A stretch of DNA of 64,000 nucleotides. It comes from Onthophagus taurus. Taxonomy: Eukaryota; Arthropoda; Insecta; Coleoptera; Scarabaeidae. Made by a program: the position numbers and the translations under genes. Below the pieces are notes generated by a model. It did no database searches, was not told the DNA's origin, and worked only from the letters and a program-made list of their open reading frames with translations. The number at the start of each line of letters is the position of its first letter. Position 1 is the first letter of the stretch. The stretch covers positions 18,724,001 through 18,788,000 of the forward strand of contig NC_091968.1 of NCBI RefSeq assembly GCF_036711975.1. Direction: 5' to 3'. Positions 1 to 64,000 of the stretch are shown one piece after another.

Positions 1-530
1 GAACATCCCAGCTTCTGTCAACTCCCGCATGAATAAGTAAACCACAGAATGTAAGAAATTTATCAACAGTTACATCTTTCCACGGTTTTCCTTTTGCTCC
101 ATAAACACGTTTGTCCTCTAAATTAGTACAGTTCACAATTTCTTGCTTCTTTTGGTGTTGCAGCCATATGTTTCCTTGCTAGTCCTGGCGCACGCCGAAG
201 AATGTTATGTGGTTGAATTTTATTTTTTGCTGGAGGTTCCAAACTCCATACCAGACCACTTGGAGCAATGTAACCGCTCGTTGAAGGCTTACCAATATCA
301 TCAACAACATCCTCTGAGTTATCGTCACCATGATCAGAACTGGATCCAGAATACTCGTCAGGAACCAATTCGAAATTTCTATCTTCTGTGTCATTATTTT
401 CTACTTCTGACACATCACGTTCTTCAAAAGGTAGATCATCACATTCAGCTGCCCACTGCACCAATATTTTTTCATAACAGGGGTAACCAAATCTCACTCT
501 TTTCACATTCCTTTTTGACGCCATTATCAT
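1..530 (-). pseudogene. piggyBac transposase, N-terminal part, broken
   Basis: The minus-strand reading starts with Met at 530. It has an acidic, Ser/Asp-rich N-terminus, then the piggyBac-type stretch VWSLEPPAKNKIQPHNILRR with the typical W, PP and HNIL..PG spacing. A stop follows at 125-123. Shifting frame just after that stop gives LEDKRVYGAKGKPW and FCGLLIHAGVDRSW, which continue the DDE_Tnp_1_7 domain to the window edge, so there is a frameshift near 122. No catalytic Asp lies within the window. The family is called from motifs only. Confidence 0.7.
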
Positions 531-943
531 ATGTATCTCACAAGTTCACTCAATCCAACTTCTATTCTAACTGAATGAAAAACAGCTGCACGTTAGTGAT
601 GTGTTGCACGTTTTAACTTGCACAGATGCGCACATTTCCGCGCAGCAGTGTTTGACAAATTATAATAACCCTCAACCTGTAATGAATAAGTTGAAACTAG
701 TAGTAACTAGTAGTACACGGGCTTCGGAGGCCCGGTTTATGCAAATACGGGGTGCTAATGGAAACGATTTCTTTTTTCGATTGCTAATTACACTTGAATG
801 TTTTTGAATCAAGTGTGTATTGAATAAAGACGTGTTTAGAGCATATCTAAATGCTCAAGCCGATTGAAATTATTTTAAGAAAATTATGAGTAACTAAAAT
901 CTCGCCGAACCTGAGAGGCCCGGTTTATGCATCCTAGGGTTAA
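1..943 (-). mobile_element. piggyBac-like element, one end inside the window
   Basis: The element runs off the left edge of the window. Its right end is marked by CCTAGGG followed by TTAA at 940-943, which reads on the minus strand as TTAA then CCCTAGG, the usual piggyBac target plus start of the terminal repeat. A 17-bp subterminal direct repeat, GAGGCCCGGTTTATGCA, occurs at 727-743 and 915-931. The transposase fragment on the minus strand lies inside. The element interrupts or abuts the LINE copy to its right. Confidence 0.75.
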
Positions 944-966
944 ACAAATATACCAAATCCGTAGAT

Positions 967-1618
967 TAAGGTCCATTTGAAGTTTCTCGCAATCAGAAGA
1001 AGATTCAATCTTCGAAAATATTTTGCAATCATCGGCATATAGCAAAAAATTACTGTGAAAGCACTCATAAATATCGTTGATATAAGCCAAAAACAGAACC
1101 GGACCCAAGTGACTACCCTGAGGCACTCCCGAAGTTACCGGAATAAAGTTAGATATGTAATTATTAATTTTTACAGCCTGGCATCTATCAGAGATATAAG
1201 ACACCAACCACATTAATAATCCATCAGTCAAGTCAAATTTTTATAATTTGGTCAAGAGTAGCTTGTCAAAGACTTTACTGACATCAGTGTATACAGCGTC
1301 GACTTGATGATTTTCATTCCGACAAGTTTGAATGTAATTGATATAAGACACGAGATTAGATTCTACAGATCAGCCACGAAGAAAACCATGTTGCTGCTGC
1401 ATAATAACTGGTTGTATTGAACGGTATATTTTATCATAAACAATTTTTTCGAAAACCTTAGATAAAACAGGAAGAATAGAAATAGAACGGTAATTTGAAA
1501 CACAATTTCTTCCTCCACTCTTATAGATGGGAAGTACATACGCCTTTTTCCACTATAACGGAAATACTGATTGAGCCAATGAGCGACTAAAGATAATGAA
1601 GAGCGGTTTAGGCAGGCG
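967..1618 (-). pseudogene. LINE reverse transcriptase, 3' half of copy A
   Basis: On the minus strand this encodes the middle of a non-LTR reverse transcriptase: WKKAYVLPIYKSGG..NYRPIS, a fingers/palm region, SGVPQGS, then LLYADD with the catalytic Asp pair. The style (NYRPISILP..SKVFEK, GVPQGSHLGPVLF) is that of the CR1/Jockey-like group. Stops and a frameshift near 1370 and 1240 break it. It is cut on the left by the piggyBac end and on the right by a Harbinger terminal repeat. The missing 5' half resumes at 4462. A paralogous copy lies at 9693-12918. Confidence 0.8.
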
Positions 1619-1779
1619 GCACACTATCGCGGAACGGAATGGATCGGAATGCGCATGCCCTCTAAGAAGACAGCAATGCCCAGCATCTTACTTCAGAAAT
1701 CGCGAGCCTACACTAGATATAGGGTAGTATAAAAAGGCCTTAACTTTATTTCAGTTTTAGTGTGTATTGTTGTTCTGCA

Positions 1780-3620
1780 ATGGATACCTCAGATGAAGAG
1801 TTTGTGGCGTTGTGTGTAGCTTTAGAAGGAGAAAACGAGAGGACAAACAGGAAAAAGTGTAAATGGGTTCATGAAATCAACCTAAAGAGACAAGATTATG
1901 GGAAATTTCATCATCTATTTCCAGTCCTTTTAGAAGACGAGGAAAAATTTTTTAAATACTTTCGAATGTCTACTGAGAAATTCTACGAATTGTTGAAAAT
2001 GTTAGACATTCAGAAACAAGATACGACATTTCGGAAAGCTATTAGCGCAGAAGAAAAGTTGGCAATGACTTTGAAGTAAGAATTGTTTTTATTGATTTTT
2101 TACAAATTTGTATAAATATTATCATTATCTACTGTTACGGTATGGTTAGAACTTGAATATGTAGCGTGGATTTGTTCTGTTGAATCTCTCGAATCTTCGG
2201 CATTCACATTGGCACCAAAACTTGATGTTTTCATTGCCTTGAGTTCGAATTCACAGAGCAACATTAAAATTCGATGTTTAACTTCTATTTGTAATTCAGG
2301 CAAATTTATTTCATTATTTTCGAGAAATCTCTGTAATCCATCTGCTGTTTTTACTTCTGGTTTTGAAAGCCGTTTCGGTTTAGAGATGGTTGATGTCGTG
2401 GAAGTTGTTGAGAGTGTCTCTGAAGTAGGTGACAAAACTGCCGTTTCATCAAATTCACAAACTTGAGGTTCAAAATGGGCTTGGTTCTATAAAAGTATTT
2501 TCTGATGGTACATCTATATTGGACTTTTGTGGTCTTTCCTTAAGATTTGGAAGAAGAAACCCCATTTCATCTTCTTACTTCCACTTCTTTGTAATAGTAT
2601 CAGCAGAATCGCCACTTTTAGACCGCTTTTTAGCTTTTGCCTTTCTATAGCAATCTTTTAAATTATTTCATTTTTTTTTACAATCTTGAACTGAAAAGGA
2701 TATAATATTTAATGATTTTTTAGGTTTTTGGGACATGGTGATTCGTTTGTTAGTTTGGCGTTTAGATACAGATTAGGGGAGTCAACACCACGAAGCATTG
2801 TTTATGAAGTTTGTACTGAAATTTAGTCGAAACTTCACTCCATTGTTGGCGAAACATAGGAAAAGATTTTTGTACGAAATGGAACTACCCAAACTGTATA
2901 GGTGCTTTAGATGGAAAACATGTTGTGACAGAAAAACCACGTAACAGTGGGTCAACTTATTTTAATTATAAAAAAGAATTCAGTGTTGTCCTGATGGCAC
3001 TAGTCGATGCTGATTTAAGATTTATTACCATCGATGTTGGGGCTTATGGTAAGAACAACGATGGAGGTATTTTCAAAAATTCAGCACTAGGAAGACCTTT
3101 AAATGGTGGTACATTGAATATACCTGGACCAAAAAAGTTGCCTGGAAGTGATACTTTAATGCCTCATGTAATTGTAGGGGATGAAGCTTTTCCTCTAACT
3201 ACAAATCTCATGCGTCCATATCCTGGAATACAACTTCGAAATAATAATAACAAAAAAATTTACAATTACCGACATAGCAGAGCTAGACGATGTAGCGAAA
3301 ATGCCTTTGGTGTACTTTGTAAAAAGTTTAGGATATTTTTCAAAAAATTACACGTTATTCCTGAACACCTCGACAAAATAATTATGGCAGGTACTTGCTT
3401 GCACAACTTTTTAAGAAATGATAAATGTTCTTGGCAACCTGATGAACTACAGCAAACAGAAGTGCTACAAGGTTTAGACCGTATTAGAAATATGGGAGGC
3501 TATTGTACTCGTGATGCAATAAATGTTCGAGATAAATTCTCAGAATATTTCAGTACGCCTGAAGGACTTGTTCCTTGGCAAAATGAACGGATTCAGAGAG
3601 GTCGAAGACAACTCCAATAA
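1780..3620 (+). pseudogene. Harbinger transposase (HARBI1-like), two exons, broken
   Basis: Exon 1 is 1780-2075, starting MDTSDEEF and holding the N-terminal RMSTEKFYELL region. It ends at a GTAAG donor with two bases left over. Exon 2 opens at 2724 after TTTTTTAG and restores frame as KFLGHGDSFVSLAFRYRLG. A stop near 2824 and a frameshift lead into WRNIGKDFCTKWNYPNCIG, then ALDGKH (first Asp), DVGAYGKNNDGG (second Asp) and a C-terminal SRARRCSENAFG with the Glu. These are the DDE_Tnp_4 motifs. The 648-bp intron contains the second exon of the antisense MADF gene. Nonfunctional as it stands, but the DDE core from 2900 on is open. Confidence 0.85.
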
Positions 3621-4258
3621 TATATATTATTATATAAAAAATTATAACAATAAATAACGTTACAATGCAATATTAGGTACTTACCCGGTATTTTCATTTC
3701 ACTAACAATTTCTTCCCACGCGTTTTCTTTCATTTCTTGGTTGTGATAATTTTTATCAGGTAACAAATAAAGATGTGGATAACCACGGATTAAGTCTATT
3801 AAAAGTTCACGTAAAAAGGATAGGATAATGGATTAAAAAACGACAATCAATTAATCATTCCAATATTTCGATTCTATATTGAATCTTCTTCAGGGAGTGA
3901 ACTTTGATTGTAAAGAAACCGGGCAAAAGTTAAATACAAAAGTATTACGTCTTAATTTTTCTTGCGTAATACGCTCACATGTTTGGTTGGGTTAATACGT
4001 TATGGTTGTAACGGCGTGGTTTTGTTTTTTATATGAAGAAAAATTAAGACGTAATACTTTTGTATTTAACTTTTGCCCGGTTTCTTTACAATCTAAGTTC
4101 ACTCCCTGAAGAAGATTCAATATAGAATCGAAATATTGGAATGATTAATTGATTGTCGTTTTTTAATCCATTATCCTATCCTGGAACAACAATTTTTACG
4201 TGTCGCTAACGGGATAAACAAGTATCTCCTTCTAAGATATTAAAAGTTCTTCATTCAT
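2100..4258 (-). pseudogene. Harbinger MADF-domain accessory gene, two exons, broken
   Basis: Read on the minus strand. Exon 1 starts at Met 4258 (MNEELLI), is split by the foldback insertion 3809-4237, and resumes from 3808 as DLIRGYPHLYLLPDKNYHN then NAWEEIVSEMKIPG, ending at a GTAAGT donor at 3684. Exon 2 starts at 2690 after CTTTTCAG in matching phase and gives VQDCKKK-stop-NNLKDCYR, the second half of the MADF fold, then SKSG and MGFLLPNLKERP. Two nonsense changes (TGA in place of a MADF Trp, and TAA) and a frameshift near 2450 precede a C-terminal tail ending at 2100. MADF proteins of Harbinger elements are thought to bind DNA and aid transposition. The intron contains the sense transposase exon. 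Confidence 0.75.
3809..4237. mobile_element. Foldback insertion with 12-bp target duplication, Penelope-like
   Basis: Two inverted arms of about 145-160 bp (3809-3965 and about 4040-4215) surround a 75-bp spacer. The sequence TATTAAAAGTTC lies on both sides (3797-3808 and 4238-4249), a 12-bp target duplication inside the MADF exon. Each arm carries CTGAAGA, a GATTC/GAATC stem and GAAA, which matches a hammerhead core (CUGANGA, stem II, GAAA). Inverted arms, a ~12-bp duplication and a hammerhead-like core fit a non-autonomous Penelope-like element. A truncated relative of its end is at 53152-53226. Confidence 0.65.
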
Positions 4259-4461
4259 TTTACCTAAGTAATATCAAACAATATACACAAAACTTTTACA
4301 AATATAACCTTAAAATGAATAGACAGGTTTTAGTCATCGTAAACATATTGGTAGATACTAGAGGGGGCTGCGGAACCACGGAAAAATTTGCTCAGTAAGC
4401 AATCCAGGTGATTTCGTTCCGTTCCATCCCATTCCGATCCATTCCGTTCCGCGATAGTGTG

Positions 4462-5750
4462 TTTTAGCAAGTTCGGAGGCGCATGTCTCTAAGAAAATAC
4501 CTGGCAACCCGTCCGGACCTGAACTCATCTTATTATCAATTCGAGTGAGGGTCTGCGCCACATCCTCGATTGAGAACCAAGGTTGGAAATTGCAGTTTAC
4601 CGAACTAAAGAAAGAGGCGAATAGTTCGAATATTTGGTGACCACCGACTGCCAAATTGCCATCGTGTTCCATACGAGCCGGAAAACTGTTGCTATAACGT
4701 TTTTTATGTTTTGCATAGAACCACAGTTGCGATGGAAAATCAATCAATGTAGATTGCATGTTGATGAAGTATGATTTATAATAATCACTCGAGATCAATG
4801 CCTTAGATTAGACCTTCTACGTAATACTTTGAAAGTAAGAAAGTCCGTGTGATTACCCCATTTTTTCCATTTCTTATGAAATTTTAATTTTTCCTTAATT
4901 ACTTTAATTGTAGATTTGGAATACCAATTAGGGTAGCGGTGTTTACTAAAAGTGAGACAAAATCATTAATAATTCGGTTCAACTGGCTGTAAAATTTATC
5001 TACGCATAGATTTACTTCGATACCACAAAATAAATCATTTCAGTCCACACTAAGAAGAGCATTTTTTATTCCATTATAATCAGCACAATTAAAAGCTAAA
5101 GTAGACGAAGGACCATTACGGGACATCGAGGTCAACGAATGGATCATCGCATGAGTGTACAGAGTTTATCGCGGCTGAATTACACAAAATTAAATCTAAA
5201 GTTTTACTATTACAGTTAACTATGGTATTAAATTGAATGAAATTACAGTAAGCGAAAGCTATAAGAAAATCGTTTGGACTTGGGTAGGAGCCGCAGAAGG
5301 AACCAAACGACCTTCGGGTGACGAAGACCTTACAGTATTAGGTAAGTTGAAATCACCAATGATTAAAAGATCATCGTCTGGATTTTGGTCACATACGAAT
5401 TGCATTTGTTGAAGAAACACTGAAAAGGAATCACCCGCGTCGCACTACACTGTACACTCAACCACAAGTCTTCAGCCCTTGTAGTATAATCCGGTAAGGG
5501 TGTAACGTGAATATTTCTCCTAGCAGCCACAAGAACTCCACTTCCATCAGACTTAAGGGAGTCAGAAGTATTTCTATCCTTTCGGAAGACAACATAGTCG
5601 TTGCAAAGAATCTCCCCGTCAAAGATTGAGTCATTCAGGAACACAAATCAAGTCATACGCAAAGTTAATCGATTTCTGGTAAGATGTGGCGTTGCACATA
5701 TTCCCTCCCATATTGATTTTAAGTACTTTTTCAAAAATCAAGAAATCGGT
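4462..5750 (-). pseudogene. LINE copy A, endonuclease and start of reverse transcriptase
   Basis: This continues the LINE of 967-1618 beyond the Harbinger insertion. From the 5' side (5660 downward) the minus strand gives LNDSIFDGEILCNDYVVFR.DR and GSGVLVAARRN of an apurinic-type endonuclease, then LLIIGDFNLP near 5375-5343 holding the GDFN motif, a spacer, and from 4800 the region before the palm: LIDFPSQLWFYAKHKK and SSGPDGLPGIFLETCASELAK. Several stops and frameshifts are present. The 3' side ends exactly at the Harbinger terminal repeat. Joined in concept with 967-1618 it would be a nearly complete second ORF of a CR1/Jockey-like LINE. Confidence 0.75.
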
Positions 5751-5756
5751 TATTCT

Positions 5757-5879
5757 TTTTTACGTTTTCAATAGACTTCAGCCAAAGGAAGTCAATTTTT
5801 ATTTTCACAAATACAAAATCAATTTATAAATAATACTGATTATTTTATTTATAATATGTGAGAAAACCCCCACATATTT
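5757..5879 (+). repeat. LTR end of a Gypsy-type element
   Basis: This stretch ends in TATGTGAGAAAACCCCCACA and is followed at once by TGGTGACCCCGAC, which looks like a primer-binding site just after a 5' LTR. A diverged copy of the same ~110 bp occurs at 12951-13065, also next to the second LINE copy. The left boundary of the LTR is not determined. Confidence 0.55.
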
Positions 5880-6455
5880 TGGTGACCCCGACAAGTGACG
5901 GTATTCTGGAGAGATTTCACAGATCTTTAAAAACTGCTCTTATTGCAAGAGGTAATACAGATCGTTGGAAACACGTACTTCCACTAGTTTTTTTAGGCCT
6001 CCGTTCCTCCCTAAGAGAAGATCTTGGGTCTTCATCTGCAGAACTGGTTTATGGTCAACCTCTACATCTTCCAGGTGAATTTTTTACAAAAACTTATAAC
6101 TCCATTCTCCATTGACACTTTTCCTTTATTAATTTCTTTGCGCGAAACTTTTTCAAATCTGCGACCTACCACAACTGTTCATCATTGTTCTCCGAAACCA
6201 TTTGTCCATAAAGAATTATTTTTGTCCGATTGTGTTCCTTCGAGTAGAAAACAAAAAGACAAGTTTATCACCAAAGTACGAAGAACTATTTCAAATAATT
6301 TCATCATTTCACGATTTAATAGAAATCAAACAATAAATATTACTCGTTTGAAACCAGCTTTTATTTTTAAAAAACTTCCTGAACCAAGTCAAAATGAAGT
6401 TTACGATTTATCACCTAATATGCCTTTAAAGGAAAGAGTGAATTTTCAACTTTAA
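5880..6455 (+). pseudogene. Gypsy-type integrase C-terminus joined to primer-binding site
   Basis: Directly after the primer-binding-like site the reading becomes GILERFHRSLKTALIARG, then LPLVFLGLRSSLREDLG and SSAELVYGQPLHLPGEFF, the end of the integrase core of Ty3/Gypsy polyproteins. A frameshift near 6105 moves to PKPFVHKELF..., with NITRLKPAF, the usual C-terminal tail, ending at 6453. Gag, protease, reverse transcriptase and most of the integrase are missing, so this is an internal deletion. A purine-rich tract (GAGAGGGGGAG, 6513-6523) after it fits the polypurine tract before a 3' LTR that has itself been lost. Confidence 0.8.
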
Positions 6456-6731
6456 AAAATTTAAATAATCTCCTTTTTTGCATTGTTGCAAATTGCGTTA
6501 CTTGTTGTTTTTGAGAGGGGGAGTATCTCTGGCAAAAGGATAACGATTTTTCAATTTTTCTCATTTCTAATAATAATCAATAACAGTACATGTTTACAGT
6601 TTTACTCAAATAAAAAGTAACTAATTGTAAATCAATTGCTATGTTTAAATTTTTAATACGGCATACATGTACATAACTTACCTGGTTTTCAATTTAGTTT
6701 TATCGAACTCCTTCAATTGTAAAGTAATAAA

Positions 6732-8178
6732 ATGTCGAAACCACTCCTCGGTTATTATTATATAGAAAAATTTATGCGAGACCATGGCTGTTGGCCCACT
6801 TCTAACGGATTTCGGGGATTAACACCAACAATTGTGATGGTGATAAATTCTATTTTGGCAACTTATCACTTGTTAATGGAATTTAAAGGTGGGTTAATGG
6901 AATTTAGAAATGTTATTTAACATTTCTAAAGAGAAATCATATTTTTTTCTTTATCTTTTTATTAATTTTAGATTACAAAATGTATTTTGCAAAACTATTA
7001 TTTCATATGGAATTTGCTTTAGGTGCACTAATTGTTATATCTACTAACATTCAACTAATTTGGGATCGACATCGTTTAGTTAAAATGCGTAATCAATTTA
7101 GCGACTTCGGGAAATTTGGCGTTCCAAAAAGAATTGAAGTTCTCGACAAAAATATAAAAACTATGTTAAAAATAGTTCGTTACATAGCACTTTTGTTTGC
7201 ATATTTTAACACGTACTCTATTTTGCTTGAGGATAAGTGTGCTCAGTTTAAAAATTCCAAATATTGCTTTGTAATTGATTATTACATTCCTCTGTCAAAA
7301 CATTGGTATATAATGGTGATGATGTTGTTTCAATTATATTCCATGAAAATTACAATATATGTTACGACCATTGCACTAATAGCTATGTACTATTCGATGG
7401 AATTATTAATTGTTCGTATTGAAATCCTTAAGGAGGTGATTGGCAATATAACATTAACAAGGAATAAAAAACGAAATTTAAAAAAATTACAGCCTGTTGT
7501 TGTATACCATCAAGAGATATTCAGGTAATCTAATTTAATACTTATTTTAAAATGCTTAAGATATTGATGATTTTAGGATGTTTCAACTCATTAGTGAATT
7601 CATAACTAGATTTCTTGTTTCAACAAAGATTAATATTTTTATTTCTTTAACTGTGGCTACTACTCACTTTACTCTGGTTTAAATTTTTATTTAATATATT
7701 ACTGTATTTTATTTTGACCAATCAATATTTTAGAAAAACGATCTAACCTCTCTTTCCGTTATCATATTGAACTTCTTTGGGTTATTTCTTTATCACACAT
7801 TTGGACAACGATTTACTACTGCGGTATGAATAATTCGTTTAATTTACTTTTAGCTTAGATTATTTATGTTTGTTAAATTAGTTCTATTTTATTAATAATA
7901 GACAGGAAGTGTGGCTGATGCTGTTTATAACATGAATTGGTTCGATGCTGATGTCTCAACACGAAAAGATGTTTTGATTTTGTTTTGCTTAAGTCAAAAG
8001 GAGCTGAAAACAGCGCTACCGTTGTTTGGGGATTTATCACACGCAGCGGCATTGAATGTATGTATGAGTATGTTATATCATCAAAAAATAGTGATTTTAA
8101 CTTATTTTTAAGGAATACAAAAAATCTTATGTATTCTTTAATTGGATATTAAAAGTTAAGAAACAAAGAAACTTTTGA
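6732..8178 (+). CDS. Odorant receptor (7tm_6), copy 1, six exons
   Basis: Insect odorant receptor, a ligand-gated channel subunit that pairs with Orco in sensory-neuron membranes. Exons: 6732-6888, 6972-7524, 7577-7676, 7734-7823, 7902-8057, 8113-8178; all have GT/AG ends, phases agree, and the total is 1122 nt or 373 aa, normal for the family. Several hydrophobic spans are visible (for example ALGALIVISTNIQLI). The C-terminal exons carry FGQRFTTA then SVADAVYNMNWFDAD, the signature near the last transmembrane segment, and end NEYKKSYVFFNWILKV. No stop interrupts it, so it may be functional. The start was chosen as the first Met, which is conserved in all three copies with that region. Confidence 0.85.
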
Positions 8179-8400
8179 AATTGATTTAAAATAAATTATT
8201 TAATCTAGATACATATAATTGTTAAATAATGTTAATAATTTAATTGTTAAAATTTATTTGTATAAAGGAATAATAAAGCACGGTTGTTCAAATGAACATG
8301 ATTTTTTTATAAACAGATGTCCCATCGCTTGTGGTATAGGCTTTTTGATGTCTAAATTTCAAGATAGGAACTCCAAATGTTGACCAGTTATTTTTTATAT

Positions 8401-8567
8401 AATATAAATTCATTAAAAAGCTATACTTTTTCTGGTTTACATGAACAACTAAATGTTAAAACCTAATCTATATTTCTAATGTCTCTGATGATGGCGTAAG
8501 CCGAAACCGGTTAGACAATAAATTGAAAAAGGCCAGAAAAAGTATTGGTTTTTATTGAATTTATATT
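8401..8567 (+). mobile_element. Short foldback element with hammerhead-like core
   Basis: Inverted arms 8401-8435 and 8533-8567 share AATATAAATTCA and ACTTTTTCTGG in opposite orientation. The insertion is absent from the duplicated receptor block at 25083-27390, which gives a partial empty-site comparison. Size and layout fit a small non-autonomous element, possibly Penelope-derived because of the enclosed motif. Confidence 0.55.
8481..8516 (+). ncRNA. Hammerhead ribozyme-like core
   Basis: The order is GTCT, CTGATGA, a short stem (GGC, loop GTAA, GCC), GAAA, CCGGTT, AGAC. CTGATGA plus stem II plus GAAA is the conserved catalytic core of hammerhead ribozymes, and the outer GTCT/AGAC can pair. 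A full cleavage site and stem III are not convincingly assigned, so activity is uncertain. Such motifs are known in terminal regions of Penelope-like elements. Confidence 0.45.
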
Positions 8568-8904
8568 ATTATTTTAAATTGAACATAGTTTTTTAATTTA
8601 ATATTTTCAAATTGATGTCCTTCTTCGTTAATGCTCATTTCTAACTGGTATCTAAATGAATTTTGGAGATTATCTCCTTGGTGCCATCGATTAACATTCT
8701 AATAAGATTTTAGATTAATAGACATGTTTGATATGACTCGTGTTTTCAACATTTTGTTCTACAATTCAAGAGTCGACAAAGATATCGAGATGCGACTAAG
8801 CACCTGTCAGGTAAAAAATACTATTCCATTTCACTTTTTTTCAAAAATCACAAAAATATGTAATAGATGCAGATAATGCCCTTTAGCTCATTTGTTTTAA
8901 ACCA

Positions 8905-9065
8905 AACTGTCTGTTGGATGTATGAAATTTTGAGATATGTTAAGAAAACACAAACTTTATTTAACCTATTTTCATGTAAAAGTGGATGAAATTCAAAAAG
9001 TCGTTCAGAATGAATTTATTAAAACTAAGTAATGATTTGCAAAATATGAAATGAAGATATACAAA
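8905..9065 (+). repeat. Single satellite monomer, ~183-bp family
   Basis: Contains GAGATATGTTAAGAAAAC, AATTCAAAAAGTCG and TATTAAAACTAAGTAATGA, matching monomers of the array at 27425-28240. It lies at the same place relative to receptor copy 1 as the array does to copy 2. Confidence 0.65.
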
Positions 9066-9067
9066 AT

Positions 9068-9692
9068 AAGACAGCAAAGTTGGCCAGCAAATATCAAAAA
9101 GATTTAACAGTTGATTTATATGATCAGCTAATTACTTTCAAAAGTTGCTTCAAATCTGAAATTCAAAAATTCCACACAGTTAAAGATCTTGTAGAATTGC
9201 TTGTTATAAAATTCAATAGCCTCACCTCTAGCTTCACAGAGGTTATAACAGCATGTTTTATATTTTTGACGCTTCCAGTTACAACCGCAACTGCTGAAAG
9301 AAGCTTTTCCAAATTGAGGCTCATTAAAACATACCTAAGGACATCTATGGAACAAGATCGACTATCGGATTTAGATATCAATACTGCCCATAGAAAAATA
9401 GGAACTTGAAAAATTGAAATCGTCATCAGTAATGGATGATATCATAAATGCTTTTGCCGAAATGAAGGCCAGAAAAGTAATTATTTAAAAACATTGCATT
9501 TTTAGTTATTTGCACATATAATTTATATCATACACATGCAATACAAATACACATACAATACTTATAAGTATTGTTGTTTTTGTTTAAAACTAAATTTTTG
9601 TTTTTGCGACTGCATATGTATTCTTTATTACCCCAAAAAGGGCCTTATATTTTATTGATACAGGGCCCCTTCATGGCTAGCTACGCCACTGC
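9068..9692 (+). pseudogene. hAT transposase C-terminus and element end
   Basis: The open part reads LTLPVTTATAERSFSKLR, the hAT dimerisation domain signature, followed by LIKTYLRTSMEQDRLSDL. A one-base shift near 9409 continues as VMDDIINAFAEMKARK, a typical hAT C-terminal tail, to about 9488. The element end is near 9692, where GGCTAGCTACGCCACTG reads in reverse as CAGTGGCGTAGC, a common hAT terminal repeat. The 5' part and catalytic residues are not in this window. Confidence 0.75.
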
Positions 9693-10203
9693 TGTTCACA
9701 TAAGCCATGTACAAAGATTTGATGCACTGTAGATTAGTAAATGAATTTGATATTCTAATAATGAAACTTAAGCTCCTATTCGCCTTACTGATGAGGTTCT
9801 CTACATGATATAAAAGTAACAGTTTGGTATCGAGCACTAAGCCAAGATCCTTTACGTTAGACAACACACTTAAAGGTCCGGGTACAAGCTTATAGTTATG
9901 ATTTACAGTGTATCTTTTTCTGGTGAACATTATTTGACTGCATTTACCATAGTTTAGAAAGAGATAATTATTAGTACAATAGGTTTGCAAACGATTAAGG
10001 TCCATTTGAAGTTTTTCGCAATCAGAAGAAGATTCTATCTTCGAAAATATTTTGCAATCATCGACATATAGCAAAAAATTACTATGGTGAAAGCACTCAT
10101 AAATATCGTTTATATAAGCCACAAACAGAACTGGCTGCCTGTCACTTGGTTTCAAGTGACTACCCTGAGGCACTCCCGAAGTTACCGGAATAACGTTAGA
10201 TAT

Positions 10204-10641
10204 AGTAGAAACCACGAGAGCTAGCAGTGACAGATCGCTTAAAAATGGTATGAATGAAGATATGGACGTACGACCTAGATTATTTCACCACATACATTTA
10301 AATGTAGGTTATGTTAGTAATGGAGGTTATATGTCAAACATTGTCAAAGATATTATTTAATGATTTTTCTTTCAAAGAAAACATTTTCGGCTTGTGAAAA
10401 CACTAACAGATTCATGACAACGCTCACAAGACGTTTCGATTTGAGGTTATAATTATAGAGTGACATCCCTTAGAAGAACAGACGTACTTTTTCGACGTGG
10501 CCATTAGAATTGTACAGCAGACATATTAAACTAATGCTATCTCTTTCCAACACACATTACTCTCTAGCGGTTTGTGAACTACGTATGGCATTTGTAAGAG
10601 CGGAAAATGATGATTTACTACCAGCTCTCGTGGCGTCTACT
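10204..10641. mobile_element. MITE, ~438 bp
   Basis: Starts AGTAGAAACCACGAGAGCT and ends in the inverted AGCTCTCGTGGCGTCTACT. It interrupts the LINE between TTAGATAT and GTAATTATT, which are contiguous in copy A at about 1153-1168. The flanking duplication is short, TAT or ATAT. It has no coding capacity. The superfamily is not determined. Confidence 0.7.
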
Positions 10642-10774
10642 ATATGTAATTATTAATTGTTACAGCCTGGCATCTATCAGAGATATAAGACGCCAACCAC
10701 ATTAATAATCCATCAGTCAAGTCAAATTTTTGTAATTTGGTCAGGATTACCTCATGATGGAGCTTGTCAAAGGC

Positions 10775-12560
10775 CATAGATAACTTATATAGATGTGACA
10801 TTTACGTAAAATTTTTGTACACGGCACCAGCGCTCCGAACGGCTCGGCCCAGTACTAATATTAAATAGCGGCTAACGTGATAAATCTAAAATTTTTTTTT
10901 TGTGGAATTAAATAAAAAAATAAAATTATTTGTGGATTTTAATAATCTTTTTATTAAAATTATTATCATAAACATAAAGTCTTATTTTAATATAAAAGAA
11001 CAATAACTATAAACAATGTGTAATGATTAATGATACACTGTTAAAAATTTTACGAAGTAATTTAGCTCTTCGGTATAAGGTGAAATATTACCGCGAAAAA
11101 GTGATATATTTACCTAAATTCTAATAGGTTGCAACACATTTGAGAGTCAAAATAACTTTGTTAAAAGATGTTAAAAATACGGTGTTAATCTGTTTATTCC
11201 TCACAGTGTAACTTTACACTTTATAATACCTTATACCCCTTTCCATTTTGTAGCATTAAATGTAATGCCAATATTGTGTCTAAACTTGAAATTGACTGCT
11301 TAAAAAGTTGTCTCTTTGGTAATAATTTTCTTTTATTTCTTTAGGATGTTATACTCTGGCGCTGGAATTTCCTCTTATACATCACTGCTTTCCTGTATAA
11401 ATGTTGGGCTTTTGGTGATAAGTCGTCTTATTTGTGGACACCAACTTCCTCCAATAAACTCTCCCTTTGTTTAGCTGTCAAAAAATATCCAATAATGATC
11501 CCGATTAACGCTGTTTCCCCATTAAGCGGGGTTACCTGTAATATGAAATCAAACTTTAAAAAAATTATACTACATTCTTTTGTAATAAAAGGGAAATTAA
11601 ACGTTTTTTGAATGATGTTTCGTTTATTAATAAATAACTCTTATTAAGAGTTGTATGCCATTATAGGTAATTTAACCAAGCTTTTCAAAATAAACGATTT
11701 ATAAAACACATAATTTCTTACCTGAAGTCTCCAATGAGATTGCACTGGTGGATGTTGAAGCAACCTAAAGTCCCATATCTGCATGTGGAGTAGTGGGCGT
11801 GTTATTCGAAGCACTTGAAGTACTGACTTCTAAGTACTGATATCCTACATGTGAAAAAAAAAATGCCTCAGTCCTAACAACATTTTGATAATTTTATACA
11901 CATACTGGCAAATTTAATGATGGTACTACTCCTTTCAACAATTTGTTGTTACGTCCAACATCCTGTCGTCGAAAAGGCTTATCACAAACTCGAAAATTAT
12001 TATAAACCCTCAAGTGTTCACACTGGAGCAGGTTTTCTCGCACACAACATAAAACCCATCTTTGATATATTTCTGGATACATTTGTGGGTTTGGAAATCG
12101 GTAGAAACTTCCATACCTTTGTACGCATCCACTAATGGCGCAACTTTTTGACATTTTCTGCTACAAGAAAATAAGATGCATATATATTTATTTTACAAAT
12201 ACCTAATCCAGTTCCATAATCAATGTTCAAATTTCAGAGGTTTTTTATGAGCATTAGTTGCCATATTATTTTAAGGCAACTTATATTTAAAAATTTATTA
12301 TGAAACTGGAGATCATAATATAATAATATGAAATAAATAAAAAAAAGTATATCAAATGTACTTACCACGAATAAAATTTCGTAAATTTCTTTAAAATTTA
12401 CTATCAAAACAAAGCCGCATCAAAACACTAACCAACTTGACAAACAACTTAAAAAACAGTAGAAAAACAAATTGACGAAACGACTACTTAAATCCTAAAA
12501 TATTTTTTAATTTAAACTGCCAAGATAAAGTTAAAGACGTTAATAAGTGCCAGGGGTATG
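10775..12560 (-). mobile_element. P-like DNA transposon with 8-bp target duplication
   Basis: TCAAAGGC lies on both sides (10767-10774 and 12561-12568), and removing the 1786 bp restores the LINE reading seen in copy A. Ends begin CATAGATAACTTA on the left and, reversed on the right, CATACCCCTGGCACTTA; they share only short similarity. An internal minus-strand THAP-domain gene and the 8-bp duplication both point to the P superfamily. The remaining ~1 kb of AT-rich interior shows no other coding signal. Confidence 0.65.
11346..12154 (-). pseudogene. THAP-domain protein (P-element transposase-like), three exon blocks, broken
   Basis: Exon 1 (12154-11906) encodes a THAP zinc-finger domain: CAISGC, then FYRFPNPQMYPEIYQRW, VYNNFRVCDKPFRRQD and the AVPTY-like LLKGVVPSLNLP; part of the C2CH set looks changed. 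Exon 2 (11836-11722) is Ser/Thr-rich, with an in-frame TAG. Exon 3 (from 11510) carries IGYFLTAKQRESLLEEVGVHK, a TAA, then DDLSPKAQHLYRKAVMYKRK, similar to the region after THAP domains. Splice sites give consistent phase. No RNase-H-like transposase domain remains. It could be a domesticated THAP gene remnant, but its place inside an 8-bp duplication favours a transposon. Confidence 0.6.
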
Positions 12561-12918
12561 TCAAAGGCTTTACTGAAATCAGTGTATACAGCGTCGACTT
12601 GATGATTTTCATTCCGACAAGTTTGAATGTAATTGATATAAGACACGAGATTGGATTCTACAGATCGGCCACGAAGAAAACCATGTTGCTAGTGCATAAT
12701 AAATGGTTGTATTGAACGGTATATTTTATCATAAACAATTTTTTCGAAAACCATAGATAAAACAGGAAGAATAGAAATAGGGCGGTAATTTGAAACACAA
12801 TTTCTTCCTCCACTCTTATATATGGGAAGTACATACGCTTTTTTCCACTCTAACGGAAATACTGATTGAGCCAATGAGCGACTAAAGATAATGAAGAGCG
12901 GTTTAAACAGGCGGCACA

Positions 12919-13065
12919 CTATCGCGGAACGGAATGGATCGGAATGATATGAAAAGAAGTCAATATTTATTTTTACTAATACATATCAATTTTAAAAAAT
13001 ACTGATTATATTATTTATAATATGTGAGAAAACCCCCACATATATTAAGATTTTTCATTTTAATT
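12919..13065 (+). repeat. Harbinger terminal-repeat stub joined to LTR fragment
   Basis: 12919-12950 is the 32-bp left terminal repeat of Harbinger element 1 (CACACTATCGCGG to CGGAATG), and 12951-13065 matches the LTR at 5757-5879. In copy A these two pieces are about 4.1 kb apart, so this is a deletion derivative of the same arrangement. Confidence 0.8.
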
Positions 13066-13677
13066 TTTGATGTATTACCTGCCTTAGAAGTCTGTCAGCG
13101 GTTTTTTGAATCACCCTGTTTTTTTTTAAGATGTTCCAAGTTTCACACCAACACAATGTAATACTTTTCTGTAATAATTTTTTTTTATAATAAAATTACT
13201 TTCTACTGTAGAATGTACCCATACTGAATAATAAGTAACGTTAGAAACTAAGCACTCGTTGTATAAAATATTTTTTAAATTTAGTACTTGTTCCAAAGTA
13301 ACATGTATAAGTATCGGTTAAAACCTCTATTCAACACTGGTTTCTCATATGACGCCACACACTGGTCAATTTCATGAATTTAGGAGGACAAAATTCATAC
13401 CTCAAAAACCCAGCAAGCTACGGCAATGAAATTTCGTATGTATCTGTTAGTAACAAAATCTAAGATTTGTATCAAGTTTGGATCATATTCGTCAACCGGA
13501 AGTGGTACTTTATTTGAAACCATATTGAACTTGTTCTATATAAACTTGTGTAAAGAGAGTTAAACAAATGCAATATTACCTAAGCGATTAAAATTATGAC
13601 AAACATTCATACCGTAAATTTCACTCGAACGCGTAACCGGAAGTTGTCCTTTATCTGAGCACCATCCATCTTTTATA
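13066..13677. other. Noncoding stretch with repeated motif
   Basis: No gene is seen. The motif CAACCGGAAGTGGT or GTAACCGGAAGTTGTC occurs at about 13495 and 13634 and again at about 23999. Sequence around 13352-13402 is an inverted match to 25005-25053. Confidence 0.5.
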
Positions 13678-14268
13678 CAGTGTGTCCGTAAAGTAGCGGA
13701 TATAGGCGATAACCAATATTAACGGTTTATTCAATAATCCCTGAAACGGGTCTAAAGATTTACATTTTTTGCAATTTTTTAGTGTAGATTTCAAATTTTT
13801 TCGCCATTTTTAAACGAGTTATGACGTCAACGATATTTTTTTCAAATGACAATTTCCCATTTTTATTACGGAATATGAAAGAAGATTTTTTTCTGAATCT
13901 AGTACAGTCAATATTAATATTGCTTACATAAGAAAATTTTCGAGAAAAATTACTTTAAAGTTCTCGTACTTCAAATTTGTATAAATGATAAAAATAGCAG
14001 TAGCCATGGCAACCAATTATTTTAAACAATTGCCTGAGTGTCAAACACTGATTTAGTAAAGCTTCTTGAAGTGTGGGGACGCGCCATCTTGTTGGAATAA
14101 CTGCTATTGGAATTGAGTTGGGTCAACATTATTGGGATGGATGGATAGTTAAGGTGTCCTCAAATCTTTTGCGGATATTGGGTGTGCGACTTTCTTGGCG
14201 AATTTGGATTTTGGCTAACCCAATACCAACAATTTTGTCTATTTTACTCGTGCAGTCAGTGTAAATGT

Positions 14269-16839
14269 AATAATAAGCATTTATTGTTTTTGATAATTAC
14301 AATTTTCCTCTTAATACATCCTAATATAATATATGTCATTAGTATATTATTTTCACCCTCCACCCTCTTCCTCCATTTCCATACCCTCGGCTCCTCGGCC
14401 CAATCCTCCCCTCATCCATCCCTTTGTCTCCTCACCCCCACAACCATTCTCATCCATCGTTTCCCCTCTCCCCCCTCTCCTAAGATCTGCCCTCGGTCCA
14501 ACTCCTCCTCCCTCAACTCACTGCACCTATTCAACATATGTTCCAACGTTTCCCATTCCTCCTTGCATAGCCTACACCACCTCTCCTCATCGGCCATCCA
14601 GTATCTGTTCGCTCTCTCCTCGTTTCCACAACGGAACCTAGCCACCAACATCTTCCCTTCCTCATCTCCTTCCAATAACAAGTATCTAGGCAGCCCCTCC
14701 GTAATTATGTCCCTGTACCTTTCGTTATACCTCCCCTCTTTTATTTGTGTCCTTCTTTCCTGTCTCTGCACATCTCGGTCCCTATCTCTCAACTCCCTCC
14801 ACATCTCCCTACCCACCCTTCGTCTACTATTTATCTCAGTTACCGAGTAGCCCGCTCGTCTATAATAGTTCTCTCTGTCTCCTTTCCCATATTTGATATT
14901 TCCCTCTCTAATTTCCCTCCAACACTCCCCCAAGATCCCGCAGTTTGGCCTCCCTTCTATTCTTTCTTCATATTTCACTGCTCTCCTGCCCCCCTCCACT
15001 CTGACTTTATCCACCTTTACCTCTTCCCTCACTATATACCCCGGTGTTTTCTCTCGCCACCCCAAGCATCCATCTCCAGTATCTAGCTTGCACGTCCTCC
15101 AGCATTGCCTGCTCTCTCCATCCCCATACCTCTGCTCCATACATCATCACACTGCTAACCAGACCTTCAAACATAATCTTCCTCGCTGCCACATTCCTTC
15201 CAAAGACTCTCTTCCCCCAACCCCATACTTGTCCCATCACCTTATTCGCCTTTTTTGCCATAGCTATCACATGCGACCCCTCCCTGTTGTCCTCCCTGAA
15301 CACATACCCCAAGTAAGTATACTCCCTAACCTCCTCGATCTCTTTTCCCTCCCATCTCCAGTTTTCTGTTCTTTTTCTCCCTCCCTTACAAAACTTCACA
15401 AACTTGTCTTCCCCACATTCACTTCCAGCCCCTTCCCCCTAAAATATCTTTCCAATGTCTTTACCATATCTTTCTCCCCATTCTCCTCCCCATCTCCTCC
15501 CACAACTTTCCCCTATCCACCTTATCAAAAGCCACCTTCAACTCTATAAACAGGGCGTACAATTTCCCTCCCTTCTTATCCAGCTCTCTATCTGCCAGAT
15601 GCTTCAACACGTACACGTTGTCGATTGCTCCCCTTCCCTTCCGAAAGCCTGCCTGCCCATCCGGCAAAATTCCCCACAACTCCATCTCCTCCTCCAGTCT
15701 TCCCAGCAGTATCTTCGTGTATACCTTGTATGCCGAGTCTAGTAGGTTAATTCCTCTGTAGCTTTCTACCCTTCCCTTATTACCCTTTTTATATACTGGG
15801 CAAATTACCCCCACTTTCCATCCCTCCGGAATCCCCCCCTCTCCATACGCTATTCATCCCCTCCAACAACTTCACTCTAACCACCCTTGAAGCTTCCAAC
15901 CATGCCTCGTTCTGGATGCCATCTTCCCCTGGCGCCTTTCCCTTCTTCAATCCCCTAAGCACTGCTTCCATCTCCTCTTCTGCTATCTCCTCTCCCCTAT
16001 CTCCCTCATAGCCTCCCAAACCCGTTAGCCTCGTTTCAACCCCTCCCAATAATCCCATAAAGTAACTCTTCCATTCTGTCATATGTATTTCGCTGGTTAT
16101 CCTCTCCCTACCCTTCTTTCTCTTTTTCAGATACCTCCAGACCTCCCCTTCCCTTGTTATCCCTCTAATCTCTGCCGCTTCCTTCTCCCTCAGTTCTGTT
16201 CTCTTTCTACTGCATAACTCTCTGTATCCTCTCCTGGCGTCCCTATATCTATCCACCCCTATCTTCCCCCGTCTCCACTGCCACAACCTCCTTCTCGCCT
16301 CCCTCTTCGCCTTCTTGCACTCGCCATCATACCAGTCGTTCCTCCCAGCTCTACCCCCGTACGTACACACTCCCTTTTCAGTGTTGCCTCCCGCACTACC
16401 TGGATAAGTTCTTCCAAACCATTGATCTCTTGTATCTTCTGTTGCCAAGTGTCTAGGTTTCCCCTGTAGAATGCTACCCCTTCTTCCGACCAGTCTGTCC
16501 TGATGAACGTGCTCCCCATTTCCGCTCGCCTTCTGCCGTCCCCCCCCTTTACCTTCACCTCCAACGGTTGGTGATCCGACTCTACCGCTTCTCCCACTTT
16601 AAACCTTTCCACCCTCTCCCACATTTCCTGATCCACCAGTACATAATCAATCACAGATGTCCCCCTCGCCCCGATGTAAGTATACTCCCCTTCCTCTCCT
16701 TCCTCTTTATTTCCATTCAGTATCTCCCATCCGTTCTCCTCCACCCATCTCAGCATTTCTGTTCCTTCCCCATTTCGCACAGTATCCTTCGACCGCCGTC
16801 GTCCCTCCTCTCCCCATATCTCCACCCTTCCCCCCTCCT
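14269..16839 (-). mobile_element. LINE 1 (GC-rich family), 5'-truncated, 16-bp target duplication
   Basis: CAGTCAGTGTAAATGT lies at 14253-14268 and again at 16840-16855. The insert reads on the minus strand; its 3' untranslated part is at 14269-14410. It is pyrimidine-rich on the plus strand, unlike the AT-rich surroundings, and creates many false plus-strand reading frames. Confidence 0.9.
14412..16839 (-). pseudogene. LINE 1 second ORF: endonuclease end, reverse transcriptase (core deleted), C-terminal Cys motif
   Basis: In order on the minus strand: endonuclease end with GTSVIDYVLVD and SDHQPLEVKV (16839-16540); linker with RNDWYDGECKKAKREARRRL; reverse-transcriptase start WKSYFMGLLGG, GEDGIQNEAW, YRGINLLDSAYKVY, LPDGQAGFRKGRGAIDN and YALFIELKVAFDK (to about 15490). 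The reading then jumps at about 15465 to a point after the palm, LERYFRGKGLEVNVGK, so about 100 residues with the YADD box are missing. It continues with EYTYLGYVFRED and ends in CRLCKEEWETLEHMLNRC. Several frameshifts. Relative to LINE 2 the deletion removes the catalytic centre, so it cannot copy itself. Confidence 0.85.
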
Positions 16840-18040
16840 CAGTCAGTGTAAATGTTCCTTCGTCGAAAAAAATTATGTTTTTGACAGTCTTTGTCATCGT
16901 TGCAAAATTGTTGTTGCAAAAACTACCATTCATTGCTCGTGAATGATATTTACTTTATGGGAATGATATTTTGCGGGTTTTAAAATTTTATGAACCGTTG
17001 ATTTACTAATGTCGAAATTAGACCCAATACTCCTTACAGTAACATGAGGGTTTTCTTGCCCAGCCAAAACCACGATTTATTGAACTTCCCTTGCAACATT
17101 TAGTAGTCCAGACTTCGAGAAATGCTTCGAGAGATGGCCATGCTGTTTAAATTTAGTCACGGCTAGGCTCACAATACATTGGCTAATGAGTTGACGATCA
17201 GGATATATTGTATTAAAGAGGTCAACTACTTACTAAATCAGTTTTTGACACTTAGGAAAATGTTTGATATAATTGGTTAGTATAGTTACTCATGCTTACT
17301 GCTATTTTTATCATGTCATCAAATTTGAAGTAGTTAAACTTTAAAGTAATTTTGCTCGAAAATTTTCTTATGTAACCAATTTGAAAAATTTCATTTGAAA
17401 AAAATATCGATGACGTCATAACTCGTTTAAAAATGGCGGAGAAAATTTAAAATCTACACCAAAAAATTTAAATCTTTAGACCCGTTTCAGGGATTCTTCC
17501 ATAAACCATTTATAATGATTTTATCGCCTATATCCGTTACTTTACGGACACACTGTATATGTAAACTGGCATGTTACAGAATAATAGGATAAATGCATGA
17601 AATTAATTAATAATTTCTTTGTAGTCATTAGGGCTCGGATTTTATGCAAAATGCATCTTCTTTATTTTCTGGAATTTTTTTTTTCAAAATTGGTTTCTGG
17701 GCGAATTAGATAAAAATAAGGCAGATGGTACAATAAAAAAATTGCATATTTTGCATATTTTTACAATTTTTTTGATTGTTGTATAAATTGGCCTTTTACT
17801 GCATAATTTCGCATATTTTGTCATTTTACTAGATTTGTTTCTTGTTGCTTAATAAAATAAATGTAATGACTGCGTGATTTTTAAATATGTGAATATGCGC
17901 ATACCTTTTAGTTTAAAGCACAATACAGGATATTTTTGATTGCGGGTTGGTTTCTTGTTTATAACGATTCACAGAAACATGCGGGGAATCCCTAGCGCTG
18001 TTGAGTTTAAGTTTAAGGAAATCCCCAACCATAGTTACTG

Positions 18041-20567
18041 TTTATATATAGTGGATTCCAGGTACATCGTATAAATCATAGAATAAAAGTTCATAAGTTG
18101 AATCGATGTATAAATTTCTTTATTAAATAAGTGCTACATATGTTTCGAATCTAATGATTCTTCTTCTTTGGCACTACTAAAATTTAAGAAAAAAAAAACA
18201 CAACAGGAAATGACATATAAGTATAACATAAAGAATTGGAGTTAAAATTATAAAATATATAATAAAGGTAATTTACCGTAAAAAATTAGGTTGTTTGATG
18301 GAATTGAACATTCAAAACCGTTTGTAAAACATTTAATTCTTAATAAAATCACAACGCGACAATCTTACGAAGAAAACAGGTATCACATTGAAGGTTAAAA
18401 CACGATAGAATAAGAAAAGTGGAGTGCAATTGAGCATGTGCGGGGGTTACAGGTTTTGATGTTATTCATCGGGAAAATGTGTGAAAAGGCAGTTATTTTT
18501 ATTTTTACAGGAAATTCAAAAAATGTCTATTGTTATTGGTATCAACGAAATCGTTCATTAGTATGTTCTTTTTGTTATTAATGTTAATGTGTAACTCTTC
18601 ATAAAGGTCCATCTCTCTCGATTTTTTAAGGTTCTTCAGCAGTTTTATGTTTTCTGCAGGAATGTTCATAAGAGACAACTCCCAATTTCTCAAAAGGTTC
18701 AATATAAAAACATCAAACGCCTTAGAGATGAATCCCATAATACCTTCCCTTAAGAGCTTGATAAAGCTGCACAAACCTGAAAAAAGTATAAGACCCATAA
18801 TAGGTAACATCGATCTACCTGCACAATCAATTTCAGAAAAGTTTTAAACACACTATAAAAAACTCTACCGAATTGATACAAAGACTATCAGAATTTAAAC
18901 TGGAAAAAAATTGCAAACTGATCTCCTTTGATATCACGAACTTATATTCTAACGTCCCAATAAAACCAACAATTGATATCATTAAGGAACAACTCGTCTT
19001 AAATAATAAAGACGAACTCGATATCATTGAAATTGATAGCTTTCTAAGCGTACTAGACCTCACCTGCAGACAAAACTTCTTCCTATTTAATTGCCAATTT
19101 TATAAAATGAACGACGGACTCCCTATGGGATCACCCTTATCTGGAATCATGTCAGATATATATGTCAACAATTTCGAAGACGAACTTTTCTCAAAAAAAT
19201 ACAAACCTTTTACACAATACATCAAATTTTACGCTCGTTATGTTGATGACATTTTTATAATCTATAATGGCAACAAAGCTATCCTCAGAGCGCTTCACAA
19301 CATCTTCGACAACATCTCCAACCTGAACTTTACAATGGAAACGGAAAACCAATGCACACTTAATTTTCTCGACCTTAAGATCATAAGAAACCCTATTACC
19401 AGCCTCCTTGAATTCGACATTTTTAGGAAACAAACTTTCACAGATACAGTTATCCCTAAAAACTCCTACAACTGTAACCAACATAAACAAGCAAATTTCC
19501 GTTTTCTTTTTAACCGTATCTACAACATCCCACTTAACACAGACAAAATAAAGACGGAGATCAGGAATATAGTCAAAATCGGTATAAATAACGGATTCAA
19601 CGTAAAGGAGATGCAACGTATATATAATAGAGTCTACATATCCAGGATTAATAACATTATATTCCCACACTTTAAGACAAAGACTAAACATATAAGTAAT
19701 CCTTTCCATCCACTACTTGAGCAAAAACTAAAAAGAAACCTACTAAAATTTAACATTACTACAGCTTTCTCCTCTGGTTTTAAGATTAGTAAACTGCTCA
19801 TGAATAACAAACAAAAACCTAAACATGAAGAACTCAGCGGTATATATCAAATCAACTGTTCAGGCTGCCCAAAAATATACATAGGGCAAACCGGTAGGAA
19901 CATCTTAACCCGTTTCAAAGAACACTCCTCTAAAGAAAACTCAGCTGTCTTTAAACATAAAAAAGAAACGTCACATAACATTCCTGCAGAAAACATAAAA
20001 CTGCTGAAGAACCTTAAAAAATCGAGAGAGATGGACCTTTATGAAGAGTTACACATTAACATTAATAACAAAAAGAACATACTAATGAACGATTTCGTTG
20101 ATACCAATAACAATAGACATTTTTTGAATTTCCTGTAAAAATAAAATAACTGCCTTTTCACACATTTTCCCGATGAATAATATCAATTTAAAAACCTGTA
20201 ACCCCCGCACATGCTCAATTGCACTCCACTTTTCTTATTCTATCGTGTTTTAACCTACGATGTGATACCTGTTTTCTTCGTAAGATTGTCGCGTTGTGAT
20301 TTTATTAAGAATTAAATGTTCTACAAACGGTTTTGAATGTTCAATTCCATCAAACAACCTAATTTTTAACGGTAAATTACCTTTATTATATATTTTATGA
20401 TTTTAACTCCAATTCTTTATGTTATACTTATATGTCATTTCCTGTTGTGTTTTTTTTTCTTAAATTTTAGTCGTGCCAAAGAAGAAGAATCATTAGATTC
20501 GAAACATATGTAGCACTTATTTAATAAAGAAATTTATACATCGATTCAACTTATGAACTTTTATTCT
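18041..20567 (+). mobile_element. Penelope-like element with inverted arms, 13-bp target duplication
   Basis: ACCATAGTTACTG flanks it at 18028-18040 and 20568-20580, inside the hAT element. The left arm (about 18079-18666) is an inverted copy of the right end (about 19978-20567), including the last ~55 codons of the ORF. This inverted partial copy is typical of Penelope-like elements. Near the outer parts, GAATC/GATTC stem followed by GAAAC resembles the hammerhead stem II region, but a CUGANGA box is not clear. Confidence 0.9.
18639..20138 (+). pseudogene. Penelope-like reverse transcriptase with GIY-YIG endonuclease
   Basis: The N-terminal portion (NALEMNPIIPSLKSLIKLHK, IRPIIGNID) is joined to the main frame by a one-base shift in a T run near 18842. 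From 18873 the frame is open for 421 codons: LISFDITNLYSNVPI (motif A), LPMGSPLSGIMSD, FYARYVDDIFIIYNG (catalytic YVDD), LNFLDLKI, and near the end GIYQINCSGCPKIYIGQTGR, a GIY-YIG nuclease with the expected Arg. It ends at 20138. All catalytic motifs of the reverse transcriptase and most of the nuclease are present, so decay is slight. A start codon upstream of the shift is not assigned. Confidence 0.88.
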
Positions 20568-20629
20568 ACCATAGTTACTGTGGCTGTGTTCAGTGTGAGT
20601 GAACATTACTCTACCAATCTATAACAACA

Positions 20630-21295
20630 ATGCCTAAAGTGATATCGTGTCTTGTGTCCCAGTGGATAAAAAGTTATCCCGAGCTAAATTTAAATAATGA
20701 GGAATTATTTTGTAAAACTTGTGCCAAAGTTGTAAGTATTTTTTTAAAAATCATGTCGTAGCGTTTTAGCCATAGATTTAAGTTAAAAATTAAAGTTTTC
20801 ACAGGAGTTGCCAATGTTTTGTTCCGAAATTGTATTTCTCATAGACTTTTACACTAGGTTAGTTTGGAAATCCATGTTGCAAGTTCACAAATTTTGAGAA
20901 TGGAAATTGAAACTTCTTACTTGCTTTTTAAAATTTATTTTAACGGTACCAGTTTCGGTTTCCATTCTCAAAATTTTACACTAGTAGTTAAAAAAATGGA
21001 AAACTGTTAAATTAAAACTAAATAAAACTATATTAAATTTGATGTCCCATCTTCTTGGAATATGTTTTTACATACGTTTCTAGACAATCGACAATGAAAA
21101 ATACGAATCTGTTTTATAGTCTCAGAATTAAAATTTTTTTCTGTTAGAGTATCTATGGCTAACTTTTTTAATTATTCTTTTTTAAGATAACGTGTGAGAG
21201 GAAGTCCCAAATAGAAAAACATGTGAAAAGTGCAAAATATATACAAAAATGTGACAGAAATAGATTGATAAGAACTATAAGAAAGGTATATGTTT
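20630..21295 (+). pseudogene. hAT zinc-finger N-terminus, two exons (CGGBP1-like)
   Basis: Exon 1 (20630-20730) starts MPKVISCLVSQWIKSYPEL and ends FCKTCAKVV at a GTAAGT donor. Exon 2 (about 21187-21295) after TTTTTTAAG reads ITCERKSQIEKHVKSAKYIQ. Together they give C-x2-C and a His of a BED-type finger like that of CGGBP1-related hAT proteins; the last His is replaced by Tyr. No transposase core follows. In the intron a ~95-bp inverted pair (20893-20918 and 20957-20982, TTTTGAGAATGGAAA) is present. Confidence 0.6.
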
Positions 21296-21377
21296 GCATA
21301 TTTCCACATATTTTTGCATATTTTTTGCATATTTTGAATAAAAAGCTTGCATATTTATGCGCATATTTCCTATAATT

Positions 21378-23912
21378 AATTAAGTTTATTGCTACCATAT
21401 CAGCAATACATTCCACAAACAATTAAATTTTAACAATACTACAATTACATATATCACATTACAATACAATACATTTTATTTCCTATCCTACCCCTCCCCA
21501 TCTCCTCTCCGCATCTCCCTACGCTGCCTTGTCGCCACCACCTCCCTCATCCATTCTCTTCCCTCTGCCCCCTCCCCCAGCACCTGCTTCCAGCCGATCA
21601 CCTCCTCTCTTAGCTCGTCACACTCCCTCAGTAGGTGCTCCAACGACTCCCACTCCCCCCCACATAGCCTACAACCCCTCTCATCATCTCTCATCCAATA
21701 GCTATTAGCTCTCTCCTCATTGCCGCATCTGAATCTTGCCACCATCCTCTTCCCCTCCTCATCCCCCTCCACCGACAGGTACTTCGGCAATCCCTCCGTT
21801 ATTATTTCCTCGTACTTAGGGTTGTACCTGCTCTCCCTTATCTGCCCCCTTCTTTCTTGCCTCTGTACATCTCTATCCCTGCTCTCCAGCTCTTTCCACA
21901 TCTCAATCCCTTCCCTCCTTCTATCATCTACCGCTTTCACTGAGTACCCCACCCTTCTGAAATATTCCTCTCTCCCTCGTTGCCCGTAACCCCCTTTCCC
22001 TGCCTTAATCTCTTTTCAGCACTCCCCCAAAATTTTACATTGAGACCTCCCTTCAACCCTCTCCTCAAAACATACCGCCCTTTTACCCGCCTACACTCTT
22101 AACTTATCAACCTTCACCTCTTCTCTGACTATGTACTCCGGCGTCTCTTTTGCCAACCCCAAAACCCATCTCCAATACCTAACCTGTACGCCTTCCAACA
22201 GCCCTTGCTCTTTCCACCCCCAAAGCTCCGCCCCGTACATCATAACACTTCTAATCAAGCACTCGAATATCATCTTCCTTTTTCCCAAATCCCTTCCAAA
22301 TAATCTCTCTCCCCACCCCCAGACCTGCCCCATCACCTTATTCGCCTCCTTTGCCATTGCCCTCACATGCGCGCCTTCCTTGTTGTCCTCTCTAAAGCTG
22401 TACCCCAAATATGTGTACTCCCTCACCTCCTCTATCTCCTTCCCTTCCCACCTCCAGTCTTCGCTCTTCCTTCTACCCCCTTTACAGAACTTCATAACCT
22501 TTGTCTTTCCTACATTCACCTCCAGAGCCTTCCCCCTAAAATAACTCTCCAAACTCCGCATCATCGCCTTCATCTCCTTCGCCTCTCTCGCCACTACCAC
22601 CAAATCGTCCGCGTAAGCCAGTGAATGCACCTTCCTCCTCCCTACAACCACACCTCCCATCTGCCCACCGGTCAATCTGTCTTCCATGTCTGCGGTATAC
22701 AAGGTAAACAGAGCGGGACTGAGTGGACATCCCTGCCTCAAACCCCTCGTTGTCCAGAACCTATCCGTCAACTGGCCCCCCACCTTTACCCTAGCTATCG
22801 TCTCTGCGTATATCTCCCTCACCCTGTTTATTGTCCCACCAGTAATCCCTCTCCTCCTCATCTCCTCCCATAACTTCCCTCTATTCACCTTATCAAACGC
22901 TGCCTTTAGATCTATGAATAGGGCGTAAAGCTTCCCTCCCTTCCCTTCCAGCTCTTTATCCACCAAGTGCTTCAATATGTACACGTTATCTATCGCGCCC
23001 CTTCCCTTTCTAAAACCTGCCTGTCCGTCCGGTAAGATCCCTTTCTCTTCCATCTCTTCCTCCAACCTCTGCAGCAGCACCTTCGCATATATCTTGTACG
23101 CCGAGTCCATTAAGCTAATTCCCCTATAACTTTCCACTACTCCCTTCACTCCCTTCTTGTACAAGAGGCTTATTATCGCCGTCCTCCATCCATTCGGAAA
23201 CCCTTCCCCTTCCCAAACTTTATTCAGCGCTTCCAACAACTTTCCCCTCACTTCTCCCGTTGCCTCCAGCCATGCCTCATTCTGGACCCCGTCCTCCCCT
23301 GGAGCCTTCCCCCTCTTTAGTCCCCCCAACGCCGCCTCCATTTGTTCCCCGGCCATCTCCTCTCCTCTCCGCCCCCCTGTATTTACCTCCTCTACCCGCC
23401 TCTCCTCTTCCCCCTCCAGCAGACCCTTGAAGTAATCTCTCCACTCCGTCATTTGTATTTCACTGGTTATTTCCTCTCGTACTTTCCTTATTTTGTTTAT
23501 ATATTTCCAAACTTCACTCTCTTGTCTCACCCCTCTAATCTCTTCCGCCTCCCTCTCCCTCACTTCTTTTTTTTCTTTTGCATATCTCTTTATATCCCCT
23601 CAATGCTTCCCTATATTCTTCCGCCCCCACCAACCTTCTCCGCCACTGTCTCAACTTCCTTCTCGCCTCTCTCTTCGCCCCCATGCACTCACCATCCCAC
23701 CATTCGTTCCTGCCTAGCTTTGCACTGCCCCCTCGTACGTACTCTTTCTTCAATATCGCTTCCCCCACCACCCGCACCAGCTCCTCCACCCCCCTAGACA
23801 TCTCCACTCTCCGTCGCCACCCCTCTAAGTTTTCCCTAAAGTGTTCTATCCCTCTTTCCGACCAGTCAGCCCTTATACTTTTTCTTTCCCGATTTAAACT
23901 CCCTCTCCCCCA
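21378..23912 (-). mobile_element. LINE 2 (same family as LINE 1), 5'-truncated, 16-bp target duplication
   Basis: CATATTTCCTATAATT lies at 21362-21377 and 23913-23928, inside the hAT element. The 3' untranslated part is 21378-21487. The duplication length equals that of LINE 1. The base composition is far more GC-rich than the surroundings. Confidence 0.9.
21488..23912 (-). pseudogene. LINE 2 second ORF, nearly intact reverse transcriptase
   Basis: The 5' end is cut inside the linker after the endonuclease (RNEWWDGECMGAKREAR). A frameshift in an A run at about 23566-23577 leads to 490 open codons (23563-22091): WRDYFKGLLEG, GEDGVQNEAW, SYRGISLMDSAYKIYAK, LPDGQAGFRKGRGAIDN, YALFIDLKAAFDKVNR, GLRQGCPLSPALFTLYTADM, SLAYADDLVVVA with the catalytic Asp pair, EYTYLGYSFRED. 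Only two nonsense codons (TAG after KVDKLRV, TGA about 30 codons on) separate it from the C-terminal part at 21952-21488, which carries CRLCGGEWESLEHLLREC in the same frame. The exact LINE clade is not decided; the CRLC..H..C tail is shared with R1/I-group elements. Confidence 0.9.
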
Positions 23913-23961
23913 CATATTTCCTATAATTTGACTGCATAAACATCCGAGCTCTGGTAGTCAT

Positions 23962-25082
23962 GAAAATATGTAGATATTAAATATCAGTCAAATTGCGTAA
24001 CCGGAAGTGGTCAAGTTTGTTTATTTAGGAGGTTCATATACAAACCTGGTTTGTAATTGACTGCAAGAAAAACGTTCGAGTCGATTAATTTGGAGTATTT
24101 CATGAATTTTTATGGATTCAAGTCTATGTATATGTGTTTGTTACAATTAAATTGCAATATAAACTGTAGAATGTGGGAGGGTAGGTTAGTATAGCTTTTC
24201 AACCGACTTGCCAACCGTTTATTACGATAAATGAAATAGCCTTTTTACTATACAAATTTAATTATATTTTAAAAAAATATAAATTAGGGGGCGGAAATTT
24301 AATATCGCGCATAAATTCTATTGAAATTTTTATTTAAAGTTTGTATCCGCGTTTGTGACACTCTTTATTTCATTTCGTTAAGGTTTGACAATGGGGATAT
24401 GAATCCACTTTACTTAAAATATGAAGGTGCCATAATCATATCATTTCTGCTTTTCTTTCGAAGCGTGAAAATATTGAGGTTTAATCCTGAATTTACGCCA
24501 CTATGCTACATCATTTTTGTCACATTCCCCAATATTTTCTAAAGTCAGTGAAAGTAAGTAAAGTCTTATATACCATCTTATAGCTAATCCTTCAGGTTAC
24601 AAAATAAAAAAAGAATTGTAATGATTCATTATGAACCGTGCAAGAAAAATCAAATAGAAATGTGAATATGTGATGTTAATTTTTTAAATTTAAGAACTAA
24701 AGTGAACTAAATAAACGTAGTTATATATACTAACTGTATTATAAATACAGTTAAAGGTATGGACTATCAATATATAAACTCAGTATATGTATATTCAATA
24801 CACATTGCATACAACCGTACAATATAATCAACAATACAACAATCTTAACAAAATTAAAGACCCGAAAAATTCTTAATTAAACATCCAGATAGTAGCAAAA
24901 AAACCATTCTAATCAGAAAAAAAATTCCTATATTATATGCCAGTCATACAGTAAGTCAAATACCGCATGATTATACTACAAAAAAATGACCAATTTTTGT
25001 ATTTTGTCCTCCTAAATTTGAGCAATTGATCACTGTGCGCCATGATGTGGTATAATAGTTTGTTAAAAAGTCTGTTATACTG
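23962..25082. other. Noncoding AT-rich stretch
   Basis: No gene is supported. It contains GCGTAACCGGAAGTGGTC near 23993, shared with 13066-13677, and an inverted match of 13352-13402 at 25005-25053. A short open frame near 24321-24542 is low in complexity and has no recognisable domain. Confidence 0.5.
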
Positions 25083-27395
25083 CAAAAGGATAACGATTTT
25101 TCAATTTTTCTCATTTCTAATAATAATCAATAACAGTACATGTTTACAGTTTTACTCAAATAAAAAGTAACTAATCGTAAATCAATTGTTATGTTTAAAT
25201 TTTTAATACGCCATACATGTACATAACTTACCTGGTTTTCAATTTAGTTTTATCGAACTCCTTCAATCGTAAAGTAATAAAATGTCGAAACCACTCCTCG
25301 GTTACTATTATATAGAAAAATTTATGCGAGAATATCGCTGTTGGCCCACTTCTAACGGATTTCGGGGATTAACACCAACAATTGTGATGGTGATAAATTT
25401 TATTTTGGCAGCTTATAACTTTTTAATGGGATTTAAAGGTGGGTTAATGGAATTTAGAAATGTTATTTAACATTTCTAAAGAGAAATCATATTTTCTTCT
25501 TTATCTTTTTATTGATTTTAGATTACAAAATGTATTTTGCAAAATTATTATTTCAAACGGAATTTGCTTTAGGTGCATTAATTGTTGTATTTACTAACAT
25601 TCAACTGATTTGGAATCGACATCGTTTAGTTAAAATGCGTAATCAATTTAGCGACTTCGGGAAATCTGGCGTTCCAAAAAGAATTGAAGTTCTCGACAAA
25701 AATATAAAAACTATATTAAAAATAGGTCGTCACATAGCACTTTTATATGCATATTTTAACACATACTCTATTTTGCTTGACGATAAGTGTGCTCAGTTTA
25801 AGAATTCCAAATATTGCTTTCTAGCTGATTATTACGTTCCTCTGTCGAAACGTTGGTATATAATGTTGATACTGTTGTTACAATTATATTCCATGACAAT
25901 CACAGTATATGTTACGACCGGTACACTAATAGTTATGTACTATTCGTTGGAATTATTAATTGTTCGTATTGAAATCCTTAAGGAGGTGATTGGCAATATA
26001 ACTTTAACAAGGAATAAAAAACGAAATTTTAAAAAATTACAGCCTGTTGTTGTATATCATCGAGAGATATTCAGGTAATCTAATTTAATACGTATTTTGA
26101 AATGCTTAAGATATTGATGATTTTAGGATGTTTCAATTCATTAGTGATTTCACAACTAGATTTCTTGTTTCAACAAAGATATATGGTATTATTTCTTTAA
26201 CTATGGCTACTACTCACTTTACTCTGGTTTAAATTTTTATTTAATATATTATTGTATTTTATTTTGACCAATCAATATTTTAGAAAAACGATCTACCCTC
26301 TCTTTCCGTTATCATATTGAACTTGTTTGGGTTATTTCTTTATCACACATTTGGACAACGATTTACTGCTGCGGTATGAATAATTCGTTTAATTTACTTT
26401 TAGGTTAGATTATTTATGTTTGTTAAATTAGTTTTATTTTATTAATAATAGGCAGGAAGTGTGGCTGATGCTGTTTATAACATGAATTGGTTCGATGCTG
26501 ATGTATCAACACGAAAAGATGTTTTGATTTTGCTTTGCTTAAGTCAAAAGGAGCTGAAAACAGAGCTACCGTTGTTTGGGGATTTATCACATGCAGCGGC
26601 AATGAATGTATGTATGAGTATGTTATATCATTAAAAAATAGTGATTTTAACTTATTTTTAAGGAATACAAGAAATCTTATGTATTCTTTAATTGGGTATT
26701 ACAAGTTACTAAGCAAAGAAACATTTGAAATATGCTTTAAGTTTTGAAGTATATTTCTTTAATTGAATTTTTAAAGTTAAGAAACAAAGAAACGTTTGAA
26801 ATTGATTTCAAAATAAATTATTTAATCTAGATACATATAATTGTTAAATAAATTTTTTATTGCACACTTTGCGAATAATTTGCAAAAATGTTAAAAATGA
26901 CGAAACTTATGGTTTTATATAAAGTAAATTCACACAAAAAAAATGCTATTTATTCATTGTTTACAAAAAATTTATTGTACCGTGGACCGAGACTACTACC
27001 CTCATAAATCAACCGACCAGGTGAGTAGTGAGGCTTAATATTTATTTATTTTAAAATGAACATAGTTTTTTAATTTAATATTTTCAAATTGATGTCCTTC
27101 TTCGTTAATACTCATTTCTAACTGGTATCTAAATGAATTTTGGAGATTATCTCCTTGGTGCCATCGATTAACATTTGAATAAGATTTTAGATTAAAAGAT
27201 ATGTTTGATATGACTCGTGTTTTCAACATTTTCTTCTATAATTCAAGAGTGGATGAAGATATCGAGATACGACTAAGGATCTGTCAAGTAAAAAGTACCA
27301 TTCCATTTCACTTATTTCAAAAATCACAAAAATATGTAATAGATGCAGATAACGCCCTTTCGCTCATTTGTTTTAAACCAAACTGTCTTACTAAA
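25083..27395 (+). repeat. Segmental duplication with odorant receptor, copy 2
   Basis: Matches 6533-8900. The block starts at the same CAAAAGGATAACG in both places while the sequences to the left differ completely, which marks a sharp duplication edge. The 3' flank after the receptor, near 27050-27390, is also shared and runs into the satellite. Confidence 0.85.
25282..26728 (+). CDS. Odorant receptor (7tm_6), copy 2, six exons
   Basis: Paralog of the gene at 6732. Exons: 25282-25438, 25522-26074, 26127-26226, 26284-26373, 26452-26607, 26663-26728. Exon lengths and phases are identical to copy 1 and the product is 373 aa with no interruption. Differences are mostly single substitutions (for example EYRCW for DHGCW, LADYYVPLSKRW for VIDYYIPLSKHW). 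The C-terminal signature SVADAVYNMNWFDAD and the final NEYKKSYVFFNWVLQV are kept. Two intact close paralogs suggest a recent duplication with both copies retained. Ligand unknown. Confidence 0.85.
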
Positions 27396-27424
27396 AATAT
27401 CTCATAAAACAACATAAAATATCA

Positions 27425-28240
27425 TGAAATCGTTTAACTGTATTTATTAAAATTACATAACGATTTATACACCAAATTAAAGCTAAAATTATCTAATTTT
27501 GAATGATATATGAGATTGTATATGTTGGATATCTAAAATTTTTAGATATGTTAAGAAAACGCAAATTTCTACAAAAATTTCATAAAAAAATTGATGCAAT
27601 TCAAAAAATCGCCCAGACTGTACTTATTAAAACTATGCAATGATTTGCACACCAAATTAAAGCTAATATTATGTATTTTAAGATGGTATATAGTAATCTA
27701 TATGATGAATATCTAAAATGTTGAGATTTGTTAAGAATACGCAAACTCTATCTAACTTATTTTCATAGAAAAATTGACAAAATTAAAAAAATCGTTTAAA
27801 CTGTATTTATTAAAATTATGTAATGATTTATACATCAAATTGAAGATAAAACTATATAATTTTTAATGATATATGATATTGTATATGTTGGATATCTCAA
27901 ATTTTGAGATATGTTAAGAAAACGCAAACTCTATTTAACCCAATTTCATACAAAAATTGATGCAATTCAAAAAATCGCCCAGACTGTACTTATTAAAACT
28001 ATGTAATGATTTGCACACCAAATTAAAGCTAATATTATGTATTTTAAGATGGTATATAGTAATCTATATGATGGATATCTAAAATTTTGAGATATGTTAA
28101 GAATACGCAAACTCTATTTAACTTATTTTCATATAAAAATTGATAAAATTCAAAAAATCGTTTAAACTGTATTTATTAAAATTACGTAATAATTTATACA
28201 CCAAATTGAAACTAAAACTATCTAATTTTGAATGATATAT
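27425..28240 (+). repeat. Satellite array with dimeric higher-order order, ~183-bp monomers
   Basis: The landmark CACCAAATT or CATCAAATT recurs at about 27473, 27653, 27836, 28019 and 28202 (spacings 180, 183, 183, 183). Monomers alternate: type A has GATTTATAC and ATCGTTTAAACTG, type B has GATTTGCAC and ATCGCCCAGACTG, giving A-B-A-B-A. The array is interrupted by the DDE element and continues for about 75 bp at 31323-31396. Confidence 0.85.
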
Positions 28241-31200
28241 CGTCTGTGAAGTTCTAATATAATGTAACCCTAAAAACATTTTTTTTCAGTAGACATAAAA
28301 GACGTTTTATATTAAACTGGGAAAGTATTTGTTTGTTTGTTTTGAAACTGTCAGTTACACAAGGGCTTAGATACAAACATATGATTTTTAATTTTTTAGT
28401 AAATATTGTATATTAAAATTTGCAGTGGCTCACGAGTGATTAGCTTTAGATTTTTGTCAAATTTGTGGGTTAGGATATATTATATTATTTTTACAGAAAT
28501 AAAACAGTATTTAGGAAAAACTACTTTTATTACGAATCAATAAATTCTCTAAAAAATTTTACTCTGAATCATGTTTTAAGCTGTCATAAAAACTATGACA
28601 GTCAGTAGGTATTACTGACTTTAACAGCTGCAAATGTTGCCATTTTTGAAATTTTATTTTTCGTTTCTCTTTATACATTTGTGGCCATTCTACCATTTGA
28701 GAAACAGGTTTTTGTCGTTGTGGAAGTTCTCGCCATTCATCATCAAAATCCAATTTGTAATAAATGTTTCCATTCTGCAAATATTGGAGAGCTCTAATAT
28801 CGGTGACCACAGGATCATTCGTGACCTTAAAGGGAAAATGACAGGCAGTTATAAAGAATGTTTCATAGTATTACTAATTTTTACCTTTCCAGGTCTAATA
28901 GATGCATATCTTTGATATTTCTTGATTGAGTAATCTTTAAAATTAAAATATTGCATACATTTAACTTCATATGGAAAGGGCTTCATTCTTGCTTCCTTTG
29001 TTATTCGTAGATAATCACTAGGTAAATGAATAAAAGGACGACACCTTTTAATTTCCTTTCGATGCAGCTGTGAACTGAGTCGCATTCCATTTGTGTGTGT
29101 CCAATTTCGAGAAATTTTTGAATAATTTCTATGTTATTATTTACAGAATAGTTTAATAATGCATTTGCTATAATATTATTTCTATTTTGGTAAGTACATC
29201 CATCACTGTAAATTATAATTGGTCCAGATTCATTATGACAGTCTGTTGTTAGGTATTCCATAATGCAAGAAGCAAAAGTCGATGCAGTCATATCTGCTTC
29301 AGTTTCACTAAACCAAAAACACTTTGCCTCATGCGTTACTACATTATAAACTGTAAAATTGTGGCAACACAGTTTTAACTTAAAAAATATTGTGCTGGCT
29401 TGGACATACGGACACACTTTTACAGTTTGTAAATCCATTGTTAAAACCCGACCTTTTTTGTTCATTTTTGCTTCTTCCTTATCTCTCTTTTTTTCTTCAC
29501 AAGCCCTTTCTCTTTTACGTCTGTGCGTATTCCATTCTTTGTCTGATAATTGACCAACTTCATGTTTTGTGCACAAATCACATTTATCCTTTTTAATGGG
29601 GTGAATTGACAAGTTCATAGAATAAAACATTTTGCTAAAAATTGTTCTCGACAGGGTTACTTTGTTTTCTTCTTTGCACTTAATTTCGTATAACTTAAAT
29701 AATTGATTTAGGCTCCGGATTACCGTTTCTAAATACAATTTATTTGAATTTGAACGTCCATAATGTGAAGGCAACTTTGGTAAACAATCAAAAAATTCTT
29801 TTAGTAACCTCTTATCTTCCACCTTGTCCTGTCGAGTGGTTCGTTTGTTTGATTTGTAGGTCAAATCGAAGCTAAAAGTCATACCGTAACATCCCTTTTG
29901 GACCCAATCATGAACGGAATATTCACCTATAGCAAGTGTTTGAAGAAACATTTGTTTACAAACTTGCACTTTGTTCATATTTATTGTGAGAAAATATTTT
30001 AAGGAATATTTTCGCCTACTCTCAAAGCTTTTAGTATACGTTCTTTTTGTGACAGTTTTTTCTACAAACACTTTTCGTTGATCCCAATTCATTTCACTCC
30101 AGAATTTAGTATTACGTCATTAATTTCTGAACAATTTCTAGATTTTACTCTAAGGCACTCTTTTGATTTGCAAGAAGAACCCATTTTTCTTGCTTTTTTT
30201 GGGACATTCTGTTTTACTTTACCTTCTTTAGTTCTGCTGTACCCCATGTACGCTTTTCCTTCCATTCGGCTCCTTTTTGCAGAATTTTTTGCCCATTTAT
30301 CAGGTTGAGCAGTAATACTTCTTTTCCTTCCTTCCGTTATATTGCCATGATTGATATCATTTTCTGTTAATGTCTCATCCTGTTTTGTTTTTTCATCTGT
30401 TTCAGCATTATTTCCTTGCTCTTCGTCGCTATCTGATGTACCATTTTCCTTTTTAGGTTCGTAGTCATCGTCATTAAAATCATTGTTAACACATTCTTCG
30501 TCTTTTCGTGCAGCTAGCTCCAACATTTGAACATCTCTTAAATCCTCAATTATAATATTTTCAACAGGTTGCAGATGGCTTATATCCTTCAGCTCCTCTA
30601 GCTTCAAATTCGTAATTACATTCAAATTAATTAAAACGCAAACAATGTTAGCATAGTAATGCAAAATAAATAAATGCAAATATTTTTTGTTAAATATAAT
30701 AGACTTCGTTATTATACATAATAATTTAATATACTTACCGTAACTATTTCCATCACTCAGTAAATTTATAGATATCAAGTACTAGTTTAAACACACTTTT
30801 GACACAGAAATCCACACCAATATCAATTATTTTAATACAACAATAACATTAGTTATAGCGGACACAGCCTACTACAACATTACTTTATTTTAACAATGCC
30901 TACTTTTTAATTATTTTTAAATTAAATTACCAAAATTGTTTCTGTAAACAATATTTATTCATTTTTTTATTGATTCAATTAAAAAAAACATAAAAAACAA
31001 TGTATTTTTAAAAAAATACTATTTACAGTATTACAAATCGATTATTTTTTAAATAAATACCTTGTATACCACAGTTTGACTTATACCAAATGTTGCTTAA
31101 GAAGTATTCAAATTTTCATTGTATTGTACGAGGTATTATTGTTTTCTTGTTGAGGTGCATTTGGGATACGTGATGAAAGAAATACCTTTTATCTAAGTAA

Positions 31201-31322
31201 ATGCGTATTTGTGGATTACTAGGTGTTACTAGTACTATGTATAATTCTGTAGATTTCATAAAAATATAATAGCACAATTTTGGATTTTTTGTGGGTTACA
31301 AGGCATTAGAATTTCACAGACG
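28241..31322 (-). mobile_element. DDE-type DNA transposon, superfamily unclear, 4-bp duplication
   Basis: Ends are CGTCTGTGAAGTTCTAAT on the left and, reversed on the right, CGTCTGTGAAATTCTAAT. ATAT is duplicated on the two sides, and joining the flanks restores the satellite reading AATGATATATGATATTG seen at about 27870. The 3082-bp insert encodes one minus-strand gene. A 4-bp duplication is known for Sola and a few other groups, but I could not assign the superfamily. Confidence 0.75.
28559..30778 (-). pseudogene. DDE-like transposase of an insect-wide uncharacterized family
   Basis: The N-terminus is acidic, followed by a basic part (KRSRMEGKAYMG) and CKSKECLRVKSRNCSEI. A frameshift near 30110 leads to FWSEMNWDQRKVFVEKTV, then LPSHYGRSNSNKLYLE, a Cys pair DKCDLCTKH, LTMDLQ, IIIYSDGCTYQNRNN and GHTQMECDSVHSCIE, which plausibly supply D, D and E of an RNase-H-like fold. 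A one-base shift near 29030 and an intron (about 28883-28822) precede the tail NDPVVTDIRALQYL to VIPTDCHSFYDSLKHDSE. The C-terminal pattern is shared by many unnamed insect proteins. Catalytic assignment is inference. Start and a possible first intron near 30740 are unsure. Confidence 0.6.
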
Positions 31323-31501
31323 ATATGATATTGTATATGTTAAATATTTAAAATTTTTAGATACGTTAAGAAAACATAAACTCTATTAAATAGAGTTTAT
31401 GTATTATAGTACTCGTGTGATTCTCCACACTCGTACTGTAATTATGTTTCTAGCCCACTTGTAATATAAATATCTATTATTTAACTTTTTTTATTTTTCA
31501 G

Positions 31502-31945
31502 ATTTGAAGGAATCGTCGTCTATCGCGATATCAGAAGCAGTTTTTGCCGTAATTTGCAGTACAAACATTTGTTACAATTATATAATAACGCATTTGATCC
31601 AAAAACGAGTCTTAAATATATTCGAAGAACTCCAGGATTTTACGAAATTCGGGGAACCACCGATCGCTAAGAAACACATGGGTATCGTCGACATTTTAAA
31701 CATTTTAATATGTTAATATATATTTTTGGGTTGCTGGGTGCTTATTATTAAAACCGTATTTTTAAAATTGGCTTATATTATACCGGATATCCGGTGCAAG
31801 TAAAATATTATTTGTATTCGGTCGAAGAAGGATTTCTTTACTATTTACATATAGGGATTACTTGGTATCTTATTATTTACTTATTGGAGATCGGAGCCCT
31901 TTCCGGAGCTGCTTGTGTTACTGCCTTTGAGCTGGTATTTTTTTA
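31502..31945 (+). pseudogene. Odorant receptor fragment (exon 2 equivalent), diverged
   Basis: After a TTTTTCAG acceptor the reading DLKESSSIAISEAVFAVICS, then FEELQDFTKFGEPPIAKKH, aligns with exon 2 of the two intact receptors (DYKMYFAKLLF..., SDFGKFGVPKRIEVLDK). A stop at about 31713 and a frameshift follow. Beyond it GLLGAYYY, then LHIGITWYLIIYLLEIGALS continue the same exon. No first exon or C-terminal exons were found around it. It is more distant from copies 1 and 2 than they are from each other. Confidence 0.6.
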
Positions 31946-32374
31946 GATTATGAAAGGTGATTACACTTATGCAACAATGAAAACTCAGTTAGAAAACAAA
32001 CACTTTTCACTGACTTTTAAATGTAGTTAAAACTCGAATTCAAAATAAAATATTGGTCCTTATTCAAATCATTTCTTTGTAACTTCCTAACTAGCCTCTC
32101 CTTCAATCCTATGTTCTCTTTGTTTTCAGGATTAATTAATTAATTTAAGAGTCCAAATTAAGCAACCTCCTCTTGTTTGATATTTGATTTCTTTTGAAAC
32201 TTCTCAATTCCAGTAATATATGTAATAGGTAATTTCTGGTCCAAACATACTTAAATCAATATATAAAACATATATAAATCTTAAGTTTAAAAGTAAAAGA
32301 TTATAAAATTAACACGTTAAAATAAAATAAATTACAATTACGACGTTACAATGAAAAGTTACACAATAAAATGG
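31946..32374. other. AT-rich noncoding stretch
   Basis: Nothing recognisable on either strand. Confidence 0.5.
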
Positions 32375-32700
32375 TTGATTTGCAAAAAATAACGTTGTCA
32401 TAGTCCTTCTCAGGAACTCCTCGAATCTCAAGATTACTACGGCGAGGGTACTGTTCCAAAGTCAGAAGAACGTCTTCGGCATTCAACTCATCAATTATCT
32501 TCAGCTACTCCTATACTTCGTTTCTGTATGCCACGAAGTCAGGCAAATTAGACCGAGTTCACCAAGGTATCGTAGTACGCATCTCCGATCGAATTTTTCT
32601 CATCATATCGAAAATAGCTTCAAGAGTAATTCGGTTTTGCTCAGCAATTGACGTCTCAATGACACCACGTATCATTGGGATTGGCCATTAATTTGTACGC
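32375..32700 (-). pseudogene. LINE first-ORF (RNA-binding) remnant
   Basis: Minus-strand reading VIETSIAEQNRITLEAIFDM, then ELNAEDVLLTLEQYPRRSNL with EIRGVPEKDYDN. A coiled-coil-like stretch followed by RRSNLEIRGVPE is typical of ORF1 proteins of L1/CR1/Jockey-type LINEs. Two or more stops interrupt it. No second ORF lies next to it. Confidence 0.5.
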
Positions 32701-33019
32701 AATTTACATAGTTTTATACCAGGTACTTTGCTAGGAAGTTGATTTGCTTTACCCGGGAGGACGCGCGCCTCTGGCTCTCACGTTAAAACGCGCGTCGGGT
32801 ATTTTTTACCCGATATTTGATTTTTATAAATATTTTGGGTATAAGTATAGATATTTGAGTCTTCTTTCGGGAAATAAAACAATGGATTGTGTAACTGAAC
32901 TTATAAACTCTATTTGTGACATATTTAAAATAAATGAACATAAAATTGTACTCAATAAAACCAAATCAACACATGATGAGACTGAACAAAAAAAAATAAT
33001 AAAAAAATGATAAAATGAC

Positions 33020-34863
33020 CTAGACATCCTCTTCTTCCAGTTCTTCATCTTCTTTCAGAACGGGGACAACCTTATTTGCGAAACAGCCTTGGCAAATTGG
33101 TATAGAACGTTCTCGGCATATGAGTTTATTACACGCACTACAGCATGTTTTAGTTTTTCTGTCTTTGCGGCCTGGGCAAACTTGACACCTTCCCGACAAT
33201 ACTTTCTGGCGCTTCGCTGGAAGAAATTCTTCCTGTTCATTTTGTGGAATTAAAAGCATTATCCTTGATTTTATGTCACTGGGTAGCGAGTCAATAGTGG
33301 ACCTATACCGTAAATATTCTCTTACTAGTTCTTTTGCCAAGTTTTTCAAGAATACTCTTCGGGCAATTTGTTCCTGCTTGTTGCTTTTATAAACAATGTA
33401 AGCATTTATCGCCGCAATATTCAGAAAACCAAAAAATATAGTTAGTGGCCACCTTTGCGACCTCCTGGATACAGAATATAATCCACATAATTATGTGGAT
33501 TATATTCGACAGTATCGACTCCACCCTTAGTCAAATTGTAGAACTCTATTATTTCAGGTTTTTGCTTTTCAGATTCACTGTTGATACAGTCATCGTGATG
33601 CATAGTTGAACCCACCAAAACTACTTTACCTTTCTTAGGGCAATATGAAACTACTGTTTTATTTTCCGAGAACGCAAATAAACTAGAATATTCAGACCGA
33701 TTTTTTGGAGTGACAAATGCAGTTGGTACTTCCCTTTTATTTTTTCGGATAGTTCCAACACAGGTCAAGCGATGATTTTTCAAAAGATCATTCATTAGCT
33801 TTATACTCATAAACCAATTGTCCATTGTTATGTTTCGGCCAGTTTTTTCAATTGGTTTGATGAGACGGCATACGACTGAATAAGGATCATTTTGTAACTT
33901 GTACTTACCTTCCGGTTGCTTACCAGCATATATTTCAAAGTTGTTCGTATAGTATGTACGACTGTCAGTCAAAAGAAAAATTTGTATGCCATATCTTGCT
34001 GGCTTACTCTTTATGTACTGCCTAAACGAGCATCTTCCCCTAAAAGGTTCCAATTTTTCGTCTATTGTGGCATACTCACTAATAACATAGGAGCTTTGAA
34101 TGTTGTTTTTAAATAATTCAGAGAGTTCACGTATGGGAGCTAGTTTGTCACTTTGTCGTCTGGTGTGCCTATCACGTATGTCATCAAAACGTAAAGAAGT
34201 GAGTAAAAATAAAAAGCGTTTTCGAGACATGACGGCTGGAAATATGTCCACACCAGATCCATCTTTTTCCCACAATTCCATTGTATTGAGTCTCCCAGAC
34301 TTCAGTACCCCAGCGTAGTACAGCAAACCGAAAAGTGCTTTCATCTCTCGTTGGTCTGTAGGAGCGGCATCTCTCTCCCTAACAAATTTTCCTCGCGACA
34401 AATCTATGTATATGTTGGTATATCTGACAATATGGTTTATCATATTATCAGAAATCATACAATTCCAACCTTCAAAAGGAGTAGTTGCATCCTTTGCTTT
34501 TCCTTTCGGTCCCGGTAGATGGGTCACTAAATTATGGGCTCTAGTCCTTACATTTATTGGTGGATGTTGTTTGGACCAACGTGTACCATCTTTCCCCAGA
34601 TAAAAGTGAGAAGATGGAGTACCTGCCGAGCTTGATTCGTAAAAATTGCCTTCATCTTCTGATGGTTCGTCTGCGTCAGTGTCGGTAAGATGGTCGCTTA
34701 CTGAAATGTGGTCAACTTCACTATCTGATTCAGTTGGTGGAATTTCATTGTCATCACTCTCCTCCTTCATTATTTTCCTTATTTCCTCTTCTAGATCTTT
34801 TTTAGTTAAAGGCCTTCTATCCACCCATTTACTGATATTTGATGGCCCTGGCTGAGAATCCAT
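33020..34863 (-). pseudogene. piggyBac transposase, near-complete, disrupted by a palindrome
   Basis: Met at 34863 starts an open frame of 473 codons. It has an acidic N-terminus, then WSKQHPP, and all three catalytic Asp contexts: ATIDEKLEPFRGR, NITMDNWFMS and LTKGGVDTVE. Right after the third, a 34-bp perfect palindrome shifts the frame; the proper reading resumes as SRRSQRWPLTIFFGFLNIAA and runs to a Cys-rich C-terminal domain, CQVCPGRKDRKTKTCCSACN then CRERSIPICQGC, ending at 33020. Total length fits a ~600-aa piggyBac transposase. Only this lesion is obvious, so the element is young. Confidence 0.88.
33474..33507. repeat. 34-bp perfect palindrome
   Basis: GAATATAATCCACATAA (33474-33490) is followed directly by its reverse complement (33491-33507) with no spacer. 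It sits just after the codons for the third catalytic Asp of the piggyBac transposase. Confidence 0.95.
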
Positions 34864-35252
34864 TATCTACTGCAATACTGATATGCCAATAAACTATAGT
34901 TACTTCATTTGTTATAATTTTAACTTACTGGAACTCGAACTGATAAAAATGAAATAATGCGACAACTGTTCAATAATAACCACAATTCACCAAAAACTAA
35001 TAAAAGACATAAAACACAGAAATAAAATGGTAACAATTTAGTCACGTATCGACGCGCGCAGGGTAAAAAATGTCCACTTCGCATAAATCAAACCCTAGCA
35101 CTGATCGAGAACGGTATAATAATATCGCCTGAGCATAGGTACTTCTGTTACACTCTACTCGAGAGGGGATTCCCCGATTTAATCGACATTTGGAGAATAT
35201 ACACATCATTTAATAAGCGCCGGGTATTTTCTACCCACGCGCGCGTCCTCCC

Positions 35253-36190
35253 AATTCTGATTCCAATTGAGTTATAATTTTTTTTTCAAGGTATTGTTCT
35301 TGGAAAGCTATCTTTAGATTACCCTAATCTTGAAAAGATTCTGTATTTTAAGATATTGTATGCGGAATCCTTCAATTTTGTTTTTATTATATTTAATTGC
35401 GAAGCATGGTTTACGATCGAAAGTAGCAGATACTATACCACAACATGCCAAAAATCTGTGTAACAAAATTTTCTTATCATCAAACTTTGGGACCATTTCT
35501 AATACGACTTCAACTTCATTTTTGCAACTAAAAATTGCGGCATATATTATAAATCAACGTTATTGCTAGTCACAGAGCAGAGGTTATATGATTTTACTTA
35601 ATTAGGTCGTGTTATACTTAAGCTATAATTAATATCATATGAACCGATAAATAATTTACACATTGCAGCGCTTCGATAAAAAGCGACCTCGGCTGATCTC
35701 GGAAAAGCAAGGCTCTATAATGAATGTCGTATCAACAAATAACTTGTCATCACCTTATAAGGGAATTTGATTTGGCGAATGCTTTTGGCTGCTGTATCCA
35801 GTTTCTTTACTAGCCTTAAGTGTTTGGTAATCTTTGTAGTTACTTCTTCTTTTTCTTGCTATAGAACCTAGTCCTGTTTGTTCTGTCTCGTTCCTCGTAT
35901 GATAAGGATGTCCATCTTTTCTGTCAGCCTTTGAGTGGTCTTCCAACTGTACATCTTTGTGTTTTTGCCCATTGGCAATATCCATCTGACTACGTGCTGC
36001 ACTCCAAAATCTCTCATTATATCCACATTTCAAGATCAGATGATTTTATTAAGAAGATTTAACAGATGTTGACACTGTCAAAAGGAACATTTATTTAACT
36101 CCCGACATTGCATCATAATCTAATGCCATAGCATGATTAGGTCGTTTGCTACTCTCCTTCTCGGTAAGTTTATTTGGGTCACTCTGAAGG
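35253..36190. other. No supported gene
   Basis: Short open frames on both strands (for example minus 36033-35755, rich in charged residues) show no domain I can name. The latter could be a LINE shadow but was not accepted. Confidence 0.4.
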
Positions 36191-36199
36191 TTGCCAGGT

Positions 36200-36640
36200 A
36201 GTTTTCTTCGTTGATTACATACATACAAGATGAAGCAGAAGCAGCAGGACTAAAAGTCAAAGTTCAAAAAATGAAGGAGGTGAGGATCAATTCTGTAGTC
36301 GAGATTGTGTACTTGGGAGATATGAAGGCGAAATAAGAACATTTCAAAAAGAACAAAAATTCGCTTGTTCAACAGCAATGGGTCAGTCGTTCTGTATGAG
36401 TGTAGAACATGGAAGGTCACCGAGAGGATGTTGAACAAATTACAACTATTCATTAATCAATGACTCATTAGTGACCAAATCAAGGAAAGAAAATCGTTTT
36501 GGATTGGCCACATTTTAAACAAACCTCATGGAGCAGATGAGGGCGCTCAAGATAGACATGGAAGAGAACTGTTGAGGAAGAAGCAATGGAAGCCGTGGAA
36601 ACGTGGACAGAAATAAAACTCAGGAATAAGTGAAGTATAA
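36200..36640 (+). pseudogene. LINE reverse-transcriptase C-terminal remnant (RTE-like)
   Basis: Plus-strand reading with frameshifts: IQDEAEAAGLKVKVQKMKEV, VEIVYLGDMKAK, then CRTWKVTERMLNKLQLFINQ and ISDQIKERKSFWIGHILNKP. The order YLG, ...RTW.VT..ML.KLQ.F, RK..WIGH is that of the region after the palm in RTE/BovB-type LINEs. Multiple stops. The palm and endonuclease are absent. Confidence 0.6.
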
Positions 36641-37314
36641 AATAACAGGCAAGTTTTATTTTGCTTCCTCTTCTAATAGAACGATATCATTTTTTTTCTA
36701 CTTTTAAACCTTATGTGATCGTTAATTGTCTGATTTTTTCTAATATGGTCCACTTGGGCAATCTTTCCGGAGACATCCAATTGACATAGTCTCCATTTCC
36801 GTCTCCTGGATCTCATCTACGTCACAACATCCTAAACTCCGGATTCATCTATCATTATTGCTCCTTACATGATTATATAGAGTGACCCCTTGCACTGTTC
36901 TCAGTGTTAAAATACAAATTCTTTCCAAGATCTTGAGTTTGTAGCGAATATGAATCGCGGTATTATCCTATGATATTGTACTATGATAACCACTGGCTCT
37001 TCGTCCTCGAAAAGATTTTAAGATCAACCTTCACTTCTACATATTATATGCCACATATAACCATGATCGTGAATTTCGAGACATGAAACCATTATATTTG
37101 GTGAAGTTACAAAAGTAGCAATATAATATCCAATACAATGATCCAATTCATTTGATTAAAGATTGTTTACCCAGTATTAATTTATTTGGACAATATTTTA
37201 TTTCCCTTTTATGTTAATGAAATCCATAAATATTTAAAACACTTTCGATTTACCATTCACTTATTATTCTCCACTAACAACAATCGAATTTAGTTGACGT
37301 TTCAAGTTGTTAGA
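36641..37314. other. Upstream flank of the gustatory receptor
   Basis: No coding signal. It holds the presumed promoter and 5' untranslated region of the receptor, but no motif is clear enough to call. Confidence 0.4.
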
Positions 37315-38643
37315 ATGACTACAAAAGAAACAGAAAAAAATGTAAAAAACGCTACATTTTCAGCATTATCGCCGATTTATTATGTTTCAAGATTACTTGG
37401 TATCGCACCTTATTACATGGACAACACGAAAAAGTTTAAAACATCATCGACTTCTTATAATATATGGTTTATTCCTTTACAGGGAATAATTTTCGTTTCG
37501 GCCTGTTATCATTTCGTGCTATTCATCAACTTTATGAAAACCGTTTCGGTTTTTGCTTACATAGTAATGACAGTTTACAGTTTAACAACGATAATCCAAA
37601 CAATTTACATCGTAATAACCAATTCTGTCCTTAAAAATAAACGAGTACGCTTATTGAATGAATTAGATAGAAATCGAAAAAATTTAGAAAGAATTGGGAT
37701 TGTAGTGGATTTTAATAATATCAAAAAATATTTTTTGTTCTACGTAATTATTATAAAATTATTCGCTTTTGTGGATTTTTCGTTTATTTCAATATGGCAT
37801 TATGGTGAATACAAAAATTTATTTCTCTCGATTCATGTTGCGATTGTTAACAACATTTTTTATGTTATTCCAACTGTTGAGATTGTACAGGTATCGTCTT
37901 GTATTGGATTATATGGGGCATGTATAAACGGTATTAATGAGTATTTAAAAACGTTTCTTCGCAATAATAATTATATTAATTTAAAGAAAACTTTAAATTC
38001 TTACATAGAAACTTATAAAAATCTTATCAATTTTAACGATTCAATTTCTAGTTTAATTGTTATTAATTTTACAACAAATTTTACTTTATTCGTTTTGGAG
38101 ATTTATAGCAGTATTCTTCCTGTTATGAAACATAATTTAAATCCACTTATTATCATACAAATTTTTATCATATTTTTATCTGGATTGGGGGTAATTTTTT
38201 GTTTGTCTGCTTATGAATATTGTAGAACAAAGGTAAAATAATTAAAAAATTAACGAAATAATAACATTTTTGTTTTAGCTAAATGTAACAAAAAGTGTTG
38301 TTTTTAATTTAATGTTAAATGTAAAAGATGTTCGAATGAAAGAGGAGGTAAGATTCTTTTGTATTTAATTTTCTAATTTCATTTATTAACATTTTGTTTC
38401 TAGTTAAATGGATTTACTTTAGCAATGGATCATTTCAAACCGGAAATATCAGCTTTATCATTATTTAATTTAGACTTTAGAATGATAACGACGGTAAATT
38501 ATTCATTTTATGTTTTTTAATTACAAGTTAATTAAATTATTTCTTAGTTAAGTGGAGCAATTCATACTTACACTTTATTATTAATCCAATCCGATTATAA
38601 CGTGGATGTTTATAGTGTATACAGAAATCAATCAAATTCATAA
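37315..38643 (+). CDS. Gustatory receptor (7tm_7), four exons
   Basis: Insect gustatory receptor, a multi-pass membrane channel of taste neurons. Exons: 37315-38232, 38279-38347, 38404-38493, 38548-38643; all introns are 46-56 bp, phase 0, with GT/AG ends; product 390 aa. It starts MTTKETEKNVKNATFSALSP, with several hydrophobic spans (FIPLQGIIFVSACYHFVLF; PLIIIQIFIIFLSGLGVIFC). The short C-terminal exons give MLNVKDVRMKEELNGFTLAM, FKPEISALSLFNLDFRMIT and SGAIHTYTLLLIQ, the TYhhhhhQ motif of the family. The upstream in-frame region lacks another ATG. No lesions seen. Ligand class not inferable. Confidence 0.87.
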
Positions 38644-39819
38644 ATAAATGTCACTTTATTATAATTCCTTCGTCAACTTCCTCAACATCTACTTTCCCTA
38701 GTGATTGTCCTTCGGTAGAGATTACCTTGAAAGTGGATCTGGAATGCATCTACTTTTCCAGCATATTTCGCATTTCCGGGACAGAATTTAGAAAGTATGT
38801 TAATTGTGAAGAAGAGCAAACAATGAAAAGTTCGCGTAAAGCACGAAAATGGAGATTCAACAGACACTCAGTAGCCAACATTCACCGATAGGAAGCTGGG
38901 GGACAACCTCCAACTCATAGATGCTTAAGAACCTATCTAGGATATGTCACTTTTTAAACACCTGCAATAAATGTCCCAGAAAAGAAGCTATCTTGAAAAA
39001 TTAGTGTCATCGCATGGCAGAAAGATATCTTCATGAACATTAAAATGGGTATACTGGAACTGAAGGATGCTTTGAAGGTTATTGCGCTTTGCAGAGACGC
39101 TACGTGACTAGCCCCGCTACTCCATAAGTAAAGAAGAGGTGAAGACCTGACACTATTACTACTGTTCTGTGACCTGGCAGTATGTGAAGAACAGCAACCG
39201 CGGAAAGGAGATCTTCAAACAATGAGGAACCGTTGCAAAGCGAATTACATGAAGAAGAAACGAATAAAAAACAGCTAAAAGCAAAGAAGAAAAGTCGTTA
39301 AGTCCTCCTTCCTTCTGTAAACTTTCTCATCACTCTAAAATTGTAGGATGGGTGAGTTGAAGAATACGTTCAACACAGCTTGGATTCCTTAGTTCTTTGT
39401 AGATTATTTAAAATTTATGCCTCTGCTGTGTTAGTGTTGTTAGATTCCATTTGATCTGCTTCGTGTCTTTTAAATATTAACTTTAACTGAATATGAACTT
39501 ATCTTTAAGGAAGAAACTAAAGAGACAAAAAAGTACCATTAAAGAATGAGCTTTACAACTCATATTTTTTCATGTTAACACTCCATGGTGTTAAAAAGTT
39601 ATTATAAAAAATTTAAAGGAAACTTAAGGTATACTTGAAAATAAGGTCTTATCCAATAGTAAATACATACAAAACTTCAAATTCTACGGTTTACTTATAG
39701 CCGCAATAAAAAATAAAATGTAATTTTTTGGCTCAACTTTAACGGCTCATAGCTCCAAAACAAAAAGTTGCGATCCTATGTTTATATAAAAAACTTGTAT
39801 TATTTTGGCAAGTACTAAG
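38644..39819. other. No supported gene
   Basis: AT-rich with scattered short open frames and no domain recognised on either strand. Confidence 0.45.
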
Positions 39820-40300
39820 TCCTAATAATATTTACAGGAAGGTCATTTATATAAATAATGAAAAGCACTGGACAGAATTGATCCTTGTGGGACACCAGAA
39901 GTAATATTGCGATATGGACCTTTTCAAAGAAGTAATATTGGTAACTTCTGAAGTTTGAACCTTCCATTGCACGTACTGCATTCTATTGCTTACATAACTA
40001 CGGATCATGTAATTTGGTAGCCCTCTTATACCGTAATGTTCCAGTTAACTTAATAGAGTCTCATGTTGGACACAATCGAGTACCTTTGAGCTAGTCACAG
40101 TCTAGGTGGTAGACTTTTGACTACTTAATTATTGAGGTTCTCAGCATATAGGCTGGAAAGGTTATCAATATTATTTTCCTTCTTCCCTTTTAATTCTTTA
40201 TTTATCATCTGCCATATAGCCTTATAGCCTTTGAAATTCATACTTTGAAATGACTGGAAGTTAAATCTGTCCTGATCTTGACGTCATTTCATGTTTAGCT
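39820..40300 (-). pseudogene. LINE reverse-transcriptase remnant
   Basis: Minus-strand pieces in order: YKAIWQMINKELKGKKENNI (about 40250-40170), then HETLLSKLEHYGIRGLPNYM (about 40070), IRSYVSNRMQYVQWKVQTSE, and TSGVPQGSILS with VLFIIYINDLPVNI after a shift (about 39895-39840). GVPQGS and YINDLP are palm motifs of CR1/Jockey-type LINEs. Heavily decayed. Confidence 0.65.
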
Positions 40301-40309
40301 TTCTGACCT

Positions 40310-41240
40310 CAAAGTCTAAAATTACACAGAAATGATCTAACAGATTTGGCAAAAGTTTACAAAATAGGCTAAAATAATTTTAGACATTTTGACATATTAG
40401 ACAGTATTAGCCACATTTTGATCATTTTAGACAATTTTGGATACAGTTTTAAATAATTTTGGACAACTAAACTAAAACTAGAAGAAGCACAATCCTAGAA
40501 CTACAAAGTTTCGAAAGTTTAGCACCAACCACAATTTTGGCATGTCGACAACTGATCTCTGTATATCGACATTAAAACGAGCAATGAATAACATCTTAAG
40601 ACGATAAACTGAGGAGATTTGCCACGTCTAAAGATTGTCTAAATTTATATCATCCAAATAAATCGAGCAAGCGCTTATTTGATTATCAATTGATTATTAA
40701 TTACTATTTTTGATTATTAATTATCATCAAGCCGTTGTGTATTTTAGAGTTTGCTATTAATAGATTAACAGCAGCTAAATTTCTTGCTCTTTAATGGCAT
40801 ATAGTGGCTACTATCAAAACTACAATCAGCGCACTTGGCTTCTTCTTTTGGGTACTATCATGGACAGGTTTGCAACATTGAGAGTTCGCCGCTGGTAAAC
40901 CCTCTGCATCATTAAGATTTGGTCCACAATTTTTTTTCTTTCTTTCTTGATAGGTTTTCTTGACTATGAAGTTATTATGTATTTAAAGCACCTTTTATTA
41001 GCTAATGAAAGTATCGAAGAACTCTGCCCCACCCAAATACGTAGATATTGAACATCAAAAGCTAATCTAGATGATGTTCAGTACTCTTCAAGGCTTAGTG
41101 CCTACGATGATAGCACAGATCAGGAATGATATATAATATCATACTGCTGACCGACAAGAAAACTTGTAGATCTAAGTATATTATTTTTTTATTTGATAGT
41201 ACGATATATTCAGAATATTTTCAAGTCAATCAATATAAAA
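40310..41240. other. No supported gene
   Basis: Contains a degenerate short repeat of TTTTAGACATTTTGA / TTTTGGACAA type at about 40375-40470. Otherwise featureless. Confidence 0.45.
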
Positions 41241-41272
41241 TTTTAACAGATAGAACCTATGGAAGTTCACCT

Positions 41273-42860
41273 TGTTAGGCTTGAAAACTTTTGTAGAATG
41301 TCAGCTGAAGATTTTGAATATTTTTTGATGAAAATTGGACCCAAAATACAAAAGCAAGACAACAACATAAGACCAGCTATTGCTGTGAAAGACCGTCTAG
41401 CAGTTAGCCTTCTTTTTGGCTAATGGTATTACTTTATTTAACTTAAATGTGACTTATTTGTTATTGAAAAACCCATCCGTACTACTATAATAAGTTAATA
41501 TTGCATCACTTGATTGAGTATTTTCATAATTTTCTTAACAATTGTTGGTACCATTAATTGCTGGGGAAGCTGCATGGACAATGCCAGGTGAATTTACATA
41601 GATTGAGCTGGGAAAAGATATAGTTCTGGGAGAGCAGGAGATATAGACTTATCAACGGAACAATCAAGTTCATTCATCTCTGCCTCAAAAACGAGGTTGT
41701 CTATTTTGTTTTGCAATATGACTTACGTTCTATGGGATAGTGTTTTTAGTTTAATCGTAACTGCCCATATAACGTAGCGATGCCTGGGATTGCCGCTTGG
41801 AAGTTAGACTTGCCATGGTACTACTTGGCAACTCTCACTTGCAAACGGTTGCTTTAAATGATCTTTTACGCTGAATTCTTGTTTGTTGCGTAATTTGCTG
41901 TTTGTTGGTCTGGCATCGGGGAATGTTTCCTGCTCAAGATGAGAAGTTTCAAGCCCTAAAGATCTCTCAACCTGGGTTTCTTGAGAAGTCTCATTCTCTA
42001 AATATCCCTCAATCTGGGTTTCCTGTAAAACATAGTTACATTTTTCACATAGAATTATTTATTAAATAAATAATAATTATACAACAAAAAACAGCTAACA
42101 ATTTTGTTTTTAGTTGCCAAAATTAGAGGAAGAAAGAAAAATAAGAGCAAATGGATTTAATCAACGATGGAACAATTTCCTAATTGTGTAGGGGCAATGG
42201 ACGGAAAACATGTTTTACTTTAAGCTCCATTCAATAGTGAATCGGAATTTTATGATTATAAAAAGTCTATCAGTATCATACTTTTGGCATTTGCTGATGC
42301 AGTTGGTGCACAAGGAAGAATGAACGAGTTCTGTGTGTTTGCAAGTACAACACTTTATCGTAAGATGATAGGATACAAAAGGAACTTTCGGTTCCAGGAC
42401 GTCAACAAAGAATGCCATACGCTTTTCTCTTAGTAGCACACTTTTGAAACCATATTCAGGAAATCATGCTAAGAGTAGAGTTGAACGGATTTCCAACTAT
42501 CGACTTTGTCGCGCACGATGAGTTATTGAAATAGAAAACGTTTTTGGCATTTTAGCATCCGTAGTCCGTATTTTTAGAAAACCAATGTTGGTACAACCCG
42601 AAAAAGTTTCTTTCTTTTGCATGACACTATTTCATAATTTTTTAGTTATATTCTCTAAATGGAGTTTTTAATTTTGAAGCAGACGGACATTTTATACCAG
42701 GGACATGGCGCCAAGACATTAGCAATTAATCGCTTAAGCCATTTTCAAAAGTACTCAGAAAACCGTCCCAGGATGCAAAATATATTCAAAGGGAGTTTGC
42801 AGAATGTTTTTCAACCAATGGAGCAGTTGAATGGTAAGAATATGTCAATTAGTTGATAGT
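41273..42860 (+). pseudogene. Harbinger transposase, element 2, decayed
   Basis: Exon 1 (from about 41273 to 41421) reads MEVHLVRLENFCRMSAEDFE, then KIGPKIQKQDNNIRPAIAVK, a HARBI1-type N-terminus. Exon 2 begins at 42114 after TTTTTAG, and across shifts reads GFNQRWNNFPNCVGAMDGKH, YDYKKSISIILLAFADA and later IPGTWRQDISN and REFAECFSTNGAVEW, the C-terminal end of the family. Many stops. Terminal repeats were not found. Confidence 0.7.
41590..42022 (-). pseudogene. Harbinger element 2, MADF-gene second exon
   Basis: On the minus strand a TATGTTTTACAG acceptor is followed from 42022 by ETQIEGYLENETSQETQVER, then KDHLKQPFA, and after stops QNKIDNLVFEAEMNELD. Acidic linker plus a short C-terminal helix is how the MADF proteins of elements 1 and 3 end. 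It lies inside the intron of the sense transposase, as in those elements. Assignment rests mainly on this shared layout. Confidence 0.45.
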
Positions 42861-42904
42861 AATACCTTTTATTTACTGTGACTACTAAAATAAATCATAC
42901 CTAA

Positions 42905-43206
42905 GATTGCTTTTTATTTGAGGTGACCCTGATAAACCGATCTATGGCGTTATTTGCGAACCAAGAGACTTCCACCATATAACAGAATGCAGTTCACTCG
43001 TATCCAAAGCTTTCCATATGAAACCGTTAGAAAATAATTGTTCTTTTGATTTATAGTATTCAATTTCAGTCATAACGTTTGCTACATTAGATCCATTAAC
43101 CAGAAGCGATAATTTATTGATATACATATGTCAATGCTGCAATGTACTCGTCGTTACTGAGAGGTTTTCCCATAATTTTTGGATCTAGTAAATTTGCTGC
43201 TAAGTG
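42905..43206 (-). pseudogene. hAT-type (DUF659-like) transposase remnant, split by Harbinger 3
   Basis: Minus-strand reading LAANLLDPKIMGKPLSNDEY then MTEIEYYKSKEQLFSNGFIW and LDTSELHSVIWWKSLGSQ matches the region ahead of the dimerisation domain in hAT proteins. The piece continues on the other side of Harbinger 3 (46032 to about 46200) as MAVTPL; joining the two sides without one TTA copy gives VTPLHLAANLLDP in one frame. Stops elsewhere show decay. Confidence 0.65.
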
Positions 43207-43415
43207 TAAAGCCGCGTTGACATGGGTAATCACGAACGTGAGCTACGCTTTCGTAAGCTACGCTGAGCGTGTCAACTACTAGATTCGTGAAATACGAAGC
43301 GTAAATACTTTTCACGAACAGAAATAATTCCGATCGTGAAAATATTAAACCTGTTTGATTTTTGTATCTTGTGGCCAGTCGTGAGCAAAGCAGGAGGACA
43401 GTAAATTGTTAAATT

Positions 43416-45207
43416 ATGGCTGCTCATATTTTAAGAATGAACGATGCAGACACCAATACATTTCTGGAACTATATCAAAATGAGCCAGTTTTGTGGGATC
43501 CGACCAGGGAGGACTATAAAAAGGAGAGTCTGCAATGGAAATCGATGGTTTTACAGAAATCCATGTAATAATGAAATTTAAAAATTTACGTAGCTCCTAT
43601 TTGCAAGAAATAAAAAAGATTAGGCAGAGTATGAAGTCCGGGTGTTGTTCTGATGAAGTTTATACTCCCAAAGTGAGATGGTTCAAAATAATGGATTCTT
43701 TTCTCAAGCCGGACGTAAAAGCAAGAGAAACCCAATCAAACTTGGTAAGTGTTTATTTTAATTTATAAGTAAAAAATATATATATATGTATATATTACTA
43801 AATCTAGCCAGTATATCATTTCCTTACACATTTTGAGAATGTAATGTGGTACTTTTTTTACTCCTCAACAATTTGCCATTGCCAAGGAACTGCTCCCTCA
43901 TGGTTAAAGTAGTTGCAATATTCATCTCTTTTTACCAATGTTGATCTGTTCGGGTGTCTATCATGTGTCGCAGTAATGTCTATAAGACCAGAACTGCTTA
44001 TTTGCCGCCAAGTTCCCGGAATTACATTGTAGTTTTCGTCTTCAGAATCAATTAGGTTAGCTGCCACATAACAGTTACCAGTTTTTCGAAGCCAGTTATG
44101 TATTGAGCAGCAGGTTTTTACAATTTTATCAACTTTTTGTAAATCTACGGCAATTGGCCTTTCAAATATTGTAAATTTTGATGCTAGTAGAAATACTTCT
44201 TGCTCTGGACAGCTTATAATTGAAAATACGTTCAGCTCTGGATAATTTTCGTTTACTGCATGGTTTGAGTAGAGATGTTGTTAAAGGAAATGCATTATCA
44301 GCAACAATAACTGCATTTGGAGGCATATTCAGTATGTTTGCCTCCATAGCTTCATTGAGGCAACAGTTTCGCCACACACCCCCATCTGATGCCCTGCCTT
44401 TAGCTCCTATATCCATATATGTGAAACAATAATTATGATCAACTAAGGCAAGCAAAATTATGCTGAACGATTGTTTATAATTGAAATAATCGGACCCAGT
44501 TTTATGCGGCGCTCTTATAACTATATGTTTGCCATCTAGTGCCCCAATGCAATTTGGGAAGTTCTACTTAGTTTGAAATCCATTAATTATATCTAGCCAT
44601 TGATTTTCTTCACTGGGCACCTAAAAACATATTAATGTATATAATATATTTATAATCAGAAAAATGGTAAATTACAAAAGGGTGGGCCTATATAATTTTT
44701 TTCTTGTTATAGGATATTACTGTATTGATAAATGAAAAGCCAGATTCACCTGAAGATAATGCAATAGCATCTCAACAATTGAACGAAGAACAACCATCCA
44801 CATCTAAAGAAACGCAATGCCAAAACGACTCTTTAAAAAGAAAGTTTCTACACACTTCTACAACAACACCTCGTAAAAAGAAGCTATGTTCGACACCTGC
44901 TGGTGACATTAATTCTGCGATAGACAAACTAGATGATATTTCTAAAAGAGCTGCTAATGCCAGTGTATCAAAAGAAGATTGTTTCGATCATTTTGGAAAA
45001 TATATTGCTTCTCTTTTACGAACTCTACCACTAGATCGATCACCACAACTACAATCGGAAATAGTTTCTATGATTTTGAAACCGACAATTCCCACATATT
45101 CAATACTCTCCAGCGCGTACTCACAGAACTCAAATTTCATTACAAATTCGACTACAAACTCGGAAAGTATTCAAAGTGGACCACCATCGAGATCATTTGA
45201 TCTCTGA
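43416..45207 (+). pseudogene. Harbinger 3 MADF-domain accessory gene, two exons, one frameshift
   Basis: Exon 1 (43416-43744) starts MAAHILRMNDADTNTFLELY with EPVLWDPTREDYK, shifts frame near 43560, then reads MKFKNLRSSYLQEIKKIRQS and DEVYTPKVRWFKIMDSFLK: a whole MADF domain. Donor GTAAGT at 43745, acceptor TTGTTATAG before 44713, phase 0. Exon 2 (44713-45207) has a Ser/Thr- and Lys-rich linker (STTTPRKKKLCSTPAG) and a helical tail (FGKYIASLLRTLPLDRSPQL). The protein probably binds DNA and escorts the transposase. Its intron holds transposase exon 2 on the other strand. Confidence 0.8.
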
Positions 45208-45830
45208 GTTAACTTCGGACATGCGCAATTAGCAAATGTACTTACAAATAAACATACAAATACTTCTATGTATTTGCTTTGGGAAATATATGTTTTGCAA
45301 ACCATGACTTTTTATTACCTTTCTGTTTAAAATATTTTATAGTTTAAATGTGCCCCCATGAGCCTACGAAAACTATACGAGAATTTAGAGGAAAGTCTAG
45401 TTGCCATACCAATAATAAGAATACCGTTTGGAATTAAATAACGTTTTTACTTACCTTGATAAATTCTTTTAGAGCATCACACACTGCATCTAAAACTTCT
45501 TCTATAAATTTACTTATCGATGATTTGGGTACTCTAAATAAATATACTAAACTTTTAAAAGAGTCTCCAGTAGCTAAATATCGAAGTGTTATTTGCAGTT
45601 TCAATTTGGCCGATAGAGCTTCTCTCATATTAGTGGATTTTCTTTGAATTTTGGGGCTAACGAGTTCCAATAAATAATTAAAATGGTATTCCGACATACT
45701 AAGCAAATTTTTAAAATCTTCAGGGTACTTGGAGACGTCTTTCATTAAACTAGTATGACTTCTTTGTAGAATCCATTTCTACAAATTCCTTGTCCACCAT
45801 CGTCTTTTCTTTCTTTTTTTTGCCAAATTT
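43858..45830 (-). pseudogene. Harbinger 3 transposase (HARBI1-like), two exons, few lesions
   Basis: Exon 1 (about 45830-45455, minus) reads KWILQRSHTSLMKDVSKYPE, LLSMSEYHFNYLLELVSPKI and ALSAKLKLQITLRYLATGDS, with one early TAG; donor GTAAGT. Exon 2 (44620-43858) starts VPSEENQWLDIINGFQTK, then a TAG where related proteins have Trp, then NFPNCIGALDGKH (first Asp), YMDIGAKGRASDGGVW (second Asp), VIVADNAFPL, FNYKLSRAR, NWLRKTGNC and NVIPGTWRQI. The DDE core is otherwise readable except near the SRAR-ENAFG step. The intron (44621-45454) contains MADF exon 2. Confidence 0.85.
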
Positions 45831-46179
45831 TGTGAAATCCTGTCTGTTATCACACCACACAAAACTTGACATGCTCCTGCCACCAAGCACTGCATATTCA
45901 CGACTGAAGCAAATACCTACCGTGTAAAACCGTTTCACGAAAGAGGCATGACCACAGTCGTAAAATAATTAGATTCGTGATACCACGCGGGTGCCTCTTG
46001 TTCGTGATTCACAACCCATGTCAACGCGGCTTAAAGGTGTTACAGCCATATTACTTCGTGCTTTTAAAAGTGATAGAATTGTTTTTACTTTTAAAACTGG
46101 GCATTCACTTTGTCATTATCATTCAAATTTGAAAATAGTCAACAACATGAGAAATGCAAGGTTGGAAAGTTTGTACATT

Positions 46180-46983
46180 TTTTAAAATTACTGAAATGGG
46201 ATTTAAAATTTTATATTATGTATCAAGTTTCTCCTTGAATATATCGCTTAAAATGTTACGTTTAATATTTTCGTCTACACTACTTGTTATAGTTTCTTAT
46301 AGCGATTTTATCGCATTATCAAAACACCGAAAGCGCATGCGCAAATACATCCTAGCTCCTAGCGGTAAATTATGAAAAATTTGTTTGGTAATATACAAGG
46401 TAATTTACAAATTCACATCACTGGTGGTATGTATTTATTATGGCGCCTCGATCACAAGGCGTCTCGTTTAAAAGAGAAGATTAGGTGATTTTTTCTTTGT
46501 CATTAAGTTAACCAAGACCACTTGCTGCCGAGATAATGCACTTGACATTATATCAATATAAACTGGACAACACACATTGTACTATATGTCAGTATTGAGT
46601 CTGTGGTGGCCATATTGTTTTGGTGGGGCCTGTCAAATCTGTAGTCACTGATACCAAACCACCATGGCAAGTTACACGATTGAGCAGCACATTTTATGAT
46701 AAAATTTTGTTAGAAATTAATTTTGCGTTAAGACTTAGGCTTGCACTTGTTGCTGGATGGACTTCGGAACAAAACTACATTCACAAAAAGTTATTGTTTG
46801 ATGCGGATGTAAGCCATCATTAGTCTGTACTTTGTTGATCTAGAATGTTTCTAGTTCTAGGTCCAGTGTTAGTTCTAGTTGTTACTCAGCGCTACATTTT
46901 TGTATATTTTTCATTTATCTATGTCTAGTGTTAGCTCTAGTGCTGGTGTTAGCTCTGTTGGAATTTGTGTGCATTAAAATTAT
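46180..46983. other. No supported gene; TAGTTCTAG-type repeats
   Basis: About 46840-46960 contains repeated CTAGTTCTAGGTCCAGTGTTAG / TAGTGTTAGCTCTAG units. No coding region is recognised. Confidence 0.45.
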
Positions 46984-47232
46984 TCATATAAACTCGTAAA
47001 TACCTTTGGAAATAAACATCCTTGCATCCAGAATCACTACTTTCAGATTCTCGAACTTTTTTTGATAAGGATCTGCACGTAGACATAAGAGAATTCTTTT
47101 TCTGTCGTTTAATTTGTTTCGGTTTTTATGGTGTGGGTCCTTGGGATTCCAAAGCACAGGATACCTGTCATATAGATGGATGAATTCCATCATTAAATCA
47201 TTAATCCATTCCATTTTGAGTATCTGCAACAC
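46984..47232 (-). pseudogene. MADF-domain fragment
   Basis: MEWINDLMMEFIHLYDRYPV then LWNPKDPHHKNRNKLNDRKR is the first half of a MADF domain, with the FI.LY...P.LW and KNR positions. The Trp expected after ND is missing and the second half is not found. It may be a leftover of another Harbinger accessory gene or part of a decayed host MADF gene. Confidence 0.6.
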
Positions 47233-47869
47233 TACAAACTAATATAAGTATCAGAATATCGATGGATTCTTGTAATATATGGATAATATGAAATATATGT
47301 ATATTAATATAAGTTACCTGTCAAAATTGAAATGAATTGTTGGATTCCTTGGTATATAGGTCTTGCAATGAAAAACTTTCCACTTCCCTTAACTAGCTTC
47401 TTTATTATTTTACAAAACTTGATGATTCGTTGAACTTAATTATTTGAACTTCGATAACTATTTTGATTACAATCTCGGTGTGGACTTAGAATTTGATACG
47501 GCTAGAAAGGCTTTTGGATGTTAATTGTTTTTCTGAACTTAGTTAGGAACAATTGTATAGGAACGCGGATTCCTTGGATTCATTCCTCGTGTGATACTTT
47601 ATTTAATTTGTTTTATTTAATAGACTTAATAAATATGTATAGATACGTTTATTAATAATTTTTGCGCACATAGACAACCAATTTAACCACAATGTAAACA
47701 GATATTCAAATCGCCTTAGAAACAGTGCCATATCTTTCAACGAAACAGTTTCATCGATCAATCAAATCAGACAACCATCAACAAGATTTCTTTAGCAATT
47801 TTTAAACCAAAACCAAAACGTATAAATATAAAACCAAAACTCGACACAAAATAAACATAAAGCAACAAG
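47233..47869. other. Upstream flank of the p28 gene
   Basis: AT-rich, no coding signal. Presumed promoter region of the dynein gene; no core element stands out clearly. Confidence 0.4.
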
Positions 47870-48676
47870 ATGAGTGAACGTATGCTGCAAGACGATTTCA
47901 CATTAGTTCGTTATGAAAACCCAGTTTTACTTACAAGACATGCCGAACCTGAAAAGGTAATTTTAAATCATCGTAACAAGATTAAATAAATTAGTTTTAT
48001 GATTTAACTTTTTTATTTTAAGAGTGGAGATGCTAGTGCAGGTGATGCAAAACCAAAAACAGCCGCACCAACGGCAGATGTTCGTCGTGAAACCGAAGAA
48101 GTTCTTAACACAATTCTCCCACCGAAAGAATGGGAAGAAGGCGGTCAAGTATGGCGCCAACAAGTTTCAACAATCCCCGCGACTCGTTTAGACGTTGTAA
48201 ACCTCCAAGAACAACTCGATATGAAACTACAACAACGTCAAGCTCGCGAAACAGGAATTTGTCCTATTCGAAGAGAACTTTATACTCAATGTTTCGATGA
48301 AATTATTCGACAAGTAACGATAAATTGCGCAGAAAGGGGATTGTTATTGTTAAGAATTCGCGATGAAATGCGAATGACGATCGAAGCTTATCAAGCTTTA
48401 TATTGTAGTAGTATTGCTTTTGGAATGAGGAAAGCTTTGCAATCCGAACAAGGAAAATCCGATTTGGAACATGACGTCGATATTTTAAAATTAGAAAAAG
48501 TCGATTTGGAGAAGCAGTTGACCGATTTAAGACAAAGAGCCGAACAAGCTGATCGAAGATCGGCTGAGTTAAGAGCGGCCGAAGAAAAGAAACATGCCGA
48601 GGAAATTGGTTTTTTGAAAAAGACAAATCAACAATTAAAAGCTCAATTAGAAGGAATTATTGCTCCAAAGAAGTAA
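47870..48676 (+). CDS. Axonemal dynein light intermediate polypeptide (p28/DNALI1)
   Basis: Light chain of single-headed inner-arm dyneins in cilia and sperm flagella. Two exons, 47870-47956 and 48023-48676, with a 66-bp GT/AG intron, phase 0; 246 aa, the usual family length. Exon 1 gives MSERMLQDDFTLVRYENPVL. Exon 2 holds the conserved LPPKEWEEGGQVWRQQVST, RLDVVNLQEQLDMKLQQRQA, ARETGICPIRRELYTQCFDE, LIRQ-like IIRQVTINCAERG and SSIAFGMRKALQSEQGKSD, then a coiled coil ending FLKKTNQQLKAQLEGIIAPK. Base composition is less AT-rich than its flanks, as expected for a constrained gene. In insects expression is expected in testis and chordotonal organs. Confidence 0.97.
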
Positions 48677-48743
48677 TAGGATTAATGATTATTAGGCGTG
48701 ATAATAATAAAAGGAAACGATATTATTATTATTTCTTTTATAC

Positions 48744-48772
48744 AATAAATGTTGATGTATATTTATAATAAA
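48744..48772 (+). promoter_or_regulatory. Polyadenylation signals of p28
   Basis: AATAAA at 48744-48749 and again at 48767-48772, about 70-95 bp after the stop codon. Confidence 0.6.
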
Positions 48773-49019
48773 GATTTTATGTTTATTTAATAATAAAATT
48801 AATGTAAGGTTATATAATTATAATTATTACAAGTGTTTTATTAAAACGTTATATATTAAACTTTACGCTACAACCCAAGCATCAAATATACAGGTGTGAT
48901 TAAAAAAATCGTAAAAACTACTTAGATTTATATTGGTGCACTAAAAGTAGATTAAATTTGCTCTAAACTTTTTATTATTTAATCGTGATATCTCAATTGT
49001 CGGTTGAGATTTTTTAAAT

Positions 49020-49545
49020 TTCCTCAGTTTTCGCTATAACCTCAATAAGTAGTTTCTCCTTTAATAAATTTTTTCAGTAAATTTTAATAATATTATCTAA
49101 CAGTTTTTGTATCACATCATAAATTAGAATCTCTAAGCGACAATTTAACAAACATATCATATCAAGATTCTCAAAAATACAGTTGATATGATTTTTTGAA
49201 AATTTCGCGTTTTTGTGATTTATAAATTGTACAATTTCTTCTCTAATAATTTTTTTCTGGAAATTTCAATAATATTGTCTTATAATTTTTATCTCAATTC
49301 ATAAACTAGATATTTTAAGCTACAATATGACATACAGTGTGTAAATTAATTATCGTACCCAACGACCCCGACGTGATCATTGCAAGTATGCAACCAATAT
49401 CACAATATACGCGATTTGCGTATTGCAATACCAATACTGTGATATTGGTTGCATACTTGCAATGATGACGTCGGATACGAAAATTAATTAACACACTGTA
49501 GATATCATACCAAGATTCTCAAAAATACAGTTGATATGCCTAACA
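49020..49545. repeat. Two to three diverged tandem units of ~180-190 bp
   Basis: ATCAAGATTCTCAAAAATACAGTTGATATG occurs in pieces at about 49158 and 49510, with TTTCTCTAATAAATTTTTT and TTATAATTTTTATC-like blocks repeated between. The second copy is interrupted by the MITE at 49335-49498. Confidence 0.5.
49335..49498. mobile_element. Palindromic MITE, 164 bp, TA target duplication
   Basis: Starts CAGTGTGTAAATTAATTA and ends in its inverted form TAATTAACACACTG, with TA on both sides. Nearly the whole element folds back: GCAAGTATGCAACCAATATC pairs with the inverted copy at 49442-49463. Ends resemble those of mariner/Tc1 elements. Confidence 0.8.
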
Positions 49546-50150
49546 AAATTAGCCTTACCAATTTGGTGATCCGGACAGCTAAAAGACAGAATTAAAAGGA
49601 AGTCGAATAGAGTTTTACTTTACTTTATTAACAAAGCTATACGAGAATCTAGTTTTTACACAATTGTTTTGTATTCGTAGACACGATTAATATACTTTTT
49701 GTAATTCGCTACGGTAATGGAAGCTATAACAGTACTCAAACGGGTGCTGTAATGAGACTCTTTACAGCATCCGATGCTGTAGTGAGATTTTAGTAACATT
49801 TTATGGAACCAGTTCAAGTTGGTGACATTGGGTGATTAATTTTTCTAGTTGTCAATGTGACAATTTTTGTCTGTGTATGTTTAAACACGTTCTTAGCATC
49901 GAATACAAAGTCCACAATGATGAGGACATTGACTCTGAGCAATTTCTCTTATTTTAGGAGGTGTACATCAACCATTTTTTTCAGGTGAATATATTTTGTG
50001 TTTTGACAGTTTCTAATTGTCAATTCAAAGTTTCTATTTTCAAGTGTTCCGGTGTTACCAACTGATACATACCTATTTCCCTACGTTGCCAAAATTTACT
50101 TTATTTTTGTTAAAAAAAAAGTATAAAAGCGCGAATTACAAAAAATAGCA
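49499..50150. other. No supported gene
   Basis: Noncoding, with a short local repeat GGGTGCTGTAATGAGA / GATGCTGTAGTGAGA near 49740-49780. Confidence 0.45.
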
Positions 50151-50152
50151 TA

Positions 50153-50272
50153 AAAAACACGTTTCATAAGACTTAAAGCACTCATTCATTAAAAAACTCG
50201 TGGCTTCGCCACTCGTTTTTCAACTTGAATTCGTGCATTTCAATCGTGTCTTACGAAACTTGTTTTTTAATA
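50153..50272. repeat. Inverted repeat with GC-rich hairpin
   Basis: AAACACGTTTCATAAGAC and GTCTTACGAAACTTGTTTT form outer arms. In the centre ACTCGTGGCTTCGCCACTCGT makes a tight hairpin. Probably a small MITE or its remnant. Confidence 0.5.
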
Positions 50273-50382
50273 TACTATTTTAGTTCTTATTAAATCGTTT
50301 ATTATTCTTCGTATTAACTTTTATAATGGAGCGTTCTTTACTCTACTAAAACCGCATATTTCATAGCTAAAACCGTGTTAAC

Positions 50383-50945
50383 TTAGTGTTTTATTTTATG
50401 TGATAAAGTAAAATGTATATATCTTCCTGAAAATGTCAGTTTCGTATACCAATCAAATTTAATTTTGTTATCATTGTCTCTGATGACTTTTGCATCCAAA
50501 AATGGAACAGAGTTGTTATTTTCCTTCTCCAAAGTAAACTGTATAAACTTATTATATTTATTGAAACTGTCTAAGATCGAAACCAAAGCAGTTTCAGGGA
50601 CCGAAGTTATTATGTCATTAACTTACTTCTTTAAAAAAGGCACTTCAATGTTTAACGTAGGTAAAATTTTGTTTAACACATGATCCATTATGATTTGAGC
50701 CAGAATGGGAGAAATCGAAGAACCCATGGGTGTACCAAAAATTTGTATGTAACACCGTTGAAAGTGAAAAAAGTATTATCACAAATAGTGGATATAGTCC
50801 TTAAGAACAAATCTTTATCAACATCAAAATGCTCCAACACACAATCAAAATTTTCATGGATGTTGCTAAAAAGAAGTTAACACTTTGTACGAAGAGAAAT
50901 TTAGATTTATTGACATTTACTTTGATAGTTTTTTAATAGTTTTGA
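50383..50945 (-). pseudogene. Penelope-like reverse-transcriptase remnant
   Basis: Minus-strand reading across shifts: FFTFNGV, then IFGTPMGSSISPILAQIIMD, VNDIITSVPETALVSILDSF and FIQFTLEKENNNSVPFLDAK. GTPMGS.LSP, the VDD-like VND and IQFT.E.E....PFLD are the palm signatures of Penelope-like reverse transcriptases, of a different lineage from the element at 18041. No GIY-YIG domain is present. Confidence 0.7.
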
Positions 50946-50955
50946 CTTGATATCT

Positions 50956-53152
50956 TTGTAGGTCCCTACTTCTAATGCCTTTCGACCCATCAGCCTAACG
51001 TCATTTCTGCTGAAAACCCTTGAAAAAGTTCTGGAACGGTATATCCGTACGGTGCCATTGGTATCTGGTCCACTGAGTCGCCACCAGTATGCTTATCAAG
51101 CGGGAAAATCAGCAGAATTGGCTCTACACAACTTAGTTGGTAGAGTATCCAGGACGCTGCAGGATAAAGAAATCTTGGTTTGTGCGTTTCTGGATATAGA
51201 GGGAGCGTTGAACAACGCAATACCACAATCTCTTGAAAGAGCTGCTCTTGACAGGGGAGTGGAAGCAACTATAGCGGGTTGGATCCGCAATATGTTAGAT
51301 AGTAGAATAGTTTCTACTTCACTCCACGGTGATACGACGTGCTTCAGGCCGGCTTCAGGCCGGGAGGTGGCTGCCCGCAGGGAGGGGTGTTATCTCCCCT
51401 GCTTTGGTCCCTCCTAAGTTGGCGATGTGATTGCGATAGTCGAAGCCGTTGGTGTGGAAATACAAGCTTTCGCTGATGACATTGTCGTTATGGTCAAAGG
51501 AACCTGTTTGCCGAGGATATCTAAAGTTCTCCAGGTGACCCTAGATACCATTTGCGCTTGGTGTAAGGGAGAGAACCTCTCAATAAACCCGCAAAAGACA
51601 ATTGTTGTGCCCTTCACCAGGAAGCAAAAGTTGGATGGACTAATCCGCCCAACTATCCAAGGTGAAGAAATTCCTTTCTCAAAGGAAGTCAAATATCTAG
51701 GAGTAATCCTAGACAAAACCCTGTCATGGAATGGACATTTGCAGGGAGTTTTGCACAAATCTAAACTATCCTTGTGGACTTGTCGCAGTCTTTGTGGAAA
51801 AAATTGGGGTCTTACCCCTGAAAGACTGTACTGGCTCTATGTGATTGTGGTTAGACCTATGATCACATACGGAGCAGCAGCCTGGTATAGGAAAGTCCGA
51901 CAGACTTCAGTTATCAGTAAACTTTCACGAATTCAACGAGTAGCTGGATTGGCAATCTCTGGTGCGATAGGCACAACGCCAACTCTAGCGATATAGGTTC
52001 TGCTTGGCCTATCTCCTCAGCATTTGTATATAGAGAAAGTGGCTAGAACAACCATTTACAGATTTAAGCAATATGCTCAAAACTGTTCCGACATGTCCTA
52101 CCAATGGGCTGCGGAAGACATTATAAGCACTGATACTGTGCTATCAATGCCGTCAGATTTGGCGGTATCACTATCAGTGATTAACGCTCGATACCAGATT
52201 GTACTGCCTGAGCGGCAGTCCTGGATCGAAAATGAAAATTCTCTGGTTCGGGCAGACATTTGCTTGTACACAGATGGATCAAAAACGCCTGAAGGGGTAG
52301 GAGCAGGAGTATACTGGCAGACACCTCGAATTAAGCAAGCCTACAACCTGGGTACGTACTGTACAGTATTCCAGGCGGAAGTATTTGCTATTGACATGGG
52401 TGCTAAAATCCTTCTTGAAAGAGGGGTGAAGAACATGACAGTACGAATTTTCTCAGACAGTCAAGCCGCTCTCCAGGCGCTGCAAGCCGTGAAAACGGTG
52501 TCGGCTCTGGTTAATGATTGTAAGAGAACATTAAACACACTGAGTTGTGATAACAGAGTCTCTCTGATCTGGGTCTGGGGTCACTCTGGGGTTGCTGGCA
52601 ATGAAGCGGCAGATAAGCTAGCACGAGATGGCAGCGCTGAAGCGTTTGTGGGACCGGAACCAGCAGTTGGTGTATCATTTGCGATGGCCAAATATAGGAT
52701 TGGACTGTGGGCTGAAGAGAGACTTCGCCTACTGTGGACCAGTTCTCCTGGAATGAGACATGCTAAGGTGTTTATTAACATCGCCACTGTCAAACCCGGG
52801 AATATTTTAGGACTTGCCCGTAGTAGCATAAAAGTTCTAATGGGTGTTTTTACTGGGCACAGCCGATTAGAAGCACACCTCAACTTGTTGGGTTTAGCCG
52901 ACGATGTTGAATGCCGACTATGTGCGGAGGAAGCAGTGACGGTTGAGCATGCTTTATGCCACTGCCCTGCCGTAAACCGTATCAGATTCTCGATTTTTGG
53001 GTCGCAGTTTATCTCCTCAAAAGATCTGAATGACCTTTCGCCGAGCAAGGTATTAATGTTCGTTAAGAGCATTGGACTGCACGGTGAAATTTGATAACGA
53101 TATCTATCGGGGTACAATAGATCCTTAGGGTCGCAGTGCAAGGTTGGTTGGT
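50956..53152 (+). pseudogene. LOA/I-like LINE second ORF: reverse transcriptase and RNase H
   Basis: 5'-truncated. Reads FRPISLTSFLLKTLEKVLER, LSRHQYAYQAGKSAELALHN, CAFLDIEGALNNA (motif A), then an 11-bp duplication and a base loss around GCPQGG (51350-51420), FADDIVVM (catalytic pair, near 51472), KYLGVILDKTLSW. A TAG at about 51994 separates the RNase H part: CLYTDGSKTPEGVGAG, FQAEVFAI, FSDSQAALQAL and GHSGVAGNEAAD, with D, E, D and D/H residues. The tail has CRLCAEEAVTVEHALCHC. It ends at the same 3' sequence (AAGGTTGGTTGGTTC) as the element at 58585. The RNase H domain places it in the I/LOA group. Confidence 0.85.
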
Positions 53153-53226
53153 TCACTCCCTGAAATATTGGAATGATTAATTGATTGTCATTTTTTGATC
53201 CATTATCCTATCCTGGAACAACAATT
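53152..53226 (+). repeat. Truncated end of the foldback/Penelope-like family
   Basis: TCACTCCCTGAAATATTGGA and ATCCATTATCCTATCCTGGA match the right arm of the foldback at 3809-4237, with the hammerhead-like middle (GAAGATTCAATATAGAATC) missing. Confidence 0.7.
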
Positions 53227-53587
53227 ACCATCAAACGGGGCTAAGTGGATCAGTATGGGTAAAGCCAATCAACCGGTTTTGGTCAGGAATTTTAATACAC
53301 AGACTCCATAGTCTTGAACCGAAAGCAATCTCCGCGTGGTATTCGTTTGTCAGTGTATTCTCTAATGCTGATGGGGTGTTGTTAACCGGATCCAGAAAAC
53401 AGGTGAACTTCACGCGAACGTAGTATGAAAGCACGATTTGTTGCAAAATAAGTCTTAGTCGATAACGTTTAGTTGGTGAAAGAGGGGGGAATTTTTTAGT
53501 GGTACATAACTATTAACAGGTGTAGCTTAGTCATCTAAGGAACGTATTGTTACATGACTATGTAGCTTGTAACAAAAAATGAGCATA
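53227..53587. other. No supported gene
   Basis: Noncoding stretch between the LINE and the pogo element. Confidence 0.4.
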
Positions 53588-53679
53588 GTGAGGGGTAAAA
53601 TGAATCAGCTACAATATAAACTGAAATGGGTCGGAAACTACAACGAAACAGTTCCTTTTTAAACTGTTTTCTTTATAGG

Positions 53680-55116
53680 ATGCCTAGAGTATACAAGAAA
53701 AAGTTGGGACCCCAGGGAAAGTGTAATTATGACAAATTGTATGTAGTGGCAGCAGTTCGACAGGGCAGCATGTCCATGCGCCAAGCTTCAGAGCAGTTTG
53801 GAGTGCCATTTAGCACAATTCAGAGACGGTATCACGGACATCATCTCGATATGGCCGCTAACCTGTACTAAATGACAGCCAAGAAGAACGCATTAAAAAG
53901 TCACTTCAAATTTGCGCAGAGTGGGGATTTCCTTTGAAATCAAATGACGTGAGGGGAATTGTGCAACAATATCTCAACAAGTTAGGACTTACTGAAAAAA
54001 GATTTAAAGATAATCTTCCAGGCTTGGACTGGTTTAAAAAGTTCATGAAAAGACATCCGGAACTGACCATAAAATTAGCGGAGAACACCAAGCGAGTTAA
54101 AGCTGGATTAAGCTATGAAATGATAGAGGAATATTTCCAGCATCTAAAGCAATCCCTAGCAGGTGTACCTCCTGCCAATTTTGTAAATTACGATGAGACC
54201 AATTTTGTGGACGACCCGGGATCCTTCAAAGATCACTCACAGGTCAATTGACTCTTCAAAAAGCAGTATGTTTGCTATGGCCGGAGATGGAACCTTATTG
54301 GCGCCATATGTTGTGTATAAAGCAAAATATTCTTACGAAGGATGGACTGAGGGAGGCGTTGAAGGAGCTAGGTACAACCGTTCTATGAGCGGATGGTGCG
54401 GATGGTTTTACTTAGAACACAAAAAAGAACATGTAACTGATTAAACTAAACGCTATACATTATTTGGTCCACACGACATTTCCTTCTTCTTCCGATGATG
54501 CACACCGACTTGTTTTAGTTCGTACATCTCGTCTCTACACGCCACCTATTGTCGTTCGCCAACAAAGGGGAAAAAATTGAATGTTTTCCTCTGATTTCTA
54601 CACCAACAACCACTAAAGCAACAAAATCGAAAAAATCACCAGTAAAACAAGTAGAAGAAGAATCTGATTCAAACCAATCAGATTTTAGTGAAAATAAGAA
54701 TGACAAAAAAAATTATTCTATGTCACTAACACCATCTAAATCCTTTGATCAATCCATTAATGAGCCAGAATGTCAAGAAATCGACGAGCCGCTATCATCT
54801 AAGACACAATTTAACAAACTTGGATGTGCCACGAAATATTAACCTAAATGTGGGATACTATATTTTATGTAAATTTCCTACAGAAAAACGGGAAAGATTC
54901 TATATTGATAAAATTGAAAATATAGACGAAAACGAATTAACCATCAATGGTTTAAGAAAAAGGGGCTTAGAAAAAGGATATTTCGTATATCCTGAAATAC
55001 AGGACATTTGTCTGATTGAAAACAATCAGATTATTAGAAAGGTGGCGGTAAGATCTGTGAAAAGAGGAAAATATTTGTTTAACATCGACAAAGATGAATT
55101 TAACAAATTGGAATAA
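53680..55116 (+). pseudogene. pogo/Tigger-like transposase, internal deletion
   Basis: Starts MPRVYKKKLGPQGKCNYDK with a psq-type helix-turn-helix (GSMSMRQASEQFGVPFSTIQ). After a stop near 53871 it reads IKKSLQICAEWGFPLKSNDV, DNLPGLDWFKKFMKRHPELT and NFVNYDETNFVDDPG, which holds the first Asp of the DDE_1 domain. A shift near 54240 leads to SIDSSKSSMFAMAGDG, LLAPYVVYKAKYSYEGW and SMSGWCGWF. The region with the second and third acidic residues is gone. From 54550 a Ser/Lys-rich linker leads to a C-terminal domain, NVGYYILCKFPTEKRERFYI to KRGKYLFNIDKDEF, ending at 55116. Confidence 0.82.
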
Positions 55117-55551
55117 GTGTCTTATTTTTGTGATATTTAGAGATTAAAAGTGTATCTTTTCTGTTGTTTAGAGATTAAAAGTTTATTTTTTGTATTGTTT
55201 AGAGATTAGAAACTTACTTTCTGTAATAATATTGCCAAAGAAAAATCTTTAAGTTTGTTAAATAAAGTATTGTCTACTAAAACATGAGTTTTTTTATTCT
55301 TAACTCATATATTATTTATTTATTCATCCAAAATAAACAGGGTTTCAAAATTAATACATAATAGTTAAACAAAATTGAATTAAATATTAAACTAAATTAA
55401 ATATTAAACTAAGCCGTACTCGATTTGTAAGCAAACAATAAAAAAGCAAATAAGTAAAAAAAAACCAAAATAAAACAATAACATAAAAACAGAACAAAGG
55501 AATAGAACAGAATGCGCGAAGAATTATGAACTATAATAAGATTCTGTAAGA

Positions 55552-55790
55552 TCAGCCACTGCACTGGGCGGTTGCAACGTTCATCACAGACATCAAATTC
55601 TTTTTTACTGTTTTTACATCAACGCCAAATAGTGGGATGAAGGAAGCCATAGATAGTTTGTTATATAACAAGAGGATTCTAATAAAAGGCGAATTTCTTC
55701 TGAGTTCAGTGGTAAAGCGGGGAATGTAAAATAGATTTTTCAATCGTCCACAATATGCCGAATAGATTTTTGTCTGTGATAGGCTTTGTT
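55552..55790 (-). pseudogene. LINE ORF2 C-terminal tail remnant
   Basis: IYSAYCGRLKNLFYIPRFTT then ELRRNSPFIRILLLYNKLS and FGVDVKTVKKNL match the end pattern of CR1/Jockey-type ORF2 proteins (IP..RTE...SF..R....YN.LP ... FK..L). Short, so the call is weak. Confidence 0.4.
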
Positions 55791-55856
55791 TTTGTTTTGT
55801 TTTTAATTTTTTAATTTTTTTTATTGACTTTATTTTATTCACTTTACCCATCACTA

Positions 55857-56294
55857 GTCTATATATTTACCCCATAATGGTGGGTAAAGTGAATCACCCT
55901 TTGACAAACAAAAAATGCGGATCCCATACAAATAAAGGATCCATAAATATAGTATGTATCAAACGTTTCAGAAAGAATGCTAGAATATACATTACTTTTT
56001 GCATAATTTTCTTTTTTGTTTCACTTAGTCCCGTTTGATGGTACGCGATATTCTTTTCAGGCATTACTTCAGCCGTTTCGGTATTCCTACCACGATCACT
56101 TACGATTAAGGACGACAATTCGACAACAACAATCGAATCGAAATCATATGATTCCGACTCGAGTCAAACTCGTATTCCGACTCGATACTTGGGGTACAAT
56201 GGAGTACAAGAAAATTTTGAATCGATTCTACTCGAGTAGTTTTCAGAAACGAGTCTGGACTCCATTCTCGCTGACTCGTCGCATCACTAGGATT
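55857..56294. other. No supported gene
   Basis: GTGGGTAAAGTGAATCACCC near 55879 repeats the pogo end motif. GACTCGAGT-type words cluster at 56155-56260, and CGCATCACTA near 56280 may be a hAT-type end. No coding region. Confidence 0.4.
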
Positions 56295-56580
56295 TAGGTT
56301 GTTCATCAGCAGAACTGGTTTATGGTCAGCTATTCAGATTACCGGGAGAACTTTTTATACGTACCCAAAAATCAATTAAAACAGCCATTATTATCAAGTT
56401 TAAGAACATTTTTTGCTGACATTAAATCAGTTCAGTCAACCATACATACCAGCCAAAAACCTTTTATACACAAAGAATTGGTCAGGTCAAACTTTGTATT
56501 TGTTATGAAGGTCCCTTCAGAGTGTTTAAGAGATATTCACAATTTCTCGTTATAACGAAAGGCAATAAAGAATTAAATGT
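56295..56580 (+). pseudogene. Gypsy-type integrase remnant
   Basis: Plus-strand reading across shifts: SSAELVYGQLFRLPGELF, then PKTFIHKELVRSNFVFV and GPFRVFKRYSQFLVITKGNK. It is the end of the integrase core and the GPF..V domain. Similar to 5880-6455 but from a different copy. No LTR seen. Confidence 0.65.
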
Positions 56581-56849
56581 AAACTCACAAACAAGTCAAA
56601 ATCATTGTACTTTTCTTTAATTGGTTCAGGACTATTTAAATATACAAGGTGATATGATAGCTAATCGAATTACCAAAAAAAAATGTTAATGAACATATGT
56701 CCTATTTCAATTATTAACGAAATTATAACACTTTAAAGTTTTAATTTTTATATCATAATTAACTGCTAAATTCTTTTTAAAACACATAAATATTACAAAT
56801 ATTGTTATTGAATTAAAGCCGAATTAAAATATCTGGTTGATTTCTTATT

Positions 56850-57092
56850 TCAGTAGCAGCCATTTGTATTCTGTTTAATACCTAACTGTTCTCGTGTGTT
56901 AATTTCCACTTGATACACAATTTGTTTCATTTGACCCCATAAGTAGAAATTCAATGGTTTAAGGTCGGGGGATCTAGGTGGCCAAGCAAATGGACCATTA
57001 TTACCAATCCACTTGTTTGGAAAATATTGGATTAACCACTCGACAACTACACTTCCGCGATGAGATGAAGCACCATCGTGCTGATACGACAT
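56850..57092 (-). pseudogene. Mariner-like transposase fragment
   Basis: YQHDGASSHRGSVVVEWLIQ, FPNKWIGNNGPFAWPPRSPD and LNFYLWGQMKQIVY give the second catalytic Asp region (QDGAPPH) and the WP.RSPDL...F.LWG motif of the same family as the element at 13678-17555. Both ends are missing. Confidence 0.8.
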
Positions 57093-57169
57093 ATTTTAAA
57101 TTACATTAAGAGGTATATGTTCAAGTAAATCAAAAAGTTTATTGTTCAAAAAAATCTGTAATTTACAGC

Positions 57170-57265
57170 TAGGGCTTGCAATACCGGACCAAAATCTCAA
57201 TACCGGTTTTCGGTATTCAAAATTTTTAAAACCGGTATACCGATATTAATACCGGTATTACTATA
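57170..57265. repeat. hAT-like terminal region with ACCGGTA repeats
   Basis: TAGGGCTTGCAATACCGGAC is followed by six or so copies of ACCGGTA/TACCGGT words in both orientations. The start resembles hAT ends. The other end was not found. Confidence 0.45.
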
Positions 57266-58571
57266 TCTAATTGTAAGATTTTTTCCCTTAATTCCTACTA
57301 TATTTTAAGATTGGCAACAAAGCATAAGATACAGACTCTGACAAGATAATCAAAAAATGGAAAGATACTAGGAATCTGTATAAAGTACTAATAAACGTAA
57401 AGTCTGGTTACCATTATTGTTTTGTTGTCTTTCACTTGGTCCAACGGTTCAACTTCACTGCCGCGTGAAAAAATGAAATTACACTTCATCATCTGAAACT
57501 CTGTGGAATTCTTTCGAATTCCTGCTTTGGAATTTTCTGGAAAGGTGTAGATTCAAGAAAGAAACTTTAACATAATGGCTCTTGGTAGTTTGTCAGACTT
57601 ATCATACTACTGTTATACTTGGTGGGACACTACACGAATCAAACTGACCTGAAACACCATTATAGAATAAACACTCCAACAATAGGTGATAAATTAAGAT
57701 AAGACACCTACAGGAGAATTAACCCTCATCCTCCCAACCTATTTTTCTTACGATAACTACCAGGTGGAGTGCATTTGCACCCCAATGTTTGAAGGCCAAA
57801 AACAAATTAAAATAGCAATCGTCTTTTGACATTTTCTCATAAAATTGTTAATTTGATCACAAAAAAAAATAAGATACAAACACATGACATAAATTGAGAC
57901 TAATTATTAAAATTTCTAGAGTTTCATACGAATGCAATGTGAAATTCTATAAAAAAATTAAGCAAGAGTTCATTAAGCAATGTTTATATTCGATTGACGA
58001 ATTTCTAACTTGCGAAAAATTGTTTAACTCTGTAGTCTAAAGATTTTGCATTGTACTGTGATTTGTATTGGTTTATGTTCTTTTCTTTTGTAACGAATTG
58101 TACTACCTTTGAAGACAAAATAAATTGAATTTGAATTTCTAATGCTTCGTAATTAGATCTTTTCCAGGAACTGAGCTTTTCTCTTTTTTCACTTGTTCCA
58201 TAGTGGATTTATTAAATAAAAACAATTTTTTCACCTAACTTTAGAGGGCTGTAACTCGGTGGGGAAGGAGTTTTGAACAAAAAGTTGTATGAAAGACCCC
58301 CTTAATTATTGACAGCACACCTTTGGGGTCTTTGTGATTGCTACGTGTGATTTGTGACCAATTGTGAAGTTGGCTTCTCGTTTTTGCGCTGGAATCTTAC
58401 GAACTCATTTTGGAACAACCACGAAACATTATTCTTGAATTTAACCCAAATTTTGTACATATTATGTACCTATGTAAATATGACGATACACGTCATTATT
58501 TTTTATTTGATTTTATATTTATTATATAACTTGGTAAATGAATGTTTGAAAAAAAAGTTACGAATGAGTGT
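57266..58571. other. No supported gene
   Basis: AT-rich. TAAAATTGAATTTGAATTT near 58110-58140 and short open frames show no recognisable domain. Confidence 0.45.
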
Positions 58572-59021
58572 TACATGTTAATGAGGGGGTGAGGGTGCGG
58601 TGAATCCTAGGTAGGCTTGTCCTACTTGTTTTACCGTACTCAGGGTTCTTGTCTTATGACCTGAATCAAGACCGACACTGCAGTTTTTACTGCTCCTTCA
58701 CGAGGTGCCCCTGTACCATACCAAAAGTGTCGGATCTAGACTTGCCAGTCGATAAACAGGCCTCCCGCCCGGCTGTCGTCGCGTGGCTTATGGCTTGCAC
58801 GGGAGAAAACGTGGCCGGGGACGACTGATATAGTCGAAACCGTTATACCATGCATGCCTATTGTTTGTGGACCTGTCCCACGGGCAGGGCATGCGGGGGA
58901 TCTTGGCTTAATTGCCTGGGTCAAGAGGAGACAACCTCATTAAAAACCCCAAAGTGAATGTGGAACAGCTTATGCAGAGCACTTTAGGCTGTCATCTGAC
59001 GGTCTAGTCATCCGGGAAGTG

Positions 59022-60497
59022 ATGGCTGCTAATAAGCGGACTCTGGAGACCTGCCGCCCTTCAGTTTCAATAGGCTTATCGGGGTATGGGAGCACTGCCT
59101 CGATGGACTACCCTTTCTGCCCTACTCGTGGGATTAGTATGGAGACGCCCAGTATTAGTAAAACCCTAGACGAGGGGGGGATAAACCTCGATCCTGAAAA
59201 GGAAACCAAAAAGATGGAGGATAGTCCTCCATCACAATCTACACTTGTGGTAGCCGGACTGTCCGCACCCAAGTCAAGTTCTCCCTCTCTGGAAGAGGAG
59301 CAGGTTCTTCTGCACTCTGAAGGGGAGGAAGATGAGGAGGAGGCTGTTAAGGCACTAGACAGTCTCACCCTTAAACAAAAACGCCTGCGGCTGCCAGGGT
59401 CCGCTAGAAGGAACCTGCGCAAGCTTATGGGGAGCGGGGTTTCTTATGAGACCGCCCTCAAGCAGGTGATTGAAAAGATCAATACTCCATCGGAAAAGAG
59501 CGCAGAGACCTCTAAGCCTTTGGCCAAGAGGGCGCGCTCTGATGGGTCGACGCCCGAGCAAGTGGCTAAGAAGCCCAAGCCGGCTGAGATCGTGCCGACG
59601 GAAACCAAAGCTGCTTCAGAGAAGCAGCTGACTTACAAAGCTGTTGTGAGCGGTATCAGGGTTGGATTAATCCACCCAGACTATCCCGCCCAGCAATTCA
59701 ATGTAGAACAAGTGGGGTTGCTACGGAGGGAGGTTATTTCAGCAGTAGACAACATCCAAAAAGGGGGTGTGCGAACACAAGTCCGGTTCGAGGGCTGTGC
59801 GACGCGTCCAGGCTGGCTTTTAGTTACCTGCGCGGATGCCTGCTCGAAGGCCTGGCTTGTGAATACAGCCAATAGCCTTCATCCATGGGAGGGTGCCCAG
59901 ATTAAGGCGGTCGAGGGGAAAGATATTCCCAGGTCGCACCTCTGTGCAGCATATATCCCAGACGATGAAGCTAATGTTCCTCTCACCAAAGAGACGGTGT
60001 TAACCCGATTGGAGGTGATGAACAACTCACTCCAAACATCCGAGCGGACGGTTCTGAACACCACCAGATCCGGACCGGGGCAGACGTGGACCTTCGCGAT
60101 TGACGAAGTGTCTTGCAACGCCTTGGAAGAACTGTGCTGGTGGCCGTACTTCGGATATGGAAGAATTCAGTTCCGACTGAAAGGAAAGGGAGTGGAGAAT
60201 CCCGCACCTACTATCGAAACGACGGAGGCTGTGACAGTCGCCCCGTCGACATCATCAGCTCCCGCGGCAACAAGCGCCAAGCACGTGAAAAGATCGCCAG
60301 GTGTGAAACCCGACCGAGGTGGGATATCCGCACGTGCCGGGGTGTCCAGCAGAGGGCGTCGTGCAGGTGCTCGTTCTGCACCACGGGAGAGTGGAGAAAG
60401 AGGAAAGTCCTCGACTCCTGCCCGAGGCTCGAGAGGGCGCGCTGGAATGAGAGGGGCCGGTGGGACGGCTGCTCCATCCCATGCGAGAGGTAAGTAG
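59022..60497 (+). CDS. LINE first-ORF protein (gag-like, DUF4780-type)
   Basis: Intact frame of 491 codons from ATG 59022 (ATG GCT GCT AAT). N-terminal low-complexity region with acidic LHSEGEEDEEEAV, a basic middle (KPLAKRARSDGS), then a folded part KAVVSGIRVGLIHPDYPAQQ, LRREVISAVDNIQKGGVRTQ, RPGWLLVTCADACSKAWL and LCWWPYFGYGRIQFRLKGKG, which resembles the DUF4780 domain of ORF1 in LOA-type elements. The C-terminus is Arg/Gly-rich (SARAGVSSRGRRAGAR), fit to bind RNA. No zinc knuckles. It ends 20 bases before the second frame opens. Confidence 0.8.
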   Translation: MAANKRTLETCRPSVSIGLSGYGSTASMDYPFCPTRGISMETPSISKTLDEGGINLDPEKETKKMEDSPPSQSTLVVAGLSAPKSSSPSLEEEQVLLHSEGEEDEEEAVKALDSLTLKQKRLRLPGSARRNLRKLMGSGVSYETALKQVIEKINTPSEKSAETSKPLAKRARSDGSTPEQVAKKPKPAEIVPTETKAASEKQLTYKAVVSGIRVGLIHPDYPAQQFNVEQVGLLRREVISAVDNIQKGGVRTQVRFEGCATRPGWLLVTCADACSKAWLVNTANSLHPWEGAQIKAVEGKDIPRSHLCAAYIPDDEANVPLTKETVLTRLEVMNNSLQTSERTVLNTTRSGPGQTWTFAIDEVSCNALEELCWWPYFGYGRIQFRLKGKGVENPAPTIETTEAVTVAPSTSSAPAATSAKHVKRSPGVKPDRGGISARAGVSSRGRRAGARSAPRESGERGKSSTPARGSRGRAGMRGAGGTAAPSHARGK

Positions 60498-60517
60498 GGG
60501 AAACTGTACTCAGCTCA

Positions 60518-62322
60518 GTGGATAAGTCTATTAATTGTTTACAGGTAAACCTGCAGCACGCTAGGGCGGCTACGGCTGTCCTTAGCAGAACCTGGATGAG
60601 TGAGCGAATTGATATTGCCCTCATTCAGGAACCATGGCTCGCCAATACCGGGCGCATCAGCGGACTCGGTAATTTATCCGGTAAGTTACTTTGCTCAGGA
60701 GATAGACCCAGAGCTTGTTTACTTATCAGGAACAAGATTAATGCTTTCTTAATCTCAGAGCATAGCGACCGCGATTGTGTGGCTGCGGTTCTGAGAATCC
60801 AAGGTGAGAAGGGCTGGACAGAAATTGTCATCTGCTCGGCATACTTCCCCGGAACGGAAAATGACCTTCCCCCGGCCGCTGTGCGAGACATAATTGCCTA
60901 CAGCCGGAGGAATAACCTGCAAGTTGTTGTTGGATGTGACGCCAATGCCCACCACACAATGTGGGCAAGCACCAACACAAATGAAAAAGGTGAGTTACTT
61001 TTTGACTACCTATTAGGGGAGGGGCTTACTGTTAATAATGTAGGCGCCAAACCAACCTTTGTTACCAGAAATAGAGCAGAGGTACTTGACATTACGTTCA
61101 GCTCAATTATATTAAGCTCTAAGATAACCTCCTGGAGGGTATCCTCTGAACCGTCGTGTTCAGATCATAGACATATTCAATTTAAAATTGATCTAGGGAT
61201 GAAATCGGACTGTACGTACCGTAATCCCCGTAGCACTAATTGGGATCTGTTTAAGAGTTGCCTTGCAGATAACCTAACTAGTGTTATCGCAACCGTTAGG
61301 AACTGTGATCAGGTTGAAATAGCCACGGAGCAGATCTCTGTGGCAATTCGCTCTGCATATCACAGCAGCAGTCCACTGAAGGTGAAAAGTAGTAATCGGG
61401 GCAAACCCTGGTGGAACGAATCTCTTAGCTCCGAAAGACAAGAGGTCCGAAAGCTTTTCAACCGGGCCAAGACATTAGGTGAATGGGAGAAATATAAACA
61501 GGCTCTAACGAATTACACCAAAAACATACGTAAGGCAAAAAGAGAGTCTTGGAGGAGGTTCTGTGAGGGAGTGAAAGACACACCCAGCAGTGCAAGAATT
61601 CACAGGATTCTCGCTAGAGATCCGGCACTACCCCTGAAAAAACCCTTGAAAAAGTTCTAGAACGGTATATCCGTACGGTGCCATTGGTATCTGGTCCACT
61701 GAGTCGCCACCAGTATGCTTATCAAGCGGGAAAATCAGCAGAATTGGCTCTACACAACTTAGTTGGTAGAGTATCCAGGACGCTGCAGGATAAAGAAATC
61801 TTGGTTTGTGCGTTTCTGGACATAGACAAAGAAGCGGCAGATAAGCTAGCACGAGATGGCAGCGCTGAAGCGTTTGTGGGACCGGAACCAGCAGTTGGTG
61901 TATCATTTGCGATGGCCAAATATAGGATTGGACTGTGGGCTGAAGAGAGACTTCGCCTACTGTGGAGCAGTTCTCCTGGAATGAGACATGCTAAGGTGTT
62001 TATTAACATCGCCACTGTCAAACCCGGGAATATTTTAAGACTTGCCCGTAGTAGCATAAAAGTTCTAATGGGTGTTTTTACTGGGCACTGCCGATTAAAA
62101 GCACACCTCAACTTGTTGGGTTTAGCCGACGATGTTGAATGCCGACTATGTGCGGAGGAAGCAGAGACGGTTGAGCATGTTTTATGCCACTGCCCTGCCG
62201 TTAACCGTATCAGATTCTCGATTTTTGGGTCGCAGTTTATCTCCTCAAAAGATCTGAATGACCTTTCGCCGAGCAAGGTATTAATGTTCGTTAAGAGCAT
62301 TGGACTGCACGGTGAAATTTGA
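60518..62322 (+). pseudogene. LINE second ORF: endonuclease intact, reverse-transcriptase core and most of RNase H deleted
   Basis: Open from about 60494 with no ATG until 60596. Endonuclease motifs: LQVNLQHARAA (Asn), ALIQEPW (Glu), VVGCDANAHHTMW (Asp/Asn) and CSDHRHIQF (Asp/His). The linker has GKPWWNESLSSERQEVRKLF. At about 61640 the reading jumps from RDPALPLKK to TLEKVLERY and stops by frame at 61660; the next frame (61678-62322) gives QYAYQAGKSAELALHNLVGR, CAFLDI, then at about 61828 jumps to AADKLARDGSAEAF. By comparison with 50956-53152 about 1.4 kb is missing there, with the FADD box and most RNase H residues. The CRLCAEEAETVEHVLCHC tail remains. Confidence 0.87.
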
Positions 62323-62576
62323 TAACGATATCTATCGGGGTACAATAGATCCTTAGGGTCGCGGTGCAAGGTTGGTTGGTTCGCCTACCCGATATGTATT
62401 CTATGTAATGTAATGTAATGTACATGTTAATGAAGGCACTCGTTCTCACTCAAGTAAGAAAAACATTAATTGTAAATCAATTATTGTGTTTAAATTTTTA
62501 ATACGGCATACGTGTACATTACTTACCTGCTTTTCAATTTAGTTCCATCCAATTGTTTCAATTGCATAGTAATAAA

Positions 62577-62945
62577 ATGTCGAAACCACTACTCGGTTAT
62601 TATTATATTGAGAAATATATGCGAATAGGCCATTGTTGGCCCACCTCGCACGGATTTCGGGGATTCACACCAACAATTGTTATGGTTATAAATTTTATTT
62701 TTGGAGGTTATCTCTTGTTAGTAGAAATTAAAGGTGGGTGTAGCTTAACATTTCTAAGAATAAATATATTTTCTTCCTTGTCTTTTTAATGATTTTAGAT
62801 TACAAAATAGGTTTTGCAAAAGTTTTATTTCATACTGATTTTGCTATGTGTGCAATACTACTTATGTCTACTAATATCCAATTATTTCGAAATCGACATC
62901 GATTAGTCAAAATAAGTGTGCTATTAAGCGACATCGAATAAATAA
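62577..62945 (+). pseudogene. Odorant receptor copy 3, exons 1 and part of 2
   Basis: Exon 1 (62577-62733, 157 nt as in the intact copies) reads MSKPLLGYYYIEKYMRIGHC. Exon 2 starts at 62799 (DYKIGFAKVLFHTDFAMCAI, FRNRHRLVKISVLLSDIE) and ends in a TAA near 62939, after which a retrotransposon gag follows. Divergence from copies 1 and 2 is clear but splice sites match. The upstream flank (62461 on) is also shared with the other copies. Confidence 0.8.
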
Positions 62946-62989
62946 CTTTGCTAAACCTGATAATAACCTTATCTTATTATATTAACTTC

Positions 62990-63550
62990 TGTATCGGATC
63001 CCATCCTAACAAATTAAAATCAGTAATCCATGATATAATGGATTGTTTATCATTTCCAGAAAATATACGAATTGTATCCTCAACATCTCTGAAATTCGTA
63101 ATGAATTTTGATGTTATCGTACTTCATTTTTCTTTATCAGCCTCTAAGTCTAAACTCGCTGTTCTGTTTTGTACTTCTTGTTCATCATCCTCTTCTTCTT
63201 GTACATTTGCTTTTAAACTGTTTAAATCCAGGACAAAGGTAAATGCGTTTACTTATCTCTGTTTTATGCCCTCTGTAATCCAAGCACAAAAGATAGCAAA
63301 TTCAGGTTAAGTCACTTAAACTTAGATTCTCCTCTATAAACGTCAATTTTACTCTAAATTCGTTCGAATCAACTTGAAATTCGAACCCAGCAAATCCTCG
63401 TAGTCGTTTTCGGTTTAGGTGGTCACCCACTGTTTTAAATATCAATAAATGTATTGCTTTTATCACCTTAACTGGTGCTCTGCCAATGTTAAATCGCAAT
63501 GAATCTATTTCTCCTAATGTCAATATTTGTTGAGATTTCATAAAATCCAC
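62990..63550 (-). pseudogene. Retrotransposon gag with SAP-like domain
   Basis: Minus strand from Met 63550: MDFMKSQQILTLGEIDSLRF ... LSLSDLT, stop, then ICYLLCLDYRGHKTEISKRI, which has the spacing of a SAP helix pair. After an acidic stretch (VQEEEDDEQEVQNRTASLDL) it reads TSKFITNFRDVEDTIRIFSG, then NDKQSIISWITDFNLLGWDP, like the start of a Gypsy-type gag capsid. It runs against the truncated receptor exon. Polymerase genes are not in the window. Confidence 0.6.
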
Positions 63551-64000
63551 TTTCCTTCACTTCTCATAGAATTGACCGATTACCATCCACAAACTACCAA
63601 TGATACACGTCGTCTCGATGTTGTTTCTTCCTTCTCCGTACTGTGATTTTCTTCTAGAACAGCATGAAATTCTTAATTTCCAATCGTTTATCTCACTTCT
63701 GATGACTGTAGAAACGAATTCTTTGGGTTTTTTGCCAGGATACACACACTTTTATAATCAAAATCGTATATTAACAAAAACAGATTGGCAGATTTATTAC
63801 AACGATTAGATATATTTTCCGATCTTGTAGGAAGTGTTTTCCAAAAAACAAAAAGTCAAGATCTTCGACTCATTAAGATTTCGGATCCTCTTGTTATTGA
63901 CGCAGAGTGAAGCATCTTCAGTGAAGGCATTTTTCGAGGGTTGGAATGCCTAGAACCATCACTGGAATCAATAAGCTCGTGTGGGTTTGTTGGTATTTAA
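63551..64000. other. No supported gene
   Basis: Probably 5' flank or leader of the SAP-gag element on the minus strand. Short frames on both strands have no recognisable domain. Confidence 0.4.

Follow-up and report, generated by a model that had tools for sequence, protein, structure and literature searches.

A PIF/Harbinger element at positions 43210-46031 of the analysed stretch of Onthophagus taurus DNA (64 kb, hereafter called the window) has two convergent genes of two exons each, a MADF gene on the plus strand (exons M1 and M2) and a transposase gene on the minus strand (exons T1 and T2), and the exons alternate in the order M1 (+), T2 (-), M2 (+) and T1 (-), just as the preliminary description had read them. 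From comparisons of sequence, we consider it likely that this chain-linked build is a structural variant of PIF/Harbinger that works by ordinary splicing. Support for the layout is stronger than could be known from the window alone, since divergent families of the same genome repeat it.

The sequence shows that the last exon of each gene, mostly together with its poly(A) signal, sits within the partner's single intron, and that the two last exons face apart across a short spacer bounded by the 3' splice sites of the opposite transcripts. The proteins would probably be made from ordinarily spliced convergent mRNAs that have little or no overlap once processed. As the frames of both genes imply, neither protein would be made without splicing, and a deletion in the middle of the element would tend to disable both genes.

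Structure and splice sites of the window element

The element is flanked by the 3-bp target-site duplication TAA, which abuts its left end (43207-43209) and its right end (46032-46034), and its 18-bp terminal inverted repeats (43210-43227, plus strand; 46014-46031, minus strand) pair at 18 of 18 positions. Together with a DDE_Tnp_4-type transposase and a second gene with a Myb/SANT/MADF domain, both recognised in sister copies, these ends place the element in PIF/Harbinger. When the less damaged sister copies were scored, DDE_Tnp_4 (PF13359) was found in T2 at 3.4e-33 and MADF (PF10545) in M1 at 3.9e-14. The transposase obtained by joining C4 exon 1 to C2 exon 2 reads ..DALKEFIK/VPSEENQW.. across the junction (the slash marks the exon border) and gives a single DDE_Tnp_4 match; D29, D108 and E145, which we take to be the catalytic residues, are invariant across eight aligned families. 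Both proteins are indicated as needed for transposition in the rice and zebrafish elements, according to the consulted part of PMC9710019.

From left to right, M1 with the MADF domain (43416-43744, plus strand) is followed by T2 with DDE_Tnp_4 (43858-44620, minus strand), a 92-bp spacer with the T acceptor at one end and the M acceptor at the other (44621-44712), M2 with a region resembling BESS in profile comparison (44713-45207, plus strand) and T1 (45455-45895, minus strand). Instead of standing side by side, outside each other's introns, the two convergent genes are thus arranged with M2 in the transposase intron and T2 in the MADF intron. All four splice sites lie at the bases initially predicted and are in phase 0, namely AAG/GTAAGT (T donor), TTTTTAG/GTG (T acceptor), TTG/GTAAGT (M donor) and TTATAG/GAT (M acceptor). 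Among the sister copies that span the respective site, the M donor is conserved in all six, the M acceptor in all four, the GTAAGT of the T donor in all six and the T acceptor in three of four, the exception being copy C6.

For each of 16 representatives, 500 dinucleotide shuffles of the transposase intron served as a control for the length of its longest antisense frame. The observed frame was longer than in all shuffles in 12 representatives and was matched by a single shuffle in two (beating 499); in L054 and L067, in which the M2 frame is broken, it was matched by 18 (beating 482).

The motif TCACGAA/TTCGTGA occurs nine times in the window, and six of the occurrences fall within the element, three near each end and upstream of both genes (starting at 43230, 43284 and 43312, within 43230-43318, and at 45935, 45974 and 46001, within 45935-46007). 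By analogy with the Myb-like protein of Harbinger3_DR, which binds a subterminal 9-bp motif (consulted part of PMC9710019), these are candidate binding sites of the MADF protein. In the surroundings of the element, fragments of another Harbinger transposase lie just to its left on the plus strand (42164-42834 and 41283-41417), and a weak MADF-like match (E 0.006) lies about 1 kb to its right on the minus strand (47059-47184).

Sister copies and coding capacity

The genome searched (290.8 Mb in 33 contigs, including the window) has seven further copies of the window element (C1-C7, with C3 made up of two loci). They are about 78-96% identical to it over the longer aligned pieces, and several have deletions or insertions. 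Next to copy C2 stands the L022 element (G000:C11, 3352233-3358222), so that two Harbinger families lie side by side there.

Comparison with these copies did not bear out the initial view of the window element as complete, because both genes have frame lesions that the sister copies lack. M1 is out of frame through the loss of 1 + 30 bp (31 bp) relative to C1-C5, a place where C6 differs. T2 carries a stop in frame at codon 19 and a 17-bp loss relative to C1-C4, in the stretch ahead of the catalytic E, and T1 has nine extra bases containing a stop, which are found in none of C1-C7. The C-terminus of M2 is also unlike that of the other copies. The window element is therefore a defective PIF/Harbinger copy; its layout stands, but its coding completeness does not.

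A two-way acceptor region and the ends of the messages

The distance between the first bases of T2 and M2 was measured in 15 of the 18 loci listed and ranges from 30 to 194 bp. The spacers are 30 bp in L048, 35 bp in L020 and L022, 42 bp in L049, 49-50 bp in L037 and L025, 52 bp in L050, 92 bp in the window element and L018, 94 bp in L028, 98 bp in L051, 114 bp in L045 and L046, 169 bp in L056 and 194 bp in L047. Read on the transposase strand, 14 of the 15 spacers start with CTR and all 15 end with YAG (the M acceptor of L046 is changed), which indicates one short stretch ending in an acceptor on each strand. Given the usual distance between an acceptor and its branch point, the branch points of the shortest spacers would have to sit within the exon of the other gene.

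In 14 of 16 representatives, a poly(A) hexamer stands between M2 and the T1 donor. On the other strand, the hexamer after T2 precedes the nearest word resembling the M1 donor (within 400 bases) in nine of the ten representatives that have such a word, the exception being L046 with a short word. In the window element, the candidate hexamer of the MADF gene (45247-45252, plus strand) is within the transposase intron, and those of the transposase gene (43752-43762, minus strand) are within the MADF intron beside the M1 donor, starting 8 and 13 bp past M1; the transposase message may extend slightly into M1. With poly(A) signals mostly inside the intron of the partner, the mature mRNAs should hardly overlap, and the pre-mRNAs would be complementary over about 1.5 kb.

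Two intron architectures

The families that we compared were picked by similarity to the window transposase, all within this one genome, and have two architectures, A and B. The B group, to which the window family belongs, is one clade (support 95/96). Its transposase intron follows ..(F/Y)(I/L)K, ahead of VPSEE in the window family, and its MADF intron follows the MADF domain; both are in phase 0 in most families, and the candidate M donor of L041 and L042 is in a different phase. In A, the transposase intron lies after ..TLR and before (Y/F)LATG, in phase 2, and the MADF intron splits the MADF domain.

The split is seen in the domain matches. All five first MADF exons of type A tested (L049, L050, L051, L054 and the window at 3.6-3.8 kb) match the profile only from position 1 to 36-37, and all four second exons tested (L048, L049, L050 and L051) match it from position 42-45. 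When joined, the halves match positions 1-84 of the profile in L049 (1e-17) and L051 (1.9e-20). Because joining restores the full MADF match, the exons flanking T2 belong to one gene. In L050, the M donor could not be placed.

The joined M of L049 and L051 has both PF10545 and PF02944 above the cut-off, as expected of a MADF-BESS protein, and a BESS motif above the Pfam cut-off was found in M2 of L049, L050, L051 and L061 (weak in L048, 0.15). No Pfam match, to BESS or to any other domain, was obtained with the B-group M2 exons tested, including that of the window family; they were identified by frame length, place, acceptor and resemblance among themselves and to the A group. B-group and A-group M2 are homologous over the BESS stretch (hhalign 89.5%, E 2e-6).

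Distribution in the genome

The exon-2 search gave 147 scored matches from 983 candidates; 144 of these matches entered the tally, together with 150 exon-1 rows of A type. Of the 144 exon-2 matches listed, 89 are accompanied within 3 kb by an exon-1 match on the same strand. The two transposase exons are, again among the matches listed, separated by 250 bp or more in 84 of these 89 cases and by 250-1300 bp in 80. A MADF match (from the best 150 of 921) lies on the opposite strand within 2.5 kb downstream of 60 of the 144 listed; in two of these 60, the same strand has a MADF match as well. Note that the gap and MADF counts show room for M2, not M2 itself.

The preliminary description had suggested a search for conserved exon order among relatives in the host genome, and we carried this out by assigning the states of 30 tips of a transposase tree from their DNA. 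Four parts in the interlocked order were found in 19 of the 30 tips, from both B and A (L018, L020, L028, L036, L037, L038, L041, L046, L047, L029, L031, L062, L066, L067, L048, L049, L050, L051 and L054). Among these, L036 and L038 are close relatives; M1 is weak in L048 (E 0.003), L031 (8.7e-6) and L046 (tblastn E 0.28, but 2.6e-8 with the Pfam model); and M2 is a remnant in L066 (15 residues like those of L062, E 0.001) and runs in two frames in L054 and L067. Judging from equal-score rows at many places, L048, L049, L050 and L051 are probably recent interlocked families. Three parts were found in four tips, namely L056 and L065 (both without T1), L061 (without M1) and an element at 1744-3832 of the window, in which the M2 frame gave no domain match. 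L063 has both genes, but unlinked. The transposase intron is too short for M2 in L052 and L053, and a Pfam search of the antisense frames downstream of these two gave neither MADF nor BESS. L064 has a short transposase intron (60 bp) and is interrupted by a retroelement recognised by eye, L058 is an internal-deletion derivative, and L035 and L039 were left unclassified because exon 1 fell outside the stretch analysed.

The element at 1744-3832 is a second, distantly related Harbinger element with introns of A type, and looks chain-linked, old and partly broken. It comprises T1 (1744-2076, plus strand), an antisense frame in the place of M2 (2103-2486, minus strand), T2 (2820-3617, plus strand) and an M1 with half a MADF domain (2.7e-8; about 3650-3832, minus strand). 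In two near-identical Harbinger copies (L039 and L040), the transposase intron upstream of T2 is enlarged and holds a 254-amino-acid open frame that by eye resembles a mariner-type transposase.

Intact relatives without introns at these places, which the preliminary description took as counting against the layout, were looked for. No DNA copy of a spliced junction was found in the genome for the window-family transposase, the window-family MADF gene or the transposase of one A-type family (0 matches with up to 3 mismatches allowed), although this absence, as a stand-in for RNA, proves nothing either way. Non-interlocked relatives do exist (L063 and, judged by their short introns, L052, L053/L055 and L064), but in other, distant families. 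L058 and L059 were also considered as intron-less relatives and were rejected, because their frame retains a few codons of the intron end, which makes them look like internal deletions of the L061 family; compared with L061, they have lost the transposase intron and M2 together, leaving the transposase frame almost continuous. No relatives outside this genome were confirmed in viral and prokaryotic contig collections, as expected of such DNA.

Evolution of the link

On the transposase tree, the intron position changes once. Counting L052 and L053 as unlinked beside L063 requires three or more changes of the interlock state (26 tips, with L035, L039, L058 and L064 left out), and the grouping of the 23 interlocked rows, including partial ones, apart from L052, L053 and L063 was rejected (p-AU 4.1e-5); one change suffices if only L063 is counted as unlinked. 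L052 groups with L056 (93/82), and the sister of the window-family group is L063 (80/84). With the two short-intron families included, there would have been more than one loss or gain of the link, and the several switches rest on L052 and L053, which may just have lost the MADF gene. The tree has no outgroup, and the direction of change, gain or loss, cannot be told from it.

It is quite possible, if somewhat short of an even chance, that a single ancestral interlock existed, that A and B differ by later relocation of the introns, and that the non-interlocked families lost the link. The single change of intron position on the tree, the homology of M2 between A and B, and the lack of a recognisable MADF gene in L052 and L053, as losses would leave, all agree with this reading. 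Against it, in passing from A to B, exon 1 of the transposase would have to gain about 46 codons from exon 2 and a like shift would be needed for half a MADF domain, the two shifts being on opposite strands, and the phases of the transposase intron differ (2 versus 0). More than one origin is considered mainly because the introns of both genes differ in position between A and B, and we regard repeated gain of the chain link as rather doubtful. If true, it would point to a self-limiting, inseparable two-gene design, of which we know no description for DNA transposons. As to how the link could arise, if the middle of an unlinked element with convergent genes, both already interrupted by introns, were duplicated in tandem, and the first T2 and second M2 were then lost, the chain link would result; the MADF frame of L063 (PF10545, 1.8e-14), which runs uninterrupted through the place of the B intron of its relatives, argues against the simple form of this model.

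Ratios of dN/dS on pairs of exon frames were not used, because close pairs had few changes, distant pairs were saturated and frames were not found in five comparisons. The values were 0.39-1.10 for M2 (five close pairs, few changes), 0.42 for L018-L020 (dS near saturation) and 0.27-1.60 for the other exons.

Function or packing

The strongest rival to the reading given at the outset, with a chance only a little below even, is that the layout is compact packing that is hard to undo and that, apart from requiring splicing, leaves expression unaffected. The close tiling of the exons, with gaps as small as 30-50 bp, and the family with both genes unlinked (L063) fit such packing, but the existence of A and B, which place the introns of both genes differently, fits a single frozen accident badly. 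We think it unlikely that the layout is a regulatory device in which complementary pre-mRNAs give rise to double-stranded or small RNAs, making expression self-limiting and keeping the two proteins in balance. The extent over which the primary transcripts would be complementary speaks for such a device, as does the retention of the layout in families whose exon-2 proteins share only about 40-60% identity with that of the window family; the scant overlap expected of the mature mRNAs and the unlinked genes of L063 speak against it. Coupling at the RNA level is a fair hypothesis, which the present results neither support nor refute. The idea of chance open frames, or of a fused pair of unrelated insertions, draws on the broken frames of the window copy taken alone and is practically negligible in view of the seven further copies, the recurrence of the four parts in order among the tree tips, the shuffles and the full MADF match on joining exons.

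Comparison with known systems

The chain-linked layout was not found described in the literature searched, with Repbase and subscription papers lying outside that search. Markova et al. (2022; PMC9710019) describe insect PIF transposase-MADF pairs as neighbours, and the words opposite, orientation, antisense and overlap are absent from the main text of that paper; the consulted parts of PMC11893794, PMC10901741 and PMC3212995 do not describe the layout either. The zebrafish Harbinger3_DR shares with the present element the DDE transposase with a Myb/SANT/MADF partner, the 3-bp target duplication and the inverted ends, but interlocking is not mentioned in the consulted description (PMC9710019). 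In the same source, as far as consulted, the Anopheles pairs APLG1/APM1 and APLG2/APM2 stand side by side, 97 and 179 bp apart, and the co-domesticated lepidopteran pair LPLG2/LPM2 is likewise described as side by side, none of them as interlocked; one co-domesticated insect PIF pair is annotated there as a single transcript (PMC9710019). In every species but one, the cockroach BPLG2 transposase has two exons separated by an intron of about 900-1500 bp (PMC9710019). That length would be compatible with a chain link in the past, although no MADF gene was observed beside BPLG2 in the consulted account.

If RNA confirms the layout, these families would offer reciprocally nested antisense gene pairs in a series of natural replicates, and at least one unlinked relative, L063, would be available for comparison within the same genome. 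They would make a general question testable, namely whether antisense overlap of the primary transcripts of co-working genes is a function or a tolerated packing, and back-to-back acceptors 30-50 bp apart would be a strict test of the minimal DNA that two opposite introns can share. Among other DNA transposons, two offer a likeness to the chain-linked element: to our knowledge neither has exons nested reciprocally in each other's introns, but MuDR carries the convergent genes mudrA and mudrB in one transposon, and in the P element germline-limited splicing controls transposition.
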